Positions 1-64,000 of a stretch of 64,000 nt of DNA are shown here, piece after piece (the stretch's first letter is position 1; each line of letters opens with the position of its first letter). This DNA is from Sphingomonas sp. H160509 (GTDB lineage: Bacteria; Pseudomonadota; Alphaproteobacteria; Sphingomonadales; Sphingomonadaceae). Position numbers and translations under genes: made by a program. Location: positions 1-64,000 of the forward strand of contig NZ_JAMXSR020000004.1 in assembly GCF_024124765.2 (NCBI RefSeq). The letters are read 5' to 3'. The notes under the pieces were generated by a model. The model ran no database searches, was not told the DNA's origin, and was given only the letters and a program-made list of their open reading frames with translations.

Positions 1-1314
1 GATGCGCAGGAAGATCTTAGTGCAGACCCGGTCGACCTCATCATCGATCTGAACCTTTCAGCCCGGAATACGAACAACCCGAAGCTGTCCGCTGGTATGA
101 CCTTTCTGGGCCAATTCCTTGATCACGATATGACGTTCGACCCGACCTCTAGCCTTGAGCGACAGGCGGATCCAGAGCACATCGCCAACTTCCGTACGCC
201 GTCTCTCGCGCTCGATAACGTTTACGGAAGCGGACCTGGCGGAAGCCCACACCTCTACGACCGCACCGACGGCGACAAGTTTCTTCTCGAGGAAACTGGC
301 ACGCCGAACAAGTTCGATGTTCCCCGCAACAATCAGATGGTCGCGCTGATCGGTGATCCTCGTGATGATGAGAACCTTATCATCTCCCAGCTACAGGTCG
401 CGTTCCTATGTTTCCACAATGCTGTCGTCGACTATGTCCGCGACGAGCTAGGCCTGACGGGCGGCGACGTCTTTCCAGAGGCTCAGCGCATCGTCCGGTG
501 GCACTATCAGTGGATTATCATCCACGAGTTCCTGCGCAAAACGTGCGGCAACGCAGTCGTGGACGACATTCTGATCAACGGGAGAAAGTTTTATAAGTGG
601 CGCAACGAGCCCTACATACCGGTGGAGTTCGCGGTTGGAGCCTACCGCTTCGGACACAGTCAGGTGCGTCCCTCCTACCGTGCCAACTTCGCAGGCAACC
701 CGGATGGCAGCCCGTTCTTCGCCATGATCTTTCGCGAGACGGCGACACCAGCAGGTGACCCGGATGATCTGTCGGGCTCAGTGCGGGCTGCTAGGCGTTT
801 TATCGACTGGCCGACTTTCTTTGATTTCGGCGATAACAACGTGAAACCGAACAAGAAGATCGACACGACCCTGTCGACAGCCCTGTTTCGCTTGCCTTCG
901 ACGGTCGTGGGCCAAGTCAATCCCGTTGGAAATCCCTCATCCCTCGCCCAGCGTAACCTGCTGCGACACCTCACCTTCTCCCTGCCCTCCGGACAGCGGG
1001 TGGCAAAGGCAATGAAGCTGGAACCCCTGTCAAAGGACATGCTCTCGAAGCTCGCCCCTTGGGGGCTCGACGACAACACCCCGCTCTGGTTCTACGTTCT
1101 TCAGGAAGCCGAGTCTCTGGAGAGCGGCGAGCAGCTTGGCCCCGTTGGCGGCCGGATCATTGCAGAAGTTTTCCTCGGCTTGATCGAAGGGGATCGTTCC
1201 TCCTACCTTTCACAGGAGCCTGACTGGCAACCGTTTCTAAAAACAATTAACACCAATCATCAGAACGAGCAGTTCTCAATGATCGATCTTCTGCGGTTTG
1301 CGAAGGTGGCATGA
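1..1314 (+). CDS. Animal-type haem peroxidase, 5'-truncated by window edge
   Basis: The reading frame is open from base 1, so the gene starts upstream of the window; the ATG at 97 is internal. Near the visible N-terminus, GQFLDHDMTFDPT matches the distal haem-pocket motif of the animal haem peroxidase family (DHD carries the distal His and a calcium-ligand Asp). The FGHSQVRPSYR stretch around base 650 matches the segment with the proximal His. Bacterial members use H2O2 to oxidise halides or organic substrates and are often secreted, but the export signal would lie outside the window. The conserved LREHN element of the animal enzymes appears here as LCFHN, so the usual Arg of that motif is not seen. 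The frame ends cleanly with TGA. The family call is firm; the substrate is unknown. Confidence 0.88.
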   Translation, partial: DAQEDLSADPVDLIIDLNLSARNTNNPKLSAGMTFLGQFLDHDMTFDPTSSLERQADPEHIANFRTPSLALDNVYGSGPGGSPHLYDRTDGDKFLLEETGTPNKFDVPRNNQMVALIGDPRDDENLIISQLQVAFLCFHNAVVDYVRDELGLTGGDVFPEAQRIVRWHYQWIIIHEFLRKTCGNAVVDDILINGRKFYKWRNEPYIPVEFAVGAYRFGHSQVRPSYRANFAGNPDGSPFFAMIFRETATPAGDPDDLSGSVRAARRFIDWPTFFDFGDNNVKPNKKIDTTLSTALFRLPSTVVGQVNPVGNPSSLAQRNLLRHLTFSLPSGQRVAKAMKLEPLSKDMLSKLAPWGLDDNTPLWFYVLQEAESLESGEQLGPVGGRIIAEVFLGLIEGDRSSYLSQEPDWQPFLKTINTNHQNEQFSMIDLLRFAKVA

Positions 1315-1880
1315 CCTGAGTGTGGATCCCGCCGATCAGCGCCTGATCGTCAAAGCCTAGAAAAGGCATTATGCAAAATGCAAAGGCCATGAACGATGCT
1401 TGGACTGCTCGCGCTCGCCGCTTCCTTGATCGCCAAATGTCCCGTAGAGGGGCGCGCACTGTGCTCTGCGCCACTACTTTTAGTGGTCAGATCAATATCG
1501 CAAGGTCGACAGCGGGCCAGATTGGCTTAGCGGCTTCTGGGAACAGCCACCAGCTTCAATCATAAACACTAGTCCGCGATGGCGCGGCCTTCTGTCGTCG
1601 CCACGATTTCGGTGGCCGCTACGAAATGTAACTGCATTGCCCCCCGTAGATCTGGTAGAAAACGCGTCTGGCTTTGCAGACTGGAAATTCGTACGGTTGT
1701 CTGCAGTTATCAGGCCCCAAGCATCGATCGAGTTGCGCACATTGTGGGCTTGGCATGCAAGCGGTGTGGCCGTGCCGTTCAACCGAAGAAATGGATCGCG
1801 CTTGTTAGGGTATCGGCGCTATCGCGTCCTTGAGCTAATCGGCAGTGGGGGCCGCGATAGTGGCATCGGAATCTAAGAGT
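1315..1880. other. Intergenic stretch, no gene recognised
   Basis: About 565 bases separate the peroxidase from the GGDEF/EAL gene. Short frames on both strands have no recognisable motif and no good ribosome-binding site. No repeat or hairpin stood out. Confidence 0.5.
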
Positions 1881-4399
1881 ATGTGGCTTGGATTGCTGGT
1901 TCTCGTTCTAAGCTTAATGCCGCGGACGGCGTCGGCGGCAGGCGTTGACTTGCGTCAAGCAACCTGTGCTACGAAACTTGCCGACATTGCTACGGATACG
2001 GCGGTGGTAGCTGCAAGCTACCGCTGCGGCGCCGACGCGCCGACCGACGGCGGCGATTGGTTGTGGCTGCGTCTGGACGCTTCCCGCCTGAACAGTCTTC
2101 CGCCTGGTTGGAAGTTGTTGGTCGATCAGACTCGGTTCGACCGGATCGCAGTGTTGGTTACCAGCAAGAGTGGCGCAACACGTCAAACCATGATGCATTC
2201 CGAGCTGAGGGACCACTGGTCGCCCGGTGGCTTACTGGAAATTTACGATAGAGCCGCCCGGTCACGACGTTCACGGTCTTTACCTTGGATTTCGCCACCT
2301 CGACGACATCTCGCTCATGCGGAAGATTGTCGCGACGCCCAGCTCGGCGACATCCCCCGATGACACGACATGGTTGCTGCTCATGGGGATGTTTGCCGGA
2401 ACGCTTCTATCGGCGCTGCTCTACAACGCCGTTATCCATACGGGGCAACGCCATGCGTTTCAACGTTGGTACCTCCTTTGGGTCGCCGTGGCTCTCGCCT
2501 ATGGGCTGACATGGACGAACGTTGCTGCATTTGTCGTCCCGGGTCTTGTCGGCCCGTTGGTGGTTCGGTTGGACTTTGTGCTCATTGGCCTGATGGTCGC
2601 GGCCGGCAACATGTTCTTTTTTGCCGTAATCGAAGAAGGCATCCTGCCGCAGCCTCTGGTTACCGCTGGTCGCCTGCTTTCAGGTGCGGGAGCTGTGCTT
2701 GGATTGATGGCCGCAGCGGACATGTGGCTTCCTGTCGTTCTGACCGATCGGCTGCTCAATTATGTGATTGCGGCCACAGGCGTGATTATAGCGGGCTCGT
2801 GCTGGATTGCTGTTCGGCGCGGCAGCCGCGTGATCTGGTTCTATCTGATTGGCTGGGGACCAGTGATCTGCGTGTTTCTGGCGCGGCTCGCACGCAACCT
2901 TGGTTTCCTACCCCAAAGCGATGCCGTAGACATGGCGACTTTCGCGGCGCTCGCGTTCGAGGCGCTGATATTGTCGCTTGCCATCGCAGACCGGTTTCAC
3001 CTGATGCGAGGTGAACTTGAACTCGCGCATCGACGTCGCGAGATTGCCATTACAGAGGCGGAAACGCTGCGGACCGCGGCAGAGACTGATTTCCTGACGG
3101 GGCTTGGCAACCGCTCCGCCTTTCACGAGAAAGCGCATGCATTCGTTTCCAGCGGCACGCCATTCGGCTTGTTCTTGGTCGACGTAGATTTTCTTAAGGC
3201 CGCCAATGACCATTTGGGTCATGCCGGCGGAGACGCCCTGCTTCGTTGTGTAGCGTCGGCGCTTTCGGCTACGGCCGGCCAGTTGCAGGACGCTCTCGTC
3301 GCTCGGGTCGGGGGCGACGAGTTTGCAATTCTGTGCCCAGGCGATCTCTCTGCGGAGAGCGCGCTTGCTAGCGCGATCGCTGCCCTGCAAGGCGAGACTT
3401 GGAACCATGCAGATGAGAATTGTAGAATTTCGCTCAGTGTCGGCTCCGCACGCTTTCCGGACGACGGCAAAGCGGTGGATATACTCTTTCAGAACGCTGA
3501 TCTCGGACTTTACACTGCAAAGCGCCTAGGCCGGGCGCGATACTGCCGCTACGATCCACTACATCGTGCGTTGCGCGACCTCCAAACCGGGTTTACTCTC
3601 GATGCCGAAGCCGCTCTGAAGCGAGGTGAATTCCGGCTGTACATGCAGCCGATCGTGTCACTCGCTACTGGAACCGTCTGTGGTTATGAAGCTTTGCTGC
3701 GCTGGAATCATCCTCAATACGGCCTTATGACGCCGGATCGTTTCGCGGATGTGCTTGTAGCGGAGAGGATCGGACTGCGTATTCAAGAGCACGTCCTGGA
3801 ACTTGCTTTGCACCAGTTGCGCGAGCACGCTGATCAAATCGGGGTGCTTAGCGTCAATTTCACCTCGGCTCAGCTGACAGGACCGCATGCAGGCAAGCAG
3901 GTGCTCGACCGGTTGGCCCACTATGGGGTCTCCGCAGAGTCACTTTGTATCGAGGTTACGGAAGGGGTGATGCTCGATCGTGCGGCAGATAGCATCCTTG
4001 CGAACCTGCAGATGCTACATGACGCCGGAGTATGCATTGCCCTCGACGACTTCGGGACGGGATATGCCTCTCTCGTTCATCTTCGTCGAGTGACGGTAGA
4101 CCGCATCAAGATCGATCGCTCCTTCGTATCCGGCATGGATCAACCCAACGGCGGAGCGACGGCTATCGTGACCGCCATTATTGGTTTGGGTCGTGGCCTC
4201 GGGAAAGTGGTCGTTGCTGAAGGCATCGAGACCGAGGCACAGGCAATTTGCCTACGGCAGCTGGGTTGTCAGCTTGGTCAAGGTTTTTCTCTACGGACGC
4301 CCCGCTGCGCAACTTCTGGAAAGCGCGGTGCAAATTGCCAACGAGGTCGCGGCTGTCCCAACTAAGAGACAAGCTATATCTTTGGCTCTCCCCAGCTGA
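1881..4399 (+). pseudogene. Membrane diguanylate cyclase/phosphodiesterase (GGDEF-EAL), two frameshifts
   Basis: One gene is split over three frames. It begins with a signal peptide (MWLGLLVLVLSLMPRTASA, ATG 1881) and a periplasmic domain, then a multi-helix membrane region of 7TMR-DISM type, then GGDEF (RVGGDEF near base 3310) and EAL (YEALLRW near 3687, DDFGTG near 4050, AEGIETEAQ near 4220). Both catalytic motifs are intact, so cyclic-di-GMP synthesis and breakdown are both possible. The first break lies near 2226, where dropping one G joins the periplasmic domain to the frame starting at GTG 2227. The second is in TTTTT near 4288, where dropping one T restores GQGFLYGRPAAQLLES to the TGA at 4399. 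Both breaks are single extra bases, so a base-calling artefact is as likely as a true pseudogene. No partner gene is adjacent. Confidence 0.85.
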
Positions 4400-4641
4400 G
4401 GTGAAAGCTCAGTGGTCGAGGGCATCAAGTTCAGACAGGCGATTTAGGTGAGCCGGGGGGCTCTCCTGCCATACTTATCGCGGTTATCTACATAGTCGAT
4501 TCGACCAGTTTGCCCCGGTGCGTTTTGGATATAGCTCTGACGGAGTGCACGTAACGCCGTCCCGAGAAGATCTTTTTTGAAAAAACTTGGGATGACCAAA
4601 AGCGCTCAAAGCCGGAGCCGTTCGCGCCGCTCTGGCGTTTA

Positions 4642-5477
4642 GGGTCAGGACCCATTGATCTGAGCGGCTTGATCTGATTCAGGCTCCGTGAGGAGACCGA
4701 GGATGAGCGACCTGTACTGGCTGACCGACGAGCAGATGGCGCGGCTCGAACCGTATTTTCCCAAGAGCCACGGCAAGCCACGGGTTGATGACCGGCGAGT
4801 GTTGAGCGGCATCGTTTTCGTCAACCGCAACGGGCTACGATGGTGCGATGCCCCTCGGGAGTATGGCCCACACAAGACGCTCTACAACCGGTGGAAGCGA
4901 TGGGGCGAAAGGGGTGTCTTCCTCCGCATAATGGAAGGACTGGCGGCCGCGAGCGCCACGCCGAAGACGATCATGATCGACGCGACCTATCTGAAGGCGC
5001 ACCGCACGGCGTCCAGCCTGCGGGTAAAAGGGGGGCCTTGGGCGGCTCATCGGTCGCACCAAAGGCGGTATGAATACGAAGCTGCACGCCGTCACCGATG
5101 CAGAAGGCAGACCGCTCAGCTTCTTCATGACCGCGGGCCAGGTCAGCGACTACACCGGCGCTGCCGCGCTGCTTGATGATCTACCCAAGGCGCAGTGGAT
5201 GCTGGGCGACCGCGGCTATGACGCAGACTGGTACAGGGACGCCCCTTCAGGCAAAGGGCATAACGCCCTGCATTCCGGGGCGAAAATCCCGGATCATCCC
5301 CGTCAAATATGACAAGCGCCGCTACCGAAGCCGGAGCCGTATCGAGATTATGTTCGGTCGTCTGAAGGACTGGCGCCGCGTCGCTACCCGCTACGATCGA
5401 TGCCCGACCGTCTTCTTTTCCGCTATCGCGCTCGCCGCCACCGTCATCTTCTGGCTCTAATCAATGAGTCGTGACCC
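4642..5477 (+). mobile_element. IS5-family (IS427-like) insertion sequence, copy 1
   Basis: An 836-bp element with near-perfect terminal inverted repeats. The left end GGGTCAGGACCCATTGAT and the reverse complement of the right end GGGTCACGACTCATTGAT differ at two positions. TA flanks both ends, consistent with a TA target duplication. It is almost identical to the inverted copy at 10487-11322. Two differences matter: an A4G6 run replaces A6G5 at the frameshift site, and the right part has one extra C (GACGCCCC against GACGCCC). Confidence 0.9.
4703..5460 (+). pseudogene. IS5-family transposase, copy 1 (defective frame)
   Basis: The start is ATG 4703 (MSDLYWLTDEQMARLEPYF) behind a GAGGAGACCGAGG ribosome site. 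The protein is a DDE transposase with IMIDATYLKAHRTAS in the first half and GDRGYDADWYRDA plus a final RIEIMFGRLKDWRRVATRYD in the second. Compared with copy 2, the slippery A6G run near 5030 is lost (A4G6) and there is a one-base insertion near 5243. The first half therefore reads into a wrong frame, and the second half is split over two frames (5070-5312 and 5173-5460). As written this copy could not make a fused transposase, although copy 2 might act on its ends. Confidence 0.85.
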
Positions 5478-5479
5478 TA

Positions 5480-6112
5480 GGTGACCGATCCTGTCTCGCT
5501 CTCGCTGTGCAGCTGGGAGTCCCTGCCCTCACCGCCGATCGCGAATGGAAGAAGGCGAAGGTCAAGAACTTAAAGCTTGAGCATATCCGATAGCCCAAGC
5601 CTCGGCGGTCCTGACCTGCGCCGATGACTTCGTGCTTTCAACGACGGTCGGCTCTCTGGCTGATGCCAAAGGGTGGTGATCTGTCTGTCCGCGTCTTGGC
5701 AAAGGCCCCTGCCCTTGACCCGTAGCGATTCGGCCTTTCAGCGCCATTTCCATCCCTTGCTGGATGATGCTGTAGGGGTTGGCCAATTCGGGTTGGACGC
5801 TATGCCCGTAGGCCTAGATCCCCTCGTCGTCCGAGGCTGCTGCGATTCTGAGGGGCCTGTCGTGCGCCGCTGGTGATCTTCCGCGCGAGGTAGAGCTTGA
5901 GGACGCCGGCGGTGTGAAACTTACCCGGTCGGCACATCGACAATCACTGTTCCGCATCCACTACAGCAGCATTTTCTGCAGTGCTTTGTAGTAGCAGGAA
6001 TTACACTTATCGCTACCACGCAGATGCAGCAACGCGCGGCGTCGAACTAACGAAAGCCAGCCTCTGCCCCGGCGACGCAAGGTCATCGGGATCAGCGCTG
6101 GCTTCCTACTTC
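5480..6112. other. Stretch between IS copy 1 and the partition operon, no gene recognised
   Basis: About 630 bases inside the IS-bracketed module. A 74-codon leftward frame (5562-5786) and a rightward one (5673-5876) overlap each other, and neither shows a family motif or convincing start. It may be a remnant of plasmid backbone. Confidence 0.4.
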
Positions 6113-6388
6113 TCAGCCCTTTTCGTAGTGATCGAGCAGAATTTCGAGAAAGGCGCCATAGGTGTACCGTTCCTTCTTGGCAGCCGCCTTAAAGCGCGTG
6201 AGCATATCGTTTGGCGCGCGAATGTTCAGCTGCCCTTCTGCGTCAGCTTCACGGCTGGGAAATGCGGACGCTCGATCAACAACCCGACGCTGCTCGTCCG
6301 CCGTTGCCTCTGGCCGTGCGGTCGGTCGACTTGGCTGAAAGTCATCTAGGCTCCCAAAGTCAAGTGCCTTACGCGCGGAGTCCGTCAT
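6113..6388 (-). CDS. Ribbon-helix-helix centromere-binding protein (ParG-like)
   Basis: 91 aa. The N-terminal half is polar and probably disordered. The C-terminal half has the layout of a ribbon-helix-helix protein: a strand (GQLNIRAP), a first helix (DMLTRFKAAAKKER) and a second helix (TYGAFLEILLDHYEK). The start codon overlaps the end of parA (ATGA), so the two are translationally coupled. Small RHH proteins downstream of ParA-type ATPases bind the plasmid centromere and repress the par promoter. The regular array just upstream of parA (7089-7310) is the obvious candidate target. The role is inferred from fold pattern and position. Confidence 0.78.
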   Translation of the reverse strand: MTDSARKALDFGSLDDFQPSRPTARPEATADEQRRVVDRASAFPSREADAEGQLNIRAPNDMLTRFKAAAKKERYTYGAFLEILLDHYEKG

Positions 6389-7075
6389 GCTACCCTCTTC
6401 AGACCTGCGCTATAGTAGCGCAGCATGGTTACGACCTCGGCCGCAAAGTCGGCCGCGTTCCTGACTGCGGCCTCCACATTGTTAACGTCTTTTGAGGACA
6501 AGCCACGCGGGCCACCACCAACTGAAAACAGCGCTGAATAGGCATCACGGTCGTGGATCTCGGTGGCAAATACGGGTGTTTTCTCGTTTGCCTTAAATTG
6601 CCCTGATACGAAGCGAGCTGTACGCGACTTCGCAACGACGCGGGTCTGTGTAAAAAAGCACCGCAAACGGGATATCACGCCGCACCGCTTTCATGTCGCG
6701 CTTGATCTCTTGGATGACGTCGATAGCCGCCAGCGCATCTTGCTGTTGCTCTTTCATCGGGATCACAACCAAGTCCGACTGACTGATTGCATAGCTCGTC
6801 AGGCGTGATGCCGTTCCCTCGAGATCGACAATCACGAACTGGTTGTCAGCGCTCGCAGCATCGATCTCGTCCAAGATCGTTTTCTCGGATGCGTTCGTTA
6901 CTACCGTCAAACGCTTGGGTTTCCCCGGGAGCGTCGACCAGGTCGTCAGCGGTCGCCTAGGGTCTGCGTCAATCAAGCAGACGCTGGCGTGCTCCGCTAG
7001 CTCGCATGCCAAGATCAAGGCGGAGGTAGTCTTACCCGATCCGCCTTTCGAGTTCGCAAACGTCACAACGGCCAT
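6385..7075 (-). pseudogene. parA: ParA-type partition ATPase, single frameshift
   Basis: It starts at ATG 7075 behind a strong AGGAGGGG site. The deviant Walker A motif KGGSGKTTSAL lies at residues ~10-20, followed by CLIDADPRRPLTTW and a VIVDLEGTAS Walker B region. The first frame ends at 6593 and a second frame (6385-6678) carries the C-terminus. Removing one T from the TTTTTT run near 6652 joins them (FAVLFTQTRVVAKSRTARF), giving about 230 aa, a normal size for small ParA proteins. ParA hydrolyses ATP on the nucleoid to position plasmid copies. The homopolymer break may be a sequencing artefact. The RHH partner follows with a 4-base overlap. Confidence 0.88.
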
Positions 7076-7088
7076 TAGCCCCTCCTGA

Positions 7089-7310
7089 TAGCATTGGCTA
7101 GCATGTGCTACGCATCAATATCCTACAGCGTCGTAGCGTAAGCTACGCTATCGAACAATACCCTATGCTATGCTATCGTATCCTATAATATTCTATCTAA
7201 GGCTAGCACGCACTATAGTAAGGTAGCATATCCTAGCTTTCGCTAGCATCGGCTAGGCCACAGATTTTTCTCGTAACTTTCAACAAGCTAGCTCAATCTA
7301 ACATATGCTA
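7089..7310. repeat. Centromere-like array: TA steps in a strict 5-bp register
   Basis: Directly upstream of parA. TA dinucleotides begin at 7089, 7099, 7109, 7119, 7124, 7134, 7139, 7144, 7149, 7159 and onward in steps of 5 or 10 to 7254, then 7274, 7289, 7299, 7304 and 7309. In all, 30 of 33 TA steps share one register; the exceptions are 7186, 7198 and 7216. Most sit in GCTA, CCTA or TCTA, and several form GCTAGC palindromes. Because 10 bp is about one helical turn, the CTA boxes recur on one or two faces of the helix. This fits a parS site for the RHH protein at 6113-6388 and an operator for parA. Confidence 0.75.
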
Positions 7311-7325
7311 GCACTGACTGAGTTG

Positions 7326-7559
7326 TCACAATCCTAGACCGATCACCACGAGCCAAAAACCAGAAGCCGCTGAAACAATCTTACAAAGGCCCATCACGAT
7401 ATCGAGGGAACCACGACGCGTCACGTTCCACGTCCGGTCAATCCTTGTACGGTGGCTTAACATCTCGTCGACCGCGAGCAGTGAGCCCACCACAAAGAGC
7501 AGGATCGTTACCGCTTTCGCGAAGGTCTTCGCATCCATGTCGAAAATGATGAAAGTCAT
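7326..7559 (-). CDS. Small hypothetical membrane protein
   Basis: 77 aa with two hydrophobic segments (AVTILLFVVGSLLAV and SGFWLVVIGLGL) separated by a basic loop. No Shine-Dalgarno motif is visible before the ATG at 7559, and the internal ATG for MDAKTFAKAV is no better supported. It lies between the centromere-like array and the replication region. No family is recognised. It may be a small plasmid gene or a chance frame. Confidence 0.4.
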   Translation of the reverse strand: MTFIIFDMDAKTFAKAVTILLFVVGSLLAVDEMLSHRTRIDRTWNVTRRGSLDIVMGLCKIVSAASGFWLVVIGLGL

Positions 7560-7882
7560 TATCAGGAGGGGAAGTGGGAATTCCGTAGATTGCCCCTATC
7601 AAGTCGATTACGTGTGGATCGGCGCCGAAGGTGGGACCCCGGCAAAGTCTCGTAAGCTAATGAATTTGCCTCGAAGCTTTGCATAGCCAAGGATCCCAAT
7701 CAGCACCCCTCACAACCCACGGCTTCCAAAGGATTACAGGTAGTTGTCTCGCTTAGAGCGGGGTTCCGCTTTCGGCGCCGATCCACACCACGAGTCCGTG
7801 TCCACTTTATGCACCCTAGTGGATGTCGGCTTTATATCCAAGGCGTCGCCAACCATGATGCGTACTAGCCCTCCGCTTGAAC

Positions 7883-8015
7883 GGTCGCCGAAAGCACGAA
7901 GGTGGACAGGCCAAACTGGAAACGGTCGGCGAAAGCACGAACTTTCGCACTCGATTACCGCCACGCTCAGGCCTATCATCGTCCTCAACACCCAATCTTC
8001 GTGCTTTCGCCGACC
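7883..8015. repeat. Upstream iterons of the RepA replicon
   Basis: Three copies of an 18-bp iteron, consensus GGTCGGCGAAAGCACGAA. Direct copies are at 7883-7900 (one mismatch) and 7924-7941 (exact), and an inverted exact copy is at 7998-8015, just before repA. An inverted copy in front of a rep gene is typical of autoregulation, while direct copies serve as initiator binding sites. Confidence 0.88.
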
Positions 8016-8041
8016 GATTGCCCGGTGTCAGGGAGCGAGGC

Positions 8042-8899
8042 ATGAGCCTAGCAAGACCACAAGGCGACCTGTTCTCGCTCGACAGCCCCCTCCTAACCGA
8101 GGTCCGGGGCGAACAATCCCTTATGGCGTTCCCGTTTTTTGCCCTCAGCAAGGGCAAGTGGACGAAGCCGCTCGCCTATCGGAATGAATCCGTCTCGATC
8201 GAAATCGTCGCCACCTCTAAAGGCGTCGCGACGATCTACGACAAGGAAGTGCTTCTCTACATCGCCAGCTTGATGGTGGCCAAGCTCGAGGCCGGTGTGG
8301 GCGTGTCACAAGAGTTCTATTTCACGGCGCACGATCTATTCCGGATTACTGGGATCAGCGGCTCCGCCCGGTCCTATTCTCGACTGTCAGACGCTCTGGA
8401 GCGCCTACAGGGTACGCAGATCAAGACGAATATCGAAGCTGGCGGCGAGGGCCAGGCCGGTTTCTTCTCATGGCTGTCGGAAGCCCAACTCCATTACTCG
8501 AAGACGAAAACGGGCGTTAAGCGACTGAAGGCCGTGAAGGTACGCCTCTGCGACTGGCTTTACCGCGCCATCCTTCGCGACCGTCGTGTCCTCGACTACG
8601 CGCCCAGCTATTTTCAGCTCGGGCCGGTCGAACGACGCCTGTATGAAGTGGCGCGTTCCGCCTGTGTCATAGGTCCGATCGACGTCGACCTCGATGAGCT
8701 TCGCCTGCAGCTCGGCTACCAAAGCTCCCTCAAGCATTTTCGCTTCGAGTTGAAACGTATCGCCGACGAAGATGTCATTCCCGGCTACGCGTTCGACCTA
8801 GTGGACGCTCCCGTAACACCGGCCAGCGGCCGCGCGCGACGCAATGCAGGTGCTGCTCGCGTCAAGATTACCCCACGCGCACTGGTCGCAGCCGCTTAA
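8042..8899 (+). CDS. repA: Plasmid replication initiator RepA (RPA family)
   Basis: 285 aa from ATG 8042. This start was chosen over the upstream in-frame extension because GGGAGCGAGGC sits immediately before it and the extension would run through the iterons. The sequence matches replication initiator protein A: an early LMAFPFFALSKGKW segment, the winged-helix part around ITGISGSARSYSRLSDALERL, then LCDWLYRAIL and a C-terminal PIDVDLDELRLQLGYQ segment. It should bind the 18-bp iterons on both sides of the gene and open the origin. The frame is intact, unlike many neighbours. The call is firm from the family pattern plus the iterons. Confidence 0.9.
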   Translation: MSLARPQGDLFSLDSPLLTEVRGEQSLMAFPFFALSKGKWTKPLAYRNESVSIEIVATSKGVATIYDKEVLLYIASLMVAKLEAGVGVSQEFYFTAHDLFRITGISGSARSYSRLSDALERLQGTQIKTNIEAGGEGQAGFFSWLSEAQLHYSKTKTGVKRLKAVKVRLCDWLYRAILRDRRVLDYAPSYFQLGPVERRLYEVARSACVIGPIDVDLDELRLQLGYQSSLKHFRFELKRIADEDVIPGYAFDLVDAPVTPASGRARRNAGAARVKITPRALVAAA

Positions 8900-8947
8900 C
8901 ACCCTTCTCATAGCTGCTGCGAATCGGGTTCGGAGTCCATTTCAATC

Positions 8948-9072
8948 GGTCGGTGAAAGCACGAACTTGGGTCGGCGAAAGCACGAATCTCGGTCGTCAA
9001 AAGCACGAACCGCGCCAGCAACGGTCGGCGAAAGCACGAACTTATTCGTACCTCGGTCGGCGAAAACACGAA
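8948..9072. repeat. Downstream iterons (probable origin of replication)
   Basis: Five direct copies of the GGTCGGCGAAAGCACGAA iteron, at 8948-8965, 8970-8987, 8992-9009, 9023-9040 and 9055-9072. Spacing is 22, 22, 31 and 32 bp, so the first three lie on the same helical face and the last two are about three turns apart. Individual copies carry one or two changes (GGTGAAAG, GTCAAAAG, GCGAAAAC). No clear DnaA box was seen. This is the best candidate for oriV. Confidence 0.85.
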
Positions 9073-9177
9073 CACTAGCTGTTTCGCAAAGCCGTCGCTT
9101 TAGCCACAATCAAATTTGGACTGGTTGCACGACGCGACTGGCGAGACAGGGTGCGGGCTGTGACCACATAAAGGAAA

Positions 9178-9197
9178 GCCCGGCGCAATGGCCGGGC
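9178..9197. terminator. GC-rich hairpin between origin and winged-helix gene
   Basis: A perfect 7-bp stem GCCCGGC/GCCGGGC with a 6-base loop. No T-run follows on either strand, so it may be a weak terminator or an origin structure. Confidence 0.45.
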
Positions 9198-9348
9198 ATC
9201 CCAGAAGTCTTAATGTGAGAGCCTTGCAGGGCTTCCACGGGTCCATTTAACGACCTTCACATAGCGACTTTCGAGCTTCGGTTCAAGGATGCGCGCTTTG
9301 CGCCACGGCATTTCTTTGCCCGGTCCCAGCCCCAAAAGGGGATGAAAG

Positions 9349-10185
9349 ATGCAAGCCGTATCAGTCGCACGCGCGAGCTTCATGGCGCTCGAGCGCATAA
9401 CGATAACTCAGACCCACGCACGATCAGGCGGGCCTAATCCCACCCGCGGCAAGGTCCACCCGAACAGCCGGCTCGCCGGCACGTTCGAAGACGATTTCTT
9501 CTACAGCTACGCAAAAGGCGAGACCGATCGGATCTACGCCCGTGCGGCCGAGCTCGAGGACCAGAAGAACGCAATCCGACGAAGCGCCAAGGCAGAGGGG
9601 CGCGTCCTCACCCCGGACGAGCGACGCATAATGCTGCTAACTCCAGGGGCTCTGAAGATCCTCAAGGTACTGCTCGAACTGGCCCGGACCTGCGCCGGCA
9701 AGGTGTTCCCGACGTGGGAGTGGATCGAGCAGAAAAGCGGGCGATCGCGCGCGACGGTCCACCGTGCCCTTAAGAACCTGGCCGCGGTCGGCCTATTGGA
9801 TAAGCAGCGCAGATGCGTCCCGATCAAGCCGACCGCCGATCGGCCGAAGACCAAGAACGAGCAGACATCGAATGTCTATCGGATGCGCTTCCCCGACTGC
9901 TTCGTCAGGTTTCTGCCACGCAAGATGCGACCTGTACCGCTCCCCGACGATGTAGTTCAAGGCGAGGTCGATCGGATCGAGGCAATCGCCGCCATGCGGC
10001 TCTGGCGGTCGCCGCGGCAGGTCGCGACCGAGGATTTCGAAGAGGCGGGCCTGCGCCGCATCATGCTCAGTCTCGCCACAGCGATCGAAAGGGAAGAGTC
10101 TCAAAAAAATGGTCAACCGCTGATAGATTCATTTATTCTGCGAACAGACGGAGTTGGCCTAATCGGCCAACGCTTTACCGTCTGA
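9349..10185 (+). CDS. Winged-helix plasmid replication/maintenance protein
   Basis: 278 aa. The centre (residues ~105-150) reads as a winged helix: LLELARTCAGKVFPTWEWI, then EQKSGRSRATVHRALKNLAAVGLLDK. The region before it is charged and helical. A GGGGATGAAAG segment precedes the ATG; an in-frame ATG twelve codons on (9379) is an alternative start. Such helix-turn-helix proteins are common next to RepA on sphingomonad plasmids and are often annotated as replication proteins, but whether this one initiates replication or regulates it cannot be read from the sequence. It lies downstream of the iteron array and inside the two IS copies. Confidence 0.65.
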   Translation: MQAVSVARASFMALERITITQTHARSGGPNPTRGKVHPNSRLAGTFEDDFFYSYAKGETDRIYARAAELEDQKNAIRRSAKAEGRVLTPDERRIMLLTPGALKILKVLLELARTCAGKVFPTWEWIEQKSGRSRATVHRALKNLAAVGLLDKQRRCVPIKPTADRPKTKNEQTSNVYRMRFPDCFVRFLPRKMRPVPLPDDVVQGEVDRIEAIAAMRLWRSPRQVATEDFEEAGLRRIMLSLATAIEREESQKNGQPLIDSFILRTDGVGLIGQRFTV

Positions 10186-10486
10186 CAACGTAATGACGTA
10201 TTACCAACGAAACAGCTGTTAAAGACGCAATACCCGGCACAACGGTGAGACACTAAGCTTCGCTTCGCGGTGCACCCGAGGGGCGCATACGTTTTCTGCT
10301 GCGTTCTGATAGCTGTCGTGGCGCTTGCTGATCCGGTTTTTCCGTACGAGTGGCGTCTGGTCGGATACCGAGATTCACGTCTGGCGCGACGGCCGAGGCC
10401 TTCCGCTTCGCCGCCAGCCTGGTTTGTGCCGCTCGAGGCGATCGGCATGACCCACAAGCCAGTCTATCTCGCGACCGCGCACCTTA
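10186..10486. other. Stretch between winged-helix gene and IS copy 2, no gene recognised
   Basis: About 300 bases. Overlapping frames on both strands show no motif. The left IS end is directly preceded by a TA. Confidence 0.4.
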
Positions 10487-11322
10487 GGGTCACGACTCAT
10501 TGATTAGAGCCAGAAGATGACGGTGGCGGCGAGCGCGATAGCGGAAAAGAAGACGGTCGGGCATCGATCGTAGCGGGTAGCGACGCGGCGCCAGTCCTTC
10601 AGACGACCGAACATAATCTCGATACGGCTCCGGCTTCGGTAGCGGCGCTTGTCATATTTGACGGGGATGATCCGGGATTTTCGCCCCGGAATGCAGGGCG
10701 TTATGCCCTTTGCCTGAAGGGCGTCCCTGTACCAGTCTGCGTCATAGCCGCGGTCGCCCAGCATCCACTGCGCCTTGGGTAGATCATCAAGCAGCGCGGC
10801 AGCGCCGGTGTAGTCGCTGACCTGGCCCGCGGTCATGAAGAAGCTGAGCGGTCTGCCTTCTGCATCGGTGACGGCGTGCAGCTTCGTATTCATACCGCCT
10901 TTGGTGCGACCGATGAGCCGCCCAAGGCCCCCTTTTTTACCCGCAGGCTGGACGCCGTGCGGTGCGCCTTCAGATAGGTCGCGTCGATCATGATCGTCTT
11001 CGGCGTGGCGCTCGCGGCCGCCAGTCCTTCCATTATGCGGAGGAAGACACCCCTTTCGCCCCATCGCTTCCACCGGTTGTAGAGCGTCTTGTGTGGGCCA
11101 TACTCCCGAGGGGCATCGCACCATCGTAGCCCGTTGCGGTTGACGAAAACGATGCCGCTCAACACTCGCCGGTCATCAACCCGTGGCTTGCCGTGGCTCT
11201 TGGGAAAATACGGTTCGAGCCGCGCCATCTGCTCGTCGGTCAGCCAGTACAGGTCGCTCATCCTCGGTCTCCTCACGGAGCCTGAATCAGATCAAGCCGC
11301 TCAGATCAATGGGTCCTGACCC
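10487..11322 (-). mobile_element. IS5-family (IS427-like) insertion sequence, copy 2
   Basis: An 836-bp element with the same terminal repeats as 4642-5477, in inverted orientation and flanked by TA on both sides. With copy 1 it brackets the ~5-kb replicon module, so recombination between the two would invert that module. Confidence 0.92.
10504..11261 (-). CDS. IS5-family transposase made by -1 programmed frameshift
   Basis: ORF A starts at ATG 11261 (MSDLYWLTDEQ) and ORF B ends at 10504. In ORF A, codons GTA AAA AAG GGG form the canonical slippery heptamer A-AAA-AAG near 10931. A one-base backward slip fuses LRVKKG to GLGRLIGRTKGGMNTK and gives a full-length DDE transposase of about 252 aa with IMIDATYLK, GDRGYDADW and the C-terminal RIEIMFGRLKDWRR motifs. 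This layout is known for the IS427 group. Unlike copy 1, this copy has no other damage and could be active. Confidence 0.9.
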
Positions 11323-11430
11323 TAGCCTTGTGGTCCCGCACCCAATCTACGACCCTCACCGCCTTCGCTCCTTGCCGCCACGCCGGTAAGTTATCTCGGG
11401 AACGGAATGTCTGCAATTGGGCGTTCTGGA

Positions 11431-11454
11431 CGTTGCCCCCTTTTGCGACGCGAC
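11431..11454. repeat. Shortened copy of the GTTGCAAAA/TTTTGCGACG palindrome
   Basis: CGTTGC followed directly by CCCCTTTTGCGACGCG. Compared with the copies at 33172 and 35341, eight central-left bases are missing. Confidence 0.5.
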
Positions 11455-11469
11455 ACAGCCGTTATCGGC

Positions 11470-11500
11470 CTCGAATGTCGCAAAAGCAGCGACATTCGAG
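11470..11500. repeat. Perfect 12-bp inverted repeat
   Basis: CTCGAATGTCGC and GCGACATTCGAG are separated by 7 bases. There is no T-run, so it is more likely a protein-binding or recombination palindrome than a terminator. Confidence 0.6.
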
Positions 11501-11583
11501 ACGTTCGAAACCTAGGACTTGCGCGACATGACCAGAAAGCGAAATTTTCGCCGCGGTTGGCGCGGGCGCGTTGCCGTAGTCGA

Positions 11584-11614
11584 AAAGGGCGCGCAGGGTT
11601 GCTGCGCGCCCTTT
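11584..11614 (-). terminator. Rho-independent terminator of the M13 peptidase gene
   Basis: A perfect 13-bp stem (AAAGGGCGCGCAG and its complement) with a 5-base loop, just after the peptidase stop codon at 11619. A short T-run follows on the minus strand. Confidence 0.85.
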
Positions 11615-11618
11615 AGGT

Positions 11619-13690
11619 TCACCAGATATGGACCCGGTCGGCGGGGGCAAGATACAGCGCATCGCTAGGCTTCACGCCGAACGCCGTGTACCAGGCGTCG
11701 ACGTTCCGAACGATGCCGTTGACCCGGTAGAAGGGCGGCGAGTGTGGATCAGTGAGCAGGCGCGCGCGGGCCGCACCCTCGCGCAACTTCGCCTGCCACG
11801 CCTGCGCATAGGCGAGGAAGAACCGCTGGTCGCCGGTCAGCCCGCCGATCACCGGTGCCTTGCCGTGCACCGCCTGGTATTTCTGGTACGCCGAATACGC
11901 CGTTTCGACGCCCCCCTAGATCGCCGATATTCTCGCCGAGCGTGAGGGGCACCCTTCACGTGCACGCCAGGAATTGGTTCGTACGCGTCATACTGCTTGG
12001 ACAGCGCAGCCGTACGCTGCGTGAAAGCAGCACGCGCTTCGGGCGTCCACCAATTTTCGAACTTACCGGACGCGCTGAACTGGCTCCCCTGATCGTCGAA
12101 GCCGTGACCCATTTCGTGGCCGATGATCGCCCCGATCGCGCCATAGTTGACCGCCGCATCCGCCTTCGGATCGAAATAGGGCGGCTGCAGGATCGCGGCG
12201 GGGAAGGTGATCTGGTTGTTGAGCGGATCGTAATAGGCGTTCACGGTTTGCGGCGTCATGCCCCACAGCGTGCGATCGACCGGCTTGCCAAGCCGCGACA
12301 GGTCGAGCCGATGCTGGAACTCGCCCGAGCGCATCGCATTGCCGACCGGATCGGCGCGCACGACGTTCAACGACGCATAATCGATATACTTCACCGGATG
12401 ACCGATCCGCGGATCGAACGCGGCAAGCTTGGCAAGCGCCTGGGTCTTGGTCGCCTGGTCCATCCAGCCGTTCGCGCCGATCCGCTCCTTGTAGGCGGCG
12501 CGCAGGTTGGCGATCAGCTCGCCCATCTTCGCTTCGCTCTCGGGCGGGTAATGGCGCTTCACATAGACCTCGCCGACGGCCTCGCCCATCGTGCCGTTGA
12601 CCAGCGCGATGCCGCGTTTCCAACGTGCACGCTGCTGCGGCTGATCCGCGAGCGTCTTGCCGTAGAAATCGAACGTTGCTTGGTCGAACGCCTTTGGCAG
12701 CATGCTCGCGCTGGCGGATGCGAGCCGGAATTTCATCCAGTCCTGCCACGTCGCGACGGGCGTGGCGGCGAACAGCTTGCCGAGCTCAGTCAACGCGGTC
12801 GAATTGGTCATGTAGACGATCGGAAAATTGCCGTATCCCGCGGTCGACAGCAGCAACGGCCAATCGAACTCGGGCGCCAACGTCTTGCGGCCAGCAGCAT
12901 CCATCGGCTTCAGCATGGCCTTGAGGTCGCGCGACTGCACCGGCGACCACTGGACCTTGGCCATCGCTGTTTCCAGCGCGACGATCCGGTCAGCCTTAGC
13001 CGACGCGTCGGCGATACCCGATAGCGTCAGCATCTTCTCGACATAGGCGCGGTACGCGATCCGAAAGGTGTCGTACTTGGGCCCCTGTTCGAGGTAGTAA
13101 TCACGCCCGCCCATGCCGAGCGAGCCCTGCCCCGCGGCAACCGCATAACGCTTGGGATCAGCTGGATCTGGCAGTTGGCCGACCTCGACTGGGGCGGCAT
13201 AGCCGACCGTCGAGAACAAGGTCTGGAGCTTCTGCTTGTCGTTCGCTGCGTCGATCTTGGCGAAATACGGCTTTAGCGGCGCGGCACCGGCGCGCTCGAT
13301 CGCGGCCTCGTCCATGAAGCTGGCGTAGAGATCGCCGAACTGCTTCGCACCGGGGCCAACCGCGGCCGGATCACGCGCAGCATCGTCAAGGATCGTGCGA
13401 ACCTGCTGCTCGGCCTGGTCGGCGAGGATCACGCTACCGCCGGCGGACGTGCGGTCCGCAGCGATCTCGGTACGCTTGTTCCAGCTGCCGTTCGCATAGG
13501 TCCAGAAATCGTCGCCCGGCTTCACGCCCTTGTCGGCCGCGGTTAGGTCAATCCCGAACGTGCCGTAGCGGGTGCCGGTCGGCGCCGTTGACCTCGTGCC
13601 CGCCGGTGGCGCGGTCTGGGCCAGTGCTGACGCGGACAGCGCTAGTGTGGCGACGCCTAGCGACAGGCGGGAGAAATGGTTGAACGGCAT
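11619..13690 (-). pseudogene. M13-family zinc metallopeptidase (neprilysin/PepO-like), two frameshifts near the C-terminus
   Basis: ATG 13690 starts a protein with a signal peptide (LGVATLALSASALAQ) and an N-terminal KPGDDFWTYANGSWNKRTEI typical of M13 peptidases. The zinc motif HEMGHGFDD is at about residue 525, and VNAYYDPLNNQITFPAAIL precedes it. The second metal motif GENIGDLGG lies in another frame, and the C-terminus (PSDALYLAPADRVHIW) in a third. Dropping one G near 11950 and one G from the GGGGGG run near 11914 restores a normal protein of about 690 aa. M13 enzymes cleave short peptides in the periplasm. A perfect terminator follows. Both breaks are single-base additions and may be artefacts. 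Confidence 0.9.
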
Positions 13691-13733
13691 CGCAGCTCCT
13701 TCGGTATGGAAAATTTCAGGACGTGAAAGTCGT

Positions 13734-15233
13734 TTAAGAGGGGTCCCGTCGCATCAGCCGCGCCAGCGCGGCGAGATTTGGCTTTTGTCCCGCATTCAAC
13801 AAGCTGGCGCGAAAAACGCGCGCGAGCAGGACGAATTCTATCGCGATGAAAAGCGCGAGCGTCAGCGCGCTGCCAACGATTTCCCACACCGACACGCCTC
13901 CGCCGAGCCGCGCCAGCATCGTGAACGGCGTGTAAAGCGGTATCCAGGTCAGCACTTTGAGTGCGGTGGCGCCAGTGTTTGACAGAATCCCCTGCGCGAC
14001 AACCGTGAACGGCATCGCGATGACCATAAGCACCGGCGTCAGATAGCTCTGTGCATCCCGCATTGAATCGCTCATCGCGCCGATCGCGAGAAGGATCATC
14101 GAGACCATGAGATAGCCTGCCAGGAAGAAGTAGAGCATCACCAGGATGATCCACGGCGAGGCGAGAGGGGCTATCGCCATTCGCAGGAAAGTGCCGACCG
14201 CGCCCTGCGTGACGAATGCAGCCCCTGCCGCGCACAGCGCCCAGACCAGGACCATCGTCAACCCCACCGCGACCGTCCCCGCAAGCTTGCCGTACAGCAG
14301 TTCGTCTGGGCTGATGCAAGCCAGCACCGTCTCGATCAACTTGTTCGACCGCTCCTCGACCAGCCCTTGGAGGATCCAGTTGCCAGACAGCAGCAGCGAC
14401 ATCAGCAGAATGTATGCGCTGAGCAACGGCACGATCGAACGCACCAGCATCCGTTCGCGGCCGCCACCCGGTGCCGGCGTCGAGATAGCAATCGCTGGTA
14501 CCAGCGTGGTCGCAGCGCCGGCTTGGTCGGAGGAGAGCCCGGTCGATTGTAGATATGCCGCGCGCACCCGCAACGTCAGCACCGACTGCAGTGACTGGAC
14601 GAAGTTCGCGGTCGGCTGTTCGCTCGACCAGAGGCGCGCGGCAGTCGTACTCTTCCCGAACCCGCGCGGGATGTACACTGCGTAGTCGAGCGGCTTGGCC
14701 TTCGTGTCGCCGAACTCGCCGGGCTGAATCAGCGGCTTGAGCAGCCGATCGAGCGCTGCGGGGTCGGCCTTGGCGATCACCGGCGGGGTCGAGACGATCG
14801 TGAAGTCCTGCTCGGGCGGATCGAAGGCAGGCGTTTCAGGTGTCGTCACACGCTTCATCGTCACCAGCGCGGCCGGCATGCCGCCCGCCTTCACGAACGC
14901 TGCGACCTCCGCATCGTCGTAAAGCCGGTCGTGCTGCGCCCAGAGCGCTGCGGGATCCGCCCGGTCTAGATCGTAGCGTTGCGCATACCGTGATAGCGCG
15001 GTGAGGATGCGCCGCTGCCGATCGCTGTCGAGCCGCGCGCGGATCGCGATCGCCTCGCGGCCTTCGGGATCGATCAGCATCACGCGTTGAACCTTGTCGG
15101 AACCCATCAGCTTGGTGGCGATCGGTCCAATTGCGAGCGCGATGGGCAGGATAAGCAGCGTCAGCCAGAAGCTGCGCATGCCGGTGATCTGCCGGAACTC
15201 GCGCATCGCGACGAGGAGGATGTTGTGGATCAT
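13734..15233 (-). CDS. ABC-2 type exporter permease (NatB/YhaP-like)
   Basis: 499 aa. One N-terminal membrane helix (FWLTLLILPIALAIGPIA) is followed by a ~200-residue soluble external domain, then about six helices from residue ~265 to the end, beginning SIVPLLSAYILLMSLLLSG. The cytoplasmic EERSNKLIETVLACISPDELLYGKL is a hallmark of the ABC-2 permease family. Its start overlaps the end of the ATPase gene, so the two form an exporter. The XRE/DUF2975 pair lies upstream and the M13 peptidase starts 43 bases downstream, suggesting one transcription unit. The substrate is unknown; sodium, peptide or drug export has been reported for relatives. Confidence 0.88.
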   Translation of the reverse strand: MIHNILLVAMREFRQITGMRSFWLTLLILPIALAIGPIATKLMGSDKVQRVMLIDPEGREAIAIRARLDSDRQRRILTALSRYAQRYDLDRADPAALWAQHDRLYDDAEVAAFVKAGGMPAALVTMKRVTTPETPAFDPPEQDFTIVSTPPVIAKADPAALDRLLKPLIQPGEFGDTKAKPLDYAVYIPRGFGKSTTAARLWSSEQPTANFVQSLQSVLTLRVRAAYLQSTGLSSDQAGAATTLVPAIAISTPAPGGGRERMLVRSIVPLLSAYILLMSLLLSGNWILQGLVEERSNKLIETVLACISPDELLYGKLAGTVAVGLTMVLVWALCAAGAAFVTQGAVGTFLRMAIAPLASPWIILVMLYFFLAGYLMVSMILLAIGAMSDSMRDAQSYLTPVLMVIAMPFTVVAQGILSNTGATALKVLTWIPLYTPFTMLARLGGGVSVWEIVGSALTLALFIAIEFVLLARVFRASLLNAGQKPNLAALARLMRRDPS

Positions 15234-16163
15234 GACGGCTGCCCCTGCGTATCGGCTGAATTGGTACCGACGAGGTGGAGGAAGACCTCGTGCAGGCTAA
15301 CCTGGTGCTGGTCGAACCGGCGCAGCGCGATTCCCTGTTCGGTCAGGCATTGCAGGACGTCGGCCGGGTCAATGCCGTCGCCAAGCGTCACGTCGTACGT
15401 CCGCCAACCGTCCGGGTCCGTTGCGACCTCCTCCGCGCGATCCACGCCAGGGCACCGCATCGGCGTATCGCGCGAGACGATCCCGAGCCGTGCCGGCAAC
15501 CGGCCGCGCGCTTCGGGCTGCGTCCCCCTCGAACACCTTGCGCCCCTGCGACAGCAGCAGCAGTCGATCGCACAGCCGCTCGGCATGCTGCATGACGTGC
15601 GTCGAAAAGATCACCGTCGCGCCACCGCGCGCGGCACCCAGTATCTCGTCTTCGAGCAATCCTTGGTTGACCGGGTCCAGCCCCGAAAACGGCTCGTCGA
15701 GCAGCAGCAGTTTCGGGCTGTTTACCAGGGTGGCGGCAAGCTGGACCTTCTGCGCCATGCCCTTCGACAACTTGTCGATCTGCATCTTAGCCGAGCCGGC
15801 GAGTCCGAACCGCTCGAGCAGGTCGTGCCCCTTGGCGCGCGCCGCGGCGGTCGTCATGCCCTTCAACCGGCCGAAATAGGTGACGGTGTCGATCGCCGAC
15901 ATCCCGCGGTAGAGCCCGCGCTCCTCGGGCATGAAGCCGAGTTCAGCCGCATTCTCGCGCCCCGGCGGACAGCCCAGCACCGCGATCCGCCCCGATGTCG
16001 GACGCAGGATGTCGAGCACCATCCGCAGCGACGTGGTCTTGCCCGCACCGTTGCCGCCCAAGAATCCGAAGATTTCGCCCGGCTTTACAGTGAAACTCAG
16101 TGTGTCGACGGCCGTCCGCTCGCCGAACCGCTTCGTTACGTCGTCGAGAACCAGTGCGTCCAT
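15230..16163 (-). pseudogene. ABC exporter ATPase (NatA-like), single frameshift
   Basis: It starts at ATG 16163. Walker A is GGNGAGKTTSLRM, the signature LSKGMAQKVQLAATL, Walker B LLLLDEPFSGLD and the switch His is in STHVMQH. The first frame runs into a wrong tail at 15369. Removing one G from the GGGGG run near 15529 joins KVFEG to TQPEARGRLPARLG and continues to VSLHEVFLHLVG, the usual C-terminus of this family, ending at 15230. The repaired protein is ~310 aa. It couples ATP hydrolysis to the permease encoded by the overlapping downstream gene. Confidence 0.9.
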
Positions 16164-16166
16164 TCT

Positions 16167-16412
16167 CTATTTCCCCGTTTCTGTCATCGCGGTCGGTACG
16201 TCCGACGGTTCGTCGATCACCCTCAGTAGGTCGCCGGGCTGACACTCGAGCACCCGGCAGATCGCTTCCAACGTCGTGAAGCGGATCGCCTTGGCCTTGC
16301 CCGTCTTCAGGATAGACAAGTTGGCGAGCGTGATATCGACCGCCTCTGACAATTCGGTCAGCGTCATGCGGCGCTTGTAAAGCATGTCGTCCAGGCTGAC
16401 CGCGACCGGCAT
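16167..16412 (-). CDS. XRE/Cro-type transcriptional regulator
   Basis: 81 aa, nearly all one helix-turn-helix domain: MTLTELSEAVDITLANLSILKTG followed by IRFTTLEAICRVLECQPGDLL, the typical short YozG-like form. The ATG shares a base with the TGA of the DUF2975 gene (TGATG), which indicates translational coupling. This size class is known to pair with DUF2975 membrane proteins. It is followed after 3 bases by the ABC ATPase, so it probably controls this operon. Confidence 0.9.
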   Translation of the reverse strand: MPVAVSLDDMLYKRRMTLTELSEAVDITLANLSILKTGKAKAIRFTTLEAICRVLECQPGDLLRVIDEPSDVPTAMTETGK

Positions 16413-16975
16413 CAGACCGTCGTCGCTAGATCGTCGCGCATCCGTGCACCAATCCGGAAAACACGTGCCAGCACAAAGATCATGACGACCGCGATCCACC
16501 CGCCGAGCGACGGGCTCCAACCAATCGCGTCGAGCTTGAGGGCGGCGATCCAGCGCATCAGCGCGCCCAGCACTAGATCGAGGCACTGAAGGACCAGCAG
16601 TGCCCCGCCGATCCGACCGAGCAACGTGGCGTTTGCGTCGACGAACGGATCGCCTGCCTGCACAGTCGCGACGATCCGGAGCAGGCTGGCGAGGATCGGA
16701 TGGATTGCGAGCGCGGAAGCGATCCCCAGCACGACCATCAGCCGCATCGCCATCACCGCGTCCGCGACATCGAGCGACGGCCCGTATTTCGCACCAAGCC
16801 GGAGCGCAAGCGCGTGTCCGAGTGGCCAGGACAGCGCGAGTGCCGCCGTGAACATCACCAGCAGGACGATGTTCATGACTAACATCAACCTTAGTAGGAT
16901 CGTCGCACCTGTGAGAACGCGATCCTTCTGCAGTATCGATCGGCGCCCCTCACCCACCACTTCCACCCCCGGCAA
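16412..16975 (-). CDS. DUF2975 membrane protein
   Basis: 187 aa with four hydrophobic segments (roughly residues 23-50, 75-100, 120-145 and 155-175), ending in VFRIGARMRDDLATTV. The listed start is a TTG; an in-frame GTG a few codons downstream is an alternative, so the exact N-terminus is unsure. DUF2975 proteins are usually co-transcribed with a small XRE regulator, as here, and may sense a membrane signal for it, but their function is not established. Confidence 0.8.
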   Translation of the reverse strand: MPGVEVVGEGRRSILQKDRVLTGATILLRLMLVMNIVLLVMFTAALALSWPLGHALALRLGAKYGPSLDVADAVMAMRLMVVLGIASALAIHPILASLLRIVATVQAGDPFVDANATLLGRIGGALLVLQCLDLVLGALMRWIAALKLDAIGWSPSLGGWIAVVMIFVLARVFRIGARMRDDLATTV

Positions 16976-17461
16976 TGTATTGGTAAACGATATTTTGCAT
17001 ACTGATAATCGACAAGCGGATTTTGGTTCGTTTCCGTTCTTGTTGGGCGGGACCCGGGATAGCGGGCACTGTTCGCATTTGAGCTAAGTTACATGTTCAC
17101 CACGCAATCGGCGAACATGCGGGTGATGAATGTGCCGGTAGCAGGTCGAGCTGATCCCGCGGCGCCGTCGACCCAATCGCCCTTTTGTGCAATTCCCGCC
17201 GTGCTTCGTATTCTCAAAGGAGCCGAGACAGTCTGCATGACCGTTCCGAGGGCGGCGACACTGTCCTGCTCGAGCGCCGCGCACCCGGGGCGACGATATG
17301 CCCGAGCGAGGTGGCTCGCTAGATCGCAAAGGACTGGCTTAGCGCGATGCCTGCGGTCCACGAAGCAATGATAAGTGAGACAGCGACGGGCCGATACGTC
17401 CAAGCTCGAAGGGACAGCTGTTTGAATTGTGATCGGGAAATACAAGATCCGCCGTAACAAC
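16976..17461. other. Stretch upstream of the DUF2975 operon, no gene recognised
   Basis: Frames on both strands (17089-17460 minus, 17093-17371 plus) mirror each other and show no family motif. The AT-rich part near 16980-17030 may hold the promoter of the leftward operon. Base composition changes to AT-rich from about 17460. Confidence 0.4.
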
Positions 17462-18251
17462 CTAATAAGTTTTTTTGGAGCTAACTATTTCCACGGATGG
17501 CACAAATATGTAACCCCCTCCATGCACAGTCTGTATAATAGCATTTTGCTTATCAGAATAGGATAGCTTTTTGCGTAATCGTGATATTGTTACATCAATA
17601 GTGCGGACTTTACACGATGTTTTTCCACCGGTGCCCACCTCATACAACTTATCTCGGGTTTGCAGAATTCCTCTGTGCTTAATAAAGTGAACTAAAAGCC
17701 TCACTTCTGTAGCTGAAAGCATAATGTGGCTGCCACTCGAAAATGTGATACTTAGCATCTCAGCATTGAATAGTAGCCCACTAAACGTATATACTAGAGA
17801 TTCCCGTACCAGAGATCTCGCACATTCAAGATTACTGATGACGCCCGACCGTCTTTTTTAGCAAAGATCGTGATCTAGCCAGTATTTCCAAAGCGTCTAT
17901 ATTGGAAGATAAGTGCCCGTCCAGCCCAAGGTCGAGTGCGAGAACCCGGGAAGGGTAGCCGGAGTTCACCCCGTATAACAATATCGCAGGAAAATTTGGC
18001 AATGACGCCAGTGTCCTAATCAGGACGAACTTATCTATTGAAGCATCATCTTCACAGATGATGAACAGATCAATGTCACTCTTTAACTCGTCATCAAAAA
18101 GTGACTTGGCATTTGCAGATCTTACAACGTTTATACCGTATCTCAAAAGCATAGTGTCGAGATTGGGATATCTATTTATGATATCTTCTACAATGGCTAC
18201 GTTAAAACTACCGGATTTTATGAGATAATCTTTGAAAACAGACAATGTCAT
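17462..18251 (-). pseudogene. OmpR/PhoB-like regulator with degenerate receiver domain, single frameshift
   Basis: The first frame (17832-18251) is receiver-like: FNVAIVED at the first strand, DLFIICEDD near the phospho-acceptor position, and ALDLGLDGHLSSNIDALEILARSRSLL. The canonical Lys after the fifth strand is replaced (LSSN). The second frame gives a full winged helix: LSATEVRLLVHFIKHRG, RTIDVTISRLRKKL and IIQTVHGGGYIFVP. Dropping one A from the AAAAAA run near 17857 joins them through a plausible linker (YTFSGLLFNAEML), for a protein of about 258 aa. The gene is much more AT-rich than its neighbours, suggesting transfer. It lies just downstream of the TonB receptor on the same strand and may regulate it. 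No histidine kinase is nearby. Confidence 0.78.
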
Positions 18252-18359
18252 ATCTTATGCCCAGCAGTGATATGTGCATCTACGTACGTTATTATATCAA
18301 TAAGTTAAATATCAGGAGGCCTCGATTGCTCAAGGCCTCCATCTAAGGCTAATATGTCT

Positions 18360-21300
18360 TTAGAACTTAAAGTTCGCGTTAGCAAAGAATGACCGGCCGA
18401 CATAATCGTAACCGGAATATAGTGGAGCATTGCCAATGGTCGTAAAGCCAATAGCGCTAATCCGGGGCGGGGCCTTATTGAACATGTTCCGCACACCGAC
18501 CGTGAACTGATACTTTTTCTCAACGTTAAACTGTACCGATAACGAATGAAGAAAATAGTCATTCGCTTCTAAATAGTAGCTGTCCTTATACGACTGTACT
18601 AAATCGGGATCGCTAATACCTGTAAGATTGTCATACGCGAAATACTTGTACGTCTTGCTATGATCGCCATCGATCCAGTCGAGACCGTACCGTACAGTTA
18701 CCGCACCTGAGGTGTATGTAGCGTCGAAGTTACCCGTCCAATCAGGCGATGTCACAATGCCGTTGGAATCCGTGAGAAACTCCTCGGGAAAAAGGCGTGT
18801 CGATTGTTCGGTATATTTAGTAACGCTGGCATTCAGAATGAAACGCCCGCCCAACAGATCGTGGGCATATCGGCCGTTAAATTCGTAGCCCTTCACGATA
18901 TTCTCGGAGAGGTTGACGAAGCTGCTGACAACGGAAAGTGCTTGGTTGCCATCACGTGTAACAAACCGGCAGAACCCAGCGGTAGGATCAAAGTTAGCAG
19001 CTGAATAGCAACGGTTTAGAATGGTACCAGCGTCAAGGTCCGAAACTCCGTTCTCAACCTTTACATCGAAATAGTCCAACGAAAGCGATATTGAGCCTAG
19101 AGCGTCCGGTAGCTTCGGGCTGATGACCGCGCCGAAGGTCAAATTCTTTGATGTTTCCGCGCTCAGACCTGCTTCTGCGCCGCCCACCCGGAACGTTGTT
19201 ACACCACTTCGCTGCTCAAAGTCCGCAGGCAATCCGATCGCTGCGCAATTGCGCGCCACGATCTGCTGGTTAGGCGATTGATCGCCGGCAACCGGCAGAG
19301 CACTGCATGGGTCAGAGTTTGAGCCAAGAAAGCCGCTGGTTGACCCAAGATACTGTTCCGCGAGTGCCGGTGCGCGATACGACGTACCATAGCTGCCCCG
19401 GAAGCCAAAGCCGCGGAAGGGCTCCCACTCGCCAGCGATCTTGTACGTCGTGTCCGAACCGTAGGATGCATAATCTGTATAGCGGGCGGAACCAGTTAGA
19501 TTCAGGCGGTAAAAGAACGGTTTGTCAGCGAGAACCGGTAGGAAGATTTCGCCAAACCCTTCCTTCACGTTATCCTTGCCCACAGTTGGCGTCGCTGCCG
19601 TTAGGCCAAACAGGTTGCCATTGATCGAGTTTGCATCCGGTTGATCATTAATGCTTTGGCGACGATACTCTGCGCCCAGCGATACTTGAATATCCCCGCC
19701 TGGAAGTGCGAACAATGGCCCATCGATATTGAAGGCGAACGTTGTTTCGCGAAATTTTGTATTTCCGATCGTGTTGGCAACGATGTAATTACGAAATGCT
19801 GCTGGTAGATTGCCGCCGATAACGGCTGCGCTGAGAGCGGGTGCAGCGACGCAGGTAGGGTTGGATGCTGCGCTCGCGCAGCTAAATGTTCCGTTTGCGT
19901 TTGCGACGACGTTCAGCGAGTTTGCAAGACGGTCGGTAAGAAACGATTCAGCGGTATAACGTGCATCGTTCCAAGACTTGCCAACATAGGCGTCATACCG
20001 CCACTTTGGGAAAAAGAAGTCGCCACGAACACCACCGGAAGCACGGACATAATCCACTGTTTGATTTGACGATGTCAAACCGTAACCAATGAAAGCTCTC
20101 GCAGCGATATTTTTGCCACTAGACGTTACTGTTGGATTGGCGAACAGACCATTTTGAAGGTCTGCCGGAAGGAGCGGGCTACCCTGCAAATAGTCCAGCG
20201 AAAGCTGTCGGTACAGTGGCGAACCAGATTTACGGCGTGTCCCCAGCAGTTCTGCGTAGACTTCGGCATGGCCTAAAATATCGAGCTTATACGTGCTCGA
20301 GAGGTAGCCGGTGTATGTCTTAACACCAGTAATGAGCGGCTCTTTTTCTTGCTGCGGATCAAAAGTGTCCCGATCATAATTCCCAACACCTAAATAACCC
20401 GGGAATGGGCCAGATGTGACTCCCGAAGCCGGAACGAAGCGATTGAACCTTCCAACGACGCCACTGGTACGGCCAATGGCATTACGGGTTGGCAGGCCAA
20501 GCGTGTTGATCGTTGTACCGCCGTTATCAAGCGTGAAACATGCTCTCGGATCATCCGGGGAAAAGTTATCGCCAGACCCGAACGCCGAGCCTTCGCCGTC
20601 CAAAAATCCTCCAATTGGACACTTGAAGAAGGGCACATCGTTTCGAGCTAGTGCCTCACGCTTACGGTATTCGATGGAGCCGATAATGCTCAAACGATCA
20701 GCTTGCACACCGAACGTTGCGGCAGCACGTCGATCGATACCCGCTCCAACCTGTGGGACGTTAGTTTGAAGGTCGAGTTGGAGACCTTTCAGCTTTTTAT
20801 CGGTGATGATGTTCACGACGCCGGCAATTGCGTCAGAACCGTATACCGACGATGCGCCGGCCTTTAAAATCTCGATACGATCAATGATTGCCGTGGGAAG
20901 CACATTTAGATCGGCCGCAAGGACCGATCCCCGTGATCCACCGGGAGCAAGGCGCCGGCCATTCAAAAGAATGAGAGTACGGGCTGGCCCGAGGCCACGC
21001 AGGCCTAGGGTATTTGCGCCAGTACCTCCGTCCGTAACAAAGCCTCCATAGGCGTTATTAATCTGCGAAGTACCTTGCGTAACTGCGTTGCTCTGCAGCG
21101 CGTCGGCAGCGCTGTTGAAGCCGGCCTGAGTTATCTCTTCCTTGCCGATAACGGTGATCGGCTCTGCAACGGAATATTCGTCGCGTCGAATGCGCGAGCC
21201 GGTGACCGTGATATCGCCATTCGTATTGGCGCCGGCCTCATCGGCTGACGGAGCCATTGGATTTTTCGCATCATCTGGGACCTGAGTAGCATCCGGCCTT

Positions 21301-21404
21301 GGACTTGTTTGATCAGTTGCTGACGTTTGGGCTGTTACCGTGGTTGGAAGACCCGCGAGAACACCGACTAGCGCCGTGGCGCCTAACAAGCTCTTCACAT
21401 TCAT
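18360..21404 (-). CDS. TonB-dependent outer membrane receptor
   Basis: 1014 aa. It has a signal peptide (GATALVGVLAGLPTTVTAQ) and a linker, then a TonB-box-like ITVTGSRIRRDEY and a plug domain with RGLGPARTLILLNGRRLAP and YGSDAIAGVVNIITDKK. The large beta-barrel follows and ends in SFFANANFKF, a terminal Phe as expected for BAM insertion. An AGGGGGC site precedes ATG 21404. Such receptors import large substrates such as peptides, glycans or siderophores using TonB energy; the substrate cannot be assigned. The absence of an N-terminal STN/secretin domain argues against FecA-type signalling. The frame is intact over 3 kb. Confidence 0.93.
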   Translation of the reverse strand: MNVKSLLGATALVGVLAGLPTTVTAQTSATDQTSPRPDATQVPDDAKNPMAPSADEAGANTNGDITVTGSRIRRDEYSVAEPITVIGKEEITQAGFNSAADALQSNAVTQGTSQINNAYGGFVTDGGTGANTLGLRGLGPARTLILLNGRRLAPGGSRGSVLAADLNVLPTAIIDRIEILKAGASSVYGSDAIAGVVNIITDKKLKGLQLDLQTNVPQVGAGIDRRAAATFGVQADRLSIIGSIEYRKREALARNDVPFFKCPIGGFLDGEGSAFGSGDNFSPDDPRACFTLDNGGTTINTLGLPTRNAIGRTSGVVGRFNRFVPASGVTSGPFPGYLGVGNYDRDTFDPQQEKEPLITGVKTYTGYLSSTYKLDILGHAEVYAELLGTRRKSGSPLYRQLSLDYLQGSPLLPADLQNGLFANPTVTSSGKNIAARAFIGYGLTSSNQTVDYVRASGGVRGDFFFPKWRYDAYVGKSWNDARYTAESFLTDRLANSLNVVANANGTFSCASAASNPTCVAAPALSAAVIGGNLPAAFRNYIVANTIGNTKFRETTFAFNIDGPLFALPGGDIQVSLGAEYRRQSINDQPDANSINGNLFGLTAATPTVGKDNVKEGFGEIFLPVLADKPFFYRLNLTGSARYTDYASYGSDTTYKIAGEWEPFRGFGFRGSYGTSYRAPALAEQYLGSTSGFLGSNSDPCSALPVAGDQSPNQQIVARNCAAIGLPADFEQRSGVTTFRVGGAEAGLSAETSKNLTFGAVISPKLPDALGSISLSLDYFDVKVENGVSDLDAGTILNRCYSAANFDPTAGFCRFVTRDGNQALSVVSSFVNLSENIVKGYEFNGRYAHDLLGGRFILNASVTKYTEQSTRLFPEEFLTDSNGIVTSPDWTGNFDATYTSGAVTVRYGLDWIDGDHSKTYKYFAYDNLTGISDPDLVQSYKDSYYLEANDYFLHSLSVQFNVEKKYQFTVGVRNMFNKAPPRISAIGFTTIGNAPLYSGYDYVGRSFFANANFKF

Positions 21405-21678
21405 AATTTGCCCCCTGAAGCACCCGTCCTGTTCCCGGGTTTCTTACCGTGGCAGTTTCGGTCGCATTCATTCGATCACGCAAGCGCCGATGAAACGCAT
21501 GAGTCAGATTATGAACGTTTATTTCCTCGCTGTAGCAAATTTGCAACAATCAGAGCCTGGTATCGATCGTAAACGACTAGTTATTATGGACAACGGATGG
21601 AAATGAAACCGTTTCCGTTCGCATTGGCGCACCGCCATCACCTCCATCACCGTCGACTAACTGCGCTACACTTTGGCA

Positions 21679-21828
21679 TGCCCCTTGATGCGTTGCGACC
21701 GACGGTCCGGCCGTCGCGGCGCTGACCTGCTCGCTATAGATCGTGGTGCAACCGGCCGCATCTAGCTTGGCGAGCCGTTGTGCCAGGTCCTGGTCGGTGG
21801 GTGAAACGCGTGCGTGGCTATAAATCAT
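21679..21828 (-). pseudogene. Serine recombinase remnant (N-terminal 50 codons)
   Basis: The ATG at 21828 begins MIYSHARVSPTDQDLAQRL, matching the N-terminus of the intact resolvase at 31461-32027 (MIYGYARVSSTGQDLAQQL). Similarity continues through AAGCTTIYSEQVSAAT and then fades after about residue 50. The catalytic-domain arginines and the DNA-binding domain are gone. Its upstream 90 bp aligns without gaps to that of the intact gene, including a 28-bp palindromic site exactly 63 bases before the start codon. Confidence 0.82.
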
Positions 21829-21890
21829 GCCAGCAACGTGCACTGGATTTATGGGTCACGGAAGTGCCCGGTTTTGTACGGTTTTTCGTT

Positions 21891-21918
21891 TGATGCAAAA
21901 ATTGTGAATTCCGTATCA
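21891..21918 (+). repeat. 28-bp palindromic site A
   Basis: Left arm TGATGCAAAAA, centre TTGTGA, right arm ATTCCGTATCA. It sits 63 bp upstream of the recombinase remnant, at the same spacing as site E. Confidence 0.85.
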
Positions 21919-21968
21919 GCGACACTAAGCTCGTGGAAGGCAGGCGTTGCTGCTGTAGCAAGGGCTGC

Positions 21969-22880
21969 ATGAGCGACGCCCACAACACGCAGACTGACAA
22001 GCAGGCAGAAGCCGCCCTCGCTAGATTAACCGCAAACGAAAAAGAGTGCTTACGCCGCCGGTTGCTACCTCAGACCGCAAAGGAGATGGCATCCGATCTA
22101 GGCATTTCGCCACATGCCGTAGAGAAGCGGCTGAAGATGGCGCGTGCCAAATTGGGTGTCTCCACATCGTTGGCCGCGGCACGGCTTTTGGCGGGCGCTG
22201 AAGGGGACCAATTACTGGTACCTCATATTCCGGACCTTCCGGACGGCAGAAACCAGCCTCAAGACAGCGACGTCGCGGTGCCTTCTGTATGGGCAACGAG
22301 CCTCCCAAAAGGATTGACCATGATTGCTGCTATCTGCCTGATCGCCCTAGTTGGCCAAGACGTTCCGACAGTGTCAATTGCTACACAGGCCCACTCCGTT
22401 TCGGAAAATTCAAAAGGCGTCTCAACAAGATTAGGTGTGGATATACCTAAAGTATCTATTAACAACTCAAAAGAATATAGCGGTTGGAAAGTTCCTCAGC
22501 CGACGCGACGTGAAAGTATAGATCGTGTCCGTCGGGAAACTGTTTTTATGGCTCAAGGTATCGCATGGAATATAAAAAGGCACCCTTTCGGCTCCCCCGA
22601 TTTTTACGGATATTTATTAAACGAGGTATACATTCGCTCTTTATCAGAAGCGATAATATTCAAGTATTCTAGAGAATCTGGTTTACAGGTGATAGAAAGT
22701 GTAAATCCTTACAATCGCTTTATCGAAAAAGACATTAAATATAAAGATATCAAATCACTCAATTCGATAGGTGACAGTATATCCGTATTTTATAATGGTT
22801 CTTTCGGCACGATTGTACGGATGCCAATGGCAAACACATTCGTCTATGCGACTCGACGTCCGTATAATATCAAGACATAG
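21969..22880 (+). CDS. LuxR/sigma-70-region-4-like HTH protein with a membrane anchor
   Basis: 303 aa from ATG 21969; an upstream in-frame start at 21933 is less likely because it would read a Cys-rich leader. Residues ~10-65 form a helix-turn-helix (LTANEKECLRRRLLPQTAKEMASDLGISPHAVEKRLKMARAKLGV). A single membrane helix follows at ~115-130 (LTMIAAICLIALVG), then an AT-rich-coded C-terminal domain with no recognised family. This points to a membrane-tethered one-component regulator whose extracytoplasmic part could sense a signal. It is alone between sites A and B. Codon composition drops to AT-rich in the second half. Confidence 0.72.
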   Translation: MSDAHNTQTDKQAEAALARLTANEKECLRRRLLPQTAKEMASDLGISPHAVEKRLKMARAKLGVSTSLAAARLLAGAEGDQLLVPHIPDLPDGRNQPQDSDVAVPSVWATSLPKGLTMIAAICLIALVGQDVPTVSIATQAHSVSENSKGVSTRLGVDIPKVSINNSKEYSGWKVPQPTRRESIDRVRRETVFMAQGIAWNIKRHPFGSPDFYGYLLNEVYIRSLSEAIIFKYSRESGLQVIESVNPYNRFIEKDIKYKDIKSLNSIGDSISVFYNGSFGTIVRMPMANTFVYATRRPYNIKT

Positions 22881-22975
22881 TCGCCGCGCTCTCGATGCCG
22901 GCGACGTACCGCTTCCCGCCTCGCCTCTCCTGCTAAAGCCGGAGCCGTGCTGTCGACCTGCCCACGCGATAACGT

Positions 22976-23003
22976 TGATGCAAAACTTTTGATTTTTGCA
23001 TCA
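22976..23003 (+). repeat. 28-bp palindromic site B
   Basis: Left arm TGATGCAAAAC, centre TTTTGA, right arm TTTTTGCATCA. It is identical to site H and to the reverse complement of site C. Confidence 0.88.
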
Positions 23004-23109
23004 GGAATGTCCGGGATGGGAAGAAAGCCGCCCGTCCGATTTTAGCCTGCGATTCACCCATTCAGAGTATGCATTCGGTGAGCGCCCCTCTAGTTTGGCG
23101 CGACTGATG

Positions 23110-24760
23110 CTACGCGGCTTGCGCGATGGCTTCGGGGCGCTGTTGTCGAGCTTTCCACTCCCACGGCAACAGCTCGTGAAGTCGTGTCTGCGGATGGTCG
23201 GAGATCTGCGCGATGACGTCGCGGAGCCAGGCATGCGGGTCGACGTCGTTAAGGCGGCAGGTCTGGATCAGCGTGTATATGGCGGCCGCACGGTCACCGC
23301 CGCGGTCAGAGCCGCAGAAGGTCCAGTTCCGGCGCCCGACCGCGACGGTTCTCACCCGGCGTTCCGCGGCATTGTTGGTCATGCAGATCCTGCCGTCAGA
23401 CACGAAGCGGGCAAAGCTAGCCCAGCGTGACAGCATGTAGCTGATGGCTTTGGCCAGATCGCCCTTGCGCGACAGGCGGCCATATTGCTGGCGCAGGAAC
23501 TGCTCAAGGTCGGCGACGAGCGGGGCGACGTAGACCTGCCGCGCGGCGAGCCGTTCGCTTGCGTTCCGACCCCAGATCACGCGCTCGGCTGCGAAGATCG
23601 CATCCATGCGGGTGACGATGTCGACCGCAAGCGGCGTCCGGCTCAGGCGAGCTTCCTTGAAGAACGGGCGACGGGCGTGTGCCCAGCACGCTGCTTCCAG
23701 GATGGGTCCTGGCTTGCGGCCCGCGGCGTAGAGTGCGTCATAGCCGCTATAGGCGTCCGCCTGCAGGATGCCGGCATACCGAGCAAGCTGCCGCTGCGGA
23801 TGGGCGCCTGTGCGGTCGCGGGTGTAGTAATAGCAGACGGCGGGCGGGTCGGTCCCGCCAAAGGGGCGGTCGTCGCGAACGGATGCCCAGATCCTGCCCG
23901 TTATGGTCTTGCCGGCTGCCATGACCGGCACGGTCGTATCGTCATGGTGGATGCGCTCGCCGGCGAGGATGTGCGCCTCGATGAGATTGACCAGGCCGCG
24001 CAGCAGGACGGTGCCGTGGCCGACATAGTCGGCAAGAGTCGACACGCTGATGTTCATGCCTTCGGCGGCATAGGTCTCGCTCTGGCGGTTGAGCGGCTGG
24101 TGCAGGCCGAACTTGTTGAACAGGACCATCGCCAGCAGGTTGGGGGCAGCAGATGCACGCGGAATGGGGTGGAAGGGCGCTGGCGGCTGCGTGATGGTCT
24201 CGCAGGCCTTGCAGATGAACTTTTCGCGGACCGTCTGCACGACGATCCACTGGCGGGGAACGACCTCGCGGCTCTCCGTGATGGTCTCGCCAATCTTCTT
24301 TAGCTCTGCACCGTGACAGCATGGGCAGCTCTCTGGGGCGGGTACGACGACGCGGTGGCGGGGGGAGATCGGCAGATAGCGGAGCGCGGGTCGGCTTCTT
24401 GCGGGTGAACGGCACCACGGGAACGCCAGCTGCACTGGCTTTGGCGACCGCTATCTCAGCGGCGAGCTCATCCTCGGTCGCAGTGGCAACAACGTCCTCG
24501 AGTTGCATTTCGAGCTGGTCGAGCAACTGCCTGTGCCGCTCGGACGACTGCCCCCATTTGTCCTGGCGTGCCTTGGCGATGCGTAGCTTGAGATCTTCGA
24601 TGATGGCGTGTGCATCGGCGACCTGAGCCTGGGCGATGGCGGCGAGTGCCTCGGCCTCGAGCTGAGCTGCACGAGCGATGACGACAGTGTGACGCTCGGC
24701 GATCAGCAGCGCTTTGAGCGCTTCAATATCATCGGGAAGGGCCTCGATGCCGGTGTTCAT
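23110..24760 (-). pseudogene. tnpC: IS66 transposase TnpC, single frameshift
   Basis: ATG 24760 begins the N-terminal coiled coil (LLIAERHTVVIARAAQLEAEAL) and the leucine-rich start of IS66 TnpC. The catalytic part is in a second frame: CPCCHGAELKKIGE zinc-binding motif, LADYVGHGT, HHDDTTVPVM (first Asp), LQADAYSGYDALY (second Asp), and NNAAERRVRTVAVGRRNWTFCGS (Glu region). Removing one C from CCCCCC near 24360 joins DLP to PRHRVVVPAPESC, giving ~550 aa, normal for TnpC. The break may be a base-calling artefact. Confidence 0.9.
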
Positions 24761-24836
24761 CGAAGCTCATTTTACAGCAGAAAACCGTCAATTTGTCGAG
24801 TAGTTTAGCGCCAAAACGCCAGGAAAACCGGGCGTT

Positions 24837-25184
24837 TTAGCCCGCCAGTTCGGGCCTGAACGTGTATTGTGGATTCCGCCAGTCGATGCCTTCCAGCAGG
24901 AAGCCGAGTTGCCCCGCCGAGATCGAAATGACGCCGTCAGATGTCGCCGGCCAGGTGAACCGACCGCGCTCCAGCCGTTTTGCGTAGAGCGACATTCCGA
25001 GGCCATCGTGCCACAGAATCTTCAGTAGATCGCCGCGGCGACCTCTGAAAACATAAAGGTCGCCGGCATGCGGGTTGCGTCCGAAACCCTGCTGGATCTG
25101 CATCGCCAGCGACGACATACCCTTGCGCATGTCCGTCTTGCCGGCGGCTATCCAGACCCGGGCCCCGCCCGGAACAAGAATCAT
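24837..25184 (-). CDS. tnpB: IS66 accessory protein TnpB
   Basis: 115 aa starting MILVPGGARVWIAAGKTDMRKG, with the IS66 TnpB signature FRGRRGDLLKILWHDGLGMSLYAKRLERGRF. The start overlaps the tnpA stop by 4 bases (ATGA). A longer in-frame extension to 25376 runs opposite to tnpA coding and is not used. TnpB is needed for IS66 transposition, but its biochemical role is unclear. Confidence 0.95.
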   Translation of the reverse strand: MILVPGGARVWIAAGKTDMRKGMSSLAMQIQQGFGRNPHAGDLYVFRGRRGDLLKILWHDGLGMSLYAKRLERGRFTWPATSDGVISISAGQLGFLLEGIDWRNPQYTFRPELAG

Positions 25185-25528
25185 GCTTTGAGCTCGCGCA
25201 ACGCCGCCACCAGCAAGCTCGCAGACACGCCGCCAGCCGCACGGATGGTCACACCGCTGAGCTCGATGACCAGCATGTCGGACGCACCGTGGTCGATCTC
25301 GGGCGGATCTGCATGAACGGCCACGGCTGCAAAGCCGGTCGGCTGCGCAAGCTTGCTGCACAGTTTGCGTCGCCAACGGTAGATCGACGAGGGCGAGATA
25401 TCGGCAGCGCGCGCGATAGCGGCAACCGACGCGCCAGGCACGATGGCTGCCTCCACCAGGGCAAGCTTCCGCTCGTCGCTCCAGTGGCGACGCCGCTCAA
25501 CGCCGGACAGTACAGTGATCTGGGTCAT
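25181..25528 (-). CDS. tnpA: IS66 accessory protein TnpA
   Basis: 115 aa from ATG 25528 (MTQITVLSGVERRRHWSDERK), with an upstream in-frame alternative at 25558. The N-terminal half is a helix-turn-helix (KLALVEAAIVPGASVAAIARAADISPSSIYRWRRKL), as in IS66 TnpA. It is coupled to tnpB by an ATGA overlap. Confidence 0.93.
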   Translation of the reverse strand: MTQITVLSGVERRRHWSDERKLALVEAAIVPGASVAAIARAADISPSSIYRWRRKLCSKLAQPTGFAAVAVHADPPEIDHGASDMLVIELSGVTIRAAGGVSASLLVAALRELKA

Positions 25529-25722
25529 CGCCACGTCTCTAACCACGGTGCAAACCACAGCGCTTGCACTGTGGCTAACATCTCAGCTCAGACCGTCACC
25601 CGCCAGATGCCCCTCACCGGATGCAGACCATTCAGACAGACCTCCGCGCATTCTGCGGATAGGCAAGCTAAAACGACGCTATGGTTGCAGGCGAGCAGGC
25701 GTCTCCGCAGTAATTTTCTCGC

Positions 25723-26169
25723 CTAGACGGCCGTCGGGTCGTTCTTACAGTTCGCAAACCCCGCCCGAACCTGCTTGGCTGTCCAAAGCCCGCGAGGCGA
25801 TTTCGAAACGACGAGTGCAGAAGTTGCATTGTATGTAGGTACGGTCGCGTCGCCTGACCGGCCGAGACCACGATCATGAAAGCAGAGCCGTAGGGAACCC
25901 GGACCTGCTGATAATACCCGAAAGCTCATCACCCATCCTTTGTCCCTGCGGAATATACTCGCGCCTTTCGCGCTCTTTTCCACCATCACGAACCCATAGT
26001 CGGCGAAGCTTGTCCTACCCGCCAACCGGCGTGGACCGACAGAATTTGGAAAACTGGTCAGGTTCAGGTTCTTTATGATCCCGTTTATGGTTCCAGCATC
26101 GGAAGACGCAGCTTGAGCTGATCCACTTACTGCGAGCGCAGTGAGGGTAATCAGAATGCTCTTTTTCAT
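25723..26169 (-). CDS. Secreted protein of unknown function
   Basis: 148 aa. ATG 26169 was chosen because AAAAGG lies 8 bases upstream. A clear signal peptide (KKSILITLTALAVSGSAQAA) is followed by a small globular domain with two Cys (RLCFHDRG and FANCKND), which could form a disulphide. No family is recognised. The gene lies in the zone between palindromic sites B and C, next to the IS66 element and the serine hydrolase, all on the same strand. Confidence 0.7.
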   Translation of the reverse strand: MKKSILITLTALAVSGSAQAASSDAGTINGIIKNLNLTSFPNSVGPRRLAGRTSFADYGFVMVEKSAKGASIFRRDKGWVMSFRVLSAGPGSLRLCFHDRGLGRSGDATVPTYNATSALVVSKSPRGLWTAKQVRAGFANCKNDPTAV

Positions 26170-26351
26170 GCTGTTCACCTTTTCCGCGGAAACGCGACGA
26201 TATGCAACGATATGTCCCCTTTCAAGCGGAGCAGGGTGCCGCCTAACGACCGTCTTTGGACGTTCCCGCCCGATCTGGCTTTCTCGGAGCGGATCCCTTG
26301 TGAGACGTCCAAGCCGTCCCGCTGATCGTTCCCAATCAGGAATGTCAGAAT

Positions 26352-27803
26352 TTAAGGTTTGGCATCCGTTTCTCTTGCGAACGGCCAGTCGAAAGATCCC
26401 ATAACGAGCCGCCCAGTGGCCTTAGGATCACGGTTATTCATACGCAGTACTAAGTCGGTTGAAAGGACGAAGTAGCTGTCAGGTGCCGAGGCATAGAGAG
26501 GTTCGCTGACACCCTCCTTAAGCGAAATAGCCAAGCTCGGTCCGTTCGCGGTGATCGAAAAGGAGCCGAGATCGGACACGGCGTAGGTTCCGATTAGGCG
26601 AGCGCGGATGTCGGCCGGGATCGGCACGCTCGCGCGCTCGATGCTGTGGTAACTCGGCCAGCCGTAGGTGGCGGCAACGCTGCGGGTGATTTCTGATCCC
26701 AGCTCGGCACCCTGGGCACCATTCGTCATGACCGCCACCCCGTCGCCCGACTCGGTATAGGCGACCATGAAGTTCTCGTATCCCTCGTTGCTGCCGCCAT
26801 GCGCGAAGGCGCGATCGGCAGGTGTCGGGTGAACCTCAACGCCGAGGCCCCATTCCCCCTTGCCGGGTGTGAGCATTACCGTCGCCAGCGATTGAGCGAG
26901 AATGCTGTCCTTCTCACCGCGCGCACTGTCTCGCACGGCCATAGTGAAACGCAGCAAATCACTTGGGGTGCTCCACAGACCAGCGGCGGCCAGCTCTGGA
27001 TAGGTGTGTGGCCCGCCGGGCACTGGCTTGCCCGACCCGTCATGCGGCCATGCGGCAGTCGCCAGCGAAGCGGCGTCGAGCGGCTGCGCGAAGCTGCTGC
27101 GCGTCATGCCGGCAGGCTGAAGCACCTCGTCTCGAAGAACCTCGGTGAATGGCCTGCCCGTCACATCGCCAATCAGTTTTTGAATGACCGTGTAGCCACC
27201 GCCGGAATAGCGCCACATCGTCCCCGGTTTCGTATCCACAACAACCGGCTTGGTGTTTGCAGGGGCACGTCCGGCAAGCACGTCGTCCACGCTCGGCACA
27301 GTGATCCCCGCAGCGTAGCCTGGGAAGCCATGCACCGTGGTTCCCGCCGTATGCGACAGCAATTCGCGCAGCGTGACGTGTTCACCCGGTGGCGTAGGCA
27401 GCTTCCATCCCCTGAGTTGCGCGTTTACAGAGCCGTCCAGCGTCAAGTGGTGCTGCTGGACGAGGCGCAACGCAGCCAGCGCCGTAATCGGTTTGCTGAT
27501 CGAACCGGCCTGGAACAGCGTATATGGCGTTACGGATGGCCCACCCGCTCGCGTGATCCCGTACCCTTTCGACCATTCAATGATGCCGCCATGCAGAACG
27601 GCGACGCTGACGCCAGGCACATTCAGCCGGCGCATCTCCGCTTCGATCGTGCGGCGTGGTGCTGGTGTACCCGCCAGTACAACGGCAGACGTCAGCCCCT
27701 GCTCGACCACAGCGATCCTAGATGGCGTGGGAGCAGCCTGCTGGGCTGTTGCGGGGATGGGCAGCAGGGCCATCATGTACGCTACTCGAACCAACTTGCT
27801 CAT
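26352..27803 (-). CDS. Class C beta-lactamase-type serine hydrolase (periplasmic)
   Basis: 483 aa. ATG 27803 with GGTGAGG upstream gives a signal peptide (VRVAYMMALLPIPATAQQ). The nucleophile motif SxxK is in AGSISKPITALAAL, the second motif is RYSGGGYTVIQ (Tyr-Ser-Gly) and the third HGG motif is in FAHGGSNEGY, all in family order and spacing. A C-terminal ~100-residue beta-rich extension (GTYAVSDLGSFSITANG) is common in esterase/peptidase-type members. It is more likely an esterase or D-aminopeptidase-like hydrolase than a true resistance enzyme, since the KTG box is HGG and the protein carries the extension. The frame is intact. Confidence 0.87.
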   Translation of the reverse strand: MSKLVRVAYMMALLPIPATAQQAAPTPSRIAVVEQGLTSAVVLAGTPAPRRTIEAEMRRLNVPGVSVAVLHGGIIEWSKGYGITRAGGPSVTPYTLFQAGSISKPITALAALRLVQQHHLTLDGSVNAQLRGWKLPTPPGEHVTLRELLSHTAGTTVHGFPGYAAGITVPSVDDVLAGRAPANTKPVVVDTKPGTMWRYSGGGYTVIQKLIGDVTGRPFTEVLRDEVLQPAGMTRSSFAQPLDAASLATAAWPHDGSGKPVPGGPHTYPELAAAGLWSTPSDLLRFTMAVRDSARGEKDSILAQSLATVMLTPGKGEWGLGVEVHPTPADRAFAHGGSNEGYENFMVAYTESGDGVAVMTNGAQGAELGSEITRSVAATYGWPSYHSIERASVPIPADIRARLIGTYAVSDLGSFSITANGPSLAISLKEGVSEPLYASAPDSYFVLSTDLVLRMNNRDPKATGRLVMGSFDWPFARETDAKP

Positions 27804-28105
27804 AGCCTCACCACCACGTGTACTATCAAGGTAATACACACGGTATTATCGCGCAGCAAGCGCCTTTCGTGCTTTGGTGTCTTCGAGTGGACACCTACGC
27901 GGATTCCCATTTTACCATCCCTCGCGAGAATGTCGGCTCGGGCAAGAACGCCCAGTTACAGACCTATTCGCCTTAATGCAGGGCGCCTTAGAGCAGCCGC
28001 TTGTTCAGCCTGCAGGCGCCGACTTTTTCGCTGACATCAGAGCGAGAAATTTTCTCGTTACGACCCAGTTGCCGGCAAACCGGAATTTTTCCTCCGCCGA
28101 ATACA
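27804..28105. other. Intergenic, degenerate palindromic repeat only
   Basis: A poor match to the 31-bp palindrome family lies near 27905-27935 (CATCCCTCGCGAGAATG). No gene was recognised. Confidence 0.4.
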
Positions 28106-28531
28106 CTATGGTTTGGGTGCAGGATTTATCTGCAAGTAAAAGCCGGCTACCTTCTTCCCAATAACGAAATAGGTAGTGGTAAGCTCGTGCTCGCCAGATT
28201 TGGCTGATACCGCTCCATACGGGCATGCACGTTTAACATCAACAAATTGCATGTTATCTCTATTAGGTATCCTAAAATTTGTTTTTCGCATAGATATTAT
28301 GCGGCAACCATATTTTTCAAGTGCACTTAATATCGATATTGAGTCTTTGTTTAGCGGTCCGCCAACGTCACCCATCCCGAAGGTGGCGTCAGTAGTCAGC
28401 ATAGCCAGTACGGTAGTCCAATCGTCCCTCGCGCTTGCTTCTAATAAATGTTTAACAACTATGACTGGAGTTTCGACGCCTGACATCGCAACGATTGGAG
28501 AAATCGCAACTAATGCAGCAATGAGGGACAT
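28106..28531 (-). CDS. Hypothetical exported protein, possible SnoaL/NTF2-like fold
   Basis: 141 aa with a hydrophobic N-terminus (SLIAALVAISPIVAMSG) that may be a signal peptide. VVKHLLEASARDDWTTVLAMLTTDATF resembles the first helices of NTF2/SnoaL-like domains, which is only a weak resemblance. The coding sequence is AT-rich at the 3' end. It lies between the serine hydrolase and the broken gene at 28805. The function is unknown. Confidence 0.6.
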   Translation of the reverse strand: MSLIAALVAISPIVAMSGVETPVIVVKHLLEASARDDWTTVLAMLTTDATFGMGDVGGPLNKDSISILSALEKYGCRIISMRKTNFRIPNRDNMQFVDVKRACPYGAVSAKSGEHELTTTYFVIGKKVAGFYLQINPAPKP

Positions 28532-28693
28532 AGTCAGCTACCTTGCCATCAAAGCACTAGCTTAGCTGCATAGCGAACTGTCGCAAACCAATTGGGTTGC
28601 CGCTAATCGGCCGTTGCCTTCCTACTAAACAAACGTCCGCCTACCCGGATCGCGGACCGAAAGCGGCCCAGCCGCTAACCTTCCCATCCTGGA

Positions 28694-28724
28694 CATTCCC
28701 GAAATTCGATCCCTCATGAGAATG
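28694..28724. repeat. 31-bp interspersed palindrome, intact copy
   Basis: CATTCCCGAAATT, then CGATCC, then CTCATGAGAATG. Related copies are at 47675-47705 and 57012-57042, plus one split by the IS1182 element (44064-44081 and 45741-45758). Confidence 0.75.
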
Positions 28725-28804
28725 CGGGATCGTACGAGAACGCCCACGTTCGGACGTTCTCAAACGCTCTTGCCCTGCCTATTAGCGGACGTCAGGATGC
28801 CGAA

Positions 28805-29668
28805 ATGACGAGAATCAAACGGCTGCTTCAATTGTCTTCGCTCGGTTTATCACTCGTAGCATCACTAATTTCAGCACCTGCGCAGGCGGCACCCGATCAG
28901 GTTAAGTCGGTATCCACGTCAGGGGCCGAAGACATCGTCGTGATGGGTACGACGAGAGCACGAATTAACGGCACAGTAAATCGAATGACTGCCGCTAATG
29001 GTGCGCAAATTCCGCGTTGGAACACCTCTATATGCATTGCCGTGCGAGGCGTGCTGCCAGACCGAGCCTACTCTCTCGCTGACACACTCAAACTGAATGC
29101 GCGAGCGGTAGGGGTGTAGTTGAGGGGCGGATCATGTTCTCCGAATGTCGAAATCTTCATTTCGGGACAAGCAGACGCGCTCGCGAGTCAGTTCTTGCGT
29201 CATCAACCCAATATGTTTCGGGACGTTGCCCGATACGGAAGACCGCGCTCGCGTGACCGGGCAGAACTGCTAGGTCCCGAACCGGTACGATGGACCGTGG
29301 GCACGGTCAGAGAATTGCGCTTGGGCGTCGCGTCTCGGCTTTCCCAACCATCGAGAGAAAACAAAGATCGGTTGCTAATAATTGTCGATTTACCTCGATG
29401 TGGCAATGTAACGTGGGAGCAACTCTACGCCTACCTTACTATGGTAGTGTTATCTAACCCCGAGCATACGAAAGATGGAACTAGTGGAACGATTATGTCG
29501 CTGTTCGATGTTGGTATGACTGAAGATAAACCCAACAGTTTAACTGACCTCGACCGCTTCCTGCTTAAAGCCTTGTATGCCACTGAAGAGCAGGTTCCAG
29601 CAATTTCCCAGTGGATCGCCATGACGGACTTCATTCTTCGTCAACGTGACAAACCTAATTTGAGATAA
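28805..29668 (+). pseudogene. Secreted hypothetical protein interrupted by an in-frame TAG
   Basis: ATG 28805 begins a signal peptide (LSSLGLSLVASLISAPAQAA). The mature part includes IPRWNTSICIAVRGVLPDRA. A TAG at 29117-29119 stops the frame, but the same frame stays open to 29668 and continues with CSPNVEIFISGQADALASQFL, RPVRWT-like and LIIVDLPRCGNVTWEQLYAYLTMVVL segments, ending LLKALYATEEQVP. The two halves together look like one ~287-aa family member that I recall only as a conserved hypothetical protein of sphingomonads. Unlike the other breaks in the window, this is a substitution and not an indel, so true inactivation is more plausible. Confidence 0.7.
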
Positions 29669-29792
29669 CTCGATCTGCCTGCTGTCTTCATTGATCAAAA
29701 TGCCGTTGTTGTAGGTTAGTCAGATGGTTCACAACGCGGTATCTTTTGCCCAATAGCGGACGGGCCGCTTTCCTTCTCATTCCGGACATTCA

Positions 29793-29820
29793 TGATGCAA
29801 AAATCAAAAGTTTTGCATCA
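29793..29820 (-). repeat. 28-bp palindromic site C (inverted)
   Basis: The exact reverse complement of sites B and H. It lies 49 bases past the 3' end of the S41 peptidase gene. Confidence 0.88.
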
Positions 29821-29868
29821 GGAATATTGGGACGATGACCACCGCTGCCGGCCAGCACGTCTATGATT

Positions 29869-30889
29869 TCATTGGTTGTGGTTGGCGCTGTCCTGCTGAG
29901 CGCACTGGTCTGCCAACCAGCGTTGCGCAGCAGTCTCTGTGCCCGCGGATCCTAACTGCTCGTCCGGCATAATTGCGCCGACGTAGTCCTTTCCCGTTCG
30001 GTCCTGAACGCTGGTCTCGGTTAGCACGAGGAATGCTCTATCTCTGAGCGGGTACACCTTGTTCGCGGTAGTAAGACCAGCGGAAGGCAACCCGAAAACG
30101 CGGGTATGAGGGCGCCCAATGAAAGCGATTGCCGCCATCTCACCGGAACTGGCTGTGCGCGGCCCGATCAAAATGGCGACGGGGGCAGAGGGATTGCTTG
30201 ATCTCGAAGGCAGGCGGGCTCGGTGGAAGCGCTTCGGCAGAAGGAAAGATATTCCCCATCGACCGGATCCATGCCTGCTTGGTGCCGTCTGGGAGAACAA
30301 AAAAACCGAATGGCGGTTTCCCGAGCAGAGGATCCAAACCCCAAAGCATTGGCCACATGTTGCCGCCGCCATTGCCTCTCAGGTCGATGATCCAGCCACA
30401 CAAGGGAGACTGCTCCATACGTAGGAGAGCGCCGCGCACTGATGAGGTGTATGCGGCTCCCAACGACTGCCCATCCGATCCCAGAGTATTTAACTCTGGA
30501 AGGCGAAGATAACCAAACCGCCCGTCCGTAATCTTTGATGTTGGCATCGGGGGGCTGACAGGTGATCTTTCGCTTGGCTTCGCAGACGCGCTGTCATTGT
30601 TGGTCGGAATAGAGGAGGGCTCAACCAAAAAGGAATGGGGTTCGCGCAGCGCTCCGAGGATAAAGCGTATTGCAGGATAGGTATCTGCAGGTCGCTTCGC
30701 GTCAGCCATTAAGATTTGCGCGCGCGGGACTAACTCCGCCCAATTTACCTGGCTGCGGTTGCGGTGATGCTGCCTGATTAGACCCAGAGCTTGCTGAAAG
30801 TACTTGTCGGCCGTGTCACTCGGCGCAGCGGGTTCCCCGGCCGCAGCCAAAACCACGCCAGCAGCGAGAAAAAACATCGCTTTCCGCAC
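29869..30889 (-). pseudogene. S41-family (C-terminal processing type) peptidase, single frameshift
   Basis: ATG 30889 begins a signal peptide (KAMFFLAAGVVLAAAGEPAA). A TSKITDGRFGYLRLPEL strand and the conserved WIIDLRGNGGGNMWPML follow in frame one. The catalytic region IGPRTASSGEMAAIAFIGRP (Ser within SSGE) is in a second frame (29869-30372). One base must be dropped near 30190-30200 to join SPPAFEIKQ to SNPSAPVAIL. The restored protein of ~338 aa lacks an obvious PDZ domain. S41 enzymes cleave proteins near the C-terminus in the periplasm. It is the only gene between palindromic sites C and D. Confidence 0.85.
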
Positions 30890-31460
30890 GGACTGCCTCC
30901 CCGTTTTATCTACATTATGCCGTCGAGAATTCCACGCGCAAGCATACTCGATCGCTATGACCTTGGCATTCCATCAATTGGCATCGCTTGGCCAAGGTCG
31001 CATTACAGCGATCCGACATGCATGATGCGAAAGTCACGAGTTTTGCATCACATTCGCGGCGAAAATCGCCGGCGTTAGAAATCTGCGCCGCCCGTCTGGA
31101 TCGTCTGCGCGGTGTTTCGGAACGGATGCCGGCTTGATGCACCCAATATATCCGCTTTCGGGTGAGCCCTACTTGGCCGCCGACCCGTTCAGTCGCTGTT
31201 GGGTACCCCGAATGCATTTGGGCCGGCCGGTCCGCCCTTGGCCTGACCACTGGGGGCGGGCCGTTACCTACTTGGGAACACTCGGCAGTACATGCGTTCG
31301 CATCGGGCCGATCCGTGCTCGCCCATTCAGACGGCAGTCGCCATTGCTCATTATATGGTGGATTGCGACGGAACGCCTTCGAAGCTGCCCGACCGCTCGT
31401 CACCGACGCCCGCTGATGACGGATGGGTGGTCGTGTCAGGCCGGCTTTCGTCAAAAGTTG
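30890..31460. other. Gene-poor stretch holding palindromic site D
   Basis: About 570 bases between the S41 gene and the recombinase stop codon. Mirror-image long frames on both strands have no motif. The only structure found is site D. Confidence 0.5.
31023..31050 (-). repeat. 28-bp palindromic site D (inverted, diverged)
   Basis: Read on the minus strand: arm TGATGCAAAAC, centre TCGTGA, arm CTTTCGCATCA. It shares the GT central dinucleotide with sites A, E and G. Confidence 0.8.
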
Positions 31461-32027
31461 TTAGGCGGGGTCCGCCCCTTGCGTTCGGTACAGCCGGGAT
31501 ATCGTCGCCTGATCGACACCAAATAGAGCTGCGACGGTGCGCTGCGTATCGCCATCAGCGAGCCGTTGTAGCGCCACCGCCTGCTGATGAGGGGAAAGGG
31601 CAGCGCGCCGGCCGAACTTCACGCCACGGGCCTTGGCTTGGACCCTACCGGCAGCGGTGCGCTCGCTAATACGATGGCGCTCGTAGCTCGCCGCCACACC
31701 CAGCACGGCAATGATAACCTCTGCGAATTGAGACGTGGTGTCCACCATCGGCTCTGCGATCGAGCGAAAGCCGGCACCGGCTTCTTTCACCGCATAAAGA
31801 ATGTTCAACAGGTCGCGGGTATTGCGGGCGAGACGATCGGTCGCCATCACCATCAACACGTCGCCGGCATCAAGCACACCGATCGCACGCTTGAGTTGCG
31901 GGCGCTCGGTCGTCCCGCCGCTGACTTTCTCCTGATAGATCCTCGTGCAGCCGGCTGCGCTGAGTTCGGCGAGCTGCTGCGCCAGGTCTTGACCGGTAGA
32001 TGAGACGCGTGCGTAGCCGTAAATCAT
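31461..32027 (-). CDS. Serine recombinase, resolvase/invertase family
   Basis: 188 aa from ATG 32027 (MIYGYARVSSTGQDLAQQL; a start five codons upstream is possible). The nucleophilic Ser is in ARVSS, and the second catalytic cluster is MVMATDRLARNTRDLLNIL. The long E-helix region follows, and a C-terminal helix-turn-helix (LADGDTQRTVAALFGVDQATISRLYR) completes a small resolvase. It should cut both strands at a ~28-bp crossover site. Site E lies 63 bp upstream, where a res or inversion site is expected. The frame is intact. It is the only gene between sites D and E, and could be the enzyme that acts on the eight palindromes of this zone. Confidence 0.93.
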   Translation of the reverse strand: MIYGYARVSSTGQDLAQQLAELSAAGCTRIYQEKVSGGTTERPQLKRAIGVLDAGDVLMVMATDRLARNTRDLLNILYAVKEAGAGFRSIAEPMVDTTSQFAEVIIAVLGVAASYERHRISERTAAGRVQAKARGVKFGRRAALSPHQQAVALQRLADGDTQRTVAALFGVDQATISRLYRTQGADPA

Positions 32028-32089
32028 GCACCGGTTGTGCATTGGATTTATGCATCACGGAAGCGCCTGATTTTCGACCGTTTTTATCA

Positions 32090-32117
32090 TGATGCAAAAT
32101 TCGTGAGTTCCGCATCA
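32090..32117 (+). repeat. 28-bp palindromic site E (recombinase-linked)
   Basis: Arm TGATGCAAAAT, centre TCGTGA, arm GTTCCGCATCA. The preceding 60 bp aligns gap-free with the region upstream of the recombinase remnant at 21828, so this is probably part of a res-like region with accessory subsites (GCATCACGGAAG). Confidence 0.88.
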
Positions 32118-32257
32118 AAACCATGCCGTGCTGAGTTTAGATGCGGTCGTTTCAGGTCAAGGCGTTAGCCGCCATTGGTGAGAGAAGCGCTTACGACCGA
32201 GCCGCCGCTAATCTATATGGCATGCATAGAGCTTGCATCGTGCTTGGAGGCTGACAC

Positions 32258-32737
32258 GTGATTTTCATTTTGATGCTTATTGCTGCGGCGACGGCGCTCT
32301 GGCCACCAGCTCAAGCCGATTGGCCGGTCGGCAAGAAAATCAAGCTAGCCGTGGTGCTGGAACCACGATCAAATAAACAAGGTATAGCTGAAGACTTTGA
32401 CGCAGCCGTTCGTATTACAAGCGTCGACAAGGTTGGACTCGATCCCGCCATGTCTTTCACTCGCGGTATAAGTTTGCAGGTTTCAACAATCGACGGGATA
32501 CCTGTCTTGCCTGTGTTTCCGCCGGCTGGATCACCGCCCACTCCGCCCATTACTGACACTACCTACTTGACGAAGGTAGGTCATGAAAAACCGATGTTGG
32601 TAAAGCTTAAAGAAAACCCCCCACACGATATTCCCTGGCGCTGGGCGATACCGCGTGCGCGCGATCGTTTCGATATTCGACTGGCGCCACAAGCCTGTAC
32701 GCTACGAACAGTTCACTTCACCCTCGGTCATAATTGA
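32258..32737 (+). CDS. Secreted protein of unknown function
   Basis: 159 aa with a GTG start, chosen because GGAGG lies 8 bases upstream. The N-terminal signal is IFILMLIAAATALWPPAQA. The mature part is beta-rich and Pro-rich in the middle (FPPAGSPPTPPITD), with one late Cys. No family is recognised. It is the single gene of the E-F interval. Confidence 0.65.
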   Translation: MIFILMLIAAATALWPPAQADWPVGKKIKLAVVLEPRSNKQGIAEDFDAAVRITSVDKVGLDPAMSFTRGISLQVSTIDGIPVLPVFPPAGSPPTPPITDTTYLTKVGHEKPMLVKLKENPPHDIPWRWAIPRARDRFDIRLAPQACTLRTVHFTLGHN

Positions 32738-32782
32738 TGTCAGCAATAGCTAACTGATAGCCGACCGCCGGGATCTCGTTCG

Positions 32783-32810
32783 TGATGCAAAACCTTTGAT
32801 TTTTGTATCA
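32783..32810 (+). repeat. 28-bp palindromic site F
   Basis: Arm TGATGCAAAAC, centre CTTTGA, arm TTTTTGTATCA. Confidence 0.85.
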
Positions 32811-32831
32811 GAATGCCCGTGTCTTTGCATT

Positions 32832-33095
32832 TCAGACGGTAGGCAGCTCGGGGGTAATCTGCTCCTGTTCGATTAATTTAGTAAGTCGGAGTCTACCAAA
32901 GAATCCGAAAGGCCAAACTGTACGATCAGGTAGGTCGATTCGAAGCCGATTTCGGTCTGTCGGTCGCAACGCTGCTATCAATCGAACTGCTTCGCGAAGA
33001 GTATCTGTGCATAGCAGATCCTCTTCGTTTCGGTATCTCCTAGACGCTCTACGCCGCCACAATAGCGCGCGATCGTCCCAAGGGATGTTGCACAT
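32832..33095 (-). CDS. Small hypothetical protein
   Basis: 87 aa, basic N-terminus, no signal peptide. GGAGAGG precedes the ATG at 33095 with good spacing, which favours a real gene over the longer overlapping plus-strand frame. LREAVRLIAALRPTDRNRLRI is likely helical. No family is recognised. It is the single gene between site F and the related palindrome at 33172. Confidence 0.5.
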   Translation of the reverse strand: MCNIPWDDRALLWRRRASRRYRNEEDLLCTDTLREAVRLIAALRPTDRNRLRIDLPDRTVWPFGFFGRLRLTKLIEQEQITPELPTV

Positions 33096-33171
33096 TCCGG
33101 CCTCTCCGTCTTTCAGAGCGTATCGTAGCCGCGATCGTCACCCCTTAGGTCGCACCATGCGCCGAAACCTG

Positions 33172-33203
33172 CGTTGCAAAATAGACCCCTTTTGCGACGC
33201 GGC
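33172..33203. repeat. Second palindrome family, copy 1
   Basis: CGTTGCAAAAT, centre AGACCC, CTTTTGCGACG, then CGGC. The GCAAAA...TTTTGC core and 11-6-11 layout resemble the 28-bp sites, but the outer arms differ. Confidence 0.72.
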
Positions 33204-33510
33204 TAACCGCTTTCGGGCTTGCGTAATTTGGAACCTGTCAGCGTTTTTTCGGTGGTGTCACTCGTGATGATTGGTTTGGGCCATGCCTTGGTACATCCAA
33301 ACCTTCGGCCCGCCGTTGAATGGCTCTGTAGGCCGTCAGAAGGATACAGGCGAAAAAGGGCTGAGCGCCGGCCGGGTACGCTACATGGCAAAGGCGCTCA
33401 GCATCGAGGTTAGGGAGGGAGAGTCGTCCCAGGCCTTTCTGGCAGAATATGGTTAACATTTAGATAACCTGCGACCGTCCGCCGAATTACTCGGCGAACA
33501 CATTGCAGGC

Positions 33511-33538
33511 TGATGCAGAATTTGTGATTTTTGCATCG
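33511..33538 (+). repeat. 28-bp palindromic site G (diverged)
   Basis: Arm TGATGCAGAAT, centre TTGTGA, arm TTTTTGCATCG. Confidence 0.8.
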
Positions 33539-33589
33539 TGGACGCGAAAGTTGGTAGACGAGCTTGACGCGCCGTGACTCTCAAGTCCG

Positions 33590-33949
33590 TCAGTTGGCCA
33601 ATCTTTTCCGCCGGACGACAACGTACAGCACGCTTGTTGCCAGCGTTACCGGAAGGGCACTGACCGAAAGCACGAGTACTGCAAAAACGAGGATGCCACC
33701 TCCGTCAGTACCCTCGGGGTTGCTCCGTGTTGCTACAAACGCCAGCACATTCATGATGAATGGCAAGAAAGCAGCCCCAAGCAGAATGGCAATAATGGAG
33801 CTATGCCCCATCACCCGCCGTCCTGCAGTCGCCATAAATCCAGCGGTGATTAGTGCCACGATAGCAGCCAGCAGTACCAAAGTGCCGATACCGTCACGGC
33901 CGGCAATGGTGTTTGGATGCGATAATGCAGACCAGAGCGCTTCTAACAC
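33590..33949 (-). CDS. Small integral membrane protein
   Basis: 119 aa with three predicted membrane helices (TLVLLAAIVALITAGFM, IIAILLGAAFLPFIMNVLA and ILVFAVLVLSVSALPVTLA) and a basic C-terminus (VVRRKRLAN), which suggests a cytoplasmic tail. No family is recognised. It shares the G-H interval with the secreted protein at 34040, on the same strand. Confidence 0.65.
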   Translation of the reverse strand: MLEALWSALSHPNTIAGRDGIGTLVLLAAIVALITAGFMATAGRRVMGHSSIIAILLGAAFLPFIMNVLAFVATRSNPEGTDGGGILVFAVLVLSVSALPVTLATSVLYVVVRRKRLAN

Positions 33950-34039
33950 GGCGTTCTCCGAACGTGAGGGCGATAAATCAGTCTGCCCGATAGCTAGCCG
34001 CTACGACCGAATTATTGGAACGGTAGCGCGTGCGTATTG

Positions 34040-34513
34040 CTACGGCGCTACACCTTCGATGTTACGATCGACCAGCCTCTGAAGCCGGCGCGCGGCGGGG
34101 GTGATGCATGACCAATCGGCAGGGGCGACCAGACGCCGCGCACCGTTGCGGATCATGATCACCGGGATCGGAGCGTTGGTGATGATGAGGTCTTGCAGTC
34201 GATGCTTGTGGCCCTCGCAATCGGGATAGCCCACGCCCTCGCGCAGCGCAGCGTCGAACGCGGAGCGGATAGCGGCAAGGCGAGGTGCGGGAACCGTGCC
34301 GCTCCGATCCTTAGGTTGAGGATAATAAGTGGGCCAAACAATCCCAGCCGGCGTCATGATCCGGTATCCGCCGCTAACTAGGTCGAGGGTCAGCCGGCGC
34401 GGCGGTGTGAATTCGGACAGTTCGACATCGATTTCGAGCGTGCGGGGTGCCGAAACATCCTTGGCCAATGAACCTTCAAGGGCGAGGACCAAGGTGAGGA
34501 TCGAAAGAAGCAC
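34040..34513 (-). CDS. Secreted protein of unknown function
   Basis: 157 aa with a short signal peptide (LLSILTLVLALEGSLA). The mature part starts with a beta-rich LEIDVELSEFTPPRRLTLDLVSGGYRI and carries YPDCEGHKHRLQDLIITN and WSCITPAA, two Cys that may pair. No family is recognised. It lies upstream of the membrane protein at 33590 on the same strand and downstream of site H. Confidence 0.65.
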   Translation of the reverse strand: MLLSILTLVLALEGSLAKDVSAPRTLEIDVELSEFTPPRRLTLDLVSGGYRIMTPAGIVWPTYYPQPKDRSGTVPAPRLAAIRSAFDAALREGVGYPDCEGHKHRLQDLIITNAPIPVIMIRNGARRLVAPADWSCITPAARRLQRLVDRNIEGVAP

Positions 34514-34618
34514 AGGCCATTCCTTCGCAGCGTCATTGCCGCGCAGACGATGTCACCTAAGCCTAAATGCGTCCAGATTTGTTCGGGGCGATTCCGGCCG
34601 ATCGCGTACCCGCCGACT

Positions 34619-34646
34619 TGATGCAAAACTTTTGATTTTTGCATCA
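34619..34646 (+). repeat. 28-bp palindromic site H
   Basis: Identical to site B over all 28 bases although 11.6 kb away. Confidence 0.88.
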
Positions 34647-34779
34647 CGAACGACCGAGATGAAGAAGTCAGCGGACAATCGCCCTAGCTCGAAAACTGAG
34701 TTGATCCGTTCGATAAAGGCCACTAGCTCCGCAAAGATGCACAGCAAAAAAGCGATCCAATATAGTTCGTAGTCTAATT

Positions 34780-35307
34780 GTGGCTTTTGGGATCGGGGGA
34801 AGCTTTATATTTGTCGTTAAGCCCGTAACTAATCACCCTGTGCCCGCTTGGCTGATTATCCCTGCCTGTCTCAGCATCGTATTAAATTGCGCTCTAATTT
34901 ACTCAATATTTCTTGATGTTCGCGAATCTGGTGCGATGAAGACAAATAGCCCGTTGACGTCAAAGCACTTTATACCGATAATATGTGTAGTTCTTCTGTT
35001 TCAGGCGCAGCTGATTATTTTGTCGTTTGGCGATCTACAACACCGACTATTAAATTTCTCGCTCATAGCACTGCCGATCGGTATTGGCATCCTGCTCGGC
35101 CAACGGGCGTTAGATGGTGGCGTTCGATTGTCTTTGATTTGGTTGCTGACGCTGGCTGCTTATATCATTCCAGCATCATTTCTTATATTGAGCCCACCGG
35201 AAACCGTAATTGCAAAGTTCGCCGTCTTGTCACCGCTGCTCTTTGGGTTGCCAGCTCTTGCTACATGGTTGGCAAGGCGTGTCTCTTGTATAAGCTCAGT
35301 TCATTGA
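34780..35307 (+). CDS. Integral membrane protein of unknown function
   Basis: 175 aa, GTG start. Five hydrophobic segments (for example VPAWLIIPACLSIVLNCALIYS, HFIPIICVVLLFQAQLIIL, LIALPIGIGILLG) give a polytopic protein. The coding is less GC-rich than the window average. It is the only gene between site H and the palindrome at 35341, continuing the one-gene-per-interval pattern. No family is recognised. Confidence 0.62.
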   Translation: MAFGIGGSFIFVVKPVTNHPVPAWLIIPACLSIVLNCALIYSIFLDVRESGAMKTNSPLTSKHFIPIICVVLLFQAQLIILSFGDLQHRLLNFSLIALPIGIGILLGQRALDGGVRLSLIWLLTLAAYIIPASFLILSPPETVIAKFAVLSPLLFGLPALATWLARRVSCISSVH

Positions 35308-35340
35308 CCGTATACAACGTCCACTAATGGGTGTCCCTGA

Positions 35341-35372
35341 CGTTGCAAAAGGGACCCTTTTTGCGACGCGGC
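35341..35372. repeat. Second palindrome family, copy 2
   Basis: CGTTGCAAAAG, centre GGACCC, TTTTTGCGACG, then CGGC. It matches the copy at 33172 in length and arms. Confidence 0.72.
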
Positions 35373-35501
35373 CCGTGCCAGCTTCGATTCTGGGAATAGG
35401 ATCAATTTCTAGACTGCGCGAGCCCTTAAAGACATTATCGCACCGAGAATGCCAGACGGGCAGACGGGGGGCCTTGAAACGATTTAAATTGCACCGGGGC
35501 G

Positions 35502-35624
35502 ATCCGCTTCCAGCGCCTCGTCAAATATTATGAGCGCTACGCCAAAACACTCGCAGCATTCAACGTCGTTGCCTTCGCCTGCCTCATGATGAAGCGGGCA
35601 GTTGCCGTTGCCGCAATTTCATAA
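35502..35624 (+). pseudogene. Transposase C-terminal remnant
   Basis: About 40 codons reading IRFQRLVKYYERYAKTLAAF then NVVAFACLMMKRA to a TAA. The pattern (aromatic/basic helix, then a hydrophobic helix ending MMKRA) resembles the last helices of IS5-type DDE transposases. The upstream part is missing, so this is an old fragment; the family is uncertain. Confidence 0.5.
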
Positions 35625-35901
35625 CCGCCTTTACCTGTGAGATTTCCGAAAGATTTGAAAAAAACCATGGCGATCCCAGCTTACGGCGCTCGCAAAGGCT
35701 TGGGTTTGGTCTCGAGCTCCCTTGGTACTCTCGTCGTCGGTGGTGATCGAGCTAGTGTTAGCGGGCGATGAACTGCCAGATTACGCCCAATATAAATGAC
35801 GGACGGTTACAATTAAGCGACAATCGGAGGGTCTAAAGCGGTAAATAGAGCGTTTATAGATTCGACCGGTTTAAAGGTCACGTCACTAGAAGGACAGACC
35901 T

Positions 35902-36240
35902 ATGCGTATTGCAACCCTTACTGCTATTGCCGCCATCACACTTTCGTCTGCGGCACTTGCACAGACCACTTCCACGGCGGGTGCTCCGACTACCTCAGCT
36001 CCTGCGACGACAACGCCAAATCCTGCGTCGCCTAGCACGTCCACTCCGCCCGCCTCCGATCCGGCAATGACCGCGCCCGATCCGATGGCGAGTGCCCCCC
36101 GCACCCGACCCGATGGCAAGTTCGTCCACATCGACCGATTCTACGATGACGACCCAGACCCCGGGCGAAACGACGGCAACGACGACCAAGACCAAGTCGA
36201 AGAAAAAGCGCCCTATGTGATCGACCCTGCATCAAGGTAA
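35902..36240 (+). CDS. Secreted Thr/Ser/Pro-rich small protein
   Basis: 112 aa. GAAGGA precedes ATG 35902. A signal peptide (RIATLTAIAAITLSSAALAQ) is followed by a low-complexity Thr/Ser/Pro/Ala tract to about residue 65, then an acidic tail (YDDDPDPGRNDGNDDQDQVEE). It is probably a periplasmic or surface-exposed disordered protein. A strong terminator directly follows, so it is a single-gene unit. Confidence 0.75.
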   Translation: MRIATLTAIAAITLSSAALAQTTSTAGAPTTSAPATTTPNPASPSTSTPPASDPAMTAPDPMASAPRTRPDGKFVHIDRFYDDDPDPGRNDGNDDQDQVEEKAPYVIDPASR

Positions 36241-36243
36241 CGT

Positions 36244-36276
36244 AAACCCCGGTCGCGCGAAAGCTGGCCGGGGTTT
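36244..36276 (+). terminator. Rho-independent terminator
   Basis: A 9-bp stem AAACCCCGG/CCGGGGTTT three bases after the preceding stop codon, ending in T residues. Confidence 0.85.
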
Positions 36277-36393
36277 GTATGTCAACGCTTGATGATCCAT
36301 TCTAGAATTTGAATTGGGGTTGAAGAGGGCATGCTACGAATGTTCAAAACGTAATCTAATTCACTTGTAAGAAACTAGCCACGCTCCTGTTTG

Positions 36394-36648
36394 TTACAAA
36401 ATAGCGGTCATGCCGAAAGTGATAATCGCCATTAAGATTATGAAGAAATAGCGAAACGGCCTCCACCGGATTATCAGATACAGACTGGTAACAGTCACTG
36501 CGGTGATCAAGGCAATTCCGGAAATTCCTCGAGCTATGCCCGTCGCCAGCCCATTTCCGGCCGCATCGCTACCACCGATCGTTACGTTCATTCCGATAAC
36601 CCCAACCAGGCAGCACCAGGCGAACATACCCCACATAGCGTATGTCAT
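36394..36648 (-). CDS. Small membrane protein with SDAAGNG motif (paralogue 1)
   Basis: 84 aa with an N-terminal helix (MFAWCCLVGVIGMNV), an external loop GGSDAAGNGLATGIARG and two further helices (IALITAVTVTSLYLIIRW, YFFIILMAIITFGMTAIL). The loop and topology match the proteins at 55154-55481 and 56385-56891, making an in-window family. The function is unknown. Confidence 0.72.
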   Translation of the reverse strand: MTYAMWGMFAWCCLVGVIGMNVTIGGSDAAGNGLATGIARGISGIALITAVTVTSLYLIIRWRPFRYFFIILMAIITFGMTAIL

Positions 36649-36797
36649 AGGGCGAGGTTTTCCACCGCGGGGATGGCGCTGATTCCGGAATATGATCAGA
36701 CATGGAATGGAGCATGTTACAGGTGAAGAGGGTGATCTACGCCACGATTATTTGACGGCGAGAAGGCAATAGGCGCGCGCAAGGAAAAGGGTAAAGC

Positions 36798-37532
36798 ATG
36801 CAATTGAGCGGTTTGATCGCACGACTGGGACGGCATCTCGATCTCACCGACGCCGAACGCCAGGCGATCCTGCACGCCGAACGCGGCGAGCGGCGGTTGC
36901 GTGCGGGCGACGTGCTGGTCGCGGAAGGTGGTGAAAGCCACGCGCTGTATGTCGTGCGACAGGGTTGGCTGCACTCCTCAACCAAGCTGTTCACCGGCGG
37001 GCGCCAAATTCTGCGGTTCCACTACGCTGGCGACCTGATTGGGACGTCAAGCATGGCGTGGTCGCAGGCAGCAGCGACGCTGACCGCGATCTCGGACTGC
37101 ATCGTGATCGATTTGCCAAAAACCGAACTCGGGCTGCTGTTCCGCGCGCAACCGCGGATCGCCGGGCTCCTCTATGCGATCGCCGCAGCCGAAAACGTCG
37201 CGATGAGCGACCGGCTGACTACGATCGGGCGGATGGGGGCGAGCGAACGGCTTTCCACGCTACTACTCGACATCATGGCGCGGTTGAGGGTGACGGCAGG
37301 CGGGATCGTCGATTCCTTTGACCTGCCGCTGACGCAGACCGATATCGGCGATGCCCTCGGGCTGACCAAGGTGCATGTGAACCGGACGATCCGGGCGCTG
37401 GAGAAGGCGGGCGTGATCGAGCGGAACGGGCGGCGGTTCCGGATCGTCGACGAGGCGGCGCTAGTCGCGGCAACGGGGTTTACCGATCGATACGGCGAGA
37501 TCGAGACAGCGTGGCTGCCGCCGGCGGTTTGA
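36798..37532 (+). CDS. Crp/Fnr-family transcriptional regulator
   Basis: 244 aa. The cyclic-nucleotide-binding-like domain (residues ~20-130: LRAGDVLVAEGGESHALYVV, GGRQILRFHYAGDLIG) is followed by a helical dimer region and a Crp helix-turn-helix (LPLTQTDIGDALGLTKVHVNRTIRALEKAGVI). There is no FNR-type N-terminal Cys cluster. In sphingomonads similar genes often sit beside light- or stress-responsive kinases; a receiver-domain remnant lies 110 bp downstream here. The effector is unknown. Confidence 0.92.
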   Translation: MQLSGLIARLGRHLDLTDAERQAILHAERGERRLRAGDVLVAEGGESHALYVVRQGWLHSSTKLFTGGRQILRFHYAGDLIGTSSMAWSQAAATLTAISDCIVIDLPKTELGLLFRAQPRIAGLLYAIAAAENVAMSDRLTTIGRMGASERLSTLLLDIMARLRVTAGGIVDSFDLPLTQTDIGDALGLTKVHVNRTIRALEKAGVIERNGRRFRIVDEAALVAATGFTDRYGEIETAWLPPAV

Positions 37533-37642
37533 AGGCGGCCAGTTTTTGATCCTCTCTACTAGGGAGAGGGATCATTCCAGATCAGCTACGATCAACGACG
37601 AACAGCGTAACGCGGTCGTACGTCGCCGGATGGGCTTATCTG

Positions 37643-37849
37643 CCCAATGGTATGAATGGTCATTAGGTCGCCGACGAGGCGCGCCGGCTCCGCTTAGGGT
37701 TGAAATTGCTGTTCATTACCTGCTTCGCAGAGAACGCGGCAGTCGGAAACGGTCATCTGGAGCCGGGTTTGGAACTGCTCACCAAGCCGTTCACGCTCGA
37801 AGCCCTCGCAAACAAGGTTGGAGACATGATGAAAGCGGTGGCTGCCTAA
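37643..37849 (+). pseudogene. Response-regulator receiver domain remnant
   Basis: In one frame: PNGMNGH, then TAG (37664-37666), then VADEARRLRLGLKLLFITCFAENA, AVGNGHLEPG and ELLTKPFTLEALANKV. This is the C-terminal half of a receiver domain (LLTKPF carries the conserved Lys) of the kind fused to the end of hybrid histidine kinases. The N-terminal half and any kinase are absent, and the TAG replaces an expected Gln. It is an old remnant. Confidence 0.75.
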
Positions 37850-38394
37850 CGGGCCAGATACCGAACGGCGTTCCCATATCGCCATGCTTTTGGGAATGGC
37901 TAAAACCACCCAATTTGAGACGCTGAGCAAAGCATCTGGCTATCCCGATTGCGGACCTTGGTGGTTGGTGCAACGCGACGTCAGGCAAACACAAAAATGG
38001 GCGACCGAAGCCGCCCTAAGGTAAGCTGTCGAAAGGGGCCCTAACGACATGCAAGAATTAGGTTAAGCTGACTGTCCCATCAAGGCAACCCACATCATGA
38101 AAATTCTAACTTCAAGACATGAAGTACGCGTTTCGGCGCCAGATCCAACGCTTTCCGCGCCCCGTTATTGTCGCAACGTGTACGCCCAAGTAGGTCTTTG
38201 CAAACTGTTGTCGTGTCTTTTGGGCAACAGCCCCTTCGCCAAAGTCAGCCTACTCCCTTACGTTCTTTACAGATTGGGACAGCCCCCTCCTACCTTTCGC
38301 TACGTCCTTCAGGGGTCACGTTCAGGCGTGATGGAAATGGGGCGTCGCATCCGGGGATCGCAGTGCGGCCGACCGGTTCAGGTAGGGGATAAAG
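37850..38394. other. Region upstream of the TonB receptor, no gene recognised
   Basis: About 545 bases. Frames at 38097-38564 and 38168-38392 have no motif. It probably carries the receptor promoter; an AGGGGATAAAG ribosome site ends it. Confidence 0.5.
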
Positions 38395-41300
38395 ATGAAA
38401 AGTATTTCGCTCACGACCAAAGCACTTTTGCTTGCCGCGGCCACGCCGTTCGCATTCGCAGGGACGGCAGCATTTGCGCAGGACGCGACAACGCCCGCGC
38501 CGGCACCGGCGCAGGAATCGCCTGCCGCTACTCCGGTTCAAAACGCGGTGAACGCTACCACTGACCAGACTGATCCCGCGACCGCGCAGACGCCCGGCGA
38601 CGAGATCGTTGTCACCGGCTCGCTGTTCCGTCGCACAGACACCGAGACGCCTTCGCCTGTCACCGTCCTGACCAGCGAGACGCTGCAGCGTGCGGGCGTG
38701 ACCACGATCGCCGATGCGCTGCGTTCCGTTTCTGCCGATAGTGCGGGCTCGATCCCGACCGGCTTTCAGGGCGGCTTCTCGGCCGGCGGTTCCGCCGTGT
38801 CGCTGCGTGGTCTGGGCGTTTCGTCGACACTCATCCTGATCGACGGGCTTCGTTCGTCCGCATTCCCCATCAACGACGATGGTCATAACTCGTATACCGA
38901 TCTGAATTCCATTCCGTTCAGTGCGGTAGAGCGGGTCGAAGTCCTGAAGGATGGTGCATCGTCGACCTACGGTGCCGACGCGATCGGTGGTGTGGTCAAC
39001 GTCATCCTCAAAAAGCACTTCACGGGCGTTACCGGCACGGCCGAGGGTGGCATCAGCGAGAAGGGCTATGGCTCTCGGTACCGCGCGAACATGACGGCAG
39101 GTATTGGCGACTACAACACGCAGGGCTTCAACTTCTACGTCAATGGCGAATACCAGCGCGATGGTCGCATCTCTGGTCGCGACGTCGGTTTCCCGTACAA
39201 TACGAACGACCTATCTTCGATCGGCTTGGCCGACAACAACGCCGCTGACAGTTCGCTAACCACCGCCACGACGAACGCCGTGGTCGTACGCGCAGGGCAG
39301 ACCAATCCGAACAATCCTTTTGCAGGCAGCATCACGAACACGCCGAGCGGCACGTACGTCAGTGGCACAAACCCGACGACCGGCGCGCCCATCCTGTCGC
39401 CGTTCTACAATTTTCAATTGTTGAACGCCAACTGTCCTACCGGCACGTTTACGTCGACGAGCGGGGCCAACCGGGGCACCGGCTGCGCCCGCAATCTGAT
39501 CAGCGATTATAGCCAGGTTCAGCCGTTGCAGGAGAAGTTCTCCTTCACCAGCCGGCTCAGCTTGAAGATCAATGACAATATCGATGCTTATGTCCTGGGC
39601 AGCTATTCGCACAGCCAGGTCAACATCATCTACCCGACGAGTTCGCCGACCCAGATCCGGCAGCGCCAGCCTTATGGCGCGTCGCCGCTGACCGCGTCGA
39701 ACAATCCGGGCATCGTATTACCGCAGTATGTCTGCGCCGCAGGCGTCAATTGCTCCGCGGCAAACGGTGTCGTCAACCCGAACAACCCGTTCGCTCTCGC
39801 AGGCGAGAACACCGCGGCCCGCATCTATTATCTGTTCGGCGATATCGCCAACGGCTCCAATCGCGGCAACGAGGTGATCCGCGGCGCGATCGGTTTCAAT
39901 GGTCGGTTTGATGGTGGTTGGGACTGGCGTGTCGAGGCTGTCGGTGCGCGTGACAATCTGAAGATCGAGCAGTTCGGCACGCCGAGCATTGCCGGGCTTC
40001 AGCAGGCGGTGAACACCGGCGCCTACAACTTCGTCAACCCGGAGTTGAACACCGAAGCGACCCGCCAGCTGGTTGCGCCGAACATCATGGCCCGCGCCTC
40101 CACGTCGCTCGCCTCGCTCGACGCGTCGATCTCCAAGGAGCTGTTCCAGCTGCCCGGCGGTCCGTTGCAGCTCGCCGTCGGCGGACAGGTGCGTCGCGAG
40201 ACGCTCGATAATCCCGGCACAAACCCGGATCTGCTGAACTACAGCAACACGGCAGCGGCGTTCGGCAAGCACACCGTGTCGGCCGGATATTTCGAGCTGA
40301 ATGCCCCGATCGTGAAGCAGTTCGAAGTGAACGCGTCGGGTCGCTACGATCACTATTCGGAAGGGTTCAGCAAGTTCTCGCCAAAAATCGGCGCCAAATT
40401 CACGCCGATCGAGCAGCTTTCGATCCGCGGTACCTTCTCGAAGGGTTTCCGCGCACCGACCTTCGCCGAGAGCAACCCGCGCTCGAGCTTTCCCGGCTTT
40501 GTAACCTATTCGCTGCCCGCATCGTTCGTCGCACAGCATGGCGGCACGGCGAGCAACAATCCGTATAACCTGCCCTACAGCATCGGCGGCGGATTCTCGG
40601 GCAATCCCGACTTGAAACCGGAGCAGTCGCGCAGCTTCACAGGTGGCTTGGTGTTCGCACCGAACCGCGTATTCAGTCTGACCGTCGACTATTACAACGT
40701 GAAGAAGACGGATGTGATCGTGGCCGGTCCGAACGCCGGTGATGCACGTGCGGCATATTACTCGCAGACGAACCTGGCCGCAGCGACGGCAGCGGTAGCG
40801 GCTATTCCGGGATACTCGGTGGGTGTGACCGACGCGATCGATCCGCTGTTCCCTGATGCATTGCCGCGCTTGCTTGTGGTCAACGGGCCTTACGTCAACG
40901 CCGGCTACTTCAGGACGCAGGGTATCGACTATTCGGCGACGGCCGCCGTGCCCATCAACGACACCATCAAGTTCACCAGCCGCCTCGACGTGACCCAGGT
41001 CCTTAAGTTTAACGTTGATTTCGGCGATGGTGTGGTTCGCAAGTATGTCGGTACGCTCGGACCATACGAGTTGTCCTCGGGCGCAGGCACGCCGAAGTGG
41101 CGTGGTAACTGGCAGAACACGCTCGAGATCGGACCGCTCTCGCTGACCGCGACCGCTTATTATGTTTCGAAAATTCGCCAGGTCGCGGCCGACGAAGAGT
41201 CCGCCGATGCCAATGGTAACATTGACCTTTCCTGCGGTGCGGCTGCGGCAAACCTTGGATATAGTTACCCATCGGATGCATCACTTGCAAAGTATTGCAA

Positions 41301-41505
41301 TATCAAGCGCTTCATCTACGCGGATCTGAACGCGACGATGAAGGTGAACGAAGACTTTTCGTTCTTCCTGAACGTTGGCAACTTTACCAACGAAAAGGCG
41401 CCGATCGCAAACGCATCCTACTCGGGCATCAACTATCTGCCAAGCTGGCACTACGCCGGTGTGGTTGGCCGTACTTTCCGTGCAGGTGCTACTTTCACGT
41501 TCTAA
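38395..41505 (+). CDS. TonB-dependent outer membrane receptor
   Basis: 1036 aa, start ATG 38395 after AGGGGATAAAG. It has a signal peptide (ALLLAAATPFAFAGTAAFAQ), an Ala/Pro/Thr-rich linker, then EIVVTGSLFRRTDTETPSPV and a plug with SLRGLGVSSTLILIDGLRSS and YGADAIGGVVNVILKK. The barrel is large and ends with GRTFRAGATFTF, a terminal Phe. It belongs to the same broad class as the receptor at 18360 but is only distantly similar in the barrel. No substrate-specific neighbour (hydrolase or inner-membrane transporter) is adjacent. A terminator follows. Confidence 0.94.
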   Translation: MKSISLTTKALLLAAATPFAFAGTAAFAQDATTPAPAPAQESPAATPVQNAVNATTDQTDPATAQTPGDEIVVTGSLFRRTDTETPSPVTVLTSETLQRAGVTTIADALRSVSADSAGSIPTGFQGGFSAGGSAVSLRGLGVSSTLILIDGLRSSAFPINDDGHNSYTDLNSIPFSAVERVEVLKDGASSTYGADAIGGVVNVILKKHFTGVTGTAEGGISEKGYGSRYRANMTAGIGDYNTQGFNFYVNGEYQRDGRISGRDVGFPYNTNDLSSIGLADNNAADSSLTTATTNAVVVRAGQTNPNNPFAGSITNTPSGTYVSGTNPTTGAPILSPFYNFQLLNANCPTGTFTSTSGANRGTGCARNLISDYSQVQPLQEKFSFTSRLSLKINDNIDAYVLGSYSHSQVNIIYPTSSPTQIRQRQPYGASPLTASNNPGIVLPQYVCAAGVNCSAANGVVNPNNPFALAGENTAARIYYLFGDIANGSNRGNEVIRGAIGFNGRFDGGWDWRVEAVGARDNLKIEQFGTPSIAGLQQAVNTGAYNFVNPELNTEATRQLVAPNIMARASTSLASLDASISKELFQLPGGPLQLAVGGQVRRETLDNPGTNPDLLNYSNTAAAFGKHTVSAGYFELNAPIVKQFEVNASGRYDHYSEGFSKFSPKIGAKFTPIEQLSIRGTFSKGFRAPTFAESNPRSSFPGFVTYSLPASFVAQHGGTASNNPYNLPYSIGGGFSGNPDLKPEQSRSFTGGLVFAPNRVFSLTVDYYNVKKTDVIVAGPNAGDARAAYYSQTNLAAATAAVAAIPGYSVGVTDAIDPLFPDALPRLLVVNGPYVNAGYFRTQGIDYSATAAVPINDTIKFTSRLDVTQVLKFNVDFGDGVVRKYVGTLGPYELSSGAGTPKWRGNWQNTLEIGPLSLTATAYYVSKIRQVAADEESADANGNIDLSCGAAAANLGYSYPSDASLAKYCNIKRFIYADLNATMKVNEDFSFFLNVGNFTNEKAPIANASYSGINYLPSWHYAGVVGRTFRAGATFTF

Positions 41506-41520
41506 AGTCCGCGTTGTTAC

Positions 41521-41553
41521 AGAACAGGAGTGCGTGTAAGCGGCTCCTGTTTT
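41521..41553 (+). terminator. Rho-independent terminator of the TonB receptor
   Basis: An 8-bp stem AACAGGAG/CTCCTGTT with a 13-base loop, followed by TTT, 15 bases after the stop codon. Confidence 0.8.
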
Positions 41554-41607
41554 GCTAACACGACGTTGATGACGGTGAAGCAGACGTGGAATAAGCAGTC
41601 TTGAATA

Positions 41608-42234
41608 TTGTGTAACCTAGCGAGGTTCGACGACGAGCCGGAGACTATCATCGAACGATTCGGTGCAAAGTGGCTCGCCGAGAAACCAGTGGACAACCGT
41701 TTCAACCCGGTCGAACTAGTGCCGCGCGGTCGGGCGTATGCAGTTCGGCGCGATGGCAAGGCCAACGGCTTGGACGTTATGAGCTGGGATCTTGTCGGCA
41801 ATGGTTCGGCCTACCCAATCACAAATGTCCGTGACCTCAAGCGCTGGCGGCCGCGGCTCGAGAAGCCCGAGGGCCGATGCCTGATACCACTCACCGAATT
41901 TTGTGAGTGGACGCCCGAGAGCTTCAAGGTGGGAGAAGGGCGGCCGGTAAAGGGCGAGATGTGGTTTGGCGTGACCGATCAAGAGGTTTTTGCAGTAGCC
42001 GGTGTGTGGCAGCAGCTGGGCGCCAAGCGATGGTTTGCGATGCTTACATGCGATCCGAACGAGTTGGTGGCGCCGATCCATCCTAAGGCGATGATCACGA
42101 TCCTGCGGCCGGATGACCACGAGCGTTGGCTGACCGGTAGCTATGACGACGTCCTGGCTCTGCAGCGGCCATATCCGGCTGACCGGATGACCATACGTGG
42201 GCCAGTGTTTCCGACCCGCCAAAGGGTAGTATGA
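41608..42234 (+). CDS. SRAP-family DNA-protein crosslink protein (YedK/HMCES-like)
   Basis: 208 aa. The TTG at 41608 is taken as the start because SRAP proteins need Cys as residue 2, and this gives MCNLARF. Other family residues are present: Asn in PITNVRD, Glu in LTEFCEW and His in IHPKAMITIL. These proteins covalently trap abasic sites in single-stranded DNA through Cys2. The N-terminal domain is shorter than in E. coli YedK, as in many phage or plasmid forms. It stands alone after the TonB receptor terminator. Confidence 0.85.
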   Translation: MCNLARFDDEPETIIERFGAKWLAEKPVDNRFNPVELVPRGRAYAVRRDGKANGLDVMSWDLVGNGSAYPITNVRDLKRWRPRLEKPEGRCLIPLTEFCEWTPESFKVGEGRPVKGEMWFGVTDQEVFAVAGVWQQLGAKRWFAMLTCDPNELVAPIHPKAMITILRPDDHERWLTGSYDDVLALQRPYPADRMTIRGPVFPTRQRVV

Positions 42235-42301
42235 AACCGCGCGCGCCCATCTGCTGTCGATGCCGCGACGGACGGAAGGGTGCGGTACATGAAGCGCGCC
42301 G

Positions 42302-42478
42302 TTAGGTCAGAATCACCGTGGCAACGCCGAGTATGGACAGTAAAATGCTGGTCACTACTAGCCACCTGCCATTCGGTCGTGGGGACGACAAGCTAGCTCG
42401 GTGCACCGCAACCAGCAGAAGGGCGGTACTGAGGAGGACGATGGCACTATCTAGCAGATCGCCCTGCGTCTCTGTCAT
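42302..42478 (-). CDS. Small two-helix membrane protein
   Basis: 58 aa. The sequence runs MTETQGDLLDSAIVLLSTAL with a first helix to LLVAVHRA, then a polar turn SLSSPRPNGR, then a second helix (WLVVTSILLSILGVATVIL) ending at TAA. The hairpin-like two-helix pattern and the codon composition support a real gene, but the ribosome site (ACGGAACC) is weak. The function is unknown. Confidence 0.5.
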   Translation of the reverse strand: MTETQGDLLDSAIVLLSTALLLVAVHRASLSSPRPNGRWLVVTSILLSILGVATVILT

Positions 42479-42749
42479 TACCGGTTCCGTGATTTTATTG
42501 TCTAACGGCCATGCTAAGTTTTGTCTGTCGTCGTCATGATAGCCGGATGAAGATCTGTGCGCTGCCGTCTGCAGCTTGCCTAAGTGGCTGCTCTGACTCG
42601 AGAAGCAGCTCTTCCGCTTTACTTCTCAACCCTAACATTCCGAAAATTCGTTCCTATTTGGGAAAGGGGTCATTGGCAGGCGTACGCCATCGGTGTGCGA
42701 ATTGCGTGCGCTCCCAGACATGCAGCGCTGGATCCAAAAAGGCCGCAAG

Positions 42750-43010
42750 CTAAATGCCAGCGGCCTCCCTGAGTTGGTTGTTAATACGAGTTTGCCAGCC
42801 GGCACCTCCACTTTTGAACCATTCGACTAAGTCGCGATCCAACCGTAACGTTACAGGCTGCTTCGGATTCTCGGATTTTGGTCGCCCACGACGGACTAGT
42901 TTAGGCCCTTGGAAAGCATCCGCTTCCTCAAACCAAACGTCATCCAGCTCTGGGCGGACGTCATCCGCTTCGATCACGCTGTTCGTGATACTTTCGTCTC
43001 TCTTTCTCAT
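42750..43010 (-). CDS. brnA: BrnA antitoxin
   Basis: 86 aa. The C-terminal half is a ribbon-helix-helix DNA-binding domain (KQPVTLRLDRDLVEWFKSGGAGWQTRINNQLREA), the signature of BrnA (WQTRIN). The acidic N-terminal part should wrap BrnT. It overlaps the end of brnT by about 50 bases. BrnA neutralises BrnT and represses the operon. Confidence 0.9.
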   Translation of the reverse strand: MRKRDESITNSVIEADDVRPELDDVWFEEADAFQGPKLVRRGRPKSENPKQPVTLRLDRDLVEWFKSGGAGWQTRINNQLREAAGI

Positions 43011-43242
43011 TGGCTTTCCACATCGTTATGATGCGGCGCTCGCCGTTGCGGAGTGTCCAGACCACAAGCGTCAGCTCGTCATCTAGCATTCCCAATGTAA
43101 TTACCCGAACTTCGCCGTCACTATGTTTCGTGTCGGGTCGGGAAAGATGAAATCCTTCAAAAACTTTTCCCGCGTCCGCAAGGTCGAGGCCTCGTTCTAG
43201 TACCTTCGCACGTTTAACCGCGTCGTATGTACACCGCATCAT
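42961..43242 (-). CDS. brnT: BrnT toxin (RelE-fold ribonuclease)
   Basis: 93 aa. The segments LERGLDLADAGKVFEG, EVRVITLGMLDDELTLVVWTLRNGERRIITMWKAN and a KERRKYHEQ tail match BrnT, an RNase that blocks translation under stress. Upstream position and overlap with brnA are as in the Brucella system. The module probably helps retain this accessory DNA. Confidence 0.9.
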   Translation of the reverse strand: MMRCTYDAVKRAKVLERGLDLADAGKVFEGFHLSRPDTKHSDGEVRVITLGMLDDELTLVVWTLRNGERRIITMWKANEKERRKYHEQRDRSG

Positions 43243-43583
43243 TAGTTATTCCCTTAAGGCTTTTTGCCCGGAGGCTGCATGGCGTCGTCATCGAGGGTCC
43301 TTCCCGTGGCTAGGATGCAGACGGCTAATAACCAGCTGCATTTATGTACATACGGAATATGCGGTGAGTGTCAATAACGTACGTACATAAAGGTGGTGAT
43401 GCCCGTAACAATTAGGGCCATTACGCTGGTGTTGCCGCTGCAAAGGGCTGAGCGTGTCGCATCCGGGGCGATCGATGAGTGGGCGGATAGCCTCTCTGCG
43501 GTGACCATAGATTGCGAGAAAGCCCTGCGTCCCGATCCCCTGCCAGCTGCCATTGAAGTTCAAGGGCTGCACCGTGTGATCAC
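43243..43583. other. Stretch between brnT and the acetyltransferase
   Basis: Holds the inverted repeat at 43341-43391. Small mirrored frames at 43342-43587 show no motif. Confidence 0.45.
43341..43391. promoter_or_regulatory. Inverted repeat, candidate operator
   Basis: TTTATGTACATACG and the complement of CGTACGTACATAAA match at 13 of 14 positions around a 23-bp centre, about 100 bp upstream of brnT. It could be a BrnA or other regulator site; the assignment is inference. Confidence 0.45.
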
Positions 43584-44006
43584 ATGATGATCCTGAGCAT
43601 CGTCATTCCCAACAACCCGTCGGATGCCGACCGCGAGGCGGTTCTTAAACCGCTTCTCGCCTACAACACGGCGCGTGCAGGCGATCCCCGCTTCCACCCC
43701 GTCGCCATTTTGCTTGCCGATGAGGCCGGCAACCACGTCGGCGGTCTATGGGGCAAATGTGCTTATGATTGGCTGTTCGTGGACCTTCTTGCCGTTCCGG
43801 AAGAGCATCGGGGCGAGAACCATGGAAGGACGCTCATGGAGCAGGCCGAGGAGATCGCGCGCGCCAACGGCTGCGTCGGAGTTTGGCTTGACACCGACGA
43901 GTTTCAGGCGCGCGGTTTCTATGAGAAGTTAGGCTTTGAGGTATTCGGCACGCTAGACGACCATCCCGTTGGTCAGAAAAAGTTTTTCCTTCGCAAGCGA
44001 TTCTGA
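43584..44006 (+). CDS. GNAT-family N-acetyltransferase
   Basis: 140 aa. The acetyl-CoA loop lies in LLAVPEEHRGENHGRTLMEQAEEIA, and the end of the fold is seen in VWLDTDEFQARGFYEKLGFEVFG. The protein is a single GNAT domain. Two ATG codons at 43584 and 43587 are equally likely. Substrate unknown. The IS1182-type element begins 75 bp downstream. Confidence 0.88.
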   Translation: MMILSIVIPNNPSDADREAVLKPLLAYNTARAGDPRFHPVAILLADEAGNHVGGLWGKCAYDWLFVDLLAVPEEHRGENHGRTLMEQAEEIARANGCVGVWLDTDEFQARGFYEKLGFEVFGTLDDHPVGQKKFFLRKRF

Positions 44007-44081
44007 AAATTGGCTTGGCTACGGTTCGCACCAATAGCGGATTAAGAACACCACCAACCCTGGCATTCCCAAAACTAGATC

Positions 44082-45740
44082 CAGACCGTGCGAAAACTCG
44101 CTGGGTGATTCCACAAGGTTGCTGACGGGCGTATGCTGTAATCATGGCATATATCGAGGGTCATGCGCGCGACCAGGCGCTGCTGCTGCCGGCATCGGTA
44201 GAGGATTATGTGGCAGCGGATAGTCCGGTTCGGTTCATAGACGCGTTCGTTGATGACCTCGATCTGGGCGAGGCCGGTTTTCATCGGTCGCGGCCGAAGG
44301 CGACGGGGCGCCCAGGCTATGACCCGGGCGACATGCTCAAGCTGTACCTGTACGGCTATCTCAACCGGGTGCGGTCGAGCCGACGGCTGGAAGCCGAGGC
44401 GGCACGCAACCTCGAGCTGATCTGGCTGCTGCGTGGGCTTCGGCCAGACTACAAGACCATCGCTGACTTTCGGCGCGACAACCGGAGCGCCTTCAAGGCA
44501 GTGTTCCGCGCCTTCGTCGTCCTATGCCGCAAGCTCGACCTGTTCGGGCGCGAGCTGCTGGCGGTGGACGGCACGCGGCTGAAGGCGGTGAACAACCCGG
44601 CACGCAACTTCTCCCGTGACAAGCTGGCCAGGTATATTGCCGCGGCCGACGAGCGGCTTGAGGGGTATATTGCCGAGATGGACGCCATCGACCGCGGCGA
44701 GGATGGCCATGCGCCTGGCCGCAGCGGGGCACTGGCCGCGAAGATCGCCAGGGTGCGCGAGCGGCGTCAGGCCCAGGAGGCGATGCTGCACGAGCTGAAC
44801 GCCAGCGGCGAGAGCCAGATATCGCTAACCGACCCCGATGCGCGCGCGATGGTCACGGGTCGAAAGACCACGGTCGGCTACAACGCGCAGGTAGCGGTGG
44901 ATGCGAAACACAAGCTGATCGTCGAGCAGCACGTTACCAACGCCGGCACCGACATGGGTCTGCTGGCACCCACTGCTGGGGCGGCGAAAGACGCGCTAGA
45001 CGTCGAGCAGATCGATGTGGTCGCCGACATGGGTTATTACAAAGGCGAGGACATCGAAGCATGCGAGGCGAATGGTATCACACCCTTCGTCGCCCGGCCG
45101 AGACGGGGCAGCGCCATCGCCAATGGCCGTTTCTCTAAGGATCTCTTTCGTTACGATGCCGAGGCGGACGCGTACCACTGCCCGGGTGGCCGGACCCTCG
45201 ACATCAGCTATCGCGCGGTGACGCGCGGCCACGCCAACATCCAATATTCCAACCCCGCCGCCTGTTCGGACTGCGCAATCAAGTTGAACTGTACCAGCAG
45301 TCGCTGGCGGCGCATCAACCGTTGGGAAAACGAGGCGGTGCTGGACCGCATGGCGGCGCGCTTGGTTGCGCGCCCTGATATTCTTGCCGTTCGCCGCGAG
45401 ACGGTCGAACACCCGTTCGGCTCGATCAAGCAATGGATGAACCAGGGCGCATTCCTGATGCGCGGGCTGGAGAAGGTTCGCGCCGAGTTCAGTCTGACCG
45501 CGCTCGCCTACAATCTAAGAAGAGCCATTACCCTCATCGGCGTGCCGGGGTTGATCAGGGCCGTACAGGCCTGATCAAGCTCGCCAAATCTGCTGCGCAG
45601 CGCTCAATGGCTTCCCCTTGAAGCCACCACAGCGCCACCAGAGCGCCACCACGGCAGTAACTCAAAAATATTTGCGCCCAGCTCCACCGTTTAACAAAAG
45701 ACGTCCGTGCTCATGTGACGGCGAGTTCTCGCACGGTCTG
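44082..45740 (+). mobile_element. IS1182-family insertion sequence
   Basis: A 1659-bp element. The left end CAGACCGTGCGAAAACTCGC and the complement of the right end match at 19 of 20 positions. A 5-bp duplication AGATC flanks it. The joined flanks rebuild a 31-bp palindrome of the family seen at 28694 and 47675, with the insertion exactly at its centre. Confidence 0.92.
44144..45574 (+). CDS. IS1182-family transposase
   Basis: 476 aa, intact. The N-terminal HARDQALLLPASVEDYVAAD and RFIDAFVDDLDLGEAGF segments, ELLAVDGTRLKAVNNPARNF (first Asp), VDVVADMGYYKGEDIEA-type region (second Asp), the CSDCAIKLNCTSS zinc-like cluster and a final VEHPFGSIKQWMNQGAFLMRGLEKVRAEFSL (Glu) are all in family order. 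It should catalyse cut-and-paste transposition of this element. Confidence 0.94.
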   Translation: MAYIEGHARDQALLLPASVEDYVAADSPVRFIDAFVDDLDLGEAGFHRSRPKATGRPGYDPGDMLKLYLYGYLNRVRSSRRLEAEAARNLELIWLLRGLRPDYKTIADFRRDNRSAFKAVFRAFVVLCRKLDLFGRELLAVDGTRLKAVNNPARNFSRDKLARYIAAADERLEGYIAEMDAIDRGEDGHAPGRSGALAAKIARVRERRQAQEAMLHELNASGESQISLTDPDARAMVTGRKTTVGYNAQVAVDAKHKLIVEQHVTNAGTDMGLLAPTAGAAKDALDVEQIDVVADMGYYKGEDIEACEANGITPFVARPRRGSAIANGRFSKDLFRYDAEADAYHCPGGRTLDISYRAVTRGHANIQYSNPAACSDCAIKLNCTSSRWRRINRWENEAVLDRMAARLVARPDILAVRRETVEHPFGSIKQWMNQGAFLMRGLEKVRAEFSLTALAYNLRRAITLIGVPGLIRAVQA

Positions 45741-45784
45741 AGATCCCTCGCGAGAATGCGGCATCGTACCAAAACGCCCGATTC

Positions 45785-47303
45785 TGTTGAAAAAGTCGGG
45801 CTTGCAGTAGTGTTGTCGGTCTGATTCAATCTTCGCCAGGCAAGCGGAGACAGGCCGATGATGGGCGAGCGGACGGTGGCGCAGGAGGCGCTGTTCTACA
45901 GCTTCAGTCTGGAGCGACATGTCCCCGCGGATCATATGCTGCGCTCGGTCGACCGGTTCGTCGATCTGTCGAGCATCCGCGAGCACCTGAAGCCGTTCTA
46001 CAGCGAGATGGGACGGCCATCGATCGACCCTGAGTTGATGATCCGCATGCTCATCATCGGCTACTGCATGGGGATCCGTTCCGAGCGTCGGCTATGCGAC
46101 GAGGTGCATCTGAACCTGGCCTATCGCTGGTTCTGCCGGCTGGGGCTTGAAGGAGATGTTCCCGACCACTCCACCTTCTCGAAGAACCGCCATGGTCGCT
46201 TTCGCGACAGCGACCTGCTGCGCAAGCTGTTCGAAACGACGGTCGAGCGCTGCATGGCCGAGGGGCTGGTCGGTGGCGAAGGCCCCGCTGTTGATGCGAG
46301 CCTGATCCGGGCCGGTGCCAATCGTCAGACCGGAGACCCGGGTAGCGAGGGTCTGCCGCCCGAGGCCAACAATCGTGCCGTTCGCGAGTATCTTGCCGTC
46401 CTCGACGATGCCGCATTCGGGGCGGCTACGTCGGTCGTGCCGAAGTTTCTGGCGCCGGCAGATCCGGCGTCGCGCTGGACCTGCGCGCATGGCGGGCAGG
46501 CCTATTACGCCTACTCGACCAACTACCTCATCGATCTCGACCATGCCGTCATCATGGACGTGGAGGCGAGCACCGCGATCCGGCAGGCCGAGGTGACCGC
46601 CTGCAAACGGATGATCGAGCGCGTGCAGGACCGGTTTGGCGTCTGGCCCGAACGGCTCGCAGCGGACACAGGGTATGGCTCGGCCGAGATGCTGGCGTGG
46701 CTCGTCCACGAGCGCGATATCCACCCGCACATCCCCGTATTCGACAAGTCGGTCCGCCGCGACGGCACCTTCGAGAGGGCAGACTTCCGCTATGACCTGA
46801 GCGACGACAGCTATGTCTGCCCTGCCGGCAACCGCCTGCGTCCCCGCAACCGCAACTTCACGCAAGCCCGCGGCGATGTCGGCCAGGACGGCTTCATCCG
46901 CTACCGCGCCCGCCAGCAGGACTGCGCGGGCTGCGACCTGCGGCAACGTTGCACACCCAACACGCCAGCACGGAAGGTAACCAGGTCCATCCATGAGGGC
47001 GCCCGCGATCTGGCGCGCGATATCGCCGCTACCGACGCCTATGTGACATCCCGTCGTGAGCGTAAGAAGGTTGAGATGCTCTTTGCGCACCTCAAACGCA
47101 TCCTGAAGCTCGGCCGCCTCCGCCTACGAGGACCAAACGGCGCCAAGGATGAGTTCCTCCCTCGCTGCCACTGCCCAGAACCTCCGCAAGATGGCCAAGC
47201 TCATCCCGATGCCGGCGCAGATGGCACCTGCCTGAGACGGCAGGAATGCTTGCCTTGGTTTTATGCCCGGGTCCGCCCCGCACCAAGGCTGGCCTTTTCA
47301 ACA
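45785..47303 (+). mobile_element. IS1182-like insertion sequence, second type
   Basis: Ends are TGTTGAAAAAG on the left and the complement TGTTGAAAAGG on the right, with GATT/AATC-like symmetry extending outward. It lies 27 bp after the split palindrome, so two different elements entered the same intergenic repeat region. Confidence 0.82.
45858..47235 (+). pseudogene. IS1182-like transposase, frameshift near the C-terminus
   Basis: The protein begins MMGERTVAQEALFYSFSLER and continues with HLKPFYSEMGRPSIDPELMIRML, DHSTFSKNRHGRF, GPAVDASLIRAGANRQ (first Asp), LAADTGYGSAEMLAWLV (second Asp), a CAGCDLRQRC cluster and RRERKKVEMLFAHLKRILKL (Glu). Near 47160 one extra C pushes it into a wrong frame. 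Dropping it restores DEFLLAATAQNLRKMAKLIP and a stop at 47235, as in relatives. The catalytic core is complete, so the damage affects only the last ~25 residues. Confidence 0.88.
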
Positions 47304-47415
47304 CAATCGCCCAATAGCGGACGTCCGTGAATTTAGGCCTCGTTCCATCCGCCGTTGCGGTTCAAGAAGAGGCGAGCGATAATGTTGCAAGAACCCACGT
47401 CGGAGTTGCGCAGCT

Positions 47416-47628
47416 ATGGCGGATGCACCGGTTAAAGGCCCCTCATCCTACTTCCCCTCCATCGAGAAGAAGTATGGTCGCCCGATCGCTGAATGGCAGG
47501 CGTTGGTGCGCCAGAACCTCCCGGCGAAGCACATGGATCTGGTTGCCATGCTGAAGACCGACCACGGGATGGGTCATGGTCACGCGAACGCCTTGGTCGC
47601 GCACACGTTGGCAGCAGCCAAGAACTAA
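47416..47628 (+). CDS. DUF4287 domain protein
   Basis: 70 aa covering the whole DUF4287 domain: YFPSIEKKYGRPIAEWQALV and LVAMLKTDHGMGHGHANALVAHTL. Longer relatives fuse this domain to DUF5655. The function is unknown. It is a single gene flanked by interspersed repeats. Confidence 0.88.
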   Translation: MADAPVKGPSSYFPSIEKKYGRPIAEWQALVRQNLPAKHMDLVAMLKTDHGMGHGHANALVAHTLAAAKN

Positions 47629-47996
47629 TCGAAGCGGCGATCGGGCGAACGTCCGCTTTCCTCCCCAACCCGGGCATTCCCGAAACTCGATCCCTCGTGG
47701 GAATGGGGGGCGTTGGAATTGCCCACACTAGGACGTCGCAGTAGGCCATTTCATCTTCCAGAAGCGGACATCCGTTCAGCCAGGTGCTGCCCAATTTTTC
47801 CTTTCCAGGCGGTCATTCTGATAAAGTAGATACCCCTAAGTCTACCCGATCCGGCTACGCCAGCGTGAGCTATCGATTTGTATCTTGCGGGAAAAAATTA
47901 ATCTAGGGCACCGAACATCGCTGTGACTAGCCAACGGCATGGCGGCGACTGAGAGACGCTGTAGCGCTCCCGCTTACCGGTACCGGGAGCACGCGC
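47629..47996. other. Intergenic with interspersed palindromes
   Basis: Contains a GAACGTCCGC repeat, the 31-bp palindrome at 47675-47705 and a second GCGGACATCCG near 47764. No gene was recognised before 47997. Confidence 0.5.
47675..47705. repeat. 31-bp interspersed palindrome, intact copy
   Basis: CATTCCCGAAACT, CGATCC, CTCGTGGGAATG. Same layout as 28694. Confidence 0.72.
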
Positions 47997-48158
47997 ATGG
48001 CCGAATTCAATGAACTCAACGACCTTATCCAACGCGAGGAAAGAGCCAGGGAACAAGCCGAAGCGGCCAGCAACACTGCGGCACGCTTGGCTCACCTCGC
48101 CAGAGCCGACGGGTATCTCAAGAAGATCAACGGCTTGGCCAAGGATGGGTCTGCGTGA
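47997..48158 (+). CDS. Small helical protein upstream of ECF sigma factor (1)
   Basis: 53 aa, below usual ORF cut-offs. MAEFNELNDLIQREERAREQ and ARLAHLARADGYLKKINGL are strongly helical, charged and amphipathic. GGGAG lies 9 bases before the ATG. Its stop overlaps the GTG of the next small gene (GTGA), so both are probably translated together. No family is recognised. Confidence 0.6.
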   Translation: MAEFNELNDLIQREERAREQAEAASNTAARLAHLARADGYLKKINGLAKDGSA

Positions 48159-48313
48159 TCGCCTTTGAAACACCCCAAGAGCATCTGGTCAGGCTGATCG
48201 CCGCCATCAGCCATGCCTTGGCGATCGCTGATGAAGGAAGCCAGGCGGTGGTCGGTGCGCATCTGGCGAGTTGTCTTGAAGTCGCAAAAATGGCGCAAAC
48301 AGCTGATGAGTAG
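48155..48313 (+). CDS. Small helical protein upstream of ECF sigma factor (2)
   Basis: 52 aa with a GTG start overlapping the previous stop. It reads MIAFETPQEHLVRLIAAISH, ALAIADEGSQAVVGAHLASC and LEVAKMAQTADE: helical and without a membrane segment. It is the second member of a coupled pair, 75 bp before the sigma factor gene. No family is recognised. Confidence 0.52.
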   Translation: MIAFETPQEHLVRLIAAISHALAIADEGSQAVVGAHLASCLEVAKMAQTADE

Positions 48314-48388
48314 AAATGCGCCATACCCGGTAGATCTCTTCACAATTGGCGGACCAACGGCTCCTGACCAAGCGGATGGACTGTCCGT

Positions 48389-48988
48389 ATGCCGGCGCTG
48401 AACCGTGAGCGCAGTGATACCGGTTCTGATGCCGCACGACAGCATCTGGCGCTAACCCTGCTTGCCGTCGGTGGCGAAGACCGAGAAGCCTTCAAAGAGC
48501 TTTATCGTCTGACAAACGCAAAACTGTTCGGAATATGCCTACGGATTTGCGGTGATACCGGAAACGCAGAAGACGTTTTGCACGAGGTCTATCTTCTGAT
48601 CTGGAAACGGGCTGGAGCGTGGCAGCCCGGGCAAGCCAGTCCGATAACCTGGCTCTGCGTCATCACCCGCAATCGTTGCATCGATTGGTGCCGTGCTCAG
48701 GCTATCCGACCGGGCGCGTCGAGCGAGCCACTGCCCGACCTGTTCGACGAGCGTCCGAACCCGGAAACAGCTTTGCTGGCAAAGGACGAGAATATTTATC
48801 TCATGCGGTGCATGAAAGAACTGGAAGTTCGCCGCCGTGACGCAATCTCCAGGGCCTTCTTTGATGGTCTCACCTACACAGAGGTGGCGGTTCAGGCCGG
48901 CGTGCCGGTTGGTACGGTCAAGAGCTGGATCCGACGTGGCCTCAAGCAGCTCCACAGCTGCCTGGGTTGTTCAGAATTCTCCGATTGA
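48389..48988 (+). CDS. ECF-type RNA polymerase sigma factor
   Basis: 199 aa. Region 2 is FKELYRLTNAKLFGICLRI then NAEDVLHEVYLLIWKRAGAW. Region 4 is RDAISRAFFDGLTYTEVAVQAGVPVGTVKSWIRRGLKQL. The linker contains WCRAQAIRPG. Members of this group are usually followed by a ChrR- or RskA-like anti-sigma gene; none is visible downstream (48989-49149 is empty). The convergent DoxX-like gene comes next. The target regulon is unknown. Confidence 0.92.
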   Translation: MPALNRERSDTGSDAARQHLALTLLAVGGEDREAFKELYRLTNAKLFGICLRICGDTGNAEDVLHEVYLLIWKRAGAWQPGQASPITWLCVITRNRCIDWCRAQAIRPGASSEPLPDLFDERPNPETALLAKDENIYLMRCMKELEVRRRDAISRAFFDGLTYTEVAVQAGVPVGTVKSWIRRGLKQLHSCLGCSEFSD

Positions 48989-49149
48989 ATCCCGGCCTTT
49001 GGCTCTTCAGAAAAACTCGATCATTTCGTTGAAACCATCTGTGACGGATAGTTCGATCGAGGCAGACAGCGCTTCGTTCTGAAAGGCCCATTGTCAGATC
49101 GATCATATGCGGACCGGCACCGTTCTTCGTCGGGAAGGTCCGCTCGTTT

Positions 49150-50263
49150 TCAGAGGATGCCAGCCCCCGACTTGGCTACGGTCCAGACCGACAGGGCATG
49201 GAGACCGTAATAAAAGAGCATGAGCACCGCGAGCGTACCAACATACGCCCGGCCCACCTTCCATCCCGATATCAGCATGCCGGAATCACTCCCCCGGCAC
49301 ATGATCTGGAGCGGAGTCTCGCCAGCAACGAGGGCGATGACGAGGATAAGGATAACGGGGATGTGGCCGACGATATCGAGCATGCCGAATTCAGGCATGG
49401 CAGCGACAAAAACGATCCCCAGCAACATGGCGCCTACGCGGCCGAGAATCTCGCGCCCGGCAAGCAGGTAGAATGCCAGGGAAAACTCTACAAAGCCGGC
49501 GATCGTGGCAACCGTTGAGAACGCCTGGCCCGCCGTGATACCCGGGTGTGAAACCAGTATCGAGATCGTCCACTGCGGAAACAGAAACTTCTCCACTGCC
49601 GTCCACATCAAGCTGAGGCTCAACGACCCGATGAGGATGGGCACGCGATACCGACTGATCACTAGACGTGACGCTATCGGGCTTCCCAGCGCAAGATGCG
49701 CTGCAATTCCGATAAAAAAATAGATAGTCGATCATGTAGAAAAGACCGAACTTTGCGACCCCCATCAGGTACAGGCCGACTAAGGCCGCTGCCGCGAAAA
49801 TCGAAAGTCGTGGTATCAGGACTACGACTGCAGTCGCCAGTTGGACATACCCCACCGCCTGACCGGCGCCATACAGGTCCGGGGTCAGAAGCGATCCGCT
49901 CGATGGATCGGCCCACATCACGACGGCAAGATCGCCCCATAGGCAAAGCGCGTAGACTGCCACGCCCGCCCGTACGATCAGATCACTCGCAAGTCCCGCA
50001 CGCTTGGGATCAACAACGAGTTTTCCTGCTACCCGCGTTGCCACGGCGTCGAGCATGGCGCCAAGCATCACGAGACCGACAAAAATGGCAAAGAGTTCAA
50101 GGAACAATGGGGTCAGGACCTGCCCGACAGGCAGCGGCGGTACCGAACCATCGATTGGTCCGCAGAACCATTTCACATGGGCTTCCGCGACACCGGGCAC
50201 GCCCAGTACCATGACGAGCAACAGGCCCGCTGGCCGTATCGGGAACTTGCTGCTCATCGCCAT
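49150..50263 (-). pseudogene. DoxX/DoxD-like membrane protein with HVKWF motif, single frameshift
   Basis: The start is ATG 50263 or 50257, after AAGAGGGA. A signal-like helix ends in VAEAHVKWFCGPID, an HVKWF-type motif I recall from DoxX-related exported proteins. About eight membrane helices follow. The first frame fails after YLFFYRN. Removing one T from the TTTTTTT run near 49715 gives FFIGIAAHLALGSPIASRL and joins MISRYRVPILIGSLSLSL through to the stop at 49150, for ~370 aa. DoxX-related proteins take part in thiosulphate or quinone redox in some organisms; the role here is unknown. Confidence 0.8.
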
Positions 50264-50427
50264 TCCCTCTTGCGTCGATACAAGAGGTACGAAGGTCATC
50301 AGCGGTTAGATGCCCCAATCATCGGCGTGCTGCCGCTCTAACGGTCCGGCACTGACTACGTCTTCCGTCTCAGCATCAGAATTAGTCAATCCTCAAAATG
50401 CCATCCAAATCGAGAATGGGAAGACGC

Positions 50428-51165
50428 CTAGCCGAGTGCCGCCTTGTAGGCCGCAACTGCTGGTCCGAACCCCATCACTAATGCGTCTGCCGTCAGTTCG
50501 TGGCCGATGGACGCCTCGGCGATCGGCGGCATAGCGCTGATCAAATCAGGTAGATTGGTGAGGTTGAGGTCGTGACCGACGTTCACCCTCAGCCCGGCAA
50601 CATGTACCGCCCGCGCTGCCAACGCTGCCGCCGCGAGAGTACGACTGGGACCATTGGCGCGATGCTCGGCTGCATAGGAGCCGGTGTAGATTTCCGCGCC
50701 ATCAGCCCCGCTTTCGATGAGGCCGCGTACTGCCGTTGGGTCTGGATCAATGAACAGGATTACGCGTCCGCTGACCGCCTGGAAGCGGGCGACGTCATTA
50801 TAGATACGTATTGCTGCATCTCGATCGTCAAACTTCCAGCCCTCCTCCGATGTGAACGCGGAGGGAGGATCAGGAACGAGTGTGCATTGCTCAGGCCGCA
50901 CAGCAGACACGATGCGGAATAGCCGATCATCGGGATAGCCCTCGATATTCAGTTCAAAGGTCGGTCTGAGTGGCTTCATCCACTCCGCGAGTGCCGATAC
51001 GTCGTCATCACGGATATGGCGTTGGTCGGGGCGCGGATGCACTGTAATCCCGTCCGCGCCAGCCTCATGCGCAATGCGAGCAAAGGCCAGTAGATCGGGC
51101 ACGCCTGTTCGCCGCGAGTTTCGCAGTAGGGCAACCTTGTTTAGGTTCACACTTAGACGCACCAT
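50428..51165 (-). CDS. pdxJ: Pyridoxine 5'-phosphate synthase PdxJ
   Basis: 245 aa from ATG 51165 (MVRLSVNLNKVALLRNSRRT); the longer frame to 51255 has no family sequence. It has the PdxJ pattern: GADGITVHPRPDQRHIRDDDV with the active-site His and Arg, FELNIEGYPD with the catalytic Glu, AEIYTGSYA, and GLRVNVGHDLNLTNL followed by ASIGHELTADALVMGF. It condenses amino-acetone phosphate with deoxyxylulose 5-phosphate in vitamin B6 synthesis. No pdxA or acpS neighbour is present, so it may be an extra copy. Confidence 0.93.
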   Translation of the reverse strand: MVRLSVNLNKVALLRNSRRTGVPDLLAFARIAHEAGADGITVHPRPDQRHIRDDDVSALAEWMKPLRPTFELNIEGYPDDRLFRIVSAVRPEQCTLVPDPPSAFTSEEGWKFDDRDAAIRIYNDVARFQAVSGRVILFIDPDPTAVRGLIESGADGAEIYTGSYAAEHRANGPSRTLAAAALAARAVHVAGLRVNVGHDLNLTNLPDLISAMPPIAEASIGHELTADALVMGFGPAVAAYKAALG

Positions 51166-51360
51166 AAACACCGATCCCAAATCGCCTTTGAGACGGGAAT
51201 TATGGCATGGAGCGGCCAATGGCGAGAGCAAGCCATGGGTTAAACGGCAGGGCAACCGCTGTTGCCTGCAATTCCCGTTTCACGATCCTTTTGGGAACGG
51301 TTCCGCTTTCCCGGCCGCGCCTCGTTTGCGGGAATGTTATTGGGGCGTGCTGTTACGCCA

Positions 51361-51729
51361 TCATCTGAATGCACCGCGCCAGTCGTAGAGCGTCGCCGTT
51401 GTGGCATACTCACGCAGGTACGAGAGTTTGCCGTCGCGCAGCTTCGCAATAGTCGCACCGTCGAAGCTCTTTTCCTCCCCACGCCACGTGTAGCGAAACG
51501 TCCATTCGGCGGTTTCGTCCTCGACTGAGGATCGCACATCGCGGATTGTCCAGTCGATGACCCGGCCGTCTTCGTCGAGCCATGTCGAAACCCATTTTGC
51601 GACCCAGTCGTGTCCTCGGTAGATTGGGCCGAAGCTCTCGATGACGACGCAGTCCGGGGTAAGCGTCGCGAGGATCGCATCCACGTCGTGCGCCCGCCAG
51701 CCGACGATATATTGCTCCAATAGCGTCAT
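51361..51729 (-). CDS. SnoaL/NTF2-like protein
   Basis: 122 aa. LEQYIVGWRAHDVDAILATLTPDCVVIESFGPIYRGHDWVAKWV and AEWTFRYTWRGEEKSFDG form a complete NTF2-like cone fold. Members include small isomerases, hydratases and binding proteins; the catalytic role cannot be assigned. It is a stand-alone gene downstream of pdxJ on the same strand, with repeat debris on its 5' side. Confidence 0.82.
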   Translation of the reverse strand: MTLLEQYIVGWRAHDVDAILATLTPDCVVIESFGPIYRGHDWVAKWVSTWLDEDGRVIDWTIRDVRSSVEDETAEWTFRYTWRGEEKSFDGATIAKLRDGKLSYLREYATTATLYDWRGAFR

Positions 51730-52018
51730 TGATCCGATGCCTTCCTATCGTACTTGAGGCGACGCTCCCACTAATTGCGCGGGTAATGGAGCCGCCTAGC
51801 GAGTGATTTCTTTAATTCGAGAACGGTTGCGAGAACCATTTCGCTTTCCCGATTTCCGATCGTTCTTGAGAGTGGGGGGCGGTTGAAATTGCTCAGCCTC
51901 GTACGCTCAGGTTAAAATCAAAGCCCCCAAACACGTCCATCACAACCGGCATTCCCACCAACTGAGGAACAAGGAGTGTGCCCCGTCATAGGCGATGTTC
52001 GTCTGCTTCTGTAGCCAG

Positions 52019-52297
52019 ATGGCTGAGGGGATCTACATCGTTGCAAACGATAGAGAATTTGATAGTTCGTTAGGCGTGGCCAACGCTCTGCACCCGATTG
52101 CCCTCGCACACGCACAGGGGTTGCTGGCTGGGAAGACATCCGGGGTGATGCCCGCCGCGTGTCCATGGCCTATGCAAGATCACGACGCAGTCCTTGCATG
52201 GTTTGCAGGGTTTAGCATCGGGGCATTGGTGAGCGCGAAATGCGATCTACGGATGCAGACCCAAATGCCTGTCGCGATAAAGTTTCAGGATCGTTAG
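52019..52297 (+). CDS. Small hypothetical protein, weak Rmf/CrpP resemblance
   Basis: 92 aa from ATG 52019, with an in-frame start at 51995. ALAHAQGLLAGKTSGVMPAA then CPWPMQDHDAVLAWFAGF then SIG shows the spacing (Gly-rich helix, CP, then an AWxxGxxxG helix) of the Rmf/CrpP family. The match is by eye only. The function is unknown. Confidence 0.42.
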   Translation: MAEGIYIVANDREFDSSLGVANALHPIALAHAQGLLAGKTSGVMPAACPWPMQDHDAVLAWFAGFSIGALVSAKCDLRMQTQMPVAIKFQDR

Positions 52298-52486
52298 CGC
52301 TCCCCAGCCACTCCTAATGATGAACATGTGAGCCCCTGTTTTATTGTCGCGTTCTGCACAATCTCTCGCCCAAGCGCACCTGCCGAATTGCGGGCCGTTG
52401 GGGGAGGCAACACTGGCAAGCTAATCAGGACTGCGGCATGATCGAACAGGCGCGACCGATCTGAGCGCGCAGGGACGAAACACCGC

Positions 52487-53260
52487 ATGCCAACAATTCT
52501 CGTCGCCGCCATCGTGTTGATCGTGATCCTGTCGGTCGTGCTGCGCACGTTCGGCGTAAATCAGGAATACGAACGCGCCGTGCTGTTCCGACTGGGCCGG
52601 CTGGGCACGACGAAGGGGCCGGGCTGGTATTGGCTGATCCCATTTGTCGACCGGGTGGTAAAGGTGGATATTCGCACCGTGACTGTGCAACTTGAGACGC
52701 AGGAGACGATTACGCGCGACGGCGTCGCCGTGAGGGTCAACGCGGTACTTTGGTATCGCGCCGTAGATCCGGCTCGCGTTGTAACCTCGGTAGAGAAGTA
52801 TCAGGCGGCAGTTGTCCAGGCGGCGGAAACGGGCATGCGCGACGCCATCGGCCAGAGCGACCTCGATCAGATGCTCAAGGATCGGATTGGCATCAACAAG
52901 CGATTGATGGATCTACTGAGCGCGGCGGCAGGACGCTGGGGTATCGAGATCGACGCCGTCGAACTCAAGGACGTTGACATTCCCGAACAGATGCAGCGCG
53001 CGATTGCCCGCGAAGCCGAGGCTATCCGTGAAAAACGCTCCCGCATCATCAAAGCCGAGGGTGAGAACGAAGCCGCCCAGAAGCTGGCGGAGGCGGCGAC
53101 GATGATCGGCAGCGCACCCGGCGCACTGGAACTGCGCCGTCTGCAAACGCTTACCGAAATCGGGGTCGAGCACAACAGTACGATCATTGCCATGCTGCCG
53201 GTCGAACTGCTCCATGCGGCCCAGAAGATTGCCGGGCTGCCGCTAGCAGCTTCGGATTAG
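52487..53260 (+). CDS. Slipin/stomatin-like SPFH-domain membrane protein
   Basis: 257 aa. An N-terminal membrane hairpin (TILVAAIVLIVILSVVLR) precedes the SPFH/band-7 domain (QEYERAVLFRLGRL, GPGWYWLIPFVDRV, DGVAVRVNAVLWYRAVDP), and a C-terminal coiled coil (IPEQMQRAIAREAEAIREKRSRI, KAEGENEAAQKLAEAATM) drives oligomerisation. Slipins organise membrane microdomains and are usually paired with an NfeD protein; no NfeD gene is visible here. A nested hairpin follows the stop codon. Confidence 0.93.
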   Translation: MPTILVAAIVLIVILSVVLRTFGVNQEYERAVLFRLGRLGTTKGPGWYWLIPFVDRVVKVDIRTVTVQLETQETITRDGVAVRVNAVLWYRAVDPARVVTSVEKYQAAVVQAAETGMRDAIGQSDLDQMLKDRIGINKRLMDLLSAAAGRWGIEIDAVELKDVDIPEQMQRAIAREAEAIREKRSRIIKAEGENEAAQKLAEAATMIGSAPGALELRRLQTLTEIGVEHNSTIIAMLPVELLHAAQKIAGLPLAASD

Positions 53261-53310
53261 CCTACAACTCAAACCGCCCTCGCTGCTGAGCTGTTTGCGC
53301 TGGAACTGGA

Positions 53311-53376
53311 TGCCAGGCAAATCGCACTATTCGTTCGCGAAATCTCAGCGGACGAATAGTGTCAGTTCGCCTGGCA
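53311..53376 (+). terminator. Nested double hairpin downstream of the slipin gene
   Basis: Outer stem TGCCAGGC/GCCTGGCA (8 bp) encloses an inner stem CACTATTCGT/ACGAATAGTG (10 bp). CTCTTTTG follows. It is probably the slipin terminator, though the two-stem form is unusual. Confidence 0.6.
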
Positions 53377-53467
53377 GTCTCTTTTGTCAATCGTACGGAT
53401 CACAAACTGGCCCTGTCATGAAAGCACACAGTGCTGCCGTACGATACGGCGTATTTTATAAAGTGTA

Positions 53468-54247
53468 TTATGCGATTTTGGTGCGCATCCGCTTTGCCCG
53501 TTTGGCTGGATCGGGATGAGTTTTCAGCAGTCCGATACCACCGCCGCTATCTAGTGTCGCCAGTTTGTCCATCGCAGCCGGGCATGCATGTTGCCGATAT
53601 CCCTTGGCGGTCATGAAAGTCAGAGCGTAGTCATCAGCCGCGGTCTCAGCTCCTTGCGAATACTGAGCGCTGACCACGTTCTGGATCAGTCCGCCAAGCT
53701 CGGAACTGGCGATCGTACGCGCGCCGTTGCTGGCTGTTCCCGCCACACTCAGTGCGGCATCCTGTTGAAGCGCACGCTTCAAACGCTTCTGGCCATGCTG
53801 AAGTTTGACATGCCCGATCTCGTGACCGATCACGCAGCGCACTTCATCGTCGGTAAACTTGTCCATCAGTCCGGCATAGACCCGTACTGTCCCATCGCCC
53901 ATCGCGAAGGCATTCACGTCTTTGACCAGATAAGGCTTGATGTTGAGTTTCAGGCCATCGTAGCTGGTAATTCCCGTGGTCAGTTTGGCCAGGCGGACGG
54001 CATAGGGACTCTTAGCCGGGGCGACCGGGTTCTGCCGGTCCATTTCAGCAGACATTTGTGCGAACGATGCGACTACCTGTTCGTCACTGATAGTTGCCGC
54101 CTGCGCTACCTTCTTGGCAGACCCTAACAAATTGCCTAGACTTTGCGAAAATGCCGAAGATCCTACTGGAAGCGTTGCCAATCCTACAATCAAAGCTCCA
54201 GCGAAAAACGGCGACATTGCGAATGTAAATTTATTGTTATTTTGCAT
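53468..54247 (-). CDS. M48-family periplasmic metalloprotease
   Basis: 259 aa with a signal peptide (FFAGALIVGLATLPVGSSAFSQ). The zinc site is DDEVRCVIGHEIGHVKLQHGQKR with the third ligand in GAETAADDYALTFM, as in the LoiP/YggG-like group. VNAFAMGDGTVRVYAGLMD precedes it, the strand that contacts substrate. These enzymes help degrade damaged envelope proteins. There is no Cys lipobox, so it should be soluble in the periplasm. The gene stands alone between the slipin and lipoprotein genes. Confidence 0.92.
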   Translation of the reverse strand: MQNNNKFTFAMSPFFAGALIVGLATLPVGSSAFSQSLGNLLGSAKKVAQAATISDEQVVASFAQMSAEMDRQNPVAPAKSPYAVRLAKLTTGITSYDGLKLNIKPYLVKDVNAFAMGDGTVRVYAGLMDKFTDDEVRCVIGHEIGHVKLQHGQKRLKRALQQDAALSVAGTASNGARTIASSELGGLIQNVVSAQYSQGAETAADDYALTFMTAKGYRQHACPAAMDKLATLDSGGGIGLLKTHPDPAKRAKRMRTKIA

Positions 54248-54333
54248 GATTTACCCCCTTACAATATTGAGTGTCGGTATTTTAACGTCATGCGTTTATT
54301 AAATGATGCCGTAGCGGTAACGTTCATTGTTGG

Positions 54334-55044
54334 TTATGGCTTCAATTCGTTGGACTTCAGCGTTTTACCGTCTGTGGCAAACTCGGCGTAGCCGGTTTCC
54401 TTGATGTCGTTAGTGGCGAGCCGGCCGTCGATATCGAGCCGCAGCACATGGACGTTGTTGAACGCGCCCGGCGACATCAGCCGCACGCCCGACCACGCGA
54501 AGCGGCTGTAGATCTTACTCATGGCATCCTTCTGAGCCGCCATGAACGGCGCAAGGCCAGCGGCGTTCACCTGCGCGAGCGGGGTAACATAATCCGCCAG
54601 CTTGAACGCGGCCGCATCACCCCCGCTGACGGTAATGTCGACCGGGCTCGGCGCCGCGAACTCGCCCGTCCGCACGTTTAGGGACGTACCGAGCAGCTTT
54701 CGCGGATCAGCCGGATCCTGATACTGAACCGAACAGACAGTCAGCTGGCCTTGCGGTTCGTCGTCGCTGCTGTCGATATCTTTGCCTGAGCTGAAAAAGG
54801 AGTTGATCTCCGATACCTTGGCATCTGGGCCGAGATGCTTGGCGATCGCACGGAAACACACGTCCGGCCCTTGCGAGATATTGAGCGCGGCGACCGCCGG
54901 TGCATCCGATGTGCTGGCCGGGCCGGCGTGGTTGGCAGTGACATCGGCCGCACCGGTGGTGGCATTGTTTCCCTTGCCGCACGCGGATAGGCCGAGAGTT
55001 GCTGTGGCGAGCAAGCACAATGTGGTGAAACTTGGTTTGAACAT
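54334..55044 (-). CDS. Lipoprotein of unknown function
   Basis: 236 aa. The signal ends in a lipobox (LGLSACGKGN), so Cys near residue 22 should be lipidated. A Ser/Thr/Ala-rich tether leads to a domain with VCFRAIAKHLGPDAKVSEIN and SQVQYQDP-like strands. No catalytic motif is seen. No family is recognised. Confidence 0.8.
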   Translation of the reverse strand: MFKPSFTTLCLLATATLGLSACGKGNNATTGAADVTANHAGPASTSDAPAVAALNISQGPDVCFRAIAKHLGPDAKVSEINSFFSSGKDIDSSDDEPQGQLTVCSVQYQDPADPRKLLGTSLNVRTGEFAAPSPVDITVSGGDAAAFKLADYVTPLAQVNAAGLAPFMAAQKDAMSKIYSRFAWSGVRLMSPGAFNNVHVLRLDIDGRLATNDIKETGYAEFATDGKTLKSNELKP

Positions 55045-55153
55045 GGTGGACGTGCTCCCGGGATCGTGACGACCCTACATAGTAAGGCGCTCGTTCCCGT
55101 GATGTCGACCAGTAAGCGTCGCGCTCCGCCACGCGACGTACTATGCAACGTTT

Positions 55154-55481
55154 ATGGAACCCGCAAACCACGCTCCCATCCGCACTATAACCCGTACTGC
55201 GTGGTGGAAGCCGACCAAGCTTACTCTGTTGATGTGGGCGCTTGCCGGTTGGAACGGCCTTCTTTTGTGGCTCGCGCTAGCTGGGCCGCGTGGGGGGTTA
55301 TAACAGCGATGCGGCCGGTAATGGCATGGCCAGCATGTTTCGGTCGGTGTTCGTGGAACTCGGCGCCATCGTTGTCGCCGTGCTGGCGCTATTGTTCCTT
55401 GTGATCCGCGTTCGCGTCATCCGGATTGCGCTGCTGTGCGTGCTGGCGCTGGTCAGCCTCTTCGTAGTCGCGCTGCTGTAA
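55154..55481 (+). pseudogene. Small membrane protein with SDAAGNG motif (paralogue 2), single frameshift
   Basis: From ATG 55154 (MEPANHAPIRTITRTAWWKP) a first helix LTLLMWALAGWNGLLLWLAL runs to a GGGGGG run near 55293. Dropping one G continues into GGYNSDAAGNGMASMFRSVF and two more helices (LGAIVVAVLALLFLVI, LLCVLALVSLFVVALL). The corrected protein is ~108 aa and shares its external loop motif and topology with 36394-36648 and 56385-56891. The stop overlaps the ATG of the DUF2059-like gene (TAATG), so the two are coupled. Confidence 0.75.
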
Positions 55482-56170
55482 TGCGCGGACTGGCCATGTT
55501 TGCTGCTTCGGCGCTTGCATCGATGACGATAGGCACGGCTGCGGCACAGACCACGGCCAGCCGGATTAACGCCGGCACTGCACTTGCTCGACTAATCTAT
55601 CCACCCGAACTTGACGAGGCGGTGATGACGCTCACGTTCAATGCGGGTGTCGCACCGACCTATCATGCGGATCTCGACCTAACGCCGCTCGAGGCGGCGC
55701 ACCCTGGCCTGATCGACGCGATGGTAGCGGCCATGCGGGTAGAGTACCGGCGTGCTCGTACAGCCGCGCTGCCGACGCTATGGGCGCGTACAGGTGCGGT
55801 CTATGCACGACGGCTGGATGATGCTGAACTGCGCGAGGCGATCGCCTTTCACGCCAGCGATGGGGCGCGGCGCATCCGGGCGCTGGAGATCGCTGTTATA
55901 GCGAAAGCGCCGCCTGCTGATGCGGGGGGCGACGCGATCCAGCTGTATCCAGCGGACCCGACGCCCGTCGACGGGGTTGCGCAAGGCATGTTCAATGCAA
56001 CGCTTGCGGGCGAGAAACTCGCTGCGATTCAGGCAGAGGTGCGCGCGATTAATGACGACTGGAGTGGAAAGGCCGCGCCCCCCGCCGCAATAGTCGAGGC
56101 CGCGCTGGCGCGGGTCATGGTCAGGTTCGGCGCGGTGTATGCGCCCACGGCGCCAGCCACGTCGCGGTGA
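55481..56170 (+). CDS. DUF2059-like secreted protein
   Basis: 229 aa from ATG 55481. A signal peptide (AMFAASALASMTIGTAAAQ) is followed by an all-helical protein. LDDAELREAIAFHASDGARRI fits the DUF2059 pattern, where a helix containing FY/FH and a GxxL-like turn is conserved. Such proteins are periplasmic and uncharacterised. It overlaps the small membrane gene upstream by one base and probably works with it. Confidence 0.72.
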   Translation: MRGLAMFAASALASMTIGTAAAQTTASRINAGTALARLIYPPELDEAVMTLTFNAGVAPTYHADLDLTPLEAAHPGLIDAMVAAMRVEYRRARTAALPTLWARTGAVYARRLDDAELREAIAFHASDGARRIRALEIAVIAKAPPADAGGDAIQLYPADPTPVDGVAQGMFNATLAGEKLAAIQAEVRAINDDWSGKAAPPAAIVEAALARVMVRFGAVYAPTAPATSR

Positions 56171-56384
56171 TGAAAAGCGAGAACGCTCTCCGCCTCCTTA
56201 TCGACCATCTCGTCCGCTGTTTTTGCTCTCCTAAGGCCTGACAGTGGGCCGGCTAGAGGATGTTCGGAATCGTACGCTAAGCGCGATCGTCTCGATTGGG
56301 ATCAATTTCACGAAAGCCGGTGTTGTGCGCCGTACCGGCGAACGCGCTTTGGGTTTAAAATTTATCCTGGCGAACAGGCGTTCG

Positions 56385-56891
56385 CTACGGATGGCCGTGG
56401 ATGAGCGAGACTAGCATCAATAGCGCGAAAGCGTTGAGCCCAAGCAAGGTCACCATCACCAATCTGAACCACCGTTTGCGGATCAGCATGAATACAAGGG
56501 CGAGGATGCCGACGATGGACAGCGCGACATATTCGATCAGTGCCGTGAAGCCAGCACTCATGCCATTCCCAGCTGCATCGCCTCCCGCCGACGGGGATGA
56601 TAATTCCACCTCGAAGGCGAGGTAAATTAGCAGCAAATTGACAAGTAAAATGACGGCAAAAACCATCATCAACGGCGATGGCCACTGCCGCTCTAGTTGC
56701 GTTGTTGTACGTGGCGGGAGGGTGGTCTGTTGGGTTGCGGAAGTGCGAACCCGTTGCGCGCGATCGGCCATTTCCTCCCACCGCCCGGCCGAACTAAGCG
56801 CACGCATACGATCTTCGGATTGGATGGCAGTAGCAGCCTCTGCTCTTGCGGCTTGCGCGCGTTCCCGATATAATTTCGGATCGTCAGTCAT
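56385..56891 (-). CDS. Membrane protein with GDAAGNGMSAGF motif (paralogue 3)
   Basis: 168 aa. A cytoplasmic N-terminal helical region (PKLYRERAQAARAEAATAIQ, MRALSSAGRWEEMADRAQR) precedes a helix (LMMVFAVILLVNLLLIYLAF), an external loop SPSAGGDAAGNGMSAGF and two helices (LSIVGILALVFMLI, LVMVTLLGLNAFALLMLV). The membrane part matches the two shorter paralogues; the N-terminal extension is unique to this copy. The function is unknown. Confidence 0.75.
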   Translation of the reverse strand: MTDDPKLYRERAQAARAEAATAIQSEDRMRALSSAGRWEEMADRAQRVRTSATQQTTLPPRTTTQLERQWPSPLMMVFAVILLVNLLLIYLAFEVELSSPSAGGDAAGNGMSAGFTALIEYVALSIVGILALVFMLIRKRWFRLVMVTLLGLNAFALLMLVSLIHGHP

Positions 56892-57371
56892 GTCGCTCGT
56901 CTATCCCTTTCCCCATCACGCTGCCAGCAGTGCCGGCCGGCAGTAAGCGGATCCACCGCCCCCTGATGTCGTAGAAGGAACGCCGTTCGCAGCGCGGCGT
57001 GTGTTAGCTTCGATTCTCGAAATTCGATCCCCTTTTGAGAAGGTCGGCCACGATTCCGTAATACGAGGCAGCACGTGGCGATTGGTCATCTGATGACGAT
57101 CAGATTACGCTCCAGCAGGGTAAGACGCCAGGGAAGTCGGGCTATGTGGATTACACCGGGTGATGGGTCTCCACCAAGGGCGGCGATCTAACAGTCATTC
57201 GTGAGTGGTAGCCAAAGCTGTTTTAGCGCGGAAGAACTCAGTGCTGTCGTTCTTCCAGCGAGGTTTTTCGTGATAGCGTGAGCGCGTAATATTGAGCTCC
57301 GTTCCGCAATGACAGAACGTATCGCGGCGGGTATCGACCTGTTTGGCAACCGGCATTTGACGAGGGGCATA
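56892..57371. other. Upstream region of the HscC operon
   Basis: Holds a 31-bp palindrome copy at 57012-57042. No gene was recognised; the promoter of the rightward operon is expected near 57150-57360. Confidence 0.5.
57012..57042. repeat. 31-bp interspersed palindrome, diverged copy
   Basis: GATTCTCGAAATT, CGATCC, CCTTTTGAGAAGG. Same layout as 28694 with changed outer bases. Confidence 0.62.
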
Positions 57372-58052
57372 ATGTTCGCATTGTTGAAGGACATGATCGC
57401 AGCGGTACGCGAGGGGGCCAGCGAAGGGCTTGCGGAAGCTCGAGAGGAAATCGACGCGGAAAAGGCCTCCAAAACGCTGGATGTTACGGAGCGCTTATCC
57501 GCGTTAAAAACGCGTCTCGCTCTTGCTCCGCCGATGGAGCGGATCGTGACCGCGTTCGCCGCTCCGTATCGCGAAACGTTCCTCGGCGAACTTGCCGCTG
57601 CAGCTACCGAGACGCGTCCGCCAATCCACCTTCTGTGCATGGATCTTCCACCAAAAGAGCTTAACTATTGGAAGACCCTTATCGCGCGCGATTTTGACGT
57701 GGAGGACGCCGAGAGCGCTGAAGTGCTGACGCGGGCACTGCTTGAGAAGGCTCGTAATGCTCCAGAGGAACAATCCGCGGTCTCGCTTGTCCGAGCGTGC
57801 CATGTTGCAGCCGGTGCCGCTGGTCTGGGATATACCGATGCCGATCAAGCGTTGATTTGGGCCGCACCTGCCATTTCTATCGCAGCAGCGCGCTTCGCGT
57901 CTTGGAACGCGTACGGACAGGCGTTCCTGCATAGTGAGTGCGACGCTGCAGGCAGTAACGTGCTCGGCCGCAAGGTGTTAGCACGCACGGTCCAGCGACT
58001 GGTGGACGATCCGATAAGCCCTTGGCGAACGCTGACATGGCCCGCTGCATGA
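57372..58052 (+). CDS. DUF1266 protein (HscC cluster, first copy)
   Basis: 226 aa. ATG 57372 was chosen because GAGGGG lies just upstream; an in-frame ATG at 57309 is possible. The protein is helical, with the DUF1266 features of an Ala-rich core (SLVRACHVAAGAAGLGYTDADQAL), WNAYGQAFLHSE and a final DPISPWRTLTW. In E. coli, DUF1266 proteins (YbeR, YbeU) are encoded beside hscC and its J-partners, and the same association is seen here. It is probably a client or adaptor of the HscC chaperone, by inference from context. Confidence 0.78.
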   Translation: MFALLKDMIAAVREGASEGLAEAREEIDAEKASKTLDVTERLSALKTRLALAPPMERIVTAFAAPYRETFLGELAAAATETRPPIHLLCMDLPPKELNYWKTLIARDFDVEDAESAEVLTRALLEKARNAPEEQSAVSLVRACHVAAGAAGLGYTDADQALIWAAPAISIAAARFASWNAYGQAFLHSECDAAGSNVLGRKVLARTVQRLVDDPISPWRTLTWPAA

Positions 58053-58077
58053 CGATCGAACAGAAGGCACGCCGTCT

Positions 58078-59781
58078 ATGATCCTTGGCATCGATCTCGG
58101 CACAACCAATTCGCTGGCGGCGATCTGGCGCGACGGCGTGGAGCTGGTTCCGAACGCACTAGGTAGCGTGCTGACGCCATCGGTGGTCAGTCTCGACAAG
58201 ACGGGTGAGATCGTGGTCGGCGCGGCCGCGCGCGAGCGGCTGACGAGCCATCCAGAGATGACCGCGGCTGCGTTCAAGCGCTATATGGGGACGTCGCGCC
58301 GCATCCCGCTCGGCACGCGGTCGTTCCACGCGGAGGAATTGTCGTCCTTCATCATTCGCTCGCTACATGCGGATGCGGAAGCGTTGCTAGGGGAGCCGAT
58401 CAACGAGGCCGTCATCACGGTGCCGGCTTATTTCAGCGATGCGCAGCGTCGGGCCACGCGGTCAGCGGGTGAGCTTGCCGGACTGAAGGTCGAGCGGGTC
58501 CTGAACGAGCCGACCGCTGCTGCGCTTGCCTATGGCTTGGCAGAGCGTGACACTGCCGATGGACCGGTGCTGGTCTTTGACCTGGGCGGGGGCACATTTG
58601 ATGTGTCCGTCCTGGAAATGAACGACGGCATCGTCGAGGTCCGTGCCACGGCGGGCGACAACTTTCTCGGCGGCGAGGACTTCGACGATGTGGTGGCCGC
58701 ATGGTTCGCCGGGGCGGTTGGTATGGCGATGCCCGATGGGCTGAGGCCGGAAGGCCAAATGCCCACGGCCCGCCTGCGTCGCGCGGCGGAGGCGGCACGC
58801 CGCGTGCTAAGCGGCGCGCCGGTCGCCAGCATGTCACTCACGTTGCCCGACGGAACGACGCGTGAGGCGGAACTAACAACTGAGATCTTCGCGCGCGTCG
58901 CGGAGCCGTTGCTCGAACGGCTGCGCACGCCGATCGCGCGGGCGCTGTCGGACAGTCGCATCCGACCCGAGGAATTGTCCCACGTCGTGTTGGCAGGCGG
59001 CGCAACCCGGATGCCCATTGTGCGGCGCGAGGCGGCTCGACTGTTTGGACGCCTGCCGCTGCAACGGCTTGACCCCGACGAGGTGGTCGGGCGCGGTGCC
59101 GGCGTGCAGGCGGGACTGAAGATGCGGTCTGCTGCGCTATCAGACATCGTGTTGACCGACGTCGCGCCCTACACGCTTGGCATCGAGGTGAACGAGGGGC
59201 GACCCGGCGCGTCGTCTCTGGGACGGATGCTGCCAGTGATCGAGCGCAACACCGTCGTGCCGGTCAGCCGGATGCGATCGGTGGTGCCAGGGCGCGACTT
59301 CCAGCGCGAGGTGGAGGTCCGCATCTTCCAAGGCGAGGCGCGGTTGGTACGCGACAATATTCCGCTCGGCAGTTTCGAGCTGGCGCTGTCGCCCCGGCGT
59401 ATTGCCGACCAGTCGATCGAGGTGCGCTTCACTTACGACGTCAACGGCATCCTTGAGGTGAGCGCTAAGGCGGAAGCCGACGGTGCGTCCGAGCGCATCG
59501 TCATCCAACACGGACCGGACACGGCCACACCGGAGGAGGCGGAAAGTCGGCTGGCGGCGTTAGCCGCACTGAAGATCCACCCCCGTGAGCAGGCGGTCAA
59601 CCGGCTGCTGCTGGCGCGCGGCGAACGGGTTTTTGAGGAACGGCTCGGCAGCGACCGTGACCAGTTGGGCGCCATGCTCGGCCGGTTCGAGGCAGCGATC
59701 GAAACGCAGGAACCTGCAAATATCGAACAGGTCGGGACCGAACTTGCTCGCCTGCTTCACGAGCTGGAAGCATACCGATGA
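58078..59781 (+). CDS. hscC: HscC-type Hsp70 chaperone
   Basis: 567 aa. The ATPase domain is complete: GIDLGTTNSLAAIW at residues 4-17, ITVPAYFSDAQRRATRSAGELAG, NEPTAAALAYGLAE, FDLGGGTFDVSVLEM and VVLAGGATRMPIVR. The substrate domain follows (APYTLGIEVNEG, RDNIPLGSFEL), but the helical lid is short and there is no EEVD-like tail. DnaK is ~640 aa, whereas E. coli HscC is about the length seen here. Its stop overlaps the start of the J-like gene (ATGA). HscC forms are specialised Hsp70s with their own J-proteins. Confidence 0.92.
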   Translation: MILGIDLGTTNSLAAIWRDGVELVPNALGSVLTPSVVSLDKTGEIVVGAAARERLTSHPEMTAAAFKRYMGTSRRIPLGTRSFHAEELSSFIIRSLHADAEALLGEPINEAVITVPAYFSDAQRRATRSAGELAGLKVERVLNEPTAAALAYGLAERDTADGPVLVFDLGGGTFDVSVLEMNDGIVEVRATAGDNFLGGEDFDDVVAAWFAGAVGMAMPDGLRPEGQMPTARLRRAAEAARRVLSGAPVASMSLTLPDGTTREAELTTEIFARVAEPLLERLRTPIARALSDSRIRPEELSHVVLAGGATRMPIVRREAARLFGRLPLQRLDPDEVVGRGAGVQAGLKMRSAALSDIVLTDVAPYTLGIEVNEGRPGASSLGRMLPVIERNTVVPVSRMRSVVPGRDFQREVEVRIFQGEARLVRDNIPLGSFELALSPRRIADQSIEVRFTYDVNGILEVSAKAEADGASERIVIQHGPDTATPEEAESRLAALAALKIHPREQAVNRLLLARGERVFEERLGSDRDQLGAMLGRFEAAIETQEPANIEQVGTELARLLHELEAYR

Positions 59782-61016
59782 GCAACATGCCAACACCGGA
59801 AGACTGGGTCTGCCTCGGGATCGCGCCGACCGACGCGGCTGACGTTGTTCGTCGAGCCTATCGCGAGCGATTGAAAACGACCGGACCGGAGGTGGATCCG
59901 GAAGGCTTCCAGCGCCTGCGTGCTGCCTATGAGGCTGCCTTGCAAGCCTGCCGTTCGACACCCGCGCCTATTATTCAAAGCGCGGTGGATGCGGATGAAT
60001 TCATTGCCGCGCTCGCCGCACGCCGTACCGCGGGTGACGAAACGGGCGCAATCGCATTAGTTGATGACACCCGCGCATCGTACCCGCCCGGATCTGCCGC
60101 CAGCGAGGTAATCGAGGGCGCTTTGCTGGACCACGTCGCGCTTGAACGGACGCTCTCTCCTTCCCTGTTCTTGCATCTCGTCCGCCTGTTCGATTGGCGC
60201 GACACGCAAGGCTACGCAGCGCGGCGTGATCCCGAGCATCATGCGATGGTGCTCGATCGAATTGCGGCGGAGGACTTCTTTGCCGCCTTTTCCGCCTATG
60301 CGCGGGTGCCGGAGGGACAGCTCGAGGCACTGGTGCTCGCGCCTTATGGAGAGGCACTGGAACGGCTGACCAGAGACGGGATCGGCCCCGAGCAACGCGC
60401 CGAGATCCGTGGCATCTTCGATCAGTTCCTCTCGCACGGTGGGTTGCTGATCAGGCGGCTGGACGGAGGGACGCTCGCGCTGCTGCGGCAGGCGGTCGAA
60501 GGCCCGCCGCTTCTCGGTGAGCCTGTCACCACGTCGAGCCAGGCGGCGGTGTCACCGCCGGTCGGTACGGTAACACCCATCATCCCGACCCTTTCCGGCA
60601 AGACGAAGTGGAAGATACGCGCCGCCACGGTTGCGCTCGTCGGCGCGGTCGTTCTCGGCAAAGTCTTCTACAAGTCAGATCGTCCTACGTATGGCGGTAC
60701 CGACACCGCGCTGTCGGCAAGCGTCGCGCTCCCGCTGCTTAAGGATCCCAAGGTGAGGTGGGTCGACATGGTGCAGGAGCCGGACGGTGTCCGCGTCGAC
60801 TGGGCGCCGGTCATGCGGATGCGACATGCGATCCAAGACCTGCGCGTAGGCTACAACGACGAGAAGCCGAACACCGTCTTTCCGCTACCGCAGTTCGACG
60901 CGCCGATCGGCTTCGTCGCGCCGCCCAGCATCACCGCGATTTCGATGCGCATACGCACCAGTGACGGCGTGTGGTCGGAGATCCGCCGCTATCCCGTACC
61001 GCAGGAGAAGAAGTGA
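59778..61016 (+). CDS. J-domain-like membrane protein (DjlB/DjlC-like), HPD motif absent
   Basis: 412 aa. The N-terminal ~55 residues look like a J-domain (LGIAPTDAADVVRRAYRERL, then FQRLRAAYEAALQA), but the HPD loop reads TTGPEVDPEG. A helical domain follows, then a Pro-rich linker and a single membrane helix around residues 278-296 (RAATVALVGAVVLGKVFY), and a C-terminal external domain of ~100 residues. E. coli DjlB and DjlC likewise join a J-domain to a membrane helix and work with HscC. Without HPD it may not stimulate ATP hydrolysis in the usual way. It overlaps both neighbours. Confidence 0.8.
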   Translation: MSNMPTPEDWVCLGIAPTDAADVVRRAYRERLKTTGPEVDPEGFQRLRAAYEAALQACRSTPAPIIQSAVDADEFIAALAARRTAGDETGAIALVDDTRASYPPGSAASEVIEGALLDHVALERTLSPSLFLHLVRLFDWRDTQGYAARRDPEHHAMVLDRIAAEDFFAAFSAYARVPEGQLEALVLAPYGEALERLTRDGIGPEQRAEIRGIFDQFLSHGGLLIRRLDGGTLALLRQAVEGPPLLGEPVTTSSQAAVSPPVGTVTPIIPTLSGKTKWKIRAATVALVGAVVLGKVFYKSDRPTYGGTDTALSASVALPLLKDPKVRWVDMVQEPDGVRVDWAPVMRMRHAIQDLRVGYNDEKPNTVFPLPQFDAPIGFVAPPSITAISMRIRTSDGVWSEIRRYPVPQEKK

Positions 61017-61766
61017 TGGCGGACATCGCGGTGTTCGGCGCCAAGCGCCCGTTTGCATCGGTTGAGCAGCGCTGGGCCTACGCCGTCGGGGCCCCTTATC
61101 ATGTCGGCCATGGTCACCCGGTCGACGGGCTCCCTGAGGCAGTCGAAGCCGATGGCGAGCGCGCCATGCTTGCGCGCGATTGGGGGAATTGATGACCGAG
61201 CGTCGCTGATCGAAGCGATGAATCATTTGGGCAGCGAAGGGCACCGCCATCGTCTGGCGTTGAAGCTGCGCTATTATGCGATGATCTGGCGCCCCGCGGT
61301 TGCCTCGATGCGCGAGGAACTACGCGCCACCATTCGTGAGGGGGGCGACGAGGCAGAGGAAGCAACGGCCAATCTATGGCGGCTCGATGCAGTCCAGGCC
61401 GATCTGCAGGGTATCCGATCATCGTCGTTGCTGGCGTTCGACGCCGCACGCGGGATCATGCTGGCGCGCGACGGTCTTATGCTTGGCTGGCTCGAGGAGG
61501 ACGAGGCATGGGCGTACATACTCGATGTCGCTCGCGATGTTCGCCGTAGCTATGCGTCCTGGACGGCATTTGGCGACGACTTTGTACTGTCGCGCAACGT
61601 GTGGGCGGGTAACGGCGATCCGGACGTCTTCGACACGGTAGTGGCGCTGCTCGGCCGTAATGCGGCTAGTCCATGGCGGACCCTGGCTTGGGACGCAGGC
61701 TATCTGTCCGTTCCGGCGCCAGTGCGTACCGGTGCCGATCTGGTCTGGACGCTGGAGCGGCGCTGA
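61016..61766 (+). pseudogene. DUF1266 protein (HscC cluster, second copy), single frameshift
   Basis: ATG 61016 shares a base with the preceding TGA. It reads MADIAVFGAKRPFASVEQRW to MLARDWG, then fails. Dropping one G from GGGGG near 61185 continues with IDDRASLIEAMNHLGSEGHR, the typical DUF1266 start motif, and on through AWAYILDVARDVRRSYASWTAFGDDFVLSRN to SPWRTLAWDAGYL. It shares the SPWRTLxW ending with the first copy. The corrected protein is ~249 aa. The break is one extra base and may not be real. Confidence 0.82.
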
Positions 61767-62911
61767 TGCGAAGCGCTGCGCAACTGTCCTTGGCGCTTCG
61801 TTGCGCGCTAGCCTTCCCTGCCGCTGTCGCGGCGCAGGCTTTGGCGCGCCCGGCCTTTCCGCCAGGCATCCAGCCGCTTTACCGCGAGATCGGAGACTGG
61901 ATAATTGTCTGTGACAACACGCGTCAGTGTGTCGCCAAATACCTTCTTGGCGATCATGACGGCGACACCAATCCGTATGACGAGGATGCCGGGATTGTAA
62001 TCGCCCGCGGGGCTGGGCCGGCTGGAGACCTAACTGTCGACGTCACGGCGGGTTCGAGCTTCGACCCGAACACCATTCGGATCGACGATGCTATGCCGCG
62101 GCGTCGACCAAAATGGGAAAGGTTCGACGAGAACCGCGGCGCGAGTATTGATGACGTCGATGCGCTGTCGTTCGTCCGCGAAATGCGCGATGCCAAAACG
62201 GTATCTTGGTCAGGAAAAAGCCGCGGCTCGCGCGTACCGCTTCGCGGGCTGGCTGCGGTCCTGATCGCGATGGATGAGGCGCAAGGCCGCATCGGCAACG
62301 TCAGCGCGTTGGGACGCCCCGGCCCCCGCTCCGCTACAACCACGCCCGCGCCTATTCTACCACCGACGGTGACCCAGGGGCCGAAGCCGAGTCCCTTGGC
62401 GAAACCCGACGCGCTCGCCCGAAGCGTGCGTCGGCTGCAGGGGCCTGTACTAGCCGCCCATGATTGCGACCGGGAGGCTGGCGTCGGCGACAGCGCTGAT
62501 CCGCTCGATGCATCCAGTGCAATCGTCCTGCTGGGCTGCGGTCGGTTCGCGTACCAGACCTCGGTGCTCGCTTTCATCGTGCCGCGTGCTGATCCGGGCA
62601 AAGCTAGGCTGCTGATGCTGCCGGATCCCCTGCCCTCTGCCCCGCAAGATTCCGAGAGTCGCGGCGAATATGTCGAGGGCAGCTATGACGCCGCCAATCG
62701 CGTCTTTGGTCAATATGCGAAGGGGCGCGGCATGGCCGATTGTGGGTCAGCGCAGGAATGGACCTATGACGGCGCTAATTTCCACCTATCGTCTTACACG
62801 CTCCAGCAGCGGTGCGGCGGCGGGTCTGGCGATTGGCCAACGCTGTTTCGCACCCGCATGCAGCCTTCCTTCAGGAACCTTAAATCTGGCAGTACGCCTT
62901 CAGCTAGATAG
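61766..62911 (+). CDS. DUF1176 secreted protein
   Basis: 381 aa from ATG 61766, which overlaps the previous stop by one base. A signal peptide (LSLALRCALAFPAAVAAQALA) is followed by the DUF1176 opening (YREIGDWIIVCDNTRQCVAKYL) and closing features (GSAQEWTYDGANFHLSSYTLQ, CGGGSGDWPTLFRTR). Paired Cys suggest disulphides in the periplasm. It is the last gene of the HscC operon. DUF1176 is uncharacterised, and its presence here is not part of the E. coli arrangement. Confidence 0.82.
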   Translation: MRSAAQLSLALRCALAFPAAVAAQALARPAFPPGIQPLYREIGDWIIVCDNTRQCVAKYLLGDHDGDTNPYDEDAGIVIARGAGPAGDLTVDVTAGSSFDPNTIRIDDAMPRRRPKWERFDENRGASIDDVDALSFVREMRDAKTVSWSGKSRGSRVPLRGLAAVLIAMDEAQGRIGNVSALGRPGPRSATTTPAPILPPTVTQGPKPSPLAKPDALARSVRRLQGPVLAAHDCDREAGVGDSADPLDASSAIVLLGCGRFAYQTSVLAFIVPRADPGKARLLMLPDPLPSAPQDSESRGEYVEGSYDAANRVFGQYAKGRGMADCGSAQEWTYDGANFHLSSYTLQQRCGGGSGDWPTLFRTRMQPSFRNLKSGSTPSAR

Positions 62912-62995
62912 TATGCACAAGACCATCTTCTGCCGATTCAAAGCTCCAAGCTCGTAGTCGATCGGTTCGGTGCAGGCTTGCGATCCTGTCGCTCG

Positions 62996-63808
62996 TCATG
63001 CCTGGCTGACATCGGTATTAGTGACGATCGTTCGCCGCCAAATCGGCGAAGCCGGGATGCCGCATCGACGCCGGACCGTATGCCAGCGGCCGTCGGTCTT
63101 CGTCTGCAGGGTAACCCAGAACGGCGCCGTAGCCCCCAACGTTTGCCGGATCACAACGCGTCCCGCCCCACAGACAAGTGCATCGAGCGCCGCTTCGAGC
63201 TCAGGCGGCAGTCCCTGCTCCGGACGATGCAGATCGATAGGGTCCAGATCCCATCCTGCCCCCCAGCAATGGATCGTGCCCTTCTCCAATGCCAGCGACA
63301 GCTCGAACGACAGCCCCGGTTGAACGAGAAACGTACAGGGCACCTCAAGTGGCACATCGCTGCGCCACGAAGGGTCGAGTGCATGTCTTCGCGCAAACTG
63401 CTCCAGCGAGGCCCGCGTGGCAGATTGATAGCTTGCCCAGGTCCGCCTGCCATCCGCCCACACCCGCTGCGGGGTGAGAGCAGGCGGGATTGGTGACGAT
63501 ACCGGCCAGGCGAGGATTTGTACCTTCCCCTGTAAAAACTCGTCATCGTTGATGAGCCCACGCTCGCGCATTTCCGCGAGCCCATGGATCTCGTCAACGA
63601 TGGAACGCTTCGGGACGGGTGGCGTCAAGGCAGGTCGCTTCGATGGTTTCCCTTCCTTCCGATTAGAAAGACACAAGACCAGCGCTACCGCGATAGGACC
63701 TGTACACAGGCCAAGACTCATCCAAAGCGCAGGCGAACGTCCCTTGAAGGATGCGATTACTCCGCCGACGCCGGCGCTGATGAGCATTGAAACGATCAAA
63801 AGGTTCAT
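62996..63808 (-). CDS. Membrane protein with SHOCT domain
   Basis: 270 aa from ATG 63808 (MNLLIVSMLISAGVGGVIAS), overlapping the upstream stop (ATGA). Two N-terminal helices are followed by a short SHOCT domain (SIVDEIHGLAEMRERGLINDDEFLQGKVQIL) and a C-terminal ~160-residue beta-rich domain (CTFLVQPGLSFELSLALEKG, GRVVIRQTLGATAPFWVTLQT). SHOCT segments mediate oligomerisation at membranes. It converges on the HscC operon. Confidence 0.75.
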   Translation of the reverse strand: MNLLIVSMLISAGVGGVIASFKGRSPALWMSLGLCTGPIAVALVLCLSNRKEGKPSKRPALTPPVPKRSIVDEIHGLAEMRERGLINDDEFLQGKVQILAWPVSSPIPPALTPQRVWADGRRTWASYQSATRASLEQFARRHALDPSWRSDVPLEVPCTFLVQPGLSFELSLALEKGTIHCWGAGWDLDPIDLHRPEQGLPPELEAALDALVCGAGRVVIRQTLGATAPFWVTLQTKTDGRWHTVRRRCGIPASPIWRRTIVTNTDVSQA

Positions 63809-64000
63809 GCTGACATGGCCTTGACTACCAGGGCGCAATTCGAAAGCGGCACGGAAGCGGGGATCAGCGACAGGACGTGAGCGGCAAGCGGCACAGTTCC
63901 AAGATTAGCGCTGAACGTCAGCAAGGCACCACGGAAGGTGACATCCAAATTGACGGTGCCCGGGGCCTGGCGGACGTCGATGCGCTCGATCTCGTCCCAT
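63805..64000 (-). CDS. Hypothetical protein, partial at window edge
   Basis: The C-terminal 64 residues only: WDEIERIDVRQAPGTVNLDV, TFRGALLTFSANLGTVPLAA and a helix before KAMSA. WDEIxxI followed by strands resembles the end of bacterial PH-like domains, a weak guess. The stop overlaps the start of the SHOCT gene, so both belong to one operon. Confidence 0.65.
   Translation of the reverse strand, partial: WDEIERIDVRQAPGTVNLDVTFRGALLTFSANLGTVPLAAHVLSLIPASVPLSNCALVVKAMSA

Follow-up and report, generated by a model that had tools for sequence, protein, structure and literature searches.

Paired resolvase cores of unequal centre around single small genes in Sphingomonas: a possible natural form of cassette exchange

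Integrons carry a tyrosine integrase gene adjoining attI and hold tandem cassette arrays with an attC at each 3' end, attC being recombined as a folded single strand. Dif modules are bounded by oppositely oriented sites, whose arms resemble the chromosomal dif of the host and are bound by XerC/XerD, and use the XerC/D tyrosine recombinases. In Sin-type resolution systems a DNA-bending protein acts in the spacer. To our knowledge, the known gene-cassette systems (integrons, dif modules) rest on tyrosine recombinases.

The dif (pdif) modules of Acinetobacter have 28-bp sites around small genes, occur on plasmids and chromosomes and undergo shuffling, all of which they share with the sites described here (PMC6449649, PMC12907356, both in part; here and below, ‘in part’ marks statements drawn from the available portion of a source). 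The cargo of some of these modules is a small serine recombinase gene (PMC12907356, in part). The serine resolvase Sin, known for resolution, requires an accessory site, which lies head-to-tail between the core and the gene in its res (PMC2428073, in part). In engineered exchange by a serine integrase (SIRA), a vector carries two att sites that differ in their central dinucleotide, and the cassette between them is swapped (PMC3936721, in part).

We analysed positions 1-64,000 (forward strand) of contig NZ_JAMXSR020000004.1 from Sphingomonas sp. H160509 (GCF_024124765.2), hereafter the window, in which a first-pass annotation had proposed that eight 28-bp sites divide a cassette-like zone. We regard it as somewhat probable that the zone belongs to a mobile cassette system derived from plasmid resolution, in which equal centres would lead to deletion, and cassettes would be held between unequal centres and moved by double exchange. 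The parts of such a system are known, and the novelty is their use. Our literature searches, which covered open-access papers, found no comparable system, and the available portions of PMC12907356 and PMC3516476 describe none.

The eight sites and the resolvase

All eight sites lie exactly where the first-pass annotation had placed them. As it had also described, B, H and inverted C are identical in sequence, and the sites form two groups by central dinucleotide, TT (B, C, F, H) and GT (A, D, E, G). The features of the zone are as follows.

21709..21840, minus strand: what remains of the resolvase gene (its N-terminal part) next to site A; residues 2-45 match at 64% identity
21839..21858, plus strand: accessory site II of platform A, decayed head-to-tail half-sites (4 mismatches to the site II consensus)
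21891..21918, plus strand: core A, centre GT, accessory site present
21933..22880, plus strand: cassette 1 gene, sigma70 region 4-like HTH and an NtrY_N-like stretch
22976..23003, plus strand: core B, centre TT, distal end of cassette 1
29793..29820, minus strand: core C, centre TT, distal end of cassette 2
29869..30889, minus strand: cassette 2 gene, S41 peptidase across two overlapping frames, probable frameshift
31023..31050, minus strand: core D, centre GT, without a recognisable accessory site
31464..32042, minus strand: serine resolvase gene, 193 aa, probable start M6 near 32027
32038..32057, plus strand: accessory site II of platform E, TGCATTGGATTTATGCATCA, head-to-tail half-sites (1 mismatch)
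32090..32117, plus strand: core E, centre GT, accessory site present
32258..32737, plus strand: cassette 3 gene, 159 aa, no Pfam family
32783..32810, plus strand: core F, centre TT, distal end of cassette 3
33511..33538, plus strand: core G, centre GT, without accessory site
33590..33949, minus strand: cassette 4 ORF, 119 aa, on the side of the cassette closest to G
34040..34513, minus strand: cassette 4 ORF, 157 aa
34619..34646, plus strand: core H, centre TT, distal end of cassette 4

These eight sites are the only zero-mismatch matches to a relaxed pattern in the 4.84-Mb genome. Other matches have 1-3 mismatches, the best one beyond the window being C1:174339, and a control with the reversed pattern gave 0 forward and 2 reverse matches. 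A scan of 358 loci (2.39 Mb) yielded 512 raw sites against 0 for the reversed control. Chance thus does not account for the eight sites, which are real.

The zone carries its own serine recombinase, as had been claimed. The product of the gene at 31464..32042 matches Pfam Resolvase (E 1.7e-36) and HTH_23, giving the serine recombinase catalytic domain with C-terminal HTH of a Sin-type enzyme, and its PDB matches are Gin, Tn3, gamma-delta and Sin. Sites A and E do stand about 63 bp ahead of the start of the resolvase remnant (A) and the resolvase gene (E); from core E it is 62 bp to codon M6 and 47 bp to the upstream in-frame start. The distance from core to M6 is 62-63 bp, with a head-to-tail accessory site in between, in 27 of 30 close resolvase homologues, a count that includes two with a damaged right core half and some near-copies. 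Site II is present on 118 of 261 distinct sites, with a bimodal score, and 15 of 5000 random places score below 7. As judged from sequence, the 28 bp make up the core within a resolution site of Sin type. It shares with the Sin and beta-type systems (PMC2428073, in part) the serine recombinase family, a core of inverted half-sites, the head-to-tail accessory site II beside the gene and a plasmid location, many of the 21 fetched stretches being near rep, parA or mob genes. In contrast to Sin, the cores here lie at the edges of exchangeable genes, and no accessory site accompanies the distal core.

Sites are found in 57 of 295 Sphingomonas genomes, namely in 19 of the 22 with a close resolvase versus 38 of the 273 without, which bears out the suspected link between site and recombinase. 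The 38 site-bearing genomes (of 57) without a close resolvase count against our main reading. They would be expected if the sites served another recombinase, for example XerC/D, in the manner of dif modules, with the resolvase gene a frequent passenger. The first-pass annotation had named pdif-type modules as the main alternative, and the 28-bp layout, in which a 6-bp centre separates two 11-bp arms, does agree with that of dif (PMC6449649, in part), just as the cargo gene of some Acinetobacter modules provides a precedent for the passenger. We nevertheless consider this explanation improbable. Unlike dif modules, the sites here keep a fixed spacing to a resolvase gene that has an accessory site of its own, and three more distant resolvase homologues (45-47% identity) have a different core, TGTCGC...GCGACA or a near variant. 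Positions 12 and 13 vary in GT cores, mostly between C and T, which is odd for a 6-bp overlap. Furthermore, 60 of the 68 neighbours within 1.3 kb share a strand and 8 lie on opposite strands, so that the sites here are mainly direct, and they differ in central dinucleotide. A dif pattern had 0 matches in the genome, a result that is neutral as to whether the arms resemble a chromosomal dif.

Pairing of unequal centres

In the scheme we propose, the left end of a platform would be of res type and have a GT core, and its right end would be a bare core centred on TT. A cassette would usually comprise one small gene (about 0.3-1.2 kb) and bring with it two half-cores, the right one of the first core and the left one of the last core. 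The eight sites of the window form four direct pairs with GT first and TT last (A>B, D>C, E>F and G>H). The first-pass interpretation stands in part: a cassette zone is borne out, but the sites do not divide a row of cassettes. Each cassette has its own direct pair of sites, whose centres are unequal, and arrays are rare. Treating every interval as a cassette was rejected, as B-C, D-E (which holds the resolvase) and F-G do not have the site order found elsewhere.

The 60 same-strand neighbours within 1.3 kb, taken from regions chosen for clustered sites but blind to the centres, comprise 54 GT>TT, 2 GT>CT, 1 GT>AT, 2 TT>GT and 1 GT>GT. Their centres are unequal in 59 of 60 cases, and the grouping by central dinucleotide seems to matter, as had been surmised. 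An unequal distal core was found for 66 of 96 GT-centred platforms versus 1 of 22 TT/AT-centred ones (p 1.9e-8), although this contrast is inflated by the choice of loci for clustered sites. The count anchored on resolvase genes is fairer and gives 9 of 22 for GT versus 1 of 17 for TT/AT (p 0.024, relatedness being ignored in this and all other tests), which is modest support for a rule of unequal centres. The sole TT/AT-centred platform with an unequal distal core is a TT>GT case on pSY2.

Several observations count against our main reading. No partner was found for 25 of the 96 GT platforms (11 of the 22 anchored on a resolvase), and there are eight same-centre neighbours. Three of these are arrays (L126, L122 and L163) and one is a pair of consecutive platforms (L168); the other three loci (L130, L103 and L123) and a TT-Y-TT arrangement on plasmid pA46BH1 are left unexplained by it. 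At locus L195 a weak TT core is followed by TT at 1,487 bp.

These data also bear on an integron-like explanation, in which cassettes would be circles with one site, the enzyme would join GT with TT, the G or T at position 14 would mark the donor of the left half and single occupancy would reflect efficient excision. The left end, with its accessory repeats beside a recombinase gene, recalls attI, and the small diverse cassettes are likewise common to both systems. Five short arrays exist (L126, L122, L091, L163 and L336 on pA46BH1), the last with an internal TT site, and one cassette, here called A, has a distal GT centre in L091 and TT in L118/L119. The two ends of cassette A imply that centres can change or that mismatched joining occurs, which counts against our main reading as well, and on this evidence the idea that position 14 marks the left half belonging to the cassette itself was dismissed. 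On balance we find the integron-like explanation doubtful. Four of the five arrays have GT at the internal site, where TT is predicted, and the loci L342 (TT>GT) and L230 (AT>GT) alter the order yet keep unequal centres. At the platform examined, the gene is that of a serine rather than a tyrosine recombinase, and in place of tandem arrays recombined through attI and folded attC there is usually one cassette per platform, between two cores of unequal centre.

Movement of the cassettes

The first-pass annotation had pointed to gene-content breakpoints and to other strains as places where its proposal could be checked, and in both respects the sites behave as it would have them: they are located at such breakpoints, one platform has different cassettes in different species, and one cassette occurs in different platforms. 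At the scpA locus, four species have four unrelated cassettes with no similarity detectable by blastn or tblastx. The same platform with different cassettes is likewise seen in the pairs L100/L125, L133/L142 and L139/L230. Conversely, 23 pairs of units have the cassette in common but not the flanks, 15 of them belonging to one cassette family, and the cassette shared by a Sphingomonas and a Novosphingobium locus (L114/L178) is 98% identical. On plasmid pA46BH1, one identical cassette is present at two platforms with unrelated flanks and the breakpoints lie inside the cores. Collectively, the alignments show that cassettes move, with breakpoints within the cores. Placing the crossover to a single base by comparing core halves was abandoned, since the halves are too conserved. 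Within the window, the half of cassette 4 with the 157-aa ORF is 81-83% identical to the sole cassette of locus L102, and cassette 4 looks like a fusion without an internal site.

Many platforms have a dispersed intergenic repeat in their outer flanks. A search of the 295 genomes for a core together with the right-flank repeat gave 44 places in 24 genomes. The 30 loci fetched, without the GT place G205:C19:13204, comprise 24 GT>TT or GT>CT units, 5 TT without partner and 1 GT-GT pair; none is a clear empty platform, which speaks against the integron-like explanation.

The repeat would also suit an explanation without any dedicated system, in which homologous recombination or transposition shuffled the cassettes and each palindrome would be a relic, a terminator or a transposon end. 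This we regard as very improbable, given independent cases in which the switch in homology falls within the 28-bp core at both ends. It is strained by pA46BH1, and the same locus with different cargo is not expected from transposition.

A proposed exchange route and the cargo

In the reading we favour, the resolvase would bind the Sin-type res, comprising the 28-bp core of two inverted half-sites and, as part of res, the head-to-tail accessory site between core and gene, and would cut at the central dinucleotide. DNA between direct cores of equal centre would be removed, so that cassettes would persist only between unequal centres; GT and TT could not be joined and a cassette between them would be locked in. 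If a second molecule (a plasmid or another locus) carried GT-cassette-TT, GTxGT recombination would give a cointegrate, and TTxTT recombination would then resolve it with the cassettes swapped in place. Insertion of a GT circle at a GT core would yield a two-cassette array (GT-c1-GT-c2-TT). The role of this particular resolvase, the deletion between equal centres and the two-step exchange are all things we infer. What is observed of the double recombination is its possible products (scpA-type loci and pA46BH1). The distal cores have no accessory site, which Sin requires (PMC2428073, in part), and the TTxTT step is thereby unexplained, a point against our reading.

We consider the chances evenly balanced that this amounts to natural recombinase-mediated cassette exchange, with res sites serving as docks that usually hold one gene, that the enzyme does not empty and that trade genes between plasmid and chromosome across sphingomonad genera. 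A cassette between sites of unequal centre is what the pair counts give, and the non-compatibility of these centres would have to hold for this enzyme. SIRA (PMC3936721, in part) shares the two sites of different dinucleotide flanking a replaceable cassette; it is man-made and uses attP x attB with a large serine integrase, whereas the arrangement here is natural, with a small resolvase. Genes would appear to be swapped at fixed docks yet be unable simply to drop out, which resembles the cloning trick of the engineers. If true, a cassette system run by a small serine resolvase and kept in place by compatibility of two bases would give an environmental genus a new way to exchange genes. It would also account for a pool of small genes moving singly and could be used as a natural docking tool.

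With regard to the cargo, the idea that the cassettes are defence genes was rejected, as just 1 of 53 cassette ORFs had a PADLOC match (a Cas10 model, perhaps to the GGDEF protein). A phage origin was likewise rejected: no phage record with the exact TT site was found, and the 17 phage records that match the resolvase are all below 60% identity. Three viral contigs contain a site.

Paired sites in the window

The first-pass annotation had reported eight 28-bp palindromic sites, among which B, H and inverted C have the same sequence, and we recovered all eight with that identity. Their asymmetric centre gives an orientation, and they form four direct pairs, each with a GT core (named by central dinucleotide) first and a TT core last, and with one or two small genes inside:

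21891 (A) to 22976 (B), + strand: resolvase remnant adjoining A; accessory site left of A with 4 mismatches
31023 (D) to 29793 (C), − strand: no accessory site left of D (11 mismatches)
32090 (E) to 32783 (F), + strand: accessory site left of E with 1 mismatch
33511 (G) to 34619 (H), + strand: no accessory site left of G (11 mismatches)
31023-32117: resolvase gene between the outward-facing GT cores D and E, reading away from E

The intervals B-C (6.8 kb) and F-G (0.7 kb) break the GT-first, TT-last rule. When the 4.84-Mb genome was searched with a relaxed site pattern (the window being contig C5:1-64000), the only zero-mismatch matches were the eight window sites; weaker matches had 1-3 mismatches, the best beyond the window lying at C1:174339, and the reversed-pattern control gave 0 forward and 2 reverse matches. 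The eight sites are local and not due to chance. Contig C5 of this genome (G000) is 158 kb long and has two RPA replication-initiator genes (C5:8108-8791 and C5:78606-79304), so the zone probably sits on a plasmid, perhaps a cointegrate. A resolvase between outward-facing GT cores was also seen in loci L105, L107, L124 and L126, an arrangement that might allow the resolvase segment to invert.

Cassettes and their flanks

Collectively, we regard this as a real system of mobile, mostly single-gene cassettes. At the scpA locus (gene names taken from our reading of translations), four species carry inserts that measure 611-720 bp with their sites and lie between flanks of 86-91% identity to L140, and none of the six pairwise insert comparisons gave a blastn or tblastx match; the fourth insert, L278, has decayed sites with 6 mismatches each. 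Where scpA has no platform (a res-type left core with accessory site II plus a bare distal core), there are gaps of 24-108 bp (L299, L300, L302, L303, L304) or a map-gene region (L280, L282). Further cases of one platform with different cassettes are L100/L125, L133/L142 and L139/L230.

Twenty-three unit pairs share a cassette but not flanks, 15 of them within one family (L096, L113, L128, L129, L171, L022). The remaining pairs of the 23 include L124/L139 (95.5%) and L114/L178, a Sphingomonas and a Novosphingobium locus with 98% identical cassettes and little right flank in L178 to judge. Plasmid pA46BH1 has two copies of one cassette in unrelated flanks; the copies match exactly from position 2 of the GT core to the end of the TT core, and a second TT-bounded unit follows the first copy. 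L123 and L127 have a common cassette, and their flanks agree over 659 bp on the right and over no more than 124 bp on the left; no other units had the cassette and both flanks in common, identical units having been collapsed beforehand. Many platforms lie within a dispersed intergenic repeat, which their outer flanks contain (GGAATGNCCGGGATGGGAAGGAAAGCGGAC..., e.g. window 23004).

The cargo set held the longest ORF of each cassette, 53 in all from 59 pairs (five redundant ORFs and one below 60 aa were left out); 28 read with the pair and 25 against, the strand being possibly wrong for some. Aligned jointly, the ORFs had a mean column identity of 7%. Pfam matches, probably in about 13 cassette proteins, were few and diverse (EF-hand in two, glyoxalase, GGDEF, Imm53, DUF4279, TonB_C, M23, META, S41, others), and mean G+C was 0.554 in cassettes versus 0.603 in flanks. 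In the window, the S41 peptidase gene of cassette 2 (29869-30889) is split over two frames and hence is probably a pseudogene, and cassette 4 (33539-34618) looks like two cassettes fused without an internal site, as does L124:15171.

Resolvase, accessory site and distribution

By position, the cassettes would belong to a Sin-type resolvase, the 193-aa protein encoded between D and E, because of the fixed spacing, the accessory site and covariation. Among 261 distinct sites over 358 loci, the accessory-site score left of the core was bimodal, with 0-5 mismatches in 118 and background-like values in the remainder (below 7 in 15 of 5,000 random draws). Two head-to-tail TGCATC half-sites make up the accessory site. 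Of 30 close homologues (≥60% identity, some near-copies), 27 have the core at 62-63 bp from codon M6, the probable start, and the accessory site in the gap; two of these 27 (L254, L264) have a damaged right half of the core, and L262, L265 and L271 have no core at that distance. L254 and L271 (genome G163) share the position at which the core is interrupted, and beyond it their sequences are almost identical, as might follow from insertion or recombination at the core. Three resolvases at 45-47% identity have a different core, a palindrome of their own (TGTCGC...GCGACA or close; L062-L064). Sin (PMC2428073) has the same layout of core and head-to-tail site II, unlike Tn3 regulatory sites; it requires the accessory site, whereas here the distal cores lack one, a weak point of our reading.

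With up to one mismatch allowed, the relaxed pattern matched 57 of 295 Sphingomonas genomes and the reversed control none. Sites occurred in 19 of 22 genomes with a close resolvase versus 38 of 273 without (p 1.7e-12, relatedness ignored), and the latter, 38 of the 57 site-bearing genomes, are a weak point for the resolvase link. Since dif modules of Acinetobacter are known to carry a small serine recombinase gene (PMC12907356), presence of the resolvase alone is weak proof. One tested dif-module feature is absent from the cassette system, as are the tested integron features, and no description of such a system was found in the open-access literature searched. The exact TT site with up to 3 mismatches occurred in 9 of 61 genomes, all of the same genus, and in none of the 24 genomes from other genera. 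A named-genome scan gave 102 stretches, mostly from Sphingomonas, with some from Sphingobium and Novosphingobium; the few matches scattered among other taxa may be chance.

In PLSDB, a resolvase above 60% identity was present on 24 of 160 matching plasmids. In many of the 21 fetched it lies near rep, parA or mob genes, so plasmid resolution is its probable native role. Cassettes are present in three of the 21 stretches (pA46BH1, an S. paucimobilis plasmid with GT>AT, and pSY2 with TT>GT). In L356, from an S. naphthae plasmid, transposition genes adjoin the resolvase and there is no readable core, an arrangement we take to be reminiscent of res-hunting transposons.

Unequal centres and proposed cassette exchange

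The window and 60 fetched regions, most of them picked for clustered sites but blind to centres, held 140 sites (reversed control, 0). Same-strand neighbours within 1.3 kb were GT>TT (54), GT>CT (2), GT>AT (1), TT>GT (2) and GT>GT (1), and opposite-strand neighbours numbered 8. The 59 unequal pairs are spaced 325-1,230 bp apart, except two at 2.2 kb. GT>TT made up 77 of 90 units in a set unequal by construction, equal-centre units being left out; some of its six TT>GT units may be adjoining units rather than cassettes.

Of 96 GT cores with an accessory site, 66 had an unequal core next (TT 62, CT 2, AT 1, TC 1), 5 had GT and 25 had none. TT cores with an accessory site had GT next in 1 of 16 (pSY2) and none in 15, and AT cores had none in 6 of 6; the all-loci contrast of GT with TT/AT (p 1.9e-8) is inflated, since paired sites were the reason for fetching many of the loci. 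A fairer count started from the 39 resolvase genes whose core could be read and gave an unequal core next in 9/22 and GT next in 2/22 for GT, versus unequal in 1/17 and TT in 1/17 (L195, weak core) for TT/AT (p 0.024). The four-state label (GT, TT, AT, broken) requires 15 changes when mapped onto a 45-resolvase tree in which 19 inner branches out of 42 are weak; the starred branches impose at least 5 changes for GT.

Judged from sequence patterns, exchange via unequal-centre sites is the best-supported mechanism, in which unequal centres would both lock the cassette and offer a route for its exchange. Engineered serine-integrase vectors likewise swap a cassette between two sites with different central dinucleotides, with low-level mismatched deletion (PMC3936721). 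Arrays of the form GT-c-GT-c-TT (c, cassette) occur in L126, L122, L091 and L163, and GT-c-TT-c-TT on pA46BH1. Eight neighbours share a centre: L126, L122 and L163 are arrays and L168 consists of two consecutive platforms, and L130, L103, L123 and the second pA46BH1 unit fall outside that account. In L089, a lone TT core acquires a decayed GT partner once the threshold is loosened.
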